Below the pieces are notes generated by a model that made no database searches, had not been told where the DNA came from, and worked only from the letters and a program-made list of their open reading frames with translations. Of a stretch of 64,000 nucleotides of DNA, positions 1-64,000 are shown piece after piece. Position 1 is the first letter of the stretch. Each line of letters begins with the position of its first letter. Location: the NCBI GenBank assembly GCA_020152595.1, contig JAIGNY010001807.1:601001-665000 (forward strand). The letters run 5' to 3'. The DNA comes from Chiridota heheva. Its lineage: Eukaryota; Echinodermata; Holothuroidea; Apodida; Chiridotidae. A program made the translations under genes and the position numbers.

Positions 1-308
1 TGAATAGGTTTAGGTAATTTGGTTTAATTAGCTGTACAGACACACTGTCTCTCATTAGCCCTAAATAAGAGTGTAGTCTTTGCTTAAGTGCAGGCATTTC
101 AATATGTTAGGCTACCCATAGGGGCAAAGTCGGTCATTGAAAACAAGAAGAAATTACTATAGGAGGAAATTGAGAAAATAAAGATGAAGATATTATGAGG
201 CAAATCTTTCTTCTCTCAGGGAATTGATAATTCATCCCACTCTTTTAAGCTTTTCTTTTCTCCTAAAGATAGATTTTGCCAAGTATGTGTTATTTCTGTG
301 CCCTACAG

Positions 309-443
309 CATGAAAAATGTCCAACAGATGTAAACCTTAATTTTGAAATTGAGTGTTCTGACATTGCGCCTAGAGACCAAAATGTTGGATCCACGAGGAA
401 CAAAAACAGTGCTTTGACTTCAAATAAAAAAGTGGATAGTTAA
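309..443 (+). CDS. Candidate exon, unassigned, ending in a stop
   Basis: A good splice acceptor (TTATTTCTGTGCCCTACAG, cut after 308) is followed by 44 open codons and a TAA at 441-443. The other two frames stop at once. The peptide starts HEKCPTDVNLNFEIEC and ends NKKVDS. It is polar, and I do not recognise it. It could be a terminal exon of an upstream gene. It could also be an internal exon using the weak donor AAAAAA|GTGGAT at 432, which would leave 123 nt in phase 0 and fit the phase-0 acceptor of the SOWAH exon at 24339. No sequence motif links it to that gene. It may equally be a chance open stretch. Confidence 0.25.
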   Translation, partial: HEKCPTDVNLNFEIECSDIAPRDQNVGSTRNKNSALTSNKKVDS

Positions 444-479
444 ATTGTTATTAGGGTTGTAGGTAAGAGGTCAGGTTTG

Positions 480-1549
480 GAATTTGTTGGAACAAATTAA
501 GATTTATTTCTGTGAACGTGTATTTTCAAATTTTCAAAACAATCTTAAATAAATGTAGGTGTACCACAGGGAGGCCCTCTATCTACTGCACTTTTTACCA
601 TCTATACCGACAAAATATGATCAGACGAAAATATTTGTGTGATAAAGTATGCGATGATACTGCTATTTCATGTAAAATTGCTAAAAATTCTGTAAATGAG
701 GATCAAGTAGAGTACCAGTCATTTGTTAATGAGTCTGTGTCAAAATGTGATGAAAAGAACTTGTTGCTGAACCCAAAGAAATCAAAGGAAATGTGCTTTG
801 TAAACAAAAACGTTAAACATACAGGGCTTTTGAAATCAAAGTCAGACAATATATTTATTCAAGGTTCAGAGGTTGCAAAATGCGTAAAAACTGGTTATCT
901 TGGTGTATGTATTGATGATAAACTGACTTTTTCCCATCATGTGTTCAAAAATTCAAGTAAAGTTTACTTTATTGTTTCGATTTTATCATACATTTTATCT
1001 TTTTGTAATCTTAATGCTTTGAGTTAATCTTTTTAAATCAGTTATTTTATCACAGGTTCTTTATGCTGTACCCGTTTGGTATCATTTAATCTTACAGAAA
1101 GACAAAGACAAAATCAGGAAATTTTTAAAGTATACTTTAAAGATTCTCAACCCACATTATCCCATGCTTATTGGAATTATAAATGACAGGGCGTAATCGG
1201 AATTCATTGCAATGGCGACAAAAATCAACAAAGAACAAAACCATCATTTACACAATACATTACAAAGTCATCTAGCACATTCAAACAGAAACCTTTGAAA
1301 CCCTAACATATTGCCAAAGTACAGAATAAACGTCTACAAAAATTCATTCATTTACTGTGCAGCAATTTACTTCCAGACAAGAGAATTAGAATTACTGTTT
1401 TAAACCTTTTATCTTTAATTTGTCTCCTTATTTTTTTATTCATATTCTTTTATTTTCTGCTATGTGTTTTAATATGTATATGCATGTACTTTTTCCTCTT
1501 TACAAATGTTTTAAATTTGTACTGAAATGAATAATAATAATAATAATAT
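480..1549 (+). mobile_element. Decayed CR1/L2-type non-LTR retrotransposon, 3' part
   Basis: A frameshifted reverse-transcriptase remnant. The conserved GVPQGGPLSTALF block is coded near 557-600. A damaged catalytic box (KVCDDTAIS, expected YADD) lies near 645-670. LNPKKSKEMCF, GYLGVCIDDKLTFSHH and a C-terminal YRINVYKNSFIYCAA follow near 770, 895 and 1320. The catalytic tyrosine-alanine is lost and several frames are needed, so it is dead. The 3' end runs into an (AAT)n tail at 1529-1549, as in many CR1/L2 elements. The 5' part is missing, as expected from truncated target-primed insertion. The clade is inferred from motif style only. Confidence 0.75.
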
Positions 1550-2898
1550 AGAAACTTGAGCTTTTGTCGGTGAAAAGTCAGTTTCTATGATCATTTTACA
1601 ATTTGTTGGGGGTAAATATATCAATTGAATTTTTAAAATGGAAGGTGTTTTATGCCAGTAACATGCCGAAACATTTCTCTTTAAGCCTACCTGCACCTGA
1701 CACCTGAGTTTTTCCTGGAAACTCAGGTATGAAAATTGCTATACCTGACTTTCTGTTCAGTGTATTGTTTTTTCCACCCATGCACACCACAGCCAAGTAG
1801 CCTAAGGCTATTTGTGTGCCTAAGGTTACAGAAAGCCAGTGCTGAATAATTAAGGCCCTTTTGTGATTGAAATCACTTATTTGTGTTAGGTGTCTTAGTT
1901 GGAGAAGTTTGTTCACAAACTGGGGATAAAAATAGCTGTATATCATATGCCTCAGGTGATATGTGCATTAACTGTGAATGATTGAAGGACCATTTCTTGT
2001 AAGGAAAGATATTGCGTCATGGACATGAAAACAAGGATTCTTCCAATTCAAACATTTTTTTAATGTGTGCTTGGAACTATAATTTGACAGTTTTGTTTTT
2101 ATCAGAACATTTTGTCAAAGAAATCTGAACTTGATTTCTATGTGTTCAATTAAACACAAGGTATTACTATCTGTATGTTAATTAAAAGATATGTCGCACA
2201 TTTGGATTAACATTTGAATAAGTTTGAATGGCGGTTAAACAGATGTGGCAGTTCTTTGCAATCTGCATTTTTTTTTTGATTGATAAAAGATTATTGGCTA
2301 ACTTAGGGGCCACAAAAGGTATGATCAATTGTTTATATGTGTATTATCCTTTACAGCAGTTACAGTTTGCTATTAAAGGTATGCACAATATTTTGGCTGA
2401 GGGCATAGTGCACATTAATATTATACTGTATTTGGGTTTTTGTTTTATTAGATTCTTCAATTAGTTAACATTAGATCAGAGTTGTTTAATTACTCTCCTT
2501 GGCTTTTTCCCATCATATCCATTTTACGAGTTACAGCAATGATGTTTGAGCTTGCCCTTCAACCATAATGTGTTTGGGCATGTTGTAATTGTTCAGTTGG
2601 GAATTGTTGTATGTGATGTGTGCATACAACTGCCTTTGGAAATGTAGTCCCAAACTCCCACTGAACAACAATATAACGTCACAAGTAATAGGTTCAGCAT
2701 TCTTTGAAAGAGGGTGCGAAAGGGACAATTTGTAAATATCAAATCAGATAGTGATTTGTTTACAAGGGGTTTTGGTTCTGGTTATGTTTGTCAAAGAATG
2801 CTCATAAATCGGGATTCTACTTTTCGGCACATTATCCTTTCCTACACCTTACTGCATAACTATATGACCCTGAACGCCTCACTTACTTTGGTTTTGTT
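1550..2898. other. No recognisable feature
   Basis: AT-rich sequence with only short open frames, such as 2228-2464. None has splice signals or family motifs that I can support. Probably intergenic or intronic. Confidence 0.6.
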
Positions 2899-3540
2899 TG
2901 AAGTCCTCAGTGGGGCTTGAAGTCCTCAGTGGTGCTTGAAATCCTCAGTCGTGCTTAAAGTCCTCAGTGGTGCTTGAAGTCCTCAGTGGCGCTTGAAGTC
3001 CTTAGTGGTACTTGAAGTCCTCAGTGGTGCTCGAAATCCTCAGTGGTGCTCGAAATCCTCAGTGGTGCTTGAAGTCCTCAGTGGTGCTTGAAGTCCTCAG
3101 TGGTGCTTTAAGTCCTCATTGGGGCTTGCAGTCCTCAGTGATGCTTGAAATCCTCAGTGGTGCTTGAAGTCCTCAGTGGTGCTTGAAGTCCTCAGTGGTG
3201 CTTGAAGTCTTCAGTGGGGCTTGCAGTCCTCAGTGGTGCTTGAAGTCTTCAGTGGGGCTTGCAGTCCTCAGTGGTGCTTGAAGTCTTCGGTGGTGCTTGA
3301 AGTCTTCGGTGGTGCTTGAAGTCCTCGGTAGTGCAAAGTCTTCGGTAGTGCAAAGTCCTCGGTAGTGCGAATTCCTCGGTAGTGCTAAGTCCTCAGTAGT
3401 GCGAAGTCCTCAGTTGTGCAAATTCCTCAGTAGTGCGAATTCCTCAGTAGTGCAAAGTCCGCAGTAGTGCAAATTCCTCAGTAGTGCAAAGTCCGCAGTA
3501 GTGCAAAGTCCTCAGTAGTGCAAAGTCCGCAGTAGTGCAA
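2899..3540. repeat. 19-bp minisatellite, diverged left arm
   Basis: Tandem 19-bp units of the form GTCCTCAGTGGTGCTTGAA. The sequence drifts from TGGTGCTTGAA to TAGTGCAAA towards the right. Many units carry substitutions (CTCAGT, CTCGGT, CGCAGT), which indicates an older array than its neighbour. Confidence 0.95.
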
Positions 3541-4183
3541 AGTCCTCTGCAGCACTTTAAGTCCTCTGCAGCACTTTAAGTCCTCTGCAGCACTTTAAGT
3601 CCTCTGCAGCACTTTAAGTCCTCTGCAGCACTTTAAGTCCTCTGCAGCACTTTAAGTCCTCTGCAGCACTTTAAGTCCTCTGCAGCACTTTAAGTCCTCT
3701 GCAGCACTTTAAGTCCTCTGCAGCACTTTAAGTCCTCTGCAGCACTTTAAGTCCTCTGCAGCACTTTAAGTCCTCTGCAGCACTTTAAGTCCTCTGCAGC
3801 ACTTTAAGTCCTCTGCAGCACTTTAAGTCCTCTGCAGCACTTTAAGTCCTCTGCAGCACTTTAAGTCCTCTGCAGCACTTTAAGTCCTCTGCAGCACTTT
3901 AAGTCCTCTGCAGCACTTTAAGTCCTCTGCAGCACTTTAAGTCCTCTGCAGCACTGCAGCACTTTAAGTCCTCTGCAGCACTTTAAGTCCTCTGCAGCAC
4001 TTTAAGTCCTCTGCAGCACTTTAAGTCCTCTGCAGCACTTTAAGTCCTCTGCAGCACTTTAAGTCCTCTGCAGCACTTTAAGTCCTCTGCAGCACTTTAA
4101 GTCCTCTGCAGCACTTTAAGTCCTCTGCAGCACTTTAAGTCCTCTGCAGCACTTTAAGTCCTCTGCAGCACTTTAAGTCCTCT
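3541..4183. repeat. 19-bp minisatellite, homogeneous core
   Basis: About 34 nearly identical units of CCTCTGCAGCACTTTAAGT. Each carries a CTGCAG palindrome. The only interruption I see is a small duplication of CACTGCAG near 3950-3960. The uniformity beside diverged arms implies recent local amplification or an assembly collapse or expansion. Confidence 0.97.
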
Positions 4184-4345
4184 GCTAGCACTTAAAGTTC
4201 TTAGTTGTGCTTGAAGTCCTCAGTTCATGGTAGCGATTGGAAGTCCTCAGTTTGGCTTGTAGTTCATGATAGCAATTGGAAGTCCTCGGTAGTGCTTAGA
4301 AGTCCTCAGTAGCACTTGGAAGTCCTTGATAGTGTCATGGGCAAA
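4184..4345. repeat. Decayed right arm of the 19-bp array
   Basis: Irregular units such as TTGGAAGTCCTCAGT and TGGTAGCGATTGGAAGTCC with variable spacing. They are transitional between the 19-bp core and the 20-bp array further right. Confidence 0.8.
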
Positions 4346-4689
4346 TGTCTTCTCTCAGGAATGTCCCCTTTGACATAAACCTTTTAAAGCTTGTTCCCTT
4401 TGACATAAACTTTTTAAAGCTTAACCATATTCAAACCTTGACAAGTATATGTGCATTGTTATAAACCTTTTGATAAAACTCAAGTAACCCTCTAAGCTCT
4501 TAAAATCTTATAATCCAGCCAGAAAGCTTATCTTTCTGTGCTAAGAATTGCATACATTCAAGCTTATAATATAGTATACAATGTAAGGCTATAGGGATTA
4601 GGAAAGGCAATTATCCCTAGGATAACTTCTCCAGGAGGGCTTGGTATAGTAATTCTGGGCAGAACACATTTTGGGAAGAAACCAAGAAG
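4346..4689. other. Spacer between two minisatellites, no gene seen
   Basis: Non-repetitive, apart from a short duplication of CCCTTTGACATAAACnTTTTAAAGCTT near 4365-4425. No coding signal. Confidence 0.6.
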
Positions 4690-5065
4690 AAGTCTTTGGT
4701 TGCACTTGGCTTAAAGTCATCGGTAGCACTTGGAAGTCATTGGTAGCACTTGGAAATCATTGGTAGCACTTGGAAGTTCTTGGTTGCTCTAGGAAGCTTT
4801 TGGTAGCACTTGGAAGTCCTCGGTAGCACATGGAAGTCATTGGTAGCACTTGAAAGTTCTCTGTAGCACTTTGAAATCCTCGGAAGCACTTGGAAGTCCT
4901 CGGTAGCACTTGGAAGTCCTCGGTAGCACTTGGAAGTCCTCGGTAGTACTCGGAAGTCCTCCGTAGCATTCAGAAGTCCTCCATAGCACTCGCAAGTCCT
5001 CCGTAGCACTCGCAAGTCCTCGGTAGCACTCGCAAGTCCTCCGTAGCACCTGGAAGTCTTTGGTA
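4690..5065. repeat. 20-bp minisatellite related to the 19-bp array
   Basis: About 18 units of GGTAGCACTTGGAAGTCCTC with scattered substitutions. The AAGTCCTC core is shared with the upstream array, so both probably descend from one ancestral unit. A 20-bp period with no stops on the minus strand creates several overlapping 70-92-codon open frames that are not genes. Confidence 0.95.
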
Positions 5066-5136
5066 GTACTTCAGTATTGTGCCGTGGATCAGCTTACACA
5101 TTGATTAACAACTAGTTGATGTTATTACTTTTAGAG

Positions 5137-5285
5137 TCCTCCATGGTCTAGCAGTCATATCATTAGCTTGGCAAGCTAGATGAATCCTGGTGGATCTTAA
5201 ATTACCAGTGCTTCACAACTGATATATTAAATGGAGGTGAGCATCTCTGTATAACCTTAGCTACTGAGAAAGGAATGTAAAATAG
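5137..5285 (+). mobile_element. tRNA-derived SINE, copy 1
   Basis: The tRNA-like head (CCATGGTCTAGCAGT, then TTAGCTTGGCAAGCTAG) is followed by a body (AGTGCTTCACAACTG, then GCATCTCTGTATAACCTTAG and GGAATGTAAAATA). The body matches a second copy at 45815-45962 almost base for base. The promoter B box is shortened in this copy, so it is unlikely to be active. Confidence 0.75.
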
Positions 5286-6185
5286 CCAATCTACCTACCT
5301 ATTACTTTCTACATACCATGAACATTTACGTATTTGTATTTCTCTGTTGTTTAAGTAGCTTGTAAGTTATTAAAGATAAATACAGATGTTTCCAGATCAG
5401 TTGACGTCATTTAATTTTCCCAAGGAAGACAAGCATTGCATCAGCTACACGATAAAAACTTCTTAACAGAGTTTGTGATTTACAACAACCGCAAATTTAT
5501 GTATGATAAATTGTCATATACTGGTAGATATTTGACCTTTATACTTTTGTCTCTGAACAGTTACAAGTCCTGATGGCAAACAGGGAATACATATTCTGAA
5601 CTGAGATTGCCTTAGCATCCGCATCATAAATCAGGTTTACTTTTATTACGCTGGACACCTGTCCCCAAAAACAATGTACAAATATCTTTATGTCCCCTTC
5701 AGGCCCTTCTAAATACAAATTTTAGTATTATCTTATCATAATAGCTGTCAGGGCTTCATCAATGTGTGATAAATATCAGTGCAAATAGTTAGTGGTGCTC
5801 CTTGTTTCACCAGTTGGTCTTTTTTGGCGTTAATGGAGCTTGCTGGTTATCACGTACACCGTTACACCCTAAAGATGGCTTTTGAATATCTGTAAATAAT
5901 TTTGATTCCCAGTACTCTCTTAAACTTTAATCTGTGTTTCTGGGATGGACAAAGTGCAGTTTCTTATGCAGGGCAAGCAAGCACTTCGATCTCATCAGCT
6001 GTTCCCTTATTTTCTGGGCATAGGGTGCCGACCATTGTGGCGTATGGGTAAATATTTGAAAATATTGTATTGCAAATTACACACTCAATGTTAAAATGTC
6101 TCTGAAACTCTTGGATGGACAAATTCAGACAAAGAAATAGTAGTTAGAAGTGTCTAATGAGCAGACTTGAATTACGCAGTATTAC
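5286..6185. other. No recognisable feature
   Basis: Unique-looking AT-rich sequence between the SINE and the I-like element. No splice-bounded open frame or family motif seen. Confidence 0.6.
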
Positions 6186-8419
6186 TCCCTGACGCAGCAT
6201 AGGCCACAGACACGCCCGTCTTCCCATCCTCAAGAGAGACGGTGCCTAACACCCACCAATACCAACTTCATAACTTTGCCACGCCAACTCTCCCTCCCAC
6301 ATCACTGCTGGATATCTGAGAATCACAAATGCCTCCTACATTCACAACCCTCTCTGTTGTAATAAGTGCCAGAGTTTTGGCCATGGGAAAAACTCCTGCC
6401 ACAGCCAAGCGTGCTGTGGTAACTGTAGAGCCCCAGACCATGGCAGCACCTCTTGCACCAAAACCCCACACTGCACCAATTGCGATGGTACTTACTCAGC
6501 CAACCATCCCTCCTTCTCAAAAGACAGTAATCCCAACACCACTTACCCGGAGGCCAGGAAGCAATTAAGCAATTCCTCGCTTCCCTCCACACTAAACCTT
6601 CCTACTCAAGCAGTCTCCTCAAACACCAATACTGCCTCCCCCTACCCCCTTCCAACACAATTAAAACTGAGTCCTAAGCCCATCGCCTTTGCCAACAACC
6701 CAACCACACCCATTACACAAACCACCACCACCACTCTCCACAACCTTCCTTACTTTTCTGAGATCCCCCATCCCCTACCTACCCCAACGCCTCAAATACC
6801 ATCAAACTCAAGCCAACCTTGCCAACAAATCAACTAACAGCCCACCATCCAAACCCACATGTATGACAGTGACCCAACCCACCGAACCTACTTTTCGTCC
6901 AATTTTCTATCTGGGAATACTTTGCAAAAAAGGAACACCTCCTTGCCATCTACTTTGTCCTCGAGAAAGCTTTCGACACTACTTGGAAATACGGCATTAT
7001 CTGCAAACTTTACACCATCAGCCTCAGAGGCCACCTCCCCATCTTTATTCAGAACTTTCTCTCACCCATGCAGTTCAAAGTTTGTATTGGCCACACCCTC
7101 TCCAACCCCTACCTCCAAGAAGAATGCATCCCCCAAGGCAGCATCCTCTCCCCTACTCTCTTCAACCTGAGCATTAACAACTTCGTGGACAACCTTGGCC
7201 CCAACATCAACGTCTACATGGATTATTTCACCATTTTCTACTCCTCCCCTAGCTTTTCTCTCCTCAAAAATAGGCTCCAACTTAGCCTCAACCAGCTCCA
7301 AGACTGGTGCAACAATAACGGTTTTAAATTCTTCATAGACAAGACAATCTGCATGCACTTCTGTCATTTCAACAACCTCCACCCTAACCCGAACCTCGTG
7401 CTCAATGGCAATTGCATCCCTAAAGTTGACCACAGTAACTTCCTGGGTTTAAACCTAGACACCAAGCTCTCCTACAAGCAACACATCCTGAACCAACCTG
7501 AAATAGAAATGCAGCTTCCTCAACCTTCTCCACCTTCTCTCCAACACCACTTGGGGTGCGGACTCCCACGTTTTCCTCAAAAACTTCAGGCTCACCATTT
7601 GTGCCAAGCCTGACTATGGCAATATTGTCTACTGTGCCACTCATAACTCTTACCTCAATCACATCAACACCATCCAAAATGAAGCCCTCAGGCTTTGCCT
7701 GGGTGCCTACAGGACATCTTCCAGGACCAGACTTCACGTTGAAGCCAACAAACCCCTCTTTCTGCTTTTCTATGCTTTTAGAGCCCTCACCAACAACCAT
7801 TACCCCGTATTCAACCTCATTAGGTACCCCAATTTCTCCACCCTCTTTGATAGGACTAAAACCTTATCCCTCCTTTCAGCTTATGCATCAAACCTGACCT
7901 CCACCATCTTGGCATCAACCCAGCCACTCTTGGCACCTTCTCCTAGCCCACTTTTCCTCCCTGGGCCACCCCCTCACTTCCATCCACCTGGGCCTCTCCA
8001 CTCATCACAAAACCCAAACCCACCCCAACCTCTTCATCAACCTCCACAACCAAATCAAAGACCAACTCTCAAACTACACCTCCATTTATACTGATGGCTC
8101 CAAGGAAGGCGACAAGACAGCTGCTGCTGCCATCATCCAAGACATCACCCTCAGTAGCAGACTTCCCAATTACTCCTCTATCTTCTCGGCCGAGGCCAAG
8201 GCCATCCTACTCGCCCTCAACTATATTGAGTACTCCCCGCTCAGCCACTTTGCCATCTTGTCAGACTCCAAGTCTGACCTTACTTCTTTACTCAATTTTA
8301 AGTTGGATAAACCCACATTCCACCTCCTCCGTAAATTCTTCCTCCCCCTCCCCTCCCTTCCCGCCTCCCTTAGAAAAAGTATTTTTTTCTTCTAGATACC
8401 CAGCCATGTTGGCATCCCC
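6186..8419 (+). mobile_element. I-like non-LTR retrotransposon A, ORF1 end to RNase H
   Basis: C-rich, frameshifted remnant on the + strand. A gag-like zinc-knuckle region lies near 6345-6510 (CNKCQSFGHGKNSC, CCGNCRAPDHGSTSC, then CTNCDG). RT follows from about 6900: FVLEKAFDTTWKYGI, FIQNFL, IPQGSILSPTLFNL near 7130, MDYF in place of the catalytic YVDD near 7220, and WCNNNGFKF. A ribonuclease H domain lies at about 8080-8340, with YTDGSKDGDK, AEAKAILLALNY and SDSKSDL. The order gag knuckle, RT, RNase H is typical of the I superfamily. The text breaks off in the RNase H motif IPSHVGIP near 8400-8418, where an L2-like element is inserted, and resumes at 9576. The lost catalytic box and many frameshifts show it is dead. 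Confidence 0.8.
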
Positions 8420-9575
8420 AGCAATAATAATAATGATAATACAAATGATTTATAATGCGCACATATCCACTCTGAAGAGCGCTCAAGGCGCAAGTAAGAT
8501 AAAACAAACAAACAAATAAACAACAAAAGCACAAAAAACCTATCCAGAATCATTAAAAGCAGAATTCATGAGGTGAGTCTTAAGTTTCTTTTTGAAAACA
8601 TTTAAATGCATGGCCTGTCTAATTTCAATGGGTAAACTGTTCCAAGTATGTGGTGCAGCAAATGCAAAGGACCTCTCCCCCCACTTCCGATTTACCTTAT
8701 ATTTCTTGAGAAGGGACAAATTACTGGACCTAAGATTACAACATGGATTATACATGAAAATTAATCAGCCTTGTAAGTAGGACAATAATTATTTAGGGAT
8801 TTATAAACAAGTAAGATAAGTTTGAAAATAATTCTATAAGAGACAGGAAGCCAATGGAGATCTTTAAGTACCAGGGTGATGTGACATGATTTTTTTGAAA
8901 AAGTCAAAATGCGGGCAGCAGTATTCTGTTTTTTTTTTTTAAAAGGAAGTAAAGTTTTCTTGGGGAGACCATATAATAGTGCATTTGCATTGTCTAAACA
9001 TGAGGTGACCAAAGCGTGTATTAACTGTTCGGTTGCACTGAAATCCAGGTATTTACGAATACGACTTATGTTCTTTAGATGAAATGATGAAGAGCGCTCA
9101 ATATTGGAAATATGTGGTCTAAAAGTCATCAATGAATCAAAAATCGCACCTAGATTTCGAACTTCAGACACCGGCTGTATTTCATTATTACCAATTTTGA
9201 TCAAGGGTATTGTAATCCTTTGTAGCTGCTGAGGGGTGCCAAAAAAATGACCTCAGTTTTATTATCGTTCATCTTCAAAAAACTATTACACATGCATTTA
9301 CAGATATCCTTGACACAATTTTCAAGTAAGTTGATGCAGGATGTTGCACAATTTTAATTTTAATTAAAAGAAATGTACAGCTGAGTGTCATCAGCATATA
9401 CATGATAACTCAAGTTATGCCTAGAGATGATGTCACGGATTGGCAAAGTGTAAAAAGTAAATAACTAAGGGCCTAATACCGATCCCTTAGGAACCCCATA
9501 ACTAAGTATGATGCTACTGAGCTCTCATTACCAATGCGTACTTTCTGTAGTCTATTCGAAAGATAAGATTGAAAC
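8420..9575 (-). mobile_element. L2-like non-LTR retrotransposon nested in element A
   Basis: Read on the minus strand from 9575 to 8420. RT begins AYNWFQSYLSNRLQKV near 9530-9580. An intact-looking [12 protein letters not shown] lies near 9365-9405. Then come NLGAIFDSLMTFRPHI, DLHWLPVSYRI and the C-terminal signature RSFAFAAPHTWNSLPIEIRQ near 8600-8680. The 3' end on the left is GCGCTC-rich with an (AAT)n tail at about 8425-8440. It is 5' truncated and has several frame breaks. It interrupts the I-like element inside its RNase H region, so it is the younger insertion. Confidence 0.85.
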
Positions 9576-10238
9576 CAATTATAAGCACAGACAGAGCAGA
9601 TTCAGTCGGTAAGCTTCCTCTCAACCTCCCCCTACCCCCTTTCCCAAAACCCTTGCTAACATCAAACTGCTTATCGCTTCCCTTGTTCATGACCGCTGGC
9701 AAACCTCATGGGACTCCCAAATTGATAACAAACTCCACAACATCCAGCCCACCATTCCAACCAAACCTAACATCCACAATCTCTGCTGTATTGACAACGT
9801 CCACATTACCCGCCTTAAAATAGTCACACCCACCTCACTCCCACCTCCTTACTGGCTCCCCCACCCCTCTGCAACAATTGCCATTGCCCCCTCACAGTCC
9901 ACCACGTCCTCCTTTCCTGCCCCATGTACAGAGCTTCCCACACCCCTCACAACTCCATTTTCAAGCTCTTCCAGAAATCTGGATAGAATTATCTCCTTCC
10001 TTCATCGTGCCTCCCTCTCCAACCATATTTAGTCTTCCTCTCCCACCCCCTCTACCTAGGTTTACCCCTTTTTTGCACCCCTGCACTTCCTTTCTCGATC
10101 TCAGCTTCCTAGCTATTAGCCCTTATACTTCTCTCAGACTCCTATTTTCTTTTCTTCCTACCTCTGGAATGATCTAACCTCTCAGGCACAATTTGACCTT
10201 TGCTCTCTTGGTACCATTAAGCTCATCAGACAAACAAA
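9576..10238 (+). mobile_element. I-like retrotransposon A, 3' continuation
   Basis: Resumes the interrupted RNase H end with RADSVGKLPLNLP, matching the GNERAD-type motif expected after IPSHVGIPGN. It continues to a 3' UTR whose terminal block (GATCTAACCTCTCAGGCACA, then TTGACC and a CATCAGACAAACAAACAA tail) recurs at 15.1, 20.5 and 33.9 kb. It confirms that 8420-9575 is a clean insertion. Confidence 0.75.
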
Positions 10239-10480
10239 CAATCTCTCCTTTGGTCCTGTCTTGGGCAAGTCTCTGCAGCATAGTGGGTATGTTTTGCTCT
10301 GTGTCACTGCTCCGTGTGTTTTTCTGTCTTCCTTGGCTTCTCTTTCCCTGAGGATTCCACCATAGTGCCTGTCTTGTGATGTTGTTCTGAGGCTTTCTGA
10401 ACATATGGCCTATCCAGTTCCACTTTCGTTTCTTGATTTGGATCTCAAATGGGTCTTGTTTGTCTGATGGTGCCTAATGA
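10239..10480 (-). mobile_element. RTE-type retrotransposon C-terminal fragment
   Basis: On the minus strand it codes KKRKWNWIGHMFRK, ITRQALWWNPQGKR and then QGRQKNTR. This is the conserved C-terminal tail of RTE-like reverse transcriptases, normally WxWIGHxLR...ALxWNPQGKRxRGRP. Only this end survives. It abuts the tail of element A directly. Confidence 0.7.
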
Positions 10481-10994
10481 GCAGGAAAAGCTATAAAAAA
10501 AAAGGTCCATTTTTGGTTACTAAATCAACAACATTTCTCGAAAGTAATAAAGTATCATTCAAACAAAACAACTCTTCGCTAGAAAATGCTGGGCCTAACA
10601 TACAGTTAGTGCAGCACATTATAAGTGTGGTTTAGAAAATGCAATTTGGGTGCAATTCCTTCTACACCTATGGATTGGATAGCCATTAAATATGTTAAAT
10701 ATCCTCTGTATGATCCAGTCTATTTCTTTCTGGTTCTGATATTTCTTTTCATAAATATGGTCTGTTATTGATAGCTATTTTCATTTCTAAGTCATACATA
10801 TGGTTTCTAGTTCATGAAATTGTTTTTAGCATAGTTTGCATCCTCAGGGGTATTCCAATGTTTATTCTGTTGTTTTTTTGTTTTTTTACTTTGATGTTGA
10901 TCAAGACATGTTTGTGTGAGGATGCATAATAAAAAAGCAAATGAGATGAGTTTTGGAGACTTTTGCAATAAATCAAACTGTTCATTAGTAGTAA
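10481..10994. other. No recognisable feature
   Basis: AT-rich spacer between the retroelement cluster and the 39-bp array. No coding evidence. Confidence 0.6.
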
Positions 10995-13900
10995 AAGGAT
11001 GATAACCTGTGGTAGGGATTGCTAGCATCTCAATAGGATGATAACCTGTGTTAGGGATTGCTAGCATCTCGGTAGGATGATAACCTGTGTTAGGGATTGC
11101 TAGCATCTCAATAGGATGATAACTAGTGTTAAGGATTGCTAGCATCTCAATAGGATGATAACCTGTGTTAGGGATTGCTAGCATCTCAATTGAATCATAA
11201 CCTGTGTTAGAGATTGATAGCATCTCAATAAGATGATAACCTGTGGTAGGGATTGCTAGCATCTCAATAGGATGATAACCTGTGTTAGGGATTGCTAGCA
11301 TCTCAGTAGAATGATAACTAGTGTTAAGGATTGCTAGCATCTCAATAAGATGATAACCTGTGTTAGGGATTGCTAGCATCTCAATTGAATCATAACCTGT
11401 GTTAGAGATTGGTAGCATCTCGAAAAGATGATAACCTGTGGTAGGGATTGCTAGCATCTCAATAGGATGATAACCTGTGCTAGGGATTGCTAGCATCTCA
11501 ATGGAATCATAACCTGTGTTAGAGATTGGTAGCATCTCAATAAGATGATAACCTGTGGTAGGGATTGCTAGCATCTCAATAGGATGATAACTGGTGTTAA
11601 GGATTGCTAGCATCTCAATAAGATGATGACCTCTGGAGGGATTGCTAGCATCTCAATTGAATCATAACCTGTGTTAGAGATTGCTAGCATCTCAATAGGA
11701 TGATAACCTGTGTTAAAGATTGCTAGCATTTCAATAAGATGATAACCAGTGTTAGGGATTGCTAGCATCTCAATAGGATGATAACCAGTGTAAGGGATTG
11801 CTAGCATCTCAATAGGATGATAACCTGTGTTAGGGATTGCTAGCATCTCAATAGGATGATAGCCAGTGTTAGGGATTGCTAGCATCTCAATAGGATGATA
11901 ACTAGTGTTAAGGATTGCTAGCATCTCAATAAGATGACCTGTGTGAGGGATTGCTAGCATTTCAATAGGATGATAACCTGTGTTAGGGATTGCTAGCATC
12001 TCAATAGGACGATAACCAGTGTTAGGGATTGCTAGCATCTCAATAGGATGATAACCTGTGTTAGGGATTGCTAGCATCTCAATAGGATGATAACCTGTGT
12101 TAGGGATTGCTAACATCTCAATAGGATGATAACCTGTGTTAGGTATTGCTAGCATCTCAATAGGATGATAACCAGTGTTAAGGATTGCTAGCATCTCAAT
12201 AGGATGATAACCAGTGTTAAGGATTGCTGGCATCTCAATAGGATGATAACGTGTGTTCAGGATTGCTAGCATCTTAATAGGATGATAACCTGTGTTAGGG
12301 ATTGCTAGCATCTCAATAGGATGATAACCAGTGTTAGGGATCGCTAGCATCTCAATAGGATAACCTAGCTGTGTTAGGGATTTGCTAGCATCTCAATAGG
12401 ATGATAACCTGTGTTAGGGATTGCTAGCATCTCAATTGAATCATAACCTGTGTTAGAGATTGGTAGCATCTCAATAAGATGATAACCTGTGGGAGGGATT
12501 GCTAGCATCTCAATAGGATGATAACCAGTGTAAGGGATTGCTAGCATCTCAATAGGATGATAACCTGTGTTAGGGATTGCTAGCATCTCAATAGGATGAT
12601 AGCCAGTGTTAGGGATTGCTAGCATCTCAATAGGATGATAACTAGTGTTAAGGATTGCTAGCATCTCAATAAGATGACCTGTGTGAGGGATTGCTAGCAT
12701 CTCAATAGGATGATAACCTGTGTTAGGGATTGCTAGCATCTCAATAGGACGATAACCAGTGTTAGGGATTGCTAGCATCTCAATAGGATGATAACCTGTG
12801 TTAGGGATTGCTAGCATCTCAATAGGATGATAACCTGTGTTAGGGATTGCTAACATCTCAATAGGATGATAACCTGTGTTAGGGATTGCTAGCATCTCAA
12901 TAGAATGATAACTAGTGTTAAGGATTGCTAGCATCTCAATAGGATGATAACTAGTGTTAAGGATTGCTAGCATCTCAATAAGATGATGACCTGTGTGAGG
13001 GATTGCTAGCATCTCAATAGGATGATAACCAGTGTTAGGAAGTGCTAGCATCTCAATAGGATGATAACCTGTGTTAGGGATTGCTAGCATCTCAATAGGA
13101 TGATAACCTGTGTTAGGGATTGCTAACATCTCAATAAGATGATAACCTGTTGGGGATTGCTAGCATCTCAATAGGATGATAACTAGTGTTAAGGATTGCT
13201 AGCATCTCAATAGGATGATAACCAGTGTCAAGAATTGCTAGCATCTCAATAGGATGATAACCAGTGTCAAGAATTGCTAGCATCTCAATAGAAGGATAAC
13301 CTGTGTTAGGGATTGCTAGCATCTCAACAGAATCATAACCTGTGTTAGAGATTGCTAGCATATCAATAGGATGATAACCAGTGTTAGGGATTGCTAGCAT
13401 CTCAATAGGATGATAACCTGTGTTAGGGATTGCTAGCATCTCAACAGAATCATAACCTGTGTTAGAGATTGCTAGTATATCAATAGGACGATAACCAGTG
13501 GTAGGGATTGCTAGCTTCTCAATAGGATGATAACCAGTGTTAGGGATTGCTAGCATCTCAATAGGATGATAACTAGTGTTAAGGATTGCTAGCATCTCAA
13601 TAAGATGATGACCTGTGTGAGGGATTGCTAGCATCTCAATTGAATCATAACCTGTGTTAGAGATTGCTAGCATCTCAATAGGATGATAACCTGTGTTAGG
13701 GATTGCTTAAATCTCAATAAGATGATAACGTGTGTTCAGGATTGCTAGCATCTCAATAGGATGATAACCTGTGTTAGGGATTGCTAGCATCTCAATAGGA
13801 TGATAACAGTGTTAGGTATTGCTAGCATCTCAATAGGATGATAACCAGTGTTAAGGATTGCTTGCATCTCAATAGAATGTTAACAGTGTTAAGGATTGCT

Positions 13901-14805
13901 AGCATCTCAATAGGATGGTAACCAGTGTTAGGTATTGCTAGCATCTCAATAGGATGATAACCAGTGTTAAGGATTGCTAGCATCTCAATAGGATGATAAC
14001 CAGTGTTAAGGATTGCTGGCATCTCAATAGGATGATAACGTGTGTTCAGGATTGCTAGCATCTTAATAGGATGATAACCTGTGTTAGGGATTGCTAGCAT
14101 CTCAATAGGATGATAACCTGTGTTAGGGATTGCTAGCATCTCAATAGGATAATAACCTGTGTGAGGTATTGCTAGCATCTCAATAGGATGATAACCAGTG
14201 TTAAGGATTGCTAGCATCTCAATAGGATGATAACCAGTGTTAAGGATTGCTAGCATCTCAATGGGATGATAACCAGTGTCAAGAATTGCTAGCATCTCAA
14301 TAGAATGATAACCTGTGTTAGGGATTGCTAGCATCTCAACAGAATCATAACCTGTGTTAGAGATTGCTAGTATATCAATAGGACGATAACTAGTGGTAGG
14401 GATTGCTAGCATCTCAACAGAATCATAACCTGTGTTAGAGATTGCTAGCATATCAATAGGATGATAACCAGTGTTAGGGATTGCTAGCATCTTAATAGGA
14501 TGATAACCAGTGTTAGGGATTGCTAGCATCTCAATAGGATGATTTCCAGTGTTAAGGATTGCTAGCATCTTAATAGGATAACCTGTGTTAGGGATTTGCT
14601 AGCATCTCAATAGGATGATAACCAGTGTTAGGGATTGCTAGCATCTCTATAGGATTATAACCAGTGTTAAGATTGCTAGCATCTTAATAGGATAATCTGT
14701 GTTAGGGATTTGCTAGCATCTCAATAGGATGATGACCTGTGTTAGGGATTGCTAGCATCTCAATAGGATGATAAACTGTATTAGGGATTGCTAGCATCTC
14801 AATTC
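10995..14805. repeat. 39-bp minisatellite, about 98 units
   Basis: A 3.8-kb tandem array. The 39-bp unit contains GGATTGCTAGCATCTCAATA followed by GGATGATAACCTGTGTTAG, with a GCTAGC palindrome. Because 39 is a multiple of 3 and the minus strand lacks stops, it reads there as repeats of MLAIPNTGYHPIE and variants (ILNTSYHPIE, ISNTGYDSIE, IPTTGYHLIE). The minus frame is broken near 11610, 12360, 13130, 13680-13820 and 14570 by small indels, and no conserved start or flanking domain is seen. I treat it as non-coding. Larger blocks are duplicated with offsets of about 740 and 895 bp. Confidence 0.97.
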
Positions 14806-14924
14806 CATGTTTGTGATAATAAATTTACCTGGAGAAATCAAATAGTATCAGTTTAGCCTTTACAATGTATATAAGGTGTTTTTTCCATAATAATGTTATT
14901 TAGAAACATCTCTCTCTACTTTGT

Positions 14925-15105
14925 TTTTTCACCCATGCACCTCCTCTCTCGATCCCAGCTTTCTGACTTTTAGTTCTCGTATTTCTCTCAATCTCCCCTG
15001 TTTCCTTTCCTTCCTACCTCTGGAATGATCTAACCTCTCAGGCACAATCTGACCCTCATTGTCGTGGTGCAGTTAAGCCCTCATTAAACAAACATCTTTT
15101 GATTC
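14925..15105 (+). mobile_element. I-like element tail, fragment 1
   Basis: A 3' UTR fragment of the same family as element A: TACCTCTGGAATGATCTAAC, CTCTCAGGCACAATCTGACC and TTGTCGTGGTGCAGTTAA, ending in CATTAAACAAACATC. No coding sequence remains. Confidence 0.7.
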
Positions 15106-17924
15106 ATTTTACAAAATATAAATATAAAGATTTATATTTGTAATATAAGTATATCAAATTGATATGTAAAAAAACAGAAATATGAACTTTATAATACAAT
15201 CTATTATTTTTGGGGTCACATGAGTAACTATCCCCCCCCCTTCCCCCCCCTCCCCCACCCCCTCTTACAGGTATCTACAAATCCCTTCCATGTCAAACAC
15301 ATCTACATCTCAGAGATATTTTTGAATGGTTAGAAATTTCACAACCACAGAAAGTTCCATTTTTCTGTTTCTCACTAATTGTGCCATGTTTCCAAAGCAG
15401 ACAAAAAAGTCAGAATGTATGTCTTGGGCATTACAATCTAGATCACCTCCTGGTACAAATGTATCTTGATAAACTGTACTGTTAAATACCTTCATGCTGG
15501 TTACCTTCCCTTTTTAGTGCACCATACCCTCTTTTAGTTAGTTTGATATAATTTAACCACTCTGGCACAATATGACCTTCACTGTTGATGCACATCAATT
15601 GGCCATGTTATTTTATGTGTTACCCTTCTTCCCAACTCTCTATCCCTTTCCCCACTCCTTGCATTCAAGCATGCTCAATGACATCTTATTAATGAAATTA
15701 AACAATGTTACTGGCAGTGTTTAGAAATCCTCTACATCAAAATCTTGATTCTTGAAGTCATTGTTTTGTTCAGAGAGCTCTCCAATTGATTCACAAAAGT
15801 TTCACATTGTTTTGCATACCATAATCAGCTCTTTCCCATTACTTTGCAGAGAGAAGTTAAAATAAAAACTTAAGTCTATATGATTTCTTGAATGTTGTGG
15901 TACAATGCTCTTGAGAGCAAACATTGCAATAAATTTATTTTCTTTCTTCACTTCTGCAAACAAAACAACAGCATGCATGTCGGTGAGCCAACGAGTTGTT
16001 TTTGATATTAAGTCATGTAAAATATGGTGTCAAGTTGTCAGATTGACTGGTGATTGGATTTGTTTCAATAATTGAAAAAATATGAATAAAACAAACTTGA
16101 GCCTTGTGCTATTACGCATGCTTGGCTGCACACACATGCTTGGCTCATTACACCTATTAACTACTTTTGAGACCAACCTTCGCAAACTTTTCGCTCATTA
16201 TTTTGCTATCAGAAGCTTATGAAGAAAAATTGAAAAATGACAACTTTATGTGATGGACGAGAAGTGTGTTGAAATTACAAGTATAGCTTTGAGATAATTA
16301 ACCCATCATATGTATCGCTTGGCCTTGAAGTTCAACGGGATAAAGGGTGTTGAGTTAGTGTGGATAAATAGTTCAATGCCTTGGCTAATGGGCCTTAAGT
16401 AGCGAATGGTAATTTTAGCTAATGGGCCTCAAGTTCAAACATATGCTGAATTGTTCTATGGACACTTTAAAACAGGAAACAAAAGGAGGAAGATGCATTT
16501 GATATTTAGCAAATGTCTAAAAACCTGCTTGCATATGTTAGCATTGTTTAAAAGTTTATGGACAGATAGGAACAATTTGGGCTTAAATTGAAGAAAATAC
16601 GCCTTTAACCATAAAAACTTCAAAAAACATTCATCAAAATTGACAATTTTTGCAGCATTTTGAATTCGAAATAATAATTCTTCAAATTTTGTGTATAATT
16701 TTTTACATCACAGAGAGACCACCTATGAATTTCGTTATGTTAACTTAATAGGTTTTAATTACCGGTTGAGAGCACAAACTTTGGAACACAACAAGTCTTT
16801 CACTTTTGATAAAAGTATATGAAAAACGGCTGATTAAATTTTCAAGAATTTGTATGATATATGCAAAATTCTTGATGTAGCTTGTGGAAGGATGCCCAAT
16901 ATATTTAAGTAATTCTATCCATTTTGTCTTTCAAATTCAACCAGTGACGACAGATTTTTTTTTTTTTAAATGCTTTCAGGCATCACAAGTTTATTGAAAT
17001 CTCCTGAAATGCAAGTCTACCATAGGAATTACAGGTCTGATAAGTCGCACATCCTTTTCCAAATGAGAATTCTGACATTTGCTTCTATCCACGAAAGTTC
17101 TAAATTTGCCCACATTTGTTTTCTTCTTCATAGTGCAATGCCAGAAATATCAAAATCTTAACCCCATAAAAGTGTCTTATAAAAACACATTTCCTTGTGG
17201 CAAACCTTCAAAATTAGGTTTTAATATCTTCATCATTAGATAAGGTGTAAAGACTCAAATCCCGCAGGGGGGGATGAGCTATTTCTTAATTACTTAAATG
17301 CATTTGCTGCATTTTACACATGAAGCTCATGTGGGGTACAGTTTGTCGACAGCGTTGTTTCATGTTCCTGAAAGTTTAATGGATATAACACTACTCGTAT
17401 GTGTGACTTGTTCAATTCTTAATTTGTTGCCAACCGGACTGAAGTTAGTTTTTGAAGTGATGGATTTCATAGTTTTGTTTATTGATGAAGTCGGTTGCTA
17501 GGGAAAAATGAACATCTCGGGAGGGCAGTATGTATCATTGTATTTGTGCTTTGTGTTGCACTGATATTCAATTCATAGGTTGATGTTTATAGTTCTGACA
17601 CGATGCAGATGGGGTAGAAGCATAGGTAAGCTAGATAGGTACAAGAAGTGTTTTTATCCTTAAATTATACTAATTTATAGGAGAGACAAACAGTTCTTTA
17701 TCATTGATTTATTATTACATATTAGTTAATCAACAGAAAAACACAAGGTAAGAAGAATAGGCCAGACCTGAAACCATGAAATGCACTCGACATACCAATC
17801 AAAAAGGTTATAACCAAATTATGGAGAAATATTCAACAATTAAGTTCATTGTAACTGTTCAAAAAGTGTTTGTAGAGCTTACATTAACTTATAGTGAGAT
17901 GACTTAAAGAAAAATTTCAGGGGT
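15106..17924. other. Mostly unique sequence with minor repeats
   Basis: Holds a C-rich tract at 15231-15268 and a weak echo of the I-like tail at 15545-15592 (CTGGCACAATATGACCTTCA). A block around 16600-16770 resembles 22790-22960: both have GCAGCAT near the start, then a TTATGTTAACTTA core. No supportable exon. Confidence 0.5.
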
Positions 17925-18352
17925 AAAGCAAGTTCATCTTTTAAGAAAGAGGACTTCAGAAAGAAACAAAATAGTGAGAAACCATTCAAGTTTAAAGTTA
18001 TATCATTTGTGTAGAAACAAGTGAAATCAGACTAGTTGTGACGTTACCGACTGAAATCAAGACTAGTTGTGGCATCACAGCCTCAGATTCCTCAAAGTCT
18101 TTATGTATTCTATCATTATTTTTCCTTTGATTTTGTGGCTCAGAAAATCATTGAATATGTCAGAAAACTAGTGAAACAGAATCTAGTGAAGTAATTATAT
18201 AATTAAAATTTACCACCTGAAGAAAGTTTGAGGAAAAATAATTCAAAAAGGAAAATTTTTTAATCAATTTTCTTTGAAATACATAAACTATTGTTAAGAA
18301 TGTAAGGTTAAGGGTGCCAGCCTCCCATAGTAGACTTACTACATCAAGGGTG
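17925..18352. repeat. Interspersed repeat family R1, copy 1
   Basis: Shares about 400 bp with 35070-35480. Landmarks are AAAGAGGACTTCA, GAAATCAGACTAGTTGTGA, TCACAGCCTCAGATTCCTCA, AAACAGAATCTAGT and CATAGTAGACTTACTAC. In this copy a segment containing ATCA(A/G)GACTAGTTGTG is duplicated. I see no coding content, and the class is unknown. Confidence 0.75.
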
Positions 18353-20129
18353 GATCCAGGATTTTCAAAGGGAGAGGAGGGGGGAAGGGGGTGGAAATCA
18401 TGAAAATGGTCATAAATTTGATCTTGTGCAATCCATGTGTACAAACCCATGTAGAGTGTGTGGGTGGGGTGGGTGTTGGTGGTGGGGGATACTGTATATT
18501 ATTTTCAAGATGTTGAAATATAGCCCAAATCTGGTGGTGACTTTGTTCCTAGCGAAATAAATTCTTCAATTTTCAGGAAATTTCTTAAATTTCAATTTTC
18601 TTAAATTTTCATCGATTTTCAGACATTTTTCTTGATTTTTGGGGTTTTTTAAATTTTATTTTAGAGCTTTTTTCTTCAATTGTTGGGCCTTGTTCTTCAA
18701 TTTTTGAGCCTTTTTTTCACTTTTCTTTGATTTTTGGTAATTTTCTTCGTTTTCAGATAATTTTCTTCGATTTTCATACAATTTCCATTCATTTATCATT
18801 AAATTTTTGCAAAATTTACAATAATTTTACTAAATTTTCCAATAATTTTGCCACCAGTTTCCTTCAATTTCATGCTAATAATTTCCCAAATTTACCTCCC
18901 TAATTACCATGATTACCGGCCAGGTAAAAGCCCTTCCCGGTAATAAATGTTTGCCCCCCCTACCCCTGCCCTGCAGTGGGACTGAAAGCTGAATATGCCA
19001 CTGAGAAACTCCATTTTTGGGGGGTTAGCAATATACAGAAATCCTGGAACATCCTTAAAATAAAACATCGAAATTACATGCAGGTATATATTGGCTCTGG
19101 GCAAGTAATATGAATAGGGGTTGTTTTAAATGCTTTGCATTTTGGATTATTGTTATAGTCCTGTTATAAAATACTTAATTTTTTTCAAAAATAACAACTC
19201 TGGATCCTTAGGCTTGAAAAATTTCATATTTAGAATTAAAAAGTAAAACAATAAGGAAAGCAAATGAAATAGGGGAAATTGTGTCCTCAGTCAAGCTTTA
19301 CCACTTGAACAGCATGAAAAATGATACTTCATGGAAGTGGATGAAAAGTACAGTAAGTGAGAGTAATCTTCTGTTCATTTATCAAAGTATCATTTTCATA
19401 GAAATTTGAAATCTCAAGTTATCGCGTGAAGTGCGAAAAGCTTTTGAACGGTTGAAAAATTGTATGGAAAAAACAATTTAATATAAAGTGAGATAGTTTG
19501 AAATATGTTCATTAATTTTGAAACCTATAATTTCAATGATATTTTTGGAAGCTAAAGATCATGCATGAACCAGTCCAATTGCATGGAAGAGTTTGCATAT
19601 AGACAGTGCATATAGAGAATGTCATGAAGTGTTTTCCCAGGGACCTGCTATTTAGAAATAGCAGGTTCCTGGTTCTCCTAATATTGTTTTCAGCTTTGGC
19701 TTCCCCTGTACCAATAGTAAAAATTGAAATGATATCATTATGGTATAGGATGTCCATTCAAGAGCTTTTAGGTCATTAAACCAGTGTAAAAACAAAAGAG
19801 TTTTAGATGGTCATTAACCAGTTTGTGAAAAAGTAAGAAATCCCTTGATTTTTTTCATTTTCCTTTCTGAAAATTGAATATTTTAGTGACCATGTAATAC
19901 TGGTTGAATGTGGTTCTAGAAGCGGTAAGTTTTGGGGCAAAGGTACGCACATGGACATGATGGACAATTACCACTTTGCCTTCACCACAGAGGCAAGGAG
20001 CTGATGGATGGGCCAATTACCTTTCTTCATTGCAGCCTGATTCAATTTATGGTTTTAAAAGTTAACCCTTCGGGTTTTTAAAAATGTCGGAGATATGTAT
20101 TTATCATATAAAAGGTTCATAACTGATCC
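18353..20129. other. T-rich and unique sequence, one hairpin
   Basis: The stretch 18540-18900 is a drifting T-rich repeat of TTTTCTTCGATTTTCA-like words. A near-perfect hairpin sits at 19637-19672 and is listed separately. No gene is supported. Confidence 0.5.
19637..19672. repeat. 36-bp inverted repeat (hairpin)
   Basis: Left arm CCAGGGACCTGCTATTT at 19637-19653, 2-nt centre, right arm AAATAGCAGGTTCCTGG at 19656-19672. There are 17 paired positions with one mismatch. Confidence 0.85.
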
Positions 20130-20149
20130 CGACCTAGTCAGACCTGGTC

Positions 20150-20520
20150 CTGACAACTCTTCAATTTAGTCCGTTCTCCTTGCTTGCCCCCTGTACAACC
20201 TTCCCAGAGCTTCTCTCGCTCCCCACAACTCAATTGCTGAGTTCTTCCAAAAAAATCCTCCAGATAAAATAGTCTCCTTCCTTCAGCATGCATCCCTCTA
20301 CAACCATATTTAATCCTCCTCTTCCACCCCCTCTCTACTCTGTTTTTAGTTTTTCCCATGCACCTCCTCTCTCGATCACAGCTTTCTGGCTTTTGTTCTT
20401 GAATTTCTCTCATTCTTCCCCTGGTCTCTTTCCTTACTACCTCTAAAATGATCTGACCTCTCAGGCACAATTTGACCTTCGTTGTCGTGGTGCCGTTAAG
20501 ACCTCATCAATCAAACAAAC
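20150..20520 (+). mobile_element. I-like element tail, fragment 2
   Basis: Longer tail of the same family as element A. It starts in the degenerate end of the coding region (TGTACAACCTTCCCAGAGCT, then CCTTCCTTCA and CAACCATATTTAATCC). It ends CTCTCAGGCACAATTTGACC, GTTGTCGTGGTGCCGTTAAG and ATCAATCAAACAAACAAACC. Only 3' sequence remains. Confidence 0.75.
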
Positions 20521-21504
20521 AAACCTTTAGTCCACAAGACGAAGTCCCACTACGCATATTCCGGTTTCCCATTTTCAAATTTAAAGGAAAAGTTTTTCAA
20601 TGAAGAGAACAAAATTCAAAGGACTTGTTTTTTAAAATATTTTTACCGAATTGTTTTGAGACTGAGGTCCTTGAATGATGCTTGTTAAAATGATTCTTGC
20701 GAAAAATTAATAGGTATTTCTGTTTTCAAGAAAAATTTCTTTTTAAAATTATTGATGTCAAAGAAATTCACAAATGGGTACAGGAGATGAAGCCCAAAAC
20801 CTTTCAAAAATTTCACCACCGTAACTCCAATGAATGTTAAATAAATATCACTCATCATATATGAAAAGAAATAGAAAGGATTTAAGTTTAATACTGAAAA
20901 CGATTAGTTGTGTGAAAATATATGGTTTTAGTGTTATAAATTATTTCCAAAAGGGGGTCTGGACCCCCCAGAATGGTCCTCAGAACCAGGGGAGGGGGTG
21001 GGGAATGACCCTTAAAGATGTTTCAAAGCAATGGTTTTCAAATAGGCCTTATTTGTGTTCATTATTTAAAAAAGTAATTACTTCTTTATTAATTACTTTA
21101 TTTAATACATGTTCAAATTAATTGAATATTATATACACCTTATGAAAGTGGCCAATATTGAAATAATTATTAACACCCCTCCCCCTCCCTCCCCACCCCC
21201 TCCCTTTCCCAAAATAAATAAATAAATAATTGCTCTTAATCCAACATGTCTAATTGACAACATTGGTCTTGGCCCCCCTTCAATATGAAACTTGTTTTGG
21301 GGACCCTTTCCAAATCTCCTCTCCCTGGACCCGCCTTGTACACCAGTCATTTCTACATAGATAAGAACTTTAAGCTTAAATATCTCTTTAATGGAATAAG
21401 ATATTCAAGTAGTTCCTTCTCCGTTTTGTTCCTATGAAAGTCCTATTTAAGAAAAACTTGCTTGACTGCTGAACTAATTGGATGTCCACACAATTGTCCC
21501 AAGG

Positions 21505-21775
21505 CCCATTATTCTAAAGGTTCAATAGTCCAAAATAAAGGCCCACTAGCCAAAGGTTCAATAGTCCAAAAGAAAAGGCCCACTACTGCAAAAGTCTGAT
21601 AGTCCGAAGGTTGACTCTGAAAGTCTGATAGTCCGAAGGTTAGGGTTAGGATATACCTTTGTACTATTGAACCTTCGGACTATTGAGCTTTAGGACTATT
21701 GAACCTTTGGACTATTGGGTCATCGGATTATTGAAGCTTCGGACTAGTTGGCCCTTAGACCAGTGGGCTGCCACC
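21505..21775. repeat. Foldback element with GGTTCAATAGTCC words
   Basis: The left half repeats AAGGTTCAATAGTCCAAAA and AGTCTGATAGTCCGAAGGTT. The right half carries their reverse complements (GGACTATTGAACC, CTATTGAACCTTCGGACTAT). Ends are GGCCCA-rich on both sides (GGCCCATTA / TTGGCCCTT...GTGGGC). The centre contains GGTTAGGGTTAGG. It has the form of a non-autonomous foldback element. Confidence 0.7.
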
Positions 21776-22181
21776 AACTACTAATCCATGAAGTTGCATG
21801 AGTGCAGTGGGAGTTAGCTTCATTTTGTGCAATGTGAGCTATTTCTTGACTGTATTCTTAATAGCAGTGGGAATTGGTGTTATAAATCTGTGGTTTATGA
21901 TTATAAACCTAAGCTATATCTGTGGTAAAATGCTGTTTGTAAATTAACATTATTTAAAAAAAAAGGAAAACAAATAAACTTTTCCTTGAAATTTTAAGCT
22001 TGCCATGAACTCACATGGAGCTTTCGACAAGCTCATGGAAGGCTGCTTTTGTAATGCAAGCTCATAGAGGTTCCTTCCCCTGTTTTTTTCAAACTTACAC
22101 CCATGGGCAGGATTTGCCTACCAAAAGTGTAGGGGGACCACCAATTCATGCTAAGAGCTAGTCTAGATTCGTTATCATTAA

Positions 22182-22231
<50 letters not shown>

Positions 22232-22236
22232 ATATG
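22182..22236. repeat. (AT)n microsatellite
   Basis: About 55 bp of alternating AT with two small interruptions. Confidence 0.95.
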
Positions 22237-24184
22237 TAAATCGATAGTGCATGTATCAAAATAGACTTCTTTCATACTGCATGTATCAAAATTGTATAAT
22301 TTCATACCAAAAATATATCATACTGCAGGTATGGCTTTTGTTTTTGGGCTGCACACCCTACTACTTTTAGTATGAAGTTCCCCACCTTTAGTAGGAAATG
22401 CCCCCTTCCCCAGACAAACTTATAACTTTGTAAAGTTTACAATTACAAGCTGTTGATGAGCTAAAAAGAAGTTCTCGTTACTGGTGACACGTTGTATGCA
22501 CTTCTCAACTGTGTTAAATCATTTAAAACCTGTGTTAAAACAACTCGTTTCTTCTCAAAAAAATTGAAATTCCAACAAACTTAATTGTCATTCAGCTTTT
22601 ACCCGTGATACTGTAATAAACATAAGAAAAAGTGAGAGCTTTTCATCGGATGACATCGCAAATTTGCATATTTCATTGAATAATTCAGCCTGAAAATTTG
22701 ATTTTGATCTAGATATTAATCTTGCTAATCTTAAATCTATGCATCAGTCGACATTAAAAAGTCATTGGAAGATGTTCAATTGTGGATTAAACTGCAAATG
22801 GCAAAAAGCCTAATTAGAATTGGTGAGAAATATAATGTTTTGCAGCATGTTGAATTTTTAGGCCTTATTTTAATAAATTATTCAAACTTTATTGTAATTT
22901 TGTGACATCACAACAAAGCTATGAATTTCCTTATGTTAACTTATTGTTTTTCAGTTCTTCACCACCGTTCTTTGAATGGGAGCAGGTGAATATAACCCAA
23001 GAGATTTTAAATTTCCATCACACCCTCCTCTATCAACACTTAGCAGGAAAAAAAGTTGAATGATTTTTAGTGACAGAAATTTAGGACAGAATTTAAAAGA
23101 ATTGCAAAGATTTCAAGCTGCCCTCTCTTTTATACAGCACAAAATTTTAATTCATTAAAAATTCTTCAAACTTTGATTAGTCATAACTTGGAGAGAACAG
23201 GTGCTACCGTCATCATTGAAAGATTACTATGTTCAGAAATTGAAGTTCTTTGTGGTGAATATACAATCTCTACCTGTCCTGATACCTTTCATCGTCCATA
23301 ACACTCTTTTAAAGGTGAAGAACCATCAGTCGTTTTAAACTTTATGATTTTGGTATTTGAACTCGAGCGCTCTTCATGATGTTGTGACATATAAATCAAC
23401 AGACAAGACCGCTCCATTGTCGAAAATGTTCCAAACAATATCTCAGAGTTTAATGCCCTCCTTAATGTGTGAAGTAAGTAATGTAACTGTTAAAAATGAC
23501 ATACTGAGAATAGATGTTCAGATTGAGCTGTTTAATAAATTAACAAGTGAAAAACGACTCAGAAATGAAGCATCGTCACTCCTAATGGCGCGGAGGTGTC
23601 GGAGCAAACATACCACACCTGCTGCTACATCTTTAGAGATATTTAAATCCAAATTCCAGCTTAGCTTTTCGGTGTATTTTTTTAGAGTTTTTGTTAAGAT
23701 TTCTAAACATTTTAGATATACAGCAAAATCAAAGTTATGAAAAATATTTAAAAAAACAGATTAAATACATGTGATTGTTTGAAATTTAAAAGTATTTTTA
23801 CATGTTTGTAGCAGCTGCTGCAAATATTAAAATATGATCATGCATGCATGGGGCTAAAGTACTTTCTTAAAGCACATGTATTAGTTTGAAGTAAATAAAA
23901 TTTAAAAATCAAGTTTAGACTCCAAGCAGTGATGTAGCCAGAGTCAAAAATTGGGTGAGGTGGTCTAACCGTTTCTTTTGATATAAATGTCAACAAATTG
24001 AGGTCCCACATTCATAAATCTGGCCCTGGAGGATGGGGAGTAATCATGGTGGAGGGTACTATAAGTGAAGGCTACCAGGGTTGGAGGGTACTGATGGTAA
24101 AAGATTCTGGAAATTTTAGGGTACTATAGGCAGATGGTACTAGAGATGTAGGGTTCTTAAGATAGGTAGCACTGTAAAAGATAG

Positions 24185-24290
24185 GGGTACTGTAGGTATA
24201 AGGTAATAGAACACCTATTGATTATCACTCTAATTTGGGGGTACTGTAGGTATAAGGTACTATAGAATACCTATTGATTATCAATCAAGT
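24185..24290. repeat. 54-bp direct duplication
   Basis: Two copies beginning GGGTACTGTAGGTATAAGGT and ending CCTATTGATTATCA. They are preceded by looser GGGTACTATAGG words from about 24050. Confidence 0.8.
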
Positions 24291-24338
24291 TTCTTTGGAT
24301 CATTCACTTGAGATGTCATCTTTTTGTTTTCATTTCAG

Positions 24339-24428
24339 ACCATTATTCATTGGGGTGCTAAGCATGGAAAGAAAGAGATGATCAGAATAGGAATGGATGG
24401 AGATAAACTCAACGTCAACGCAAAAACG
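24339..24428 (+). CDS. SOWAH-family ankyrin protein, exon with first ankyrin repeat
   Basis: A 90-nt exon of 30 codons, phase 0 at both ends. The acceptor is TTTGTTTTCATTTCAG and the donor ACG|GTAAGA, both strong. It codes TIIHWGAKHGKKEMIR, then a loop, then LNVNAKT. The TxxHWGAKHG signature is the ankyrin repeat start seen in SOWAH proteins (TALHWAAKHG), followed by a shortened second helix and the DVNAxT turn. Its last codon joins directly to the GYTALHIAAMH of the exon at 39936, giving the continuous NAKT-GYTALH run expected for adjacent ankyrin repeats. SOWAH proteins are poorly characterised ankyrin-repeat proteins, and no enzyme activity is expected. The preceding exon, which should encode the sequence before the first repeat, was not found in the window. 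Confidence 0.85.
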
Positions 24429-25769
24429 GTAAGAAACTCACATGTTTGTTGGAGAAATTTGAAGAGATGTTTTCCATTAGAGGTTATCACCTGATTCTGA
24501 TTATTATTGCCTTGTCACCATAACTAATGATATATGACTACGATAACAACATATCTTTTAACGCTTTTAATAAAGAATCTATTATTGGGCTCTAGACCGA
24601 ATAGTGAGGGTGCAATTTTCTAGTGACTCACAAATATTCAACAAGGCTTTTTGACGCACGTGGAGAGCTAAAGAACGCCTCATATTTATACCAAGTAGTT
24701 ACCTGAGATTCATAAACAATAACATTTTATCACTTTAGAAGACAAAACAGGTCAATGAATATTATAACAAATTGACCAAAAATATGCTGTGACATATGGA
24801 TCTAGTTCTACTTGAAAGTCAAATGCAGCGGCCATTCGGAATCTCCCCAGACCCCCCTCAAGGCACGTTCAAAATTCGATGTCAAATCTTCAGGTCAAAA
24901 ATTTCAAGCTGGGGTGAATATTGATCGGAAATATTTGCAGAAAAACTATTGCGGATGGGTGAATCCTCGGCGAAAGTCTGCAATCAAGACAACAGAAATG
25001 TGTCAAATTCAAATCATTAACGCCGAATCAGCATCGAACTGAAAAATAATAATTTTGTACTATTTTCTGATGAATGAGGCTTTCTTCTCTCTAACGCATT
25101 GCTTATAAAGTGTTCCACCAGAAGCTAATCCGGGACCTCTATGTACCGGTATGAATGCGTGGTAGTAACGTTTTTGTACTACGAACATACAGTGGTTACC
25201 AATACCAGTTAAGTTGGCTATATGTTACAGCTTGCAAATTTTGCCATATCTTACGAATCAATCGTATAACTTCTAATACTTTTATTGCGATTCCAGACGG
25301 CACTTTTAGATATTTTCGAGGCAATATTATTGCAAAGAAATAAAGATGGAACTGCAATGTTCCTGATTTTTATTGACCTGAGGTCATTTTGAAGCATTTT
25401 GAGAGGTATTTCATAGCACGTGAATTCTTGACTTGGGCCTAGTGTTACTGTTAGAACATAGTAGGGCTTATTAGGTTAGAATTGTCTCGGTATGTAATGA
25501 GTGTTTTGATGCTTACATGTATGTGTGAACTTACATGAATGTGTGGTCTAACCTTCCATACATGTGCAGATACACAATATTTTTTTTCATGTGGTATCTA
25601 AATACTCCACAGAACTTAGGGTCTTTTTTCACATCGCGTGACATTTTAAATATAAAATTAATCAACATAACATAACAAGATGACAGGTTAAGAAGGGTTA
25701 TAGTCACCCCTCATAAAGAGCCCAAAACCACCATCACCACAAAAAAAAAAAAAAAAAAAAATCAAAGAT
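24429..25769. other. First part of a 15.5-kb SOWAH intron, no gene seen
   Basis: Intronic sequence between exons at 24428 and 39936. It is unique-looking, with a pure A21 tract at 25741-25761 beside the CR1 fragment. Open frames at 24812 and 25155 have no recognisable content. Confidence 0.6.
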
Positions 25770-26225
25770 GCTCAGAGTTTGTAAAGAATTTATCAATGTT
25801 GACTTTAAAATTGTGAACACAATTGGAGCTACATCACTACCCACTCAGACAAACCATTCCACTCATAAACAACTCTTTGCGAAAAGCTAAAATGCCGAAT
25901 ATCTATCCGTGAGATTTCTTTGGTCATCTTCAAACTGTTACCACGTGTTACATGAGAATTAGCTGAAACATGCAAGATTTAACAGGAAGTCAAAGCATCA
26001 CTACCAGATAGGAATTTAAAAACCTGAATCATATCGCCACATACTCTTCTCAACTCAAGCGTGGTCAAATCAAGAATTTATAAGCTAGATTCACAGGACA
26101 GATTCCTTACTTCAGGAATAAGTCTAGTGGCTCTTTGCTGAACCTGTTCCAAAATGAACTTATCCTTCTCATAAAAGGGACTCCAAGCCTGAATAGCATA
26201 CTCAAGGTGAGGCCTGACTAACTAC
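25770..26225 (-). mobile_element. CR1-like retrotransposon 3' fragment
   Basis: On the minus strand from 26225 leftwards it codes [56 protein letters not shown] and then FSFSQRVVYEWNGLSEWVV. This is the classic C-terminal region of CR1-clade reverse transcriptases. In-frame stops and a missing 5' part show it is dead. It lies in the SOWAH intron, antisense to the gene. Confidence 0.85.
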
Positions 26226-26265
26226 TTATACAAATTAGGAACAACCTATCTACCAAGAATGAGTT

Positions 26266-26397
26266 TATGAATGATAAAGTGACTGACTTGGGGGCATAAT
26301 AAAGTGACTGGCTTGGGTGCTTGATAAAGTGACTGACTTGGGGGATGATAAAGTGACTGACTTGGGGGAATGATAAAGTGACTGACTTGGGGCATGC
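26266..26397. repeat. About 26-bp tandem repeat, 5 copies
   Basis: Units of GATAAAGTGACTGACTTGGG plus a short variable G/A-rich spacer. Confidence 0.9.
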
Positions 26398-26711
26398 CTA
26401 AATGGACTTGAATTGTGTGAGAATAAGTTGTTTTAACATGAAAGATTAAGAAAAAAATATACAAAACATAATTTGTTGATATTTATTCTTTTAAATTAAA
26501 AACCTTTGAAAGATATGTTTTTCAATCATTTTGATCACACTTTATTTCATCTTGCAGTCTTAAGTTCCCATAGTGCAACTATGTATCATGCAACAAGATA
26601 GCAGGGAATAACAAAATAGTGAAATCATGATACTGCATGTATATTAACTGTTTACAAGTATCACAAAAAAGAAATAACCAAATATTATATTTATTTTATG
26701 GTGAATCTTCA

Positions 26712-27245
26712 CCTAAAAAAACCTTGCCGAGGTGAATCTTGACCCAATTTTTTTTTGCCCAAGGTGAATCTTTGCCTAAAAAACATATTGCAGGTGGGTG
26801 AATCTTTGCCTTAAAAATATTGCAGGTGGGTGAATCTTTGCCTAAAAAAATATTGCAGGTGGGTGAATCTTTGCCTAAAAAAATATTGCAGGTGGATGAA
26901 TCTTGGCCTACAAAAATATTGCAGGTGGGTGAATCTTTGCCTAAAAAATATTGGAGGTAAGTGAATCTTTGCCTAAAAAAAATATTGCAGGTGGGTGCAT
27001 CTTTGCCTAAAAAAATATTGCAGGTGGGTGAATCTTTGCCTAAAAAATATTGCAGGTGGGTGAATCTTTGCCTAAAAAATATTGCAGGTGTGTGAATCTT
27101 TGGCTAAAATATATTGCCTAAAAAAAATATTGCAGGTGGGTGCATCTTTGCCTAAAAAAATATTGCAGGTGGTTGAATCTTTGCCTAAAAAATATTGCAG
27201 GTGCGTGAATCTTTGGCTAAAATATATTGCAGGTGAATCTTGACC
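26712..27245. repeat. About 33-bp tandem repeat, roughly 15 copies
   Basis: Units combine GTGAATCTTTGCC, a run of 5-8 A, and ATATTGCAGGTGG. Variation is mostly in the A-run length. A larger block (GGTGGGTGCATCTTTGCC to GGCTAAAATATATTGC) occurs twice, which shows a second level of duplication. Confidence 0.95.
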
Positions 27246-27689
27246 TAACAAAATTTCTGAAAAAGGTGAATGCTTGAGGGAGGTCTGTGAAGATGCTGTT
27301 TGACCGCTGCATAATATTTATGAACTTAGTGTTTATTACTTAAATTTCAGGAAAAGTTGTGATTTTTATAGCACTTTCAAAGCTTTCTGTGGAGGGAGAG
27401 CTTAATCACTACTCAATTTCTTTACATGTAGTTGTTCCATGAGAACAATAAAGGCTATGATATCATTTCCAGTTAAACAGATTTATAATGACAGTCATTA
27501 CAAACAAAACTCAAGATGCACATAAATATGCACTATTTTTCTATCACTTGAAACCAAAAAAGTAACTTTGTTTCAGCTTTTAAAAGGTCTATGTACCTAT
27601 GTACTTTCAATGAGACAGTGAATGAATCTTAGACTGCATTCAAATGAAGACATCATGTCTTTCTCATGAATTATGTAAAATTTCATCAA
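27246..27689. other. Intronic spacer
   Basis: No recognisable feature. Lies between the 33-bp array and the Tx1-like element. Confidence 0.55.
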
Positions 27690-28161
27690 GAATGTGCCAA
27701 GAAAAAATTCATGAGGGATGTGATTAATTTTGCTGATCCTCCGAGGAGAACAAGAGGGAACGATGTTAACATTCTCTGTCTTTCACCATGACCAATCTTC
27801 TCTTACATGCCTCCTAAATGCATTATTTCTGCAAATTGATGTTTTCTGACAAAAATATCAAGATTTGTATAATGTAATACAAAATATCTCTCAATGAGAG
27901 AGGGCGTCATAATTCTTATACCTAAAAAAAACAAATCTCCACTCTATCAAAAGAATTGGTGTCCAATATTTTGCTCAATTGTGATTACAAAATTCTCACT
28001 GCTTGTCTTGCAAACCCGCCTCAAAAATGTTTTACCTTTTAGCAATTTTGAATAATCAAACTGGTTTTATAAAAGGAAGATTCATTGGCGAAAACAACGT
28101 CAAGTTTGAGATATAATTGAGCATTGTAATTTTAAAGACATCAGAACTGCTGTTTTTTGCC
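27690..28161 (+). mobile_element. Tx1/L1-like retrotransposon, RT fingers up to motif A
   Basis: Frameshifted reverse-transcriptase start on the + strand. It shows REGVIILIPKKNKSPLY near 27900-27950, LLNCDYKILTACLAN near 27975-28015, NNQTGFIKGRFIGEN near 28050-28095, and DIIEHCNFKDIRTAVF at 28110-28158. These are the conserved blocks before the first catalytic aspartate in L1/Tx1-type elements. The sequence enters motif A (ADFERAFD) at 28159-28183, where it becomes the first unit of the 22-bp minisatellite. The left boundary is approximate. Confidence 0.8.
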
Positions 28162-30388
28162 GATTTTGAGAGGGCATTTGGCTGATTTTGAGAGGGCATT
28201 TGACTGATTTTGAGAGGGCATTTGACTGATTTTGAGAGAGCATTTGACTGATTTTGAGAGGGCATTTGGCTGATTTTGAGAGGGCATTTGACTGATTTCG
28301 AGAGGGCACTTGTCTGATTTTGAGAGGGCATTTGGCTGATTTTGAGAGGGCATTTGACTGATTTTGAGAGGGCTTTTGACTGATTTTGAGAGGGCATTTG
28401 GCTGATTTTGAGAGGGCATTTGGCTGATTTTGAGAGGGCATTTGACTGATTTTGAGAGGGCATTTGGCTGATTTTGAGAGGGCATTTGTCTGATTTTGAG
28501 AGGGCAATTTGACTGATTTTGAGAGGGCATTTGGCTGATTTTGAGAGGGCATTTGACTGATTTTGAGAGGGCATTTGACTGTTTTTGAGAGGGCATTTGT
28601 TTGATTTTGAGAGGGCATTTGTTTGATTTTGAGAGGGCATTTGTCTGATTTTGAGAGGGCATTTGACTGAATTTGAGAGGGCATTTGACTGATTTTGAGA
28701 GGGCATTTGTCTGATTTTGAGAGGGCATTTGGCTGATTTTGTGAGAGGGCATTTGGCTGTTTTTGAGAGGGCATTTGACTGAATTTGAGAGGGCATTTGG
28801 CTGATTTTGAGAGGGCATTTGACTGAATTTGAGAGGGCATTTGACTGATTTTGAGAGGGCATTTGACTGATTTTGAGAGGGCATTTGTTTGATTTTGAAA
28901 GGGCATTTGACTGATTTTGAGAGGGCATTTGGCTGATTTTGAGAGGGCATTTGACTGAATTTGAGAGGGCATTTGGCTGATTTTGAGAGGGCATTTGGCT
29001 GATTTTGAGAGGGCATTTGACTGATTTTGAGAGGGCATTTGACTGATTTTGAGAGGGCATTTGACTGAATTTGAGAGGGCATTTGACTGATTTTGAGAGG
29101 GCATTTGTCTGATTTTGAGAGGGCATTTGTCTGATTTTGAGAGGGCATTTGACTGAATTTGAGAGGGCATTTGACTGATTTTGAGAGGGCATTTGACTGA
29201 TTTTGAAAGGGCATTTGACTGATTTTGAGAGGGCATTTGGCTGATTTTGAGAGGGCATTTGACTGAATTTGAGAGAGCATTTGGCTGATTTTGAGAGGGC
29301 ATTTGACTGATTTTGAGAGGGCATTTGACTGATTTTGAGAGGGCATTTGACTGATTTTGAGAGGGCTTTTGGCTGATTTTGAGAGGGCATTTGACTGATT
29401 TTGAAAGGGCATTTGACTGATTTTGAGAGGGCATTTGGCTGATTTTGTGAGAGGGCATTTGGCTGATTTTGAGAGGGCATTTGACTGATTTTGAAAGGGC
29501 ATTTGACTGATTTTGAGAGGGCATTTGGCTGATTTTGAGAGGGCATTTGACTGAATTTGAGAGAGCATTTGGCTGATTTTGAGAGGGCATTTGGCTGATT
29601 TTGAGAGGGCATTTGACTGATTTTGAGAGGGCATTTGACTGATTTTGAGAGGGCATTTGACTGAATTTGAGAGGGCATTTGACTGATTTTGAGAGGGCAT
29701 TTGTCTGATTTTGAGAGGGCATTTGTCTGATTTTGAGAGGGCATTTGGCTGATTTTGTGAGAGGGCATTTGACTGAATTTGAGAGGGCATTTGACTGATT
29801 TTGAGAGGGCATTTGACTGATTTTGAGAGGGCATTTGACTGATTTTGAGAGGGCATTTGGCTGATTTTGAGAGGGCATTTGACTGATTTTGAGGAGGGCA
29901 TTTGGCTGATTTTGAGGGCATTTGGCTGATTTTGAGAGGGCATTTGACTGATTTTGAGAGGGCATTTGACTGATTTTGAAAGGGCATTTGACTGATTTTG
30001 AGAGGGCATTTGGCTGATTTTGAGAGGGCATTTGACTGAATTTGAGAGGGCATTTGGCTGATTTTGAGAGGGCATTTGGCTGATTTTGAGAGGGCATTTG
30101 ACTGATTTTGAGAGGGCATTTGACTGATTTTGAGAGGGCATTTGACTGAATTTGAGAGGGCATTTGACTGATTTTGAGAGGGCATTTGTCTGATTTTGAG
30201 AGGGCATTTGTCTGATTTTGAGAGGGCATTTGGCTGATTTTGTGAGAGGGCATTTGGCTGTTTTTGAGAGGACATTTGACTGATTTTGAGAGGGCATTTG
30301 ACTGATTTTGAGAGGACATTTGACTGATTTTGAGAGGGCATTTGACTGATTTTGAGAGGGCATTTGACTGATTTTGAGAGGGCATTTG
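28162..30388. repeat. 22-bp minisatellite, about 101 units, born from RT motif A
   Basis: The unit is GATTTTGAGAGGGCATTTG plus a 3-nt variable step (ACT, GCT, TCT or TTT). On the + strand its 19-nt core spells the RT motif A codons DFERAF plus the first base of the next aspartate codon. At the left it follows GCC (Ala), and at the right it runs into GAC-TCT-GTT-GAT-TGG (DSVDW), so the flanks are the two halves of one catalytic motif. Variants such as TGAATTTGAGAG, TTTTGAAAGG and TTTTGTGAGAGG recur in blocks, which implies block duplication. The minus strand has no stops in any frame of the unit, which creates three overlapping spurious frames of 740-786 codons. Confidence 0.97.
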
Positions 30389-31810
30389 ACTCTGTTGATT
30401 GGAATTTTATTTTCAAGTCACTTTAATGCTTCAATTTTGGTCTTCAGATTAAAAAATGGATTACTACTAATTATACAAAAGATCAAGAGTACTGTCATTA
30501 ATAATGGAAATTGGTCGGAATTCTTTAATCTATTTCGGGGTGTTCATCAAGGATGCCCATTGCCACCATATCTCTTTCTTATTTGCTATGAAATTCTTGC
30601 CATAAATATATGTGAGAATGCATGTGAGAATTGAAAAGTTTGTTAAAATTATCGCCGAGTTCTCTTAGTATTCAGGGCTCGCAATTAACTATGATAAGTG
30701 CTTTATAAAATGTATTGGGCCTTGTAGATTTTACAACACTACTTTTTGTAATCATTTACGGTTACTTTGGACAGATCTAGTTTTATATTTGGGGATAAAC
30801 ATTACCACCAATATTGATGAACATGTTTCTTTAAACTTTAATCCCCAAATCAACAAGTTAAAAAAATGTTTAAATTGTTGCAAAGTCAGAAAACTTTCAC
30901 TTAGGGAAATATTACCATTCTAAAAAGCCTCGCAATACCTAAAACTACATACTGTCTCTCAATTTTACCAAATCCAAGTCGTCTATTTTTTCAAAGTGTG
31001 CAAAATATTTTGTTTCGGTTTTTGTGGGAGGCTAAAACCGGACAAAATTTACAGGAATTCTATGTGTAATTTGTGGGGCAGTTTGCGCATGCCATGTGTC
31101 AATCGTTCAAAGCTGCCTGGGTTAAATGCTTTCTATAAGGTGATAGGGATTGATTACTCCTGAATAAGAATTTGGTGGGGTTTTCTGTTTGACTGTAATT
31201 TAAAGGCTGGTGACAATAGTTTTACCAACAATTTCAAGGCTTTTAATAATGATATTTTTGAGGCTTGGTTTTCATGTAAAGGTTTTGAACCTTCTTCAAA
31301 AAAGGAAGTTTTATGCCAAACTTTATGGTTTAATTCATACATTAAGATTGATAATAAATTTGAAGATTGATAATAAAGTCTTATTTTGGAATTATTGGTA
31401 TCACAAAGGAGTTAAAAGTTGTGTCAGATCTTTGTCAAGAGAACAATTATTTTTTTTAATTAAAATTAGAGACTCCCTTATTTGTAATATGTGCATTTGT
31501 TTTGAGCAGACGATTATTCATCTGTTTTCCTCTTGTTGTAAGACGAATCTCTTTTAGAAAGAGGTCCTGTCTTGGCTAAAAGTAAAAAACGTTTTGAATT
31601 TTGACCCTTGTTTATTGGATGTACTACTTGGCATTGTAACCCATAATGTAAACAATGATGTCTTATTAAATGCCATATTTCTGCTTCCAAACACTACCTT
31701 TTCTCTCGCATGTACTCTACTGCAAGTTTTTCTTCATAAACTATGCAGCCTCTATGATCTGGAATGCCAGATCTCTTTATCAAAAAATATGATTGGTGTC
31801 AACAAATGGA
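30389..31810 (+). mobile_element. Tx1/L1-like retrotransposon, 3' continuation
   Basis: Continues from motif A with SVDWNFIFKSL at 30391-30425, IKKWITTNYTKDQ, and FNLFRGVHQGCPLPPYLFLI near 30525-30585 (RT box normally GVRQGCPLSPYLF). It then runs through a decayed domain to an RT-associated C-terminus (ETILHLF-like QTIIHLFSSC near 31510, then WLKVKNVLNF). Frames 30374-30634, 31210-31557 and 31594-31833 are pieces of this one dead ORF. The right end is cut by I-like element B near 31810-31835. Confidence 0.8.
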
Positions 31811-33925
31811 ACTCCCTTTCCCCATTACTTTAGGAGAGGCCATCATCACTCCCATCCCCAAGCCTAACAAAGACAGGTCCATTCCCACCAACTACTGGCC
31901 CATCGCTCTCACTTCCTGCCTTTGCAAGATTATGGAACGTATGGTCAACTACAGGCTCTGCTGGTACCTTGAGAAGAACTTCATCCTATCCCCCTCTCAA
32001 AATGGTTTCAGGAGAAACTGGAACTGCCTGGACCATGTCCTCAAACTTGACACATATGTACGTGAAGCCTTCATCAGAAATCACCATGCCATCTCCATCT
32101 TCCTCGAACTCGAAAAGGCCTTCAACACCACCTGGCGGTACAGTAACATCAAGGACCTACACTCCTCCCCACCTTCATTCAGAACTTTCTTCATACCTGC
32201 CATTTCAGGGTACGTATCGGTAACACCTACTTCCAAAGGTACACCCAACACCTGGGTGTCCCCCAAGGCAGTATCCTCTCCCTCACTCTCTTCATTCTCA
32301 CTTCCCCGGAATCACTCTCAATTCTAAGATCTCCTATCTCCCCCACATCAACATCCTCAAAACCAACTGTCACAAAATCTTCAATCTCCTCAGTGTCCTC
32401 TCCAGCACTGACTGGAGAGCCAATCATCTCACCCTGCTCACCTTATATTGCTCCCTCCTCAAGTCCAAGCTGGACTACAGCAGCTTCATCTACGCCTCCA
32501 ACCACAAACTTTACTTGAGGCACCTCAAGGTTACTGAAAACACTGCCACAAAGCTCTGCCTTGGCACCACCCATACCACCACCATCACCAGTCTCCACAT
32601 AGAGGCCAATGAACTTCCCTTTGACCTTAGGTGCACCAGGACTGGCCTCTCCTTCACTTTTCATATCCTCACCGATCCGCGGAACCCTTACTTCCATTCC
32701 ATTCACTCCCCCTCCTTCTCCAACCTCTTAAGCCTCGACCTTTCAGGATCCGGATGCACTCTCACTTCACCAAAGCCAACATCAACATTTTCTCGATTGC
32801 CTGGCACACTATCCCTCCCACGCTCACCTGGGTTATCAATTCCCCCAAGGTTTTCCTCCTATACGAAAGCCCTCAACAACCCTGCCTTCTTTTGCTCCAA
32901 ATACTGCCAACTCAGTAGACATTTCCACAACTTCTCTGTCCTCTTCACCAACGGCTCCACACGAGAAGGCTCCCCTGTAGCTGCCATCGCTTGTCCCGGC
33001 CTCACCCTCTCCTCAAGGTTACCCATTCGAGCCTTAAATCTACTCTGCTAAAGGAAAGGCCATTCTCGTGGCCTTAAACTTTGTTGAACTCTCTTTTTAT
33101 ACCCACTTAGTCATCTTCCCTGACTCTAAATCCGTTCTCACTGGCATCCTCAACATGCTCTGGACCAACCCACTCATCCTATAAATCCTCAATAAACTTT
33201 ACGCTCTTTCTTAGGGAAAAATATTATCTTTTTTTGGATCCTAGCAACGTCAACATTCCCGGCAACGAGAGAGCTGACAGAGCCGCCAGCAACCCTCTGT
33301 CAAATCACATCTCTCCTTTTCCTATCCCGCACTCAGAGCTCTGTTTCTCTACTTCCAGCTACCTCAGTAAGACCTGGCAAGACTCTTGGAATCTCAAAAC
33401 CAGTAACAAACTTCACATTGTCAATCCAAAGTCGGGACCAACTTCCCCCTGCATGGTCACAACTGCAGGGAGGATGTTGTTGTCACCCATATCTGCCTCG
33501 GCCACACCTTTCTCACCCACTTTCACCAACTTTCCAGCTCCCCTGCTCCTCTCTTCCCTACATGCAACATTCAACACCGATCTCTCTATCAAGCATATCC
33601 TCTTAACCTGTCCTATATACCTGAACTCCAGATCACACCTCTCCATCTCAATTTCAGATCTTTTCAAGAACAATCCTACCTCCAACTTCATCGCCTTTCT
33701 CCGCAACAGCAATTTATTCCACCTGATTTAAACCTCCCTTTGCTTCCCTTCTCTGCCTCACCTTCATTTTATTACCTTAACGTCTTTCCCTTATCCACCT
33801 TCTCTCTCTCCTTCCCTCTCTTTCTTCTCTGTCCTAACTCAAGCACCTAAGTTTTTATCACCCTCTTGGCACATTTGACTCTGATTGTCGCGGTGCCATT
33901 AAACATCAACAAACTAAACCAAACC
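31811..33925 (+). mobile_element. I-like non-LTR retrotransposon B
   Basis: Same family as element A. RT starts near 31830: EAIITPIPKPNKDRSIPTNY, PIALTSCLCKIMERMVN, FRRNWNCLDHVL and LELEKAFNTTWRY near 32105-32140. The RT core with the YVDD box is deleted between about 32290 and 32330, and the sequence resumes with LLKSKLDYSSFIYAS near 32455. Ribonuclease H follows at about 32930-33300 (FTNGSTREG, where the first catalytic Asp of DGS is Asn; then PDSKSVL and NIPGNERADRAA). A C-terminal zinc-type segment with SIKHILLTCPIYLNSR lies near 33580-33630. The 3' tail ends TTGTCGCGGTGCCATTAA with a CAAACTAAACCAAACC end. The deletion, frameshifts and D-to-N change show it is dead. Confidence 0.85.
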
Positions 33926-35069
33926 CTTTTATGATGTAACTTGTATGTAATCATCACCAAAGAAGCCTGGTTCTTTCCTTCGTGTTTCCTTTCCTTTATT
34001 TTGTTCTGTGCTTAAAAGGTACCTGTATTATTGTAATTATGGTAAAGAGGAGGAGCTTTTTATTATTATTTTTACCAATATGTGCATAGACTCCACCAGT
34101 TTGATCTATTTTGTTATTCTTTTGACATGTTAAATTGATATATTGTAAAATGCGGTGGTGGAGCACCCAAGCCTCCTTGGCATTAGGTTTAATTTGCAAC
34201 GGGACCAATAAATATTAACCAAAAAATATATATATATATATCATAGTTTGAAAGATCTTAAAAGATTAATTGAGATGGTGAAAACAGATGTTTTTTTTGT
34301 CTGTGTTCGTGAATGTTTGATGAGAAGGAGGCTGTGTAGCTTTCAGGCCTCTTGTAAGGTATTTGAACTAAATATAAAGTAGTATTTGTAATGAATGAAA
34401 GTGGTCTTATTTTTGGTGGTTGAATATTGTATACTTTTTTTTTTTTGGGAAGTGGATATTATTTGTCCTTTGAGGATCTTTTAAAGAATGCTAAGATAAT
34501 CAGAAGCATATTTTTCATTCTTTTTAGTTGTTTTTCACACATTTTAATTAATCTATTACAGAAATGTTATAAAAAGATTTATGTTGTGGCATTTTGTTTA
34601 TATATGCATTCAATGCACTGTTCAAAGGACTTTGCACTCAACGAATGACCCTCCTAAAGTCAGGCCGTTCCACTCGTCCAAAAGTCCTTTGCCCGTGCAT
34701 TTGCTTATTTATATAAACACTCCGCCTCAACATTAATCTTTAATATGTTATCATGGATTATAGGTCTTTTTTTGTCATAAAAAGTGCTGTAAATCGTCAG
34801 TTTTGCCCAGCATTTACATACATACCTGATTGTTCTCACCATGCATGTCTTAAGTGATGTCATTGAAGGCCCCCTCTCCTTCAGTCTTGCCTCTTGTTCT
34901 TTTGACATACAAGTGTTGCTGGGTGCAGTATATCACATTTAAATTCATGAATTTGTTTTCTTTATTCTTTTTACATGTGCTGAATCTCTGATACATGATA
35001 ACAGCAAGGGGTGAGTAGTAATTTCAAGTGTTTTTTATTACAAGATCACATGGGCTCTTTAGAGGATTA
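33926..35069. other. Intronic sequence, no gene seen
   Basis: AT-rich. Includes an (AT)n run at about 34217-34240. The frame at 34705-34908 on the minus strand has no motif. Confidence 0.55.
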
Positions 35070-35482
35070 GTTTAAGGGTCAAGTCCATCTTATATGAAAG
35101 AGGACTTCAAAAGAAACAAAGTGGTGAAGAAAGTATTCAAAAATCTTATTCCGTTAGAGATATTTAAGCTATAAAAATTGATATCATTTGTATAGAAATA
35201 ACTGAAATCAGACTAGTTGTGATGTCACAGCCTCAGATTCCTCAAAGTCTTTGGGTATTCTGTCATATTTTGCCCTGCAATTTTGTGGCTTAAAAACCAC
35301 TGCATATGTCACAAAAGTAGTAAAACAGAATCTAGTAAGGGTAATTATAAATTACCGCCAATAGAAAGTTTGAAGGGAAATAATTTCCTTTAAAAATTTC
35401 TGTAAAATACATGAGCAATTGTTAGGAAGGATGAGGATAAGGGCACCAACCTTCTATAGTAGACTTACTACTCCAGTCATTT
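35070..35482. repeat. Interspersed repeat family R1, copy 2
   Basis: Matches 17925-18352 through GAAATCAGACTAGTTGTGA, TCACAGCCTCAGATTCCTCA, AAACAGAATCTAGTA and ATAGTAGACTTACTAC. This copy lacks the internal duplication seen in copy 1. Same orientation. Confidence 0.75.
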
Positions 35483-36274
35483 GTACACACATGAGACAGA
35501 GATTTAAACTTGAACGGAACAATATTTTTGAATACTTTCTTCACTAATTTTTTTTTTTTTTTTTTTTAAGTCTTCTTTCATATCAGATCTCTTCTACTTC
35601 CATGATCAGATCAACTTGCCGGAACCTAATTCTTTCAAATTAAGATGTTGAAGGAAAACACAATTTTCCCTGCCATCCTTTTTCCGTGAAATAATGAACA
35701 GTTTGGCTCCTTTAGCGGCTCAGGCTGTAGTGTAAAACTCAGTGTCTATTATCAAACGGATGCAAGGCAAAGTTGTGAGGCCACAAAACCCTGGTCATCT
35801 TTTATGTATGAAATAAAGGAGAAAAAAAGGCTTTTAGGAACGAGATGCAATGTTTTCATTAGAAATTCAAAATAAAATGAAACGGAATTACTTCCAAAAT
35901 TAAATGAGATAAATAACTTCCCCAGGAGAGAGTAGAGACGCTTCTGTGATGAGTTTATGTGTGTAACATCAATTTGTCAAGCGATTATGTACAATGCAGA
36001 TTAAGGGTGTGTCCCCTCTAGTCCAATAACATTGCAGAAAACAAAATATTGTCACTCTCATGAATAAAAGAGTCTGTCAGTTAAGCCATTTGGATGATCT
36101 TCTTTCTTTGCTCAGAGAATGCCCGAGTGTGTTCAACCTGCAGTGATAAAAACTTATATCTTTCAAAACTCACTTTCAACTGGATCTTCAAAACTTGAGA
36201 AATGTTTTAAGTTTATTTGCTTTAATGGATGGATTTGTGTTCCTACAATCACAGACTTGGCTCTTTTTCTCCTT
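35483..36274. other. Intronic sequence, no gene seen
   Basis: Holds a T-rich tract at 35550-35569 and otherwise unique-looking sequence. Confidence 0.55.
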
Positions 36275-36363
36275 CCCCTTGTACCCCTCTTTAATGTAGC
36301 AGATATATTAAGAAAAGCTTTTCTTGCAAAATGCATACCAACATTGAATAGGGGTGGAAGGGG
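36275..36363. repeat. 89-bp imperfect palindrome
   Basis: Arms CCCCTTGTACCCCTCTTTAA and GGGGTGGAAGGGG fold around a perfect 16-bp centre, AAGAAAAGCTTTTCTT, at 36310-36325. The middle of the arms pairs poorly. Frames open on both strands here are a by-product of the palindrome. Confidence 0.75.
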
Positions 36364-36587
36364 CAAAAGTACCAAGATTGTTGTCCCTGATTGTAGTTAT
36401 AGAGTCCTTGCTTTTATGACAATGATGAAGATTTTTATCTGAGATTTTGCTTATTTGTTTATGATTGGAAACAATATGAAATTGGCAGTAAAAAAAGAAA
36501 AAAGAAATTGAAAACAATTTGTTATCTTGCACGGTACAACCTCTTCACCATGACTTACATTAGCTTTGAGTAAAGGATGTTTCTTAT

Positions 36588-36775
36588 TCCCTCGCCAACG
36601 AAGTTGGTGCAGAGGGGATGTGGCATCTTTACCGTCCGTCCGTCCACATCTATTGTCTGTCCGGCTTCTTGCATTGTTCAGCTACTATGAAACAAAACTT
36701 TGCTGCCCTAGGAAAGGATTTCCAACTATTTTTTATGAAAGAAATTTATATAAAGGAGAACAAATGCATTCCAGA
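36588..36775. repeat. Interspersed repeat fragment with hairpin start
   Basis: Begins with a foldable segment, CCCTCGCCAACGAAGTTGGT plus GCAGAGGGG, then an (CCGT)-rich run and AGCTACTATGAAACAAAACT. I recall this style of sequence (CTCGCCAACGAAGTTGG) as common in marine invertebrate genomes. The class is unknown to me. Confidence 0.5.
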
Positions 36776-37039
36776 CTTTAATAGCAGCAATTAAAGGATT
36801 TGTTCTGGGATAAAAAAAATGTTGAATAAAAGATGTGACAACTGAATGGAATTTATAATGAAGTTTCTTGCCAATGAATAGTAAGAAAACAAAGTGGAAT
36901 AATAGATCTGACGGTTGAATAGAATTTATAAGGAAGTGTCTTGTGGATACATAGCAAAAAGCAAAAGGTCTTCACTTGAATAGAGTTGACACATAATAGA
37001 CTTATGATAATCTGCAAATTAATCTGTACCGAATTTTCA

Positions 37040-39720
37040 TTCTGATTTGGTAGATAGATCAGGGAGGTTATAGTGAAGGTTGGAATGATGATTTGGTTAA
37101 GAGTATATTTGGTAGGTGAGTGGATGGCAAAGAGTGGATGGGTTGGGGTAGTAGGTGAGTGGATGATGGTAAGTGAATCGGGCACGTTGGGGAATAGAGG
37201 ATGCTAGATGAACGGAGGATGGTAGGTGAAGGGGGATGGTAGGTGAATGGGACATGTTGAGTTGATAGAAATGAGGGGATGAGAGTTAGATGAAAGAATG
37301 TTGGATGGAAGGTGGTAGAATGATTGGTAGATATAGGAATTAGGATGAAGGTGGGATGGCATGGAGAACAGGATGGGATGAAATGTAGGACAGGGTGGGA
37401 TGTCATGTGGGACAGGGTACAATGGAAATTGGGGCAGGATGTCATGGCAAATAGGACAGGGTGGGATAGCATGTGGGACAGGGTGTCATGGCATTTATGA
37501 CAGGCTACGATCTCATGTGGGTCAAGGTGGGATGGCATGATGGACAGGGGGGGTCAGCATGCTAGACAGGGTGGGATGACTTTGGTTTGGGTGGAGTGGG
37601 ATGGTAGTGGTGGATTTCAGGTGGGATGGCATGTTGGATAGGGTGGGATGGTATATGGGACAGTGTGGGATGGCATGTGAGACAGGGTGGGATGGCATGT
37701 GTTACAGCATGCAGGGCAGGGTGGGATGGCATGTGGGATAGGGTGGAATGGCATATGGGACAAGGTGGGATGGCATGTAGGACAGGGTGGGGTGGCATGT
37801 GTGACAGCATGCAGGACAGGGTGGGACAGAATGGCATGTGTGATAGGGTGGGACAGAATGGCATGTGTGATAGGGTGGGATGGCATGTAGTATGGACACA
37901 TGCGGAACAAGGTGGGACAGCATGATGGACAGGGTGGGTTGGCATGCTAGACAGGGTGGGACAGCATGTTAGATAGGGTGGCTTGCTACGGGGATGAGGC
38001 TAATAAGTGTTTTGGGGACGGTAAGAGAGAGTGTTAGCTGGCTTGTTGGGTGACATGTGGGACAGACTGTATAAGTTATGGGATTTAGGTTACCATGGAG
38101 GGAGGGGTGTTACAAGTATTCTAATAAGGTTTTTATTCTGATTTGGTAGATTAACCCTATCTGGTTTATAAGGGGAGAAAAGTTGAGCATGTATTTTTTA
38201 AGAGTGTCAGATTTTTTTAAATTTTTTTGAGGGGAGGGGGTGGGGGATCTGTGCTACAATGGAATAAGTCAAGGTTATATTGAAGGTTGAAATGTTTAGT
38301 TGGTTAAGAGTATATTTGATAGATGAGTGGATGGCAAAAGGTGGATTGGGTTAGTAGGTGAATTGGGGATGGAAGATGAATGGGGCATGTTGGGGAATGG
38401 AGGATGGTTGTTGAATGGAGGATGGTAGGTGAATGGAGGATGGAAGGTGAATGGAGGATGGTAGGTGAATGGAGGATGGTAGGTGAATGGAGGATGGTAG
38501 GTGAATGGAGGATGGTAGGTGAATGGAGGATGGTAGGTGAATGGAGGATGGTAGGTGAATGGAGGATGGTAGGTGAATGGAGGATGGAATATTAATGGAG
38601 GATGGCAGGTGAAAGGGGGATGGTAGGCGAATGGGGCATGTTGGGTTGATAGAAGTGAGGGGATGGGAGGGAAGAATGTCGAGTGGGAGATGACGTAATC
38701 ATTGGTAGATGTAGGAATTGGGATGAAGGTGGGATGGCATGGAGGGCAGGATGGGATGAAATATTGGACAGGATAAGATGGCATGTGGGACGGTGTGGCA
38801 TGTGCGACAGGGTGGCATGTGGGACAGGGTGGCATGTGGGACGGTGGCATGTGGGACAGGGTGGCATGTGGGACGGTGGCATGTGGGACAGGGTGGCATG
38901 TGGAAGTGGGTGCCTAGGAATGGAAGACATAATGTCATGACAGTTAGGACAGGGTGGGTTGGCATGTGAAACAGGTGGGTGGGACAGGGTGGCATGTGGG
39001 ACAGGGGTGGCATGTGGGACAGAGTGGCATGTGGGACAGGGTGGCATGTGGGACAGGGTGGCATGTGGGACAGGGTGGCATGTGGGACAGGGTGGCATGT
39101 GGAACTGGGTGCCTAGGAATGGAAGACATAATGTCATGGCAGTTAGGACACGGTGGGGTGGCATGTGGAACAGGTGGCATGTGGGACAGGTTGGCATGTG
39201 GAACTGGGTGACAAGGAATGTGGGACAGGATGTCATGGCATTTATGACAGGCTAGGGTGACATGTGGAATAAGGTGGGATAGAATGGGGACAGGGTGGGA
39301 TAGCATGGGGACAGGGTGGCATGACGGGTGGCATGACATGTTGGAAAGAATGACATGTAATGAAAGTCATCTAGATTTCAGGTGGGATGGCATGTGGAAC
39401 AGTGTGGGGATAGCATGTGGAACAGTGTGGGGATAGCATGTGGGATAGCATAGAATGGCCTGTGGGACAGGGTGGGATAGCATGTGGGACAGGGTGGGAT
39501 GGCACGTGGTATGGTGCATGGTACAGGGAGGGATGGCATGTGGGACAGAGTAGCATGTTATATGGAACAGTGTGGTAAATCATATGGTGGGATGCCATCT
39601 TGATTGCAGGTGTGATGTCATGTGGAATGGCATCTGGATTTTCATGTATGATTTCCTGTAGGGAGGAAAGTGGCATGGTATGGCATGTGGAACAGAGGAT
39701 GGGATAAATTTCATCAATCA
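37040..39720. repeat. 2.7-kb G-rich degenerate tandem array
   Basis: Irregular units around GTGGGATGGCATGTGGGACA, mixed with ATGGTAGGTGAATGG words. The + strand is almost free of C. Two large blocks are related: 37075-37440 and 38285-38780 both run GGTTAAGAGTATATTTG, then GAGTGGATGGCAAA, then GTTGGGGAAT. A 203-bp block containing TGCCTAGGAATGGAAGACAT occurs near 38910 and 39110. The minus strand reads as CHPVPHATLSHMPP-like strings, and these frames are not genes. The array ends about 215 bp before the next SOWAH exon. Confidence 0.93.
38395..38592. repeat. 18-bp perfect sub-array
   Basis: About 10 units of GAATGGAGGATGGTAGGT, nearly identical, inside the larger G-rich array. This is the youngest-looking part of it. 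Confidence 0.93.
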
Positions 39721-39935
39721 ATCAATCGATCAATGGTTTGTGAATCAAGTTAACATTGATGAGGGGAAGATCGAATGAATACATAAACTTACTTACTCTT
39801 ACTTTGTTGACTTAATACTGTCGGGTGTCAATGATGGCTCTCCAAAACCTTCTGTCCATCACACTTGACTCAACTTCGAAATATATAAAAATGAAGTTAA
39901 TGTATAAGGATGTTTTCTTATTCTGTTTCCCACAG

Positions 39936-40008
39936 GGATATACAGCTCTTCACATTGCAGCTATGCACAACAGAGAAGCCATAATGACGTTGCTGATCAA
40001 CGATTACA
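39936..40008 (+). CDS. SOWAH-family ankyrin protein, second ankyrin repeat exon
   Basis: A 73-nt exon, 24 codons plus one base (phase 0 to phase 1). The acceptor is TTCTGTTTCCCACAG and the donor TACA|GTATGT. It codes GYTALHIAAMHNREAIMTLL and then INDY. GYTALHIAAMHxxxxxxxLL is a textbook ankyrin helix-turn-helix and closely matches the second repeat of SOWAH proteins (GYTALHLAAIHG). The last base A joins AT of the next exon to give Asn, so the junction reads DYNANIEVRDHSGRKP, which parallels the YGADVNVRDYSGRKP run of the family. Confidence 0.9.
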
Positions 40009-43000
40009 GTATGTGAATTATTGCAGTCAACTTTAAACCATGTTCTCACTTAAGTACAAGTTTGTGATCAGACCCATCGCAGGTGGTCAGATCCGCCCAT
40101 TGTGAGAATGTTCACAGTCACTTGATCTTGATCCTAGGCTAGGGTAGGATCATGATTAGGAGGTGGCAATCAGATCCACCGATGACATTTTCAAAAATAG
40201 TGTGTGAACGCAGATCATTGCCCTGTAATCACGTTAGTTGCACTGCACAGTATCCTAAAACTTGTTTATTTGGCATGAACAGATAGCCTCGGTTACATTT
40301 CACAAGTTTTCAATGATGGACCTTTTGACTTGCACCACGATCAGTTAGTCTGCAGTGGGTCTGATTCTACTCAAGGGGGAACACATGACATGACAGTCAT
40401 CACAGTAATCATACACATTCTAAATATCACCATTTTAGAATTCCTTATGATGGCTATTATATTATATTATATATTATTATATTACATTATATTATATATT
40501 ACTAATAGGATTAGCTTAGTAATCAGACACGCTTATCACCTATGATCAGGGCTGATATACAAGTGCAAAAAGCAAAATTCCTTATAGTGGCTATTATTAA
40601 CTCAATGCCAACTACGTTGTTGAAGTTATAAAGTGGGACGAATCTGTTAACTTGTGTCGCCCATGTTTGCAATGTATCTAGTCGAGAGGGTTTTGGCCAG
40701 AAATTTGGCAGGATTGATGAGCATGAAAATCTACACACAGGGTGTATTCAGTTTTTGATTTACTGTTTGCATACCTGAAATAGAGCAATTTTAATTTTCA
40801 TCATTTTCACAAAAATCTGCAGTCTAAACTGGACAATATGAGCTGATGCATAAATAATTTATTCCATGAATACAAAGACAGCAAAAACTGTGCATGTAGC
40901 TATGCATAGGGTTCACAATTGTAATATGACACCATTCTTGATAAGAAATTGATGAAACCAACAAGTCTTCATGCATAAGAAATTTGGTACCAACCTATTA
41001 TGATGCAATTACATCGGTTAAAAAGGGTTACAGGAAACACTGCACATTCCCCCTCCCTCCCCCACACCCACCCCAGTAATAATTGGTGCCTTCAAGAGGA
41101 TGCCTTGGCCCCGAGAAAACCCAAATGTACATGAGTATAATTTTTGTTGATGATCAGGAGATCTCAAAAAAGATTAATGACCTTTAAAAAATAGAATAGC
41201 CACAGGGACAAAAACCCTGGCGAAACCCACGCTTTACATTGGTAAAAACGGTATAAATTGGACAAAGAATGCCTTAAATCTTTGCCCTTAAAGTATAACT
41301 TTGCCCGAGATATAAGGGAAATGTTAGTTTTTCCCGGGCCTTCTTTATTCTTTTGGCGACCCTGGTAGGTCTAATGATGACTTTTCAATGTAAAAAAAAT
41401 AAAACTGATTTTTGGATTGAAAGTGTGTGTGTGTGTAGGGTGGAGAGGGGAGGGGGGGGGGGATGTGGCATAGCCAGCATGAGAAAAGTAAGGTGGTCCA
41501 AGAAGGTCCTAGACACCCCCCTCTCTTCTTCCAAGACAATTGTTCAAATTTAACCAACTTCTAGGCAATTTTGTTTTTTAAAAGCAGAAAAAAATATTTT
41601 TGATAATTTCCCCCCCCTCCGTGGCTATGGCTACACAACAAGAGGGTAGAAGTTAACAGTGGTGGGGAATCAGGGATTGATACAAAAATTTACAATACAA
41701 AAGATATACATTCTGGAGGGAAAAGTGGGTCGGGGGGGATCCTTTTATTGCTCCAGAAATCCCAAATACAATTTCACACTTGAAGAAACTTGTATCAAAT
41801 AATAATAATAATGTTTTCTATCGAAATAAGGGACAGAAAGTTAAAAAGGTGTGGTCACATGTCTTAATGAATTTGTAGTTTATATGGGAAGCCGTCTTCG
41901 CGGTACGGACCTCATGGCTGTTTTTACTGCTGATACAAAATAATGTTACGACATAATGATTTAGTCCGAAAAAATGATAAAGTTTTTGTCATGGATGATT
42001 ATATATTCATGATATATACCGATGATGTCACCTAAATATATTTTTGAAATATTAAAAATGAAATTTAAAAACAATAGCAACAATTTTTCCAATCAAAACT
42101 TCTGAAGAAGGACGAGTTGTCCAGCTTTTTTCAGCATAGCTTAGTCCAGCTGTACAGTGTACTGTAATATAATACACTGAACGGTTCGGGCGCTTGCGGA
42201 GTAATTTTCACAAAAATATCTACAGCCAAGGAGCTAACTTGTGTGGAAGATCCTCACCAACACTATGGTGAAGTGACTATTACTGTGTGATTTACTGTGA
42301 ATTTTCATGGGATATCTATTTTCTGATTGAATGTAAACTAAAACACGAAATGATATAAAAAATAGAAAAGACACATTTTTTAAAACTTTATTTTTCACGA
42401 ATTTGCACGAGTGGCCTACTAGAGGTCATGCCTTGATTGAGAATTGTACAGCTGCAGTAGGCCTACACAAAAAAAAGTATGAGAATGGCCACCAATAATT
42501 GGTAATTGTAATTTGTATTAGTGTTACTTACCCCCTCCCTCCACATCGAATACATTTTGTGTGTCCCTATTTTCCTGCTCCAAAACTTTTCAAAACATTC
42601 TTTTTAAAGTAGCGATTACAATTTTAAAATGCCCCCCCCCCCTCCCCCTTCCCACCCCCTGGCAGGATCACTGCCTATGGTGCAAAGACATTAGAAAGTG
42701 CATATTCTTTCTAGTAAACACTTATGACAGTATGAAGGACTGTTTGATCTTCAAGTGCTGACAGTTTGATTAATTTCATTGTACAGTTGAAACTCATATA
42801 TGTATCTGAAGCAGGGAAGTCATTTATACATTGGGCTGAGTGGGTTTTTAATATATTTATGTCTTCCTTGGAAGGTGCGTTCCAAAGTTGAATGGTCATG
42901 TTTGAGACCTGGGAGTAAACTAAGTTGTGTTGCTTGTGTACTTTATAATGAGTAGGCTTATACAGATAAGTGTTCTTGTATATGCGCTGTCACTCATGGA

Positions 43001-45428
43001 CTGTAACATGGCTTATTGTTTTGCTCGAGTTTATGGAGCTTTGTGTGTGTGTGGAGGAGGAGGAGGAGGGGGAGGGGGGTACACCACGAGATTGGATGAG
43101 CTGCTCTGTGAAGTTTATACCAGGCCTGACGTAACATAAATTTCACTGCAGGTGTCTATTTAACATACCATAAAAGGCTAGATTGGTCTAAATTTCACGG
43201 ATAAATTGGAAATCTGTTACTTCGGTCAGGGTTACGGGTCGCCATAGACAGGAAACTGCTATGGGATATGATATGGTATTCATGTTGAATCATGTTATTC
43301 ATGTCATATCTCATGACGTAATATGTTGTTGTACTCACGTCAGCCAATTGGAAAGTTAATTCGGTAATGAAGTTTAAAGTGATGGTATTATTTTCAAATA
43401 TCGTTTATAAAATGTTCAAAGGCTAGTTTGAGAAACAACAAATAGGTATATTATTATAATACTTTAACTGGTAATGTTTTCTTGTTTGCTTGAATGTACT
43501 AAAAAAATGCAATGAAGAAGGGTACTTAACATTTTATGAACATTAATGTGTAAGTGTTCTAAATTTAGTAATGATTACAAAATGTGTGTTATCACCATAT
43601 GTTGTGGTGGAATTGACCTTTGCCCTCGCAAAGACGTCAGTAATCGACCAAGACATGATGGCACCACCCTTTGGAATACATATTATAATTTATACAAAAA
43701 GGCTTATAACTTTCCTTAGAAGCATAATTTATCAGACTTTGCTATAAAGTGATTTATTGTTAATTGTTGCAAATTTTTTGCACTGGATGTTGCAAAAATA
43801 TTTGCTTTTATCTTCTTGTTTGTTGAATGTACTAAGAAAGAATTATTGATGTAGTACAGCCAAATGTTGAACGGTATCAGCCACTGGCAGGTCAGCTTTA
43901 ATGATATAGTGCAGCCAAATGTTGAACGGGATCGGCCACTGGCAGGTCAGCATTAATGATATAGTACAGCCAAATGTTAAACAGGATCGGCCACTGGCAG
44001 GTCAGCATTAATGATATAGTACAGCCAAACAAGTCTCCTGAAGGGAGCTAAATAATCAAATTTATTGTCAGTCAAATCCAGTATTATGGCATTTTTTGCA
44101 GTCAGACAAATCTGAAAACAATTAATTTCAAATATAGCAATAATATATATAGCAACCCTGCCTATGGTAGGAGACAAAAAGAAACTAATTCTATTCAATT
44201 ACAATTTTTATTTTATAATTCTATTATTATAATTCGATTTTAAATATATTTTTTTTTTTTTTTTTTTAATTTCCTTCTTCAGTTCTTTAATGTCTGTTCA
44301 ATCCAAGAACTGGTGTTACACAGGGCCCTGAGCAATGAAAACAGTAAAAAGTGAAAAATATAAAAGAATCAATAATAGAAGAAGATCCGCAAATTGATAA
44401 AACTACAATAGAAATACATCTAACACCCCCTTCTCCCCACTCATTTTTAGGGAATATTTATACAAACACATGAGATGATTTTTAAATCCGGGGCTATATT
44501 TGAATGGGAGCACCCCACCCCCAAACACACACAGTATTAAGATATTGACCATTTGTTGATTAGCTTATACAAGTGATGCAATGCTACTGAGGGCATCCAA
44601 AAGTAAGTTATTTAGAGGACCTAAGACATTTTACATGTCTTTCATTAACAAATTATCAGAGTTGGAATTAATTATAAACTTTCCCATGCTTCTGAATAAA
44701 GAATAAAGTGTCAAAAATCCTCCCAAGAAATCGTGACAGAAATGATATAAATGTAGTAGATACATTTTTGTATGCTCACACTTTACCACACATGTTCCTA
44801 CTTTGGCAATTTAATGTGCAATTTATCGCACAATCATGTGGGGGGATGTTCGTAGAGCAATGCTCCTGAAACAGCTTTTTATCACATATACTGTTGCATA
44901 CTCAAGAAAAAAATCAAAGAACTACAAAAAAATCAAAGAGCTTTCTTCCCACAAATTCACGTTTTTCCTGCAGTTATAACAGCCAGAACTGTGCTTTTTT
45001 TTTTTTTTTTTCTCTCTCTCTTTCAGGTCCGCAAATTACACATTGGCGTTACTTTTGCATTTATCTTACAAGTTAGAACCCTCTATAACAAACCTTAATA
45101 AAATACTATGTGCAAATATGTTTATAAAATGTAAGACACGTACTTACGTGGGAACAAAATACTGTGCGGTGTTGTTAACTTGGGAACGGGGATTGGTGGT
45201 GGTGGGGGGGGGGTGTGGAGTTGGCCGACCGAAGACAATATAGAGCCACAGTGCTGAAATAGAGGCAAATTAAATTGTTGACTGGATAACTTGGAGAGAG
45301 GCACAAGCAGCAGCACTCTGACAAAAGAAGGAGCATTAAGGTCTTACATGCCACCAGGGGGGGTGGATAGGTATGGTACGGTCAAATATGTTTGAAATTA
45401 ACGTTACATATTTGATTGTTTTCTACAG
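40009..45428. other. SOWAH intron of 5.4 kb
   Basis: Contains an AT-rich microsatellite at about 40455-40502, short C- or G-runs near 41450, 42632 and 43060, the 55-bp array at 43852-44030, and T-runs near 44250 and 45000. A short duplicated word (ATTCCTTATGATGGCTATTA and a near copy) occurs at 40439 and 40575. No further exon is supported. Confidence 0.6.
43852..44030. repeat. 55-bp tandem repeat, about 3.3 copies
   Basis: Units start TAGTACAGCCAAATGTTGAA and include GGCCACTGGCAGGTCAGCAT. Starts are at 43852, 43907, 43962 and 44017, exactly 55 bp apart. Confidence 0.95.
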
Positions 45429-45509
45429 ATGCAAACATTGAAGTGCGGGATCACAGCGGGAGGAAACCTCACCACTACCTGAAGCAGTCCGCATCCTCGT
45501 ACATCAAAC
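45429..45509 (+). CDS. SOWAH-family protein, SGRKP exon (spliced form)
   Basis: The acceptor is TTGATTGTTTTCTACAG and the donor ATCAAAC|GTAAGC at 45510. It is 81 nt, phase 1 to phase 1. It codes ANIEVRDHSGRKPHHYLKQS followed by ASSYIK. RDxSGRKPxxYLK is the most distinctive SOWAH-family block, directly after the second ankyrin repeat. The donor has a strong +3 to +6 but an unusual C at -1. Splicing to 60071 completes the codon as CTT (Leu) and keeps the frame to a stop 40 codons later. The alternative is read-through, described in the next entry. Confidence 0.85.
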
Positions 45510-45757
45510 GTAAGCTGAATCCAAACTATACTGATGACTATGACAGTACAAATTCCCACTACACCCCACGATTTACTCGTGGTACCCCAATACGTAGGAA
45601 AAGATACACTAACACACCTGCCAGTGTATCGTCAACTTTTTCGAGAATATGGCAAAGGGCCTCCTTTATATTTAAGCCTAGCATTGATGTTGAGGAGCCT
45701 GGGAATGAAAGAAAATATCCCAAAGAAAATCAAGAAAAATGGTACGACACGTTATGA
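45510..45757 (+). CDS. Alternative SOWAH C-terminus by read-through of the donor
   Basis: If the donor at 45510 is not used, the frame of the SGRKP exon stays open for 82 more codons to a TGA at 45755-45757. It codes RKLNPNYTDDYDSTNSHY, then an Arg/Thr-rich part (TPIRRKRYTNTPASVSS), FSRIWQRASFIFKP and EKWYDTL. The composition looks like protein rather than intron, and the frame is longer than chance for this AT content. It would give a 163-residue product from the exons in view, against 121 for the spliced form. I could not find the same sequence in a family I know, so this is either a true alternative end or a coincidence. Confidence 0.5.
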
Positions 45758-45814
45758 TATCCAAGGCCAAGAGTGCTATATTATGATTCTAAAGTATGCC
45801 ATAGACCCCCCCCC

Positions 45815-45962
45815 CTCCCTTCCCTAGCGGGTATAGCTTGGTATGCTACAGGTCCCAGGTTCAATTCCTGGTGGGTCTCTTAGTGCTTCACAACTGGTTT
45901 ATTAAACAATGGTGGACATCTCCATATAATCTTAGCTGTTGAAGAAGGGATGTAAAATACCT
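45815..45962 (+). mobile_element. tRNA-derived SINE, copy 2
   Basis: The head has an intact-looking B box (GGTTCAATTCC inside a CCTGG/CCAGG stem) and an A-box-like TAGCTTGGTATGC. The body reads AGTGCTTCACAACTGG, GGACATCTCCATATAATCTT and GGGATGTAAAATA, matching copy 1 at 5137-5285. Confidence 0.8.
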
Positions 45963-46002
45963 TTTTAAAATATGCTGTTTTATGATTTATAATTTTGACG
46001 TA

Positions 46003-46162
46003 AGGTTAATGGACCTAGGGTTAATGGACTTAGGGTTAATGGACCTAGGGTTAATGGACCTAGGGTTAATGGACCCAGGGTTAATGGACCTAGGGTTGAT
46101 AGACCTAGGGTTAATGGACCTAGGGTTAATGGACCTAGGGTTGATAGACCTAGGGTTAATGT
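46003..46162. repeat. 15-bp tandem repeat, about 10.5 copies
   Basis: Units of GGTTAATGGACCTAG; two carry GGTTGATAGACC. Open on both strands because 15 is a multiple of 3 (LMDLG on +, LGPLT on minus). Not a gene. Confidence 0.95.
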
Positions 46163-49100
46163 TAATGTCTTATGTTGTGGGGATTTTAAGGACCAAGGCT
46201 CCCATGTTATCATTCTCACGGTCAAAGTCGCAATATTATAAATTTATTTTACCAAGGATGATACGTTGATTTACTCAAGCTAAAGATGCTATGCTATAAT
46301 TCTACAGATGTTATGTTATAACTCTGAAAGTCTTTTGATCAAAGAAGGTAAGACTATTAATGGGTGCTATATTATAGTTAGATTCTATGGATGTGGGGGT
46401 AGTCTGTACCAAGATGTGTCGTCTGTGCCTGTCTCCTCAATAAGCATTCAGGTTGGAGATGGGTAAATGCCACTCCCCAATCAATATTTGAAATTGTTGA
46501 CAAAATTAGTGACTGTGTTTATCCAAAGAAGGCAATTAAATAGGCACAACAACTGAACAGCAACTAAATTATACCCAGATTTAGTAGAAGTTGGAAAATA
46601 ACATAACTTCTGAAGAAAGTGAAATAATATGATAGGATTGTTCTCTCTATAGATTTATACTGAATGCGCTAGGTTGCCCTATTCACTGTTTCAAACTTTT
46701 ATGATGTATTGCTTGACAAAGAGCGGCTATGTAGAATGATATGAAAATATGACCAAAGATTATATGTATTCAATTTTATACAAATATGATTCAAATTAAG
46801 ATAATCATAAAGATACGTCCAATTTAAGATGCAATCTACAGTACTTAATAAGAAGTAATATTAGTTTATTCAAATTATTTTTGATAAAAAATATGCTATT
46901 CCTAATTATAAATTAGTTTGCTGATTTTTTTGCTGATAAACATTCCAATTCAATGTGTGATGAGACTATGCATTATTTTGGTTCAAGTGATATGTTATTC
47001 ATTTCAAATGTTAAATTTTGCATTTATTTTTATAACTCACTTTTCACAAGATTATTTTCTTTTATGAATTAGTATTAATTTTGATAATTTTTTTGATAAA
47101 TAAGAATAGCATAATTTTTAGAATAGAGTCATCAAAATTGCAACTGGGGGTATGTGAAAGTGATAATTACTGTTTTCATAAGTGTTTAATTTAATCTTTT
47201 AAATTGTAATTCAAAGATTTGAATTTTTTTTAGTATGATGGTTTTGTGCCTCCTTCCGTACATGCTATGCATTAACTGTTAACATTCACTATGTACAAAA
47301 GTTTAAACTATTAAAAAGAATAGTAAAAAAACATCAGTTTTTTATCAATTATTTAAGATCCACTTTGTGATGGAAGAAACTTGGTTAAATAGTACTTTTT
47401 AAAAAGTCATACTACAGTTGAATCAGTTTAAGTCAGAAAATGTTCTGATGGCACAAGCATTTCACCCGTTGTTAACAAAATGGTAGATTTCTGTTTACTT
47501 CTTTTCTCTGTATTTGTTTCCTGTACAAAATTAGCACTTTTGCATTCATTTTCAGTAAAAACCTACTCAGGCAGCTTTATGAAAAGCTTATAGTATACAA
47601 TGATATTGATTAGTATAAAATATTTCAGTGCCAAAAAGATTAAAAGTATGTTAGATTTTTAATGGAAAAAGTCTTTCTTGTACATATTTTAAGGTATCTT
47701 AGAATATATCAATAAGTATGATTTTTTATTTTATTAAACACTTATAGGGATGATTGTGAATCGATTTAAAATTAATAGCTATATTTTTTTACCAAATTTT
47801 GTTGTTCTGAAGATCTGTAGAATTATGCATATAACCAGGAAAAGTTTGCGTTTATATATTAAAGTTTTGAAAGACGGCTTTTGAATATGCTAATTGGATA
47901 ATACAGGTGTATTAAAATATAGCTGGCGGAAGATGCTTTATCCTATCCTACTAATTACCTCTAGTGTCTATCGGACAAAGTGTATTAGAAATTTGTTTGC
48001 AGGGTTCGACAAATCAGTCGGAAAGCAAATTGTCCACTGGCACCAAAAAAAAGGGGAGGCTGGGGGAGGGCCATGCAACTTCTTAATTTTGAGGAAGTCC
48101 AAATCTCCCCCCCTCTCACTTTCTTTGGACAAACCCAATTATTGTTCAAGCAAAATCATGCACAGATAGTCAGTTGCAAAAAGACGGACTATGGATTTCA
48201 TCATACTTTGTGCATAACTCCATTTTGCTTGACCTGGCAAACAATCTATCTGCTCCAACATGATTGGGTTGTCCTAGGACAGCCTTTCTAGAGATTTGTC
48301 AATCCCTGGTTTCTAGGGATGCAGCTGCCGTGTTTGCAAAATTGCTACTAATGCTTTCTAACTGCACTTAATTAACCCTGCTACTAAATGATGCTAACTT
48401 ATGAAGTCAGACTCTTTAAACCACTTCTGATCTGGTCGGTACAGGGTATGATACCATCAGGTATATTCAAAGATCCAAATGAAAGTGTAAATTCAGCTAA
48501 TTTTGATTTCATTTTTTGTTAAAAATGACTTAAATCATGACAGTAAGGTGATCATCAGCAAATTCCATAAATTGTACCTGACAGCATTTTGCCGTTTCCA
48601 AATTGCAATTCAACAATTTTGCTGAAAAGAAGGAAATGACCTTTTTTAGATTTCATAATATTTTGTTCATAATTACCTTGTTTTTCTCCAAAAAAGATGT
48701 CAGTGTGAATGTTTCTTCTTCATACTGACTGAGCTTTTACATAGAGTGAACGCATCTTGATTAAATTCAAGATGATTGTGGATCATTTACTACAATAGTG
48801 TGACTGAAAGTATATTGTTAAATATTTAATGCAATTCTGAAAATCAGCATCTTCCAAGTGCCTTGCAATCTGCATGTAGAAATTGATGTTTAATGGCAAT
48901 CAAATGCTTTCTCTATCTGCAAAAAGTTCAAAGCTGCTTTATTTGCTGGTAGAAAATGTCAACCTCTCTTCTCTTTCACAGGGGATCAAGTACCTTTTGT
49001 AAAATTTCTGTCAGTCAGTCAGTCATGACTGACTAAGTATATTCTTCGTGGCCTTAACAATTGTAAATAAAATTTGCATCATTTTGACCAGATTTTAGGT

Positions 49101-49191
49101 TTTTAGATTTGAAGTCTGATGAAATAGGTTTTAAAAGAGATCTTTTGATAATATTGCTGTGCACTTTTGAAGTTTCTTTCTTTGTGTATGC
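46163..49191. other. AT-rich intronic sequence
   Basis: The region 46600-47900 is strongly AT-rich and unique-looking. A perfect 18-bp palindrome, AGTCAGTCATGACTGACT, is at 49017-49034. No exon supported. Confidence 0.55.
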
Positions 49192-50299
49192 TTAACGTAG
49201 CCTGCCTTTAAGTCGCCTCTGCCTTGGTGTCGCCACCCATCTACTTTGATAGATTTGTTTCCTTCATGCATGCCCCCTACTCTGGTAAAGATTATCGTAA
49301 TAGAAAGCAAATTGGGATCAGGTGACATGTGACCTACCATCAGGTGACTTCATATGCGCTAGTAGATGACGTGATTCACATTCTATCCCATACCTTACAC
49401 ACCACAAAATTTGATTCAGCCTACTCACTGTTTGACTCATGTTGTTTACGCCATTATTACAAAATTAAAGGGCGCCCTTCAACAATTGTCATTTTTGGTC
49501 AGTTTTTGTATCCAAAGAACATTGGTATGATGCCAAATGGTGCTAAATACCTTTTGTAGAATCTGTAATAGAAGTGGTGAAGTTAGTGGAGATGACCTCC
49601 CACAAAGTGGTGACCTAAAGGCAGTATGGCACAATGCATTCTACATGTTAAGGGATAGGGGGCTGAGTTCAAGCGCTGGGGAATTGTTAAAGAGACAGGA
49701 GCTTATGAATTAAAGGAAAGAGATATCTTTACAAGTTAAAGAGTTGGGGAAATTGGTTAAGTGGGTGACATAGGTTAAAGGGGTAGGTTTCATAGGTTAA
49801 AACAGTAGGGTTTCATAGGTTAAAGGGGTTTTAGGTGAGGGAGGTAGTGTTTCATATGTTAAAGGGGTAGTGTCATTATTTCAAAAATGATTAATTTACA
49901 TCATTAATTGAGTATTTTAATTATTTCTAAAGAAAATTTTGACTGTTTTTAATTGACAATGGCTGTCAATAACTTTGTTTTAATTTTGAAAGGACATTGA
50001 AGACCTTCCAATTTAAACATGCACATTTCATCACTTACCCCCTGCTCACATTGGAATAACATATGTAGTGGCGACTTAAAGGCAAGGTGACCTTAAAGTC
50101 ACCAGGTAGATTTTCCAAAGTTTAAATGCATATTACCTTAAAGTTTCCAATAAATACAGCCTAGTTGTTAACTATATTTTCAACTGTGTGAAGAGTGTTT
50201 TGTTTATTTAAAAAAAAAAGATTGTAAGTGGAGTTATTTCAGGCCAATATTGTTGCGAAATCTGTCATGGAGTGGCGACTTAAAGGCAGGCTACGTTAA
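49192..50299. mobile_element. TTAA-bordered inverted-repeat element, non-autonomous
   Basis: A perfect 26-bp terminal inverted repeat. The left arm at 49192-49217 starts TTAACGTAGCCTGCC. The right arm at 50274-50299 ends GGCAGGCTACGTTAA. The outer TTAA could be a target-site duplication, as made by piggyBac-type transposases. Internal echoes of the arm (GTGGCGACTTAAAGGCA) occur at 50068-50084, a weaker one at 49607-49622, and a near-palindrome GGTGACCTTAAAGTCACC at 50086-50103. The interior has no transposase frame. It also holds a loose GGTTAAAGGGGTAG repeat at 49750-49870. Confidence 0.65.
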
Positions 50300-51346
50300 T
50301 ATTCAAGGTGATTTATTTTGCTAATAAAAAGTATGCTACTTGCCAACCATATTGAGAGAAACATGATTATTTTAATGAATGCAATTTCATAATTTGAATA
50401 TTTGTAACTTTTTAAATCTATAAAATGATGACCTTGTTAGGGAAGGGAATTCTTCCCTGCTTTCATCTCCACCACAGTTGATGAAATAATCACTGATGGT
50501 GCTATGCACGCAAGGAATGGGATTGTCCCGTTCACCCCACCCCCCTCCCCAACCTCCTACAAATGCTTTCCTGTCATATGTTTTTCATTATAAAATATTG
50601 CATGGACAAAACTTGTCTGCTTTATGTTATAAGATTTTGCACAGCTATGCAACTCTCCCCCCCCCCTCCCCACCTCCCGCCCCAGCAACAATATACTCTT
50701 TGCGACTGCTTCAAAAAACCCTTTGTAAGATTGAAACCTTTGGGGTGAAATTGAATGTATTAATTTCATGATGTTTCTCTCAGCTAGTTGTTACTATTGT
50801 TTGCAGCATGTTGATGTGATATTTAACCTCCCTTGTAACCCTGCATGAGTGGTGGTTGTATTGATGTATTTTACCCACGTCTGATATTCAGTTGTAGTTG
50901 GATTGTGGTTACATGGAGTCGCGCCTTAAGGTAAGCAGTCTTCTATACATGTTACCTCTGCAGTATTCATCTTTACAATCAAAATGTTGTATCTATTGAT
51001 AATAAAATATATATAACTGCAACATAGATTGTTTTTCTTGAAATCTTATTTTGTTTGGGAAAGGGTAGATGCACTTTTGTTTATAGAATCTACATAGCTA
51101 TTTGATTAATTATGTATTCATCTTTTTATTAGAAAAGTTGAATCCATGTGCAAGTCATGAAGGCTGGTAAGGTCAGGGTTTATCTTCATTGCCATGGTGA
51201 GAGCAGCTGAGAATTGGTGACTTTACCTGGGCAGGGCACCAGTCCATTACATGTACCCATTTAAATATTTTTAATCCGATTCTGCAATTTCCGGAAAACT
51301 TAAATTTAAATAGCGTCACATGGCTGAAATTCATGTGTCCATAATA
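50300..51346. other. Intronic sequence, no gene seen
   Basis: C-rich tracts at about 50535-50550 and 50650-50685. No splice-bounded coding. Confidence 0.55.
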
Positions 51347-51563
51347 GACCAATCATATACTGGGAGATTCTTTGCCGCCTGCACATTGCACACACAATAT
51401 GGGACCAAACATGAAAAAATGCTTTTAAACACTCATCATATGTGCATTGTACATTAAAGTAATGTGTGTGCAGCGCTGCTAACAAATTGTATCCACAATT
51501 CCAACCACTGCAGTTGATTGGTTAACTAACTAAAGGGAAAATTCTCCCAGCATTTGATTGGTC
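51347..51563. mobile_element. Small foldback or MITE-like element
   Basis: The left arm at 51347-51370 starts GACCAATCATATACTGGGAG. The right arm at 51540-51563 is its reverse complement with about three mismatches (CTCCCAGCATTTGATTGGTC). Length 217 bp. No clear target duplication. Confidence 0.55.
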
Positions 51564-52174
51564 GAAGTACTAAAGTAATCAAGCTAGGCAATTATCGGTT
51601 TGAAATGTTCTATACCGATACTAGTGAATAAGGACTCTTGCTCAAAAATGCATTGCGGTATCTTGCCAGGAATTTTAAACTTAGTGCCTTTTGAATGTGA
51701 ATTTGATTCTTTGTGCTTCCCTTCCTCTTCAAAATGATTTAGAATAGTTCCCTCTTGTTCTAAACTGTCGCCAAGATTTATAATGGACATGGGAGAAGGG
51801 GACAAACAAGGTGAAAAAGTTTGTTTCATCTGATACAGTCAGGAATTGCACAAACATAAAATTAAACATAAAACACACAGGTGTGGATTATTGAAACGAT
51901 CATTAAACATATAGACAATAGAGGTTACTGTCCCGTTAGAGCTGTTAAGTCGCAAACATCATGGATTAATGTTCTTAGCTTGTTAACATCTTTTGACATC
52001 AATAATATTAATAGTACAATCCATGATGAGGTGACAGTCATGCCAACTTTGCATGAACTTACAAAAGAAAACTCCTTTTGGCCGACTTCTGCATGAAAAT
52101 TATTATCATTTTCAAGCTCGGCTGTAATAGCCAAGTTAGATCCAGCCATAGTCAGACTTGTAAGAGTTTCTTGG

Positions 52175-52640
52175 TACATACAGGAAATTTCCTCGTATGT
52201 AAAGATCAAATAGTTCATGTCACACTTTACATATATGGGACAAAGAAAGGAGAATTTATCCATGTAGCAGGTTACATGGGATAGCAAGGAAATTTCCTTG
52301 CATACTGTGATGACATAATCCATTTAACAGATGGGACACAGCCAGCAAATTTTCTTGCATTTCGTGATCAAGTACATGTACATACATGGTCAGAGCAGGG
52401 AAATTTCCTTGCATTTGATGATGAAATGGTCCATTTAGCATGTTACATGCATGGAACCAAGCAAGGAAATTTCCTTATTTATTATGATTATAGTCCATGT
52501 AGTAGTTGCATTCATGATGCAGAGCAAGGAAATTTCCTTGCATATAATGATCAAATAATTATGTAGCATACATGGGAAAAGGAAGGAATTTTCCTTGCTT
52601 ATATTGATCAAATAGTCCATGTAGCCGTTATGTAATAAAA
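52175..52640. repeat. About 60-bp tandem array, each unit with a palindrome
   Basis: About eight units. Each carries GCAAGGAAATTTCCTTGC or a variant, at 52284-52301, about 52344, 52395, 52461, 52524 and about 52582, with weaker ones near 52178 and 52240. Between palindromes sit TGATCAAATAGTCCATGTAG and TTACATGCATGG words. The palindrome is better conserved than the spacers. Confidence 0.85.
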
Positions 52641-54927
52641 GGACAATATACCAGCAGCACATTAGTTTACACGATAGTGTATTTACTTTTATTGCTATTA
52701 ATCTTTGTCACAGAATCTGATGCCACAAGAAGATTTTCCTTTGTTTTTTAATTCTATTTTGCTTCAGCAACATCAATGCAGTAGCTGCAACAAAAATTTG
52801 CAGACTTTAACTTAAAATATCATTTCAGTACCCCCTCCCCCACACCCCGCCTGTTCATTGTATGAAAAAGATGATCGCCTGTTTATTCTATGGGAAAGAT
52901 AATGATCAAACTGGTGAAGGAATTGTTCAAAAATCCTGTCCTGGTTGCAAGTTTGTATGAAAATCTACTCAGAAGACTGACCAGGTGATGTAACACCCTC
53001 ACTTTCTTAACAATAAGTTTGGTGTACTTTTTGAAATTTGATTTTACAAATTTATACCTTTGAATATGAAATATAGAAATAATTTCTTTGCAGGAGCCCA
53101 TTGCCCCATACTACTGATTATTTTGGCTATATTTTTTTCCCTAAAGAAAATGCTGCATGGTACCTAGTTTAAAATAATGAAACTTTAAATCTAAGTTCAG
53201 ATGTAATTTCCACTCATGCCCTTATTGTTTCTCCTCCATGCCCACTATGTCACTGGGTATAAATGTCATGGTCAAATTTATGTAAAAAGATCATCTCCCC
53301 AAGTACAAAGATTTGATATGTGATCATTCTGAAAATAATTCCTGCTTTATTTCACGGGCCAGGGAGAGGATAAGATTCTTTAAACTTGTTTAATTTTTCA
53401 GAGTTTGTAACCTTTTTAGATTTTCTGGGAAATTTTTAGAGCTTTATTACAAAAAAGAAAAATGATTTGGTTTCACTTTTCTTATGTCCAAGCTTGGTCT
53501 TCAGCAAAAAATCGATTTAAAATACAAAAAAAAAATTGGCAAAAGGTATATCAAGCATTAAAACATACTGAATGTGTTATCTTGTAATACTGATTATGTT
53601 TAAATTTAAAATAGTGGCATCCATATTTCTTTATAAGGATTCTACTCTCCACCAAAAAAGATTCTGCAGTCACAACTGCCAAGTTACTTTAAGGAACTTC
53701 ACAAGGTCTTTCCGTGATGAAACTTTACCAAATTTATAGTTGTCGATTTAACTGCTTCCTCTTCAATGCAGTCTTACTCCTCAGTACTCTTAAAGGCAAA
53801 TCCCTTAAGCTATACATAACTGTCTACAACCTTTTATTTACATCTCCACTCCATATCCAATATTACAAAATTGTCAAAGTTTATTTCAGAAAATATTGCC
53901 AGGGAGGTATATCTTAAGTTTTGATATTTCCCCCAAAGGAGCCGTTGTAAGAGGGAGATAATTGATCTAAAGTACACCTTTGTGTCTGTGGGACACTTTG
54001 TTGTACTAGTTTGCTCTGTACTTGATCCATGAGGCCAAGCATCGTTTAAAAAACACTGGTAATAGATTATATCCTGGTTTAGCATTAACAATTTTTCTGT
54101 AAAGTGAATAGTCCATTAACAAAGACTAGAGATTACATGGAAGGGAAACAGAATATGTCACCCTAGGGGAGTATGAACAGTTGCGCTTTTAGTTAAAGGC
54201 ACCTGGACACTTTACTTCTGTCATGAAAGTCTTTTTAAGAATATTCTCCTAAAAGTTCTTATTGAAATACTGCTTCTGTCATTTTGATGACAAAACTTAT
54301 TTTTGCAGAATTAAGTACAATAATTAATTTTGACATGTTTGAATGAAGAAAAAATCTAATGGGGCTTTTAGTTCTCATCCATTTTTGATCATATGTGTTA
54401 GAAATGATTGCAGATCAAGAATGTCAGGCAAAACTTGGATTTAAGGGTTTGGAGTTTTGAAAGGGGAGGGGGTCATTTAAATTTCCTTGCAGAAGATGTG
54501 CAGAAATCAGAAGGTGGTGCATACAAGCAGGAGAAAATGTAAATGTTGACAAGAAATGGCATTTAAGTGTTATTTCCAGTATTAGTAGATTTGAAAACAT
54601 TCTAGTTAAATGCCTAGTGTCTCAAGTACTGGTGTTAATCTTCAACTTGACTATGAATATAATACAACTTACAATGCCAAAAAGGATAGCAGAATACCGA
54701 TATATCTACCATCAGATCAAGTTTGAAGAAGCACTACCTTTCTTAAATATAATTACTCTGTAAGCGAAAGTACTAAGTTCAAGAAATTGATATATGCTGT
54801 AAGATAACGTTTACCTATTGGTAATTGACATTACAATATCTTATCAATTTGCAGTTTAATTAGTAGATTATTAGTAGCTTATTAGTAAGTTTAGGTCATT
54901 AGTAGGCTATTAGTAAGTTATTAGTAG
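52641..54927. other. Intronic sequence, no gene seen
   Basis: No motif-bearing open frame. Scattered ATTAGTAGG words begin at about 54870, leading into the 33-bp duplication. Confidence 0.55.
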
Positions 54928-54993
54928 GTTATTAGTAGGTGGTCTAGATGGTGTACAAGTGTTATTAGTAGGTGGTCTAGATGGTGTACAAGT
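54928..54993. repeat. 33-bp perfect tandem duplication
   Basis: Two identical units, 54928-54960 and 54961-54993, starting GTTATTAGTAGGTGGTCTAG. Confidence 0.95.
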
Positions 54994-55191
54994 CGTGAAT
55001 GTATGTAACTTTTAAGGCATTCATCTTTTGTTGCTATTATTTTTAAGCTTTGTTTGTTGGAGAGTAACAGATACATAAGTATTGTTTGAAATAAAGTGCA
55101 GATTTCTGATTTGTGAACATTTGCTTTACAAGTGAAGGACTATTTGCCCTGTTTGATTATTCCTCTCATTATGATGAGAAAATTAGTATTT

Positions 55192-56632
55192 GGTTCTGAT
55201 GCGATAGCATCAGAACCTGTGTGGTCATGGTGGCTTGTGTGTGTATGTATGTGTATGTATGTATGTATGTGTATGTATGTATGTATGTATTATTGTGACG
55301 ACCAGCTCGTAAACATGATTCTGAAGTAAGATGCACTTGATTCATGTCATATAAGGTACACAGATAGCCCATTGTCTGTAGATGTGCCCTATTATTTTTG
55401 ATGGTGATGTACAGTAATGCATATTAATGAGTAGGCAGGGCTTAATGTAAAAATCTTAAAATGTTGATATTTTAGCAACTGCATGTCTGTTTAATCATGA
55501 TGTGAGCTGATGTGTCCATGTTCATGATGTAAAATCGCTGAATTTCATTAATATACATAGTGGCGGGGCTTAATATGATTTTGCTGAAAAAAGCTTGTAA
55601 ACAGTTTCTCAAGAACGGTACACTGGATTCTTGTCATATTTGGTACACAGATAGCCCATGGTCCATAGGTGCGGCCCATTGTTTTTGATGGTGATACATG
55701 CATATTACTGAGTAGGCAGGGCTTAATGTACAAATCTTAAAATATTCATATTTTAACAACTGCATGTCTGTTTGATTTCATATTTGGTATAAATGTGATG
55801 TTAGCTAGTGTGTACATATTCATGATGTAAAAACATTGATTTTCATTCATATGTATAGTAAGCTGGGCTTAATATGCTAAAAAGAACTTGTAAACACGGT
55901 ATCTCAAAACGGTAAACTGGATTAATGTCATATTTGACGGCTTAATATGATTTTGCTGAAAACAAATTGTAAACACGGTATCTCAAGAACGGTCAATTGG
56001 ATTCATGTCATTTTGGTACACATAGCCTGTGGTCTGTAGATGTGCCCAATTATTTTTGGTGGTGATATCATCAAATTAATAAATGAGCGGGGCTTAAAGT
56101 GAAAATTTTGAAAAAGTGATAAATAAGCAATTTCATGTCCGATTTGTGTCATATTGGGCATGATAATTTTGTACATTCTTATGTTATCAGCAGATGTCAT
56201 TGATATGCATGGTGGGCGTAGCTTGATTTGAATGTCCTAAATATAAAGTAAACATACTGAATCTCATGAACGATATACAAGATTTATGCTATATCAGGGG
56301 TCATGATCTGTACATATGTTCTAATGTTGTGGTAGTGATGTCATGAATAGAAATGAGTAGGCAGGGCTTACTGACAAATTCTTGAAATAGAATAAACAAG
56401 CAACCGTGTTTGCATTATACTTGCTATGATAATGTTGCTAGTTATTGTGCAAATGCTAATGTTGCCAACATTTTTATTGATCTGCATGGTGGATGTGGCT
56501 TATTAATAAATATTATGGAACAAATATTTCATGATATGCAATGACATGACAGTCAATATAAATTTTGCAAGTCAATCCACTTATGAAAAGAAGAAAAAAA
56601 AGCATCGGAACCACAAAACCTTTTGGTTCTGG
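55192..56632. mobile_element. Hairpin-ended element made of about 293-bp units
   Basis: Starts with a perfect hairpin at 55192-55217 (GGTTCTGATGC, 4-nt loop, GCATCAGAACC). It ends with GCATCGGAACC at 56602-56612, a 10/11 match to the inverted left end, followed by another foldable CCTTTTGGTTCTGG. Inside, a unit with GTCATATTTGGTACACAGAT, GAGTAGGCAGGGCTTAATGT and TATCTCAAGAACGGT recurs with spacing of roughly 290 bp, near 55333, 55626, 55920-55999 and 56281. It includes a (GTAT)n run at 55237-55290. No protein is encoded, and the class is unknown. Confidence 0.65.
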
Positions 56633-59600
56633 TTTAATCACATTTACAGTTACTCTCTAAAAGTTGTCTTCTAAAATACGTTGAAGTGCAAATGTGGAGG
56701 AACAATTGTTTTTTGGAAGTTTATTTACCACTAACCTCAACTCATTCAAAAGTCTTATTTTGTCCCATTAATTTTCACTATTGTGGGAATTTTAATTTTT
56801 AATTTTTTTTTTTTTTTTTTTAACAAAAAAGAATAGACAATTAAATTAGTATAAGATAGATGTATGTAGCAGTACACACACGCTCACAGTGCAGTGACCT
56901 GTTACCTACATGTATATGTACTAACTGCATGCTGTATGTTACACATACACAGGCACTACGTCGGTGTATACGATGTCATGCTACATTTTACGGCTAAGTG
57001 TGGTCAATTCAAATGATTATAATTGGGGAAACTAAAATCGGGCCCGGAATCGGACAAAGGTATTAAAAATTATAATCAAATAAATAAAAAGAACAAGGGC
57101 CAAAAAGGTTTATATAATTCACAGAGGGTACAAATAAGCCTAATAAGGGGTTTTCTTCCCTGAGAAGTGAAAGTGGGGGAAAAAAGATTAAGGGGGCACA
57201 GTATATAATTGTTTCTTGATTTTATTTGGTACTCTGGTCAGAAACATAAGATACATCCAAAACATGATAAAGGACACAAGTGATAATAGAAAAGTGAATG
57301 TACAAAATTTGAAATTGAAAAACATAAATCGAATAGAGTAAGTACTATTGCACAATAAAACCAAACAGGAATACATGTAGCTCCAGAAGCAAGCAAAAAT
57401 GTGCTCTGAGTATACAAATGGCAAGACATACAATCAAGTGCCAAGGATAGTCCAAGAAAGCTTTTAAATAAAAGTGCATTTCCATTGATCCAAAACAGAA
57501 CATGTGAGAAGATAAACGATTAAGGAAAACAAAATTTATGAAGAAAGTTAATGCCAACATCAGGATCCTAAGAGACGTACCTTAGATTATTGTAGGGGCG
57601 GAGCTGTAGCCTTCACGTCATATGGCATTCTTAAGCTAATATATATGATTTACATATGAATTTACTATACCACTTTACAAATTATTGGGGGCCAAGGCCC
57701 CTTTAGGCCCATTGGCGGACCTGCAATGTTGAATGACAATGTAAATGTTGAACGGCAACATTGATGGAGAATAATCCCACGCTTCAACTCTTCTTTTAAA
57801 GAGAATGTTTAGTATCTCTATAATAATATCTTGCTCCCTACGCCCCTTTAAGTTTCATTATCTTTGTTTTTTGGGGAAGAGCAAAAACAAAATACACTGA
57901 TTTTGCATATCGAGATGAAACAAACAAAGATGAATCTTTTTAATTCCTCCGGAGAGACCAAGCTTTGCTTTTGAGATGAAAATGATAACCTCTTCCTTTC
58001 CACTTTCAAAGTGTCTCAATCTAAAACAAGCATCTGTATCACTTGACCAAGTCAGCTAATTCCCTGTCTGCTCTTTGCAAATTCTTTCATAAAAATGGAG
58101 AAGAAATAAATGGGTCGTAAACTTTTTGTCAATTATACTGGGAGCAATTTCAAAAGTTCAGACGAAACAATTAAAATCCTTTTGTTTTGATAGTCCTCAA
58201 GGGATGGCTGTGTTTTGCTGTAAGTGGAAACATATAAATATAAATATATATATTCCATTTTTCTTTCAATTTTATTTTAAATCAAACAATTAGCAGAACA
58301 TAAAGGGGGACATAAGTACCAAAGATGATTTAAAGAGAAATCTTCAAAGGGTGAATCTTTGGAATAATTAAAAATTATTGATTTTATATCCGCCAAATTG
58401 ATGATAGTGCATTAAGACATGGCCATCTTTCATTTGAATTAGAGTATCTTTTATCCCTTTGATAGCTTTTCCTTAAATAAAAACACATAAATCACTGCGC
58501 AATGAGCTTCCCTTTTTCAAAACTTCAAACTCATAAATTTCCCCTTTGTATCCTGAAAAATTAATATAATCTAAATTGTTGGGGTTTTTTTTCTTTCTAT
58601 CTTTATTTTAATCCAATTAATAAACGAAGAAAACAAATTGTAAAAATTCTTATCAGTAAATAATTGAATTATTAGATGGAGTTTGGAACATAAAAATAGT
58701 TTAAAATCTTCAAAAGGAAACAAACATGTGTGAGTGTGTTATCATATCACAGCACAGAAATAATTGAACAGTTTTAAAAACTGCCAACCTTGAATTTACC
58801 AAAAGAATATATGCAAGACACATGGAATTTCATGGAACAGTTATAATAAAAAAGATACTGAAAACTATGTTTTCAAGTTTATTGGGGCACATGGTAATCT
58901 ACACGGATTGATAAATAATAATGATAATTACACTATTTGGCAAAAGATGCAAATATTAAATGGTGATTTAAGTTAACTGTGAAAGTAGCTAAGGCATTAA
59001 AAAGCATATAGGCATGATAAAACAAGTTATTCAAGAGAAAAGCATATGCAGAAATGTTAAGAAGCAAAGAGCTCATACCAAGAGGCCTCAAATTATTGTT
59101 CAAAAAAGATTTTTCGGGGAAAATAAGAATATGGACAATGATATTACATTTTTTATGATAGATTTTTACAGGCAAGGGAAATATTGCACACTGGTAGAAA
59201 TAGTATTTCATACCAAACTGGAAATCAAATTTGTAAATGGTGGTAGAATAGCATTCATGCACAAGGTGCAATACTTTATTATCAGTCTGATGCTTTGTCT
59301 GAGATCACCTTTGTGTTTTTATTATGTTTCTTTAATTTGGATAATGATTTTTATTTTTCTCTTCTTTATAAAATATGATTGTAAGTATAGCTGCTGCATT
59401 TTACAGCTTCCATCTATTCAATCAAGGCACATTGGGAAAAAAATTATGACGTAAAATCGTGCTGGAAAATTTACATTGGTAGTAAAATTCATTGAAAGCA
59501 TGCAGAGCCTCTGTTTTGCATTGGTGAAATATGCAGTAAAAGATTAATGGCTCATATAACCTCAAATTATGGAAAATTGAATTATCTTGAAAGCAAACGA

Positions 59601-60070
59601 ATTGAAGAAACTTTGATGGAATTTGTTCACCTATCAAATTGGATGGAGGTTTGTATATTTTGCACCTTGGTTATTTTGCATGTTTCAAAACACAGCCAAA
59701 GAGCATGTGGCACATTATGCATCAATGTTGGCATTTGTTGTTCCTGCATGTATCGACCTAAAGGTGAACGTCAAAAGAATCGTGTATTCCGCTTCTTCCC
59801 ATGGTACAGCCCGCAACCTGCATGAAACCTAATAATTCATCCGAAAGCAGCTATTCGTGAAAACATTTCTGTCATCAGGTACCTTCTTTCAATATTTAAT
59901 ATCTTATAGATTAATTAATCCAAAAATTATCAATATAACCAATACTTAAACTTGCATATTGTATTTTCATGCTGCATTACCTTTGATGATTTTCACGAAA
60001 TAAATCAATTAGATAGAGTAGTATTCGATGTTTGATATTGTTGTAATCTGCTCTCTCTCTTCATCAATAG
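56633..60070. other. End of the 14.6-kb SOWAH intron
   Basis: AT-rich, with a T-run at about 56804-56821. Open frames 59014-59454 and 59547-59832 (+) have AT-driven composition (Ile, Phe, Lys) and no recognised motif, so I do not call them genes. Confidence 0.55.
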
Positions 60071-60192
60071 TTGACCCCGATATGGTGCGTCGGATCGAGA
60101 GCTGGAAGGCTCGTAAGCTGCGTGAGGCAGAGAACGTTAACAGTGACAAGCAAAGCAAGAGGTTTTCAAGCATGTTTCAGTTTTGGGACTGA
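60071..60192 (+). CDS. SOWAH-family protein, terminal coding exon
   Basis: The acceptor is CTCTCTCTTCATCAATAG. The first two bases complete the Leu codon begun at 45509, then 39 codons run to TGA at 60190-60192. It codes DPDMVRRIESWKARKLREAE, then NVNSDKQSKRFSSMFQFWD. It is highly charged and helix-prone, with a short aromatic end. Frame is preserved exactly over a 14.6-kb intron, and codon use is richer in G/C than the surroundings (GTGCGTCGGATCGAGAGC), both good signs of a real exon. The exact domain is not known to me. In SOWAH proteins the region after SGRKP is a short, poorly conserved tail. Confidence 0.8.
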
Positions 60193-60801
60193 TTCTGCTC
60201 AAGTAGGCCAAAGTGTTTGAGATTTCAGGTTAAACGGTTAAGGTCAAAATTGACTTCGAGGGAGGTAAGGGCTACAGTAACATGTAAGTGTTGAATAAAT
60301 GCAGTGTTGAGGTAGCTTAAGGAACACGCCAGCCATGTAGCGAGAAATCATAAGTTACGAAACATTCCTCCAATTGCTCCACTTTAAATAGAAATCTGTA
60401 TTCTTTAAATTCTCTGTTTATTCACTGCATCATTCCCTTCTACAATCATTTAACTGTAAATTTGTTAACAATGGAAAGAGATACCTAACTATATCAGCTA
60501 TGAGGGATCTGCAAATCTTATTCTTAAAATTATCATCAAAATTGTTAGAATGAGTGTTTAAAGTTATTTATTTTTGGTTTAAATAAAAAAAAAATACAGT
60601 TGTTGATGACCAATTGGAATGCTTTACTTAAGCAGTTTAAAACAAAATAGAGTTTACAGTTTTCAGTACATGTGCATATGGAGCAATTTGACATCTGTAG
60701 TTTGGGAATAAATGATGTCATACCAAGAGGAAGCATATCAGAGAGTTACCTTCATGAAACTTGATTTCTTATGTAGAAGTTAACTACATTTTATACCTGA
60801 A
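60193..60801 (+). other. Putative 3' UTR
   Basis: Follows the stop of the terminal exon. A first AATAAA lies at 60294-60299, about 100 nt after the stop. Another is downstream at 61124-61129, beyond the MITE, so the UTR may be longer. Confidence 0.5.
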
Positions 60802-60980
60802 CAGTGGTGTAACTAGGCACTGGCATTGGCGGGGCAAGAGTGGGGAGGGTTACATTTTGCGGGAATGAGATTAATGATGCACTATATATAACACTATATT
60901 CTGTCATTTCATTTGGGGGGCAACAGGGGGAAGGGTCTCTAAAAGGGGGTGTCCCCCCCCCCCCTCTGGCTATGCCCCTG
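60802..60980. mobile_element. hAT-type MITE with perfect 8-bp target duplication
   Basis: The 179-bp element begins CAGTGGTGTAACTAG and ends CTGGCTATGCCCCTG, imperfect terminal inverted repeats of the common CAGTGGCGTA type. It is flanked on both sides by TACCTGAA (60794-60801 and 60981-60988). An 8-bp duplication is the hallmark of hAT transposases. The centre is G-rich on the left and C-rich on the right. Confidence 0.85.
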
Positions 60981-60988
60981 TACCTGAA

Positions 60989-63814
60989 TCTGTCTTCGCA
61001 AAGACCTGAAATGTCGATCTCAGAATTCATTGTTTAAAATGGAAGTTCTTTTTGATGCAGAATGTAAGCGTAAAATGGGGATAACCATTCCCAATTGGGC
61101 TTGGTCAAATTTTCCAGGGAAGAAATAAAGTACTGTTGGATTTTATCAGTAATGATCACGAAACAGTAGCTACTGTAAGCCTTGATGTGTATTGTTTATG
61201 TACATTTACAGTACGTTCTTTATTATTCCATTAGGAATTATTTTTGTATACGTTAATATGATTTTTGTACAGGTCTTTGTTCTTGTTAGTTATGTGCAAA
61301 TTAGGTACTGCAGTAGTTTTACATTGTGTTTGTAATGCTGATGATGTGTATATATGAAAGATGGAAAATTAAGAAAATCAATTAAATGCCTTTAAGACCC
61401 ACTTAAAAACAAATAATAGCAAATACTGCCAAATATTTTGCATATCTCTTGCTTCATCAGTGGCACAAAACAACTGATTCTCCTTAGAATCTGTGGATGT
61501 GTAGAGTTGAATAACCAATTAGATAAACTGTCAAGTTTTGGTAGTTCATGTCTTTCAATTTTGGAAATATCTCTTTTGGTTCCAAATAATTTTTCTGATC
61601 AAATAAAAGATGTGTTATTTTTGTCACTGGGGACAGCTAAAAATCTTTAAATTAATAGTGAAAAACATTTGCAGCTATTTTTTGTGTCTTAGTACCATTG
61701 AGTTTTTAAGGCATTGAATGAATTCAAAAACAAAAAATGATATTTTCATCATATTTTTATCATTCTAATGCCTGAAAATAAAATAAAATGGATGCCAATT
61801 ATAATATGGAAATTATCTGACATTTATATGTTGATTTTGCTCAATAAAATGTCATTTTTGCATTGCACTATTTTTGTGCTTGTTGACTTTAAAGGCATTG
61901 AATGAATTTTCTGTTTTATCATTTTCATAATGCCATTTGAGTCTGTATATGTTGATTTTTTGTTATGAAATAAGACAAATAATTTCTAAAGCATTTGACA
62001 TTTTGGAAATAAGACAAATATGTCAAGCTTTCCACACATTGAGGTTTGAGGCTGAATACAATAAGAATGAGTAGAGGCTTTGTATAATGATGATTGTAGG
62101 TTACAAACCCCTGAAGCTGTAAACTTGGTTTATTTATCTGAAGAAAAAAAAAAAGGAAAAAAACAATGTCAGCATCAACTGACCATCTATAAACAGCTAC
62201 TATTGTTCACACGACAATAAGATTTAAATGAAAATCTTACTTCCCCTCCCCTTCTCTGCCAATTACCACCCTTGATAACTAATTCTATGAAAGGGATAAC
62301 TTTTACATCTATGAATTCTGAAGTAATGATTAACATATAATCGGAATGGTATTGGACACAAGGGGTGAAGCCATCTCTTTTGATTGTGGGGGATGGGGGG
62401 TCGTAGAACAAAAAGAATTGCTGATGACATAAAACATTTTTCAAATTTCTGTCAAATTAGTGGTCTTTACACTGTTCGGAGGTTAATTTTTACTGAAGAG
62501 GAAAAAACAAAAGGTCATTGCCTCAAAATCTGGGCCATTTTTAGCAATATTTCTGGACCTTTCAGCAAAATTTATGGACATTTTTACCTTTTGGGACAAC
62601 CCACTCCACCACCTGGCTACATCCTTGGACACTTGTACAGTACATTATAAGCCATAGGCTTAATCTACTTTAAAAGCTTAAACCATATGAAACGTTATGA
62701 CAGCAGGACAAAACTTTTGGTGCATTTTGGAAACAGGCAGTGGTGCTTTGTCACCAGGTGGTGTGTCACCTGTGTGTTTAAAAGCATAAATTAAACTTGA
62801 AAAGGTAAAACTTTGGATTTATTCATTAAAATTGTCATGTTAGAACAAGCATTATGCTAGGAGCATGACTTGGTTTTAGGTGGCAAATGGCAATTGTATG
62901 TAACTGACACCAGATATGTATATAGCCTGAAATTTGCTTATAATTCTGCTTGAAGATATATTATTTTGGGGGAAGGAAAGGTCCCCCCCCCCCCTATACC
63001 CTCCTTCGCCTTTCAGAACAATGTATGAATTACAGCTGTACCAATAAAGGTTCTTGAGTCACTGTTTTATGTGATTTTTGTGCAAATGGATATCAAGAAG
63101 TGCAGAAGTTTACTATTGGTTCTTAGGTTATTAGCATTTATGTTTATTCAGTGCTGCAGATTATTGTTTGCCAGAGTGTGGAAAGAGAACTAAAATTACA
63201 ATTTGGCTTAAATTATTGACTAAAATAATATTTGTACATAAAATTATTGCTTCTCTCTTGTCCTAGGATGCACCTTTGTTCCAACTGTAGATATATTAAT
63301 TAGAGATAATCAGGAATGTTGTCCTTATCGTGTTGCATCATTTTCACCTAAGATATAGACTAGTCGATCAAGAGTCAAAATAACCTTGACTTACAACAAA
63401 TTTAAATCATAAGGTTTTTTGTTTTAATCAATTTTATATAGAGACCATATCTTCTGCATCACACTTCATGACGATGTGACCTTTCATATATCAATTATCT
63501 AAAAAATATGTTAATTAAGAAATTCAGATATATGCGGAACTACTACATGCAAAATACACACTAAAAGATAGGTCACTTTTTTATCTCCAAGCTGGATTGT
63601 TTTATTGTGGATGTAATTGGGCCTACTAATCACAATGACTATTGCAAAATAACAATATTTTAATGATAGTTACACAAGTAGCCTTGTAATTTTGATTTAT
63701 CACATTACTAAGTAATTAATATGTCATGTTGTGCAAATAAAGCCCAAATATGCTCAGGGGCAAAGCTGATTTTGGTCTTAAATTGTTCACAATGTTCATG
63801 TTTTGTGGGAAATA
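60989..63814. other. Downstream flank, no further gene seen
   Basis: AT-rich. Contains an AATAAA at 61124-61129, another cluster of AATAAA near 61780, a C-run at about 62983-62995 and a G-rich patch near 62390-62400. No motif-bearing coding region. Confidence 0.55.
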
Positions 63815-64000
63815 CGGAGGGATGCCTTAAGACATAGGGAGGGATGCCATGTGGGACATAGGGAGGGATGCCATGTGGGACATAGGGATAGGGACATAGG
63901 GAGGATGCCCATAGGTAGGGATGCCATCTGGGCATATGCAGGGATGTCATATGTGGGACATAGGGAGTAGTGCCATGTGGGACATATTATGGTATATAAT
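63815..64000. repeat. G-rich tandem array at the window edge
   Basis: Units around GGGAGGGATGCCATGTGGGA with ACATA spacers. It continues past the window end. The wording resembles the array at 37-39.7 kb (GGGATGGCATGTGGGACA). Confidence 0.85.

Follow-up and report, generated by a model that had tools for sequence, protein, structure and literature searches.

How does a tandem array come to begin at an active-site codon of a reverse transcriptase (RT), and does its position there carry any meaning? The question is raised by a minisatellite of about 2.2 kb in the holothurian Chiridota heheva, found in a 64,000-nucleotide stretch of contig JAIGNY010001807.1 (positions 601,001 to 665,000), hereafter called the window. 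Coordinates are those of the window unless stated otherwise, and the array and the parts of its host element are given on the forward strand. The original prediction, made from the sequence alone, described the array as grown out of the catalytic motif A of a retrotransposon RT.

The array occupies positions 28162-30391 and was detected by TRF with period 22, 101.0 copies, 93% matches, a score of 3831 and the consensus GATTTTGAGAGGGCATTTGACT, whose seed in motif A reads DFERAFD. Parsing into units likewise gave 101, comprising 94 units of 22 bp, four of 24 bp, two of 23 bp and one of 20 bp. The predicted number of about 101 repeats of a 22-bp unit is confirmed by both counts; the predicted start at 28162 is also exact, and the predicted end at 30388 falls 3 bp short of the end given by TRF. 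A total of 21 unit types are present, the commonest being GATTTTGAGAGGGCATTTGACT with 39 of the 101 units. The main variable site is position 20, with A in 56, G in 25 and T in 13 of the 94 units of 22 bp. An 11-unit block (units 34-44) is copied exactly at units 83-93, and blocks of five, seven and eight units recur at other spacings, which indicates that the array grew partly by block duplication. The 22 bp correspond to seven codons plus one nucleotide and not, as had been described, to motif A codons followed by a 3-nt step. The frame thus shifts with each unit, and translation begun at the Asp codon runs into a stop straight after the first seven residues. The array is therefore non-coding, and a coding reading of it was rejected.

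The left flank of the array reads ...QTGFIKGRFIGEN... and ...FFADFERAF, whereas the last unit (30370-30391) runs on into the right flank, as seen both in translation (DFERAFDSVDW) and in alignment with other copies of the element. These copies came from a search of the same genome with positions 27000-28400, the left side of the array, as query, in which 40 of 364 candidates were scored and at least ten other loci matching the LINE part were obtained. All ten sister loci were taken with 5 kb each for alignment; N bases make up 2800 of the 5001 positions in L010, 701 in L011 and 400 in L018. Every one of the ten aligns to the left flank, with 76.6-86.5% identity in the main piece, and every one aligns to the right flank. 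When the two flanks of the window are joined at one unit, they align straight across motif A with all ten sisters, and no insertion or deletion from the start of motif A to TTGATTGG exceeds 1 nt. The flanks thus join at motif A as the original prediction had expected, here against copies from the same genome in place of consensus elements, and its claim that both belong to a single RT is borne out. The sequence of L011 across the empty site is GATTTTGAAAAGGCGTTTGACTCCGTTGATTGG. The unit aligns with motif A in 10/10 copies, in agreement with the predicted seeding by, and growth inside, this motif, and the alignment shows no array at motif A in any of the ten sister loci. The two flanks adjoin each other in a single L1-type LINE RT, and the array lies within a single transposable element (TE) copy, continuing into the LINE on both sides.

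The identity of this LINE was examined by domain and structure searches. The Pfam domain RVT_1 was found in three of four sister peptides (E-values 8.8e-10, 9.9e-9 and 3.5e-10), and no Pfam match was obtained for the fourth, an upstream piece of L010. Only one of ten broken pieces from the window itself matched RVT_1, with an E-value of 0.035 that lies under the curated cut-off, so that the assignment to RT rests on the sister copies. A 101-aa piece of L011 compared with solved structures had its best match in human L1 ORF2p (8sxt_A, 5.4e-8), R2 proteins following at 0.0039 or worse. By this comparison of one piece, with no Tx1 element among the listed matches, the family is placed in the L1 group, with L1 ORF2p as its closest solved RT; the Tx1 label used in the original prediction is a candidate placement among the clades of that group. 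The family possesses motif A and YADD, as seen from DFEKAFDSVDW in L011 and QYADDS in L012. In the alignment of the L011 peptide (L011:1210-1512) to residues 559-658 of 8sxt_A, the Asp of DFEKAFD falls on Asp600 of human L1 ORF2p, with the residue counted along the alignment. We take Asp600 to be the catalytic Asp of motif A. The array accordingly begins at an active-site codon, the Asp codon of the first unit being positions 28162-28164.

The copy that hosts the array is a dead, decayed fragment, truncated at both ends and devoid of YADD. Its left part, RT sequence upstream of motif A (27888-28161), matches all ten sisters but is frameshifted and contains stops, the left-flank frame ending in a stop after GENNVKFEI. 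Similarity to all ten begins at 27888-27903, and the sisters stay alike farther upstream among themselves, which shows that the window copy is 5'-truncated. LINE 5' truncation usually occurs at insertion. The right part (30392-31817), covering the RT sequence downstream of motif A together with what follows it, again matches all ten sisters and again carries frameshifts and stops. The match reaches query positions 1424-1450 in seven of the ten, and is shorter in L010, L012 and L015. The window copy ends at about 31817, whereas four sisters used as queries match other sisters for about 220-310 bp farther, so its 3' end is missing. Alignment to the sisters further revealed two deletions. At 30622-30631 about 86 bp are lost, the stretch that in L012 encodes QYADDS (motif C); among the six sisters given for this region it is present though altered in some, with L013 retaining the first part only. 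The second deletion, at 31452-31453, removes about 375-390 bp relative to L009, L011, L016 and L017. As the copy now stands, with both ends and YADD gone, no working active site is altered by the array.

Other repeats and RT sequence surround the fragment. Just upstream lies a 32-bp array (GGTGAATCTTTGCCTAAAAAAATATTGCAGGTG) at 26763-27254, whose right end (about 27206-27315) is 76-88% similar to at least 29 other places; it is apparently a member of a dispersed family of repeats, unlike the 22-bp array. A second RT frame at 31758-32327 (Pfam RVT_1, 3.3e-9), by eye not part of the LINE that holds the array, has a Pfam match beginning about 40 bp or less from the break of the fragment at about 31817. 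The window also contains a 39-bp array at 10996-14803 with 98 copies and 88% matches by TRF, larger than the 22-bp array. Tandem arrays of period 7 or more make up 18.4% of the window (1-64000), as against 0-12% of the ten 5-kb sister loci; such bases are absent in L009, L010, L014, L015 and L016 and amount to 49-598 bp in the other five. A long minisatellite is therefore not unusual here. For sister loci, array positions were given for arrays of at least 150 bp, found in L012 and L018. The array in L012 (1870-2067) has a 19-bp unit, by eye partly self-complementary, and is located where the LINE match ends; another reading frame, RT-like by eye, comes after it. It was considered as a parallel case of seeding from a LINE and set aside, the unit appearing by eye not to be derived from the LINE.

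From these observations, all made in one genome, we regard it as highly probable that the array is a non-coding, single-locus minisatellite that arose in place within one decayed fragment of an L1-group LINE, and that most likely hit the motif by chance. In this one copy, which had probably gained private base changes by that time, a 22-bp segment of the sequence coding for motif A would have been duplicated. The array would then have expanded to about 101 units through unequal exchange or replication slippage, a process that would have included duplications of blocks of many units, as in the exactly repeated block of eleven. The order of these events, the repair or slippage route and the absence of function are what we infer. 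No intermediate carrying few units was seen among the sister copies, which counts against the scheme, as does the lack of microhomology at the 22-bp junction. A more general reading, in which tandem duplication has a hotspot at motif A in this LINE family and further copies in this or related genomes bear independent arrays at the same codons, appears highly unlikely to us.

The units differ by 3.4% from their consensus, or by 1.6% when position 20 is left out (94 units of 22 bp, with the seven units of other lengths excluded), and the left flank differs from the sisters by 13.5-23.4%. Position 11 is G in all 94 units, while the ten sisters have A in six, C in two, T in one and G in one. Position 15 is A in 92 units and T in two, and in the sisters it is G in nine and A in one. 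Comparison of these bases suggests that the host copy possessed changes of its own before the array started. However, L018 has the G of the array at position 11 and L015 has its A at position 15; this sharing, together with the variation among sisters at position 11, makes the case for an array postdating the insertion weaker, and the changes at the two positions may be subfamily variation. Turnover within arrays also removes differences, and the order of events is likely rather than proven. The array might instead have formed during retrotransposition, if the RT slipped or changed templates at its own motif A, and have grown later, after insertion. In PMC3389668 retrotransposition is put forward as a possible starting point of TE-derived repeats, and empty sister copies are what an origin at or after this insertion would give. 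The base changes that separate the units from most sisters fit a later start somewhat better, and differences among units are far below those among copies, with the reservation that older ones could have been erased by turnover. We consider a start during retrotransposition rather unlikely, and duplication in the already inserted copy remains the preferred reading.

As the trigger, the original prediction had proposed that the GATT opening motif A slipped against the GATT in GTTGATTGG. Both GATT repeats do exist, 27 bp apart, and offer a microhomology of 4 nt. Slippage between them would however produce units of 27 bp containing CTGTT, and none of the 101 units is that long, unit lengths being just 20, 22, 23 and 24 bp; the proposal could be rescued by a loss of 5 bp before expansion, but we find it most improbable. 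At the junction of the observed 22-bp phase the exact microhomology is 0 nt, and the best value for block starts within 12 bp is 3 nt. A fraction of 0.499 of all 22-bp blocks of the element have 0 nt as well, so the site is not special in this respect, and microhomology was discarded as a marker of the seeding site. Candidate routes for the seeding step are end joining with fill-in, template switching, and slippage with a later change of boundary. For TE-derived repeats in general, the postulated mechanisms account for only 6% of cases (PMC3389668).

When the 1.1-Gb genome was searched for a 35-nt pattern built from a dimer of the unit, with up to three mismatches allowed, 93 matches were obtained, all of which are located in the array (G000:C1796:629168-631388), and the reversed control gave none. 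The array is thus single-locus for this pattern at up to three mismatches, a pattern that is blind to arrays built from sequence like that of L011 or L012 (three differences per unit). The same satellite elsewhere without RT flanks, named in the original prediction as the finding that would speak against it, did not appear in this search. Insertion of a pre-existing satellite into the RT gene could draw on the richness of the window in minisatellites noted above. This reading is nonetheless scarcely credible, since the dimer matches are confined to one locus, the unit corresponds to motif A of the LINE itself, and all ten sisters show the flanks meeting at exactly one unit.

The placement of the array over the active-site codon is most likely a matter of chance. 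In a LINE a few kb long, such an event may strike any stretch of 22 bp, and we infer that a hit on any of several conserved motifs would have looked equally striking. That the array is selected or functional, for instance as a domesticated repeat of the RT active site, has nothing but its striking location in its favour and can be dismissed as having a negligible chance of being right, given a 22-bp unit out of frame with a stop after the first unit and a host copy that has lost YADD and both of its ends.

Repeats of this kind in the human genome have been surveyed by Ahmed and Liang in 2012. According to that survey (PMC3389668), there are at least 7,276 human TE-derived repeats, representing 23% of minisatellites and satellites; 5,747 of their 5,932 clusters are single-locus, and growth is by local duplication. 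The array in C. heheva resembles them in that its unit comes from part of a single TE copy at one locus, and in its local growth and its start at or after insertion (PMC3389668). It differs in its host and in the origin of the segment from the coding region of a LINE RT, and its 101 units exceed the copy numbers quoted for human repeats in the same text (PMC3389668). Satellites from LINE ORF2 are also tabulated in PMC9659126, with PROsat and Pvc 20 traced to LINE ORF2 and chicken HinfI to CR1 ORF2 and 3'-UTR. These three share with our array a derivation from LINE ORF2 sequence, but they are presented there as satellite DNA families (PMC9659126), whereas here we have a single-locus minisatellite with a 22-bp unit. 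The foldback transposon Tetris, in connection with a Drosophila virilis satellite, similarly builds tandem repeats from transposon sequence; its source is a DNA transposon and not a LINE, and it is described as emerging satellite DNA (PMC4079207).

Among the titles and abstract openings of the listed literature, no minisatellite seeded by RT motif codons was found, which is weak evidence of absence. The novelty implied by the original prediction is overstated, because single-locus minisatellites inside TEs have been described in bulk and satellites from LINE ORF2 have been tabulated (PMC3389668 and PMC9659126, respectively). The array is a clear further example of an ordinary, already described process, and it tells nothing new about reverse transcriptase or retrotransposon function. 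Its value lies in being a clean and well-anchored example of the birth of a minisatellite, in which ten sister copies from the same genome still show the single-unit state.
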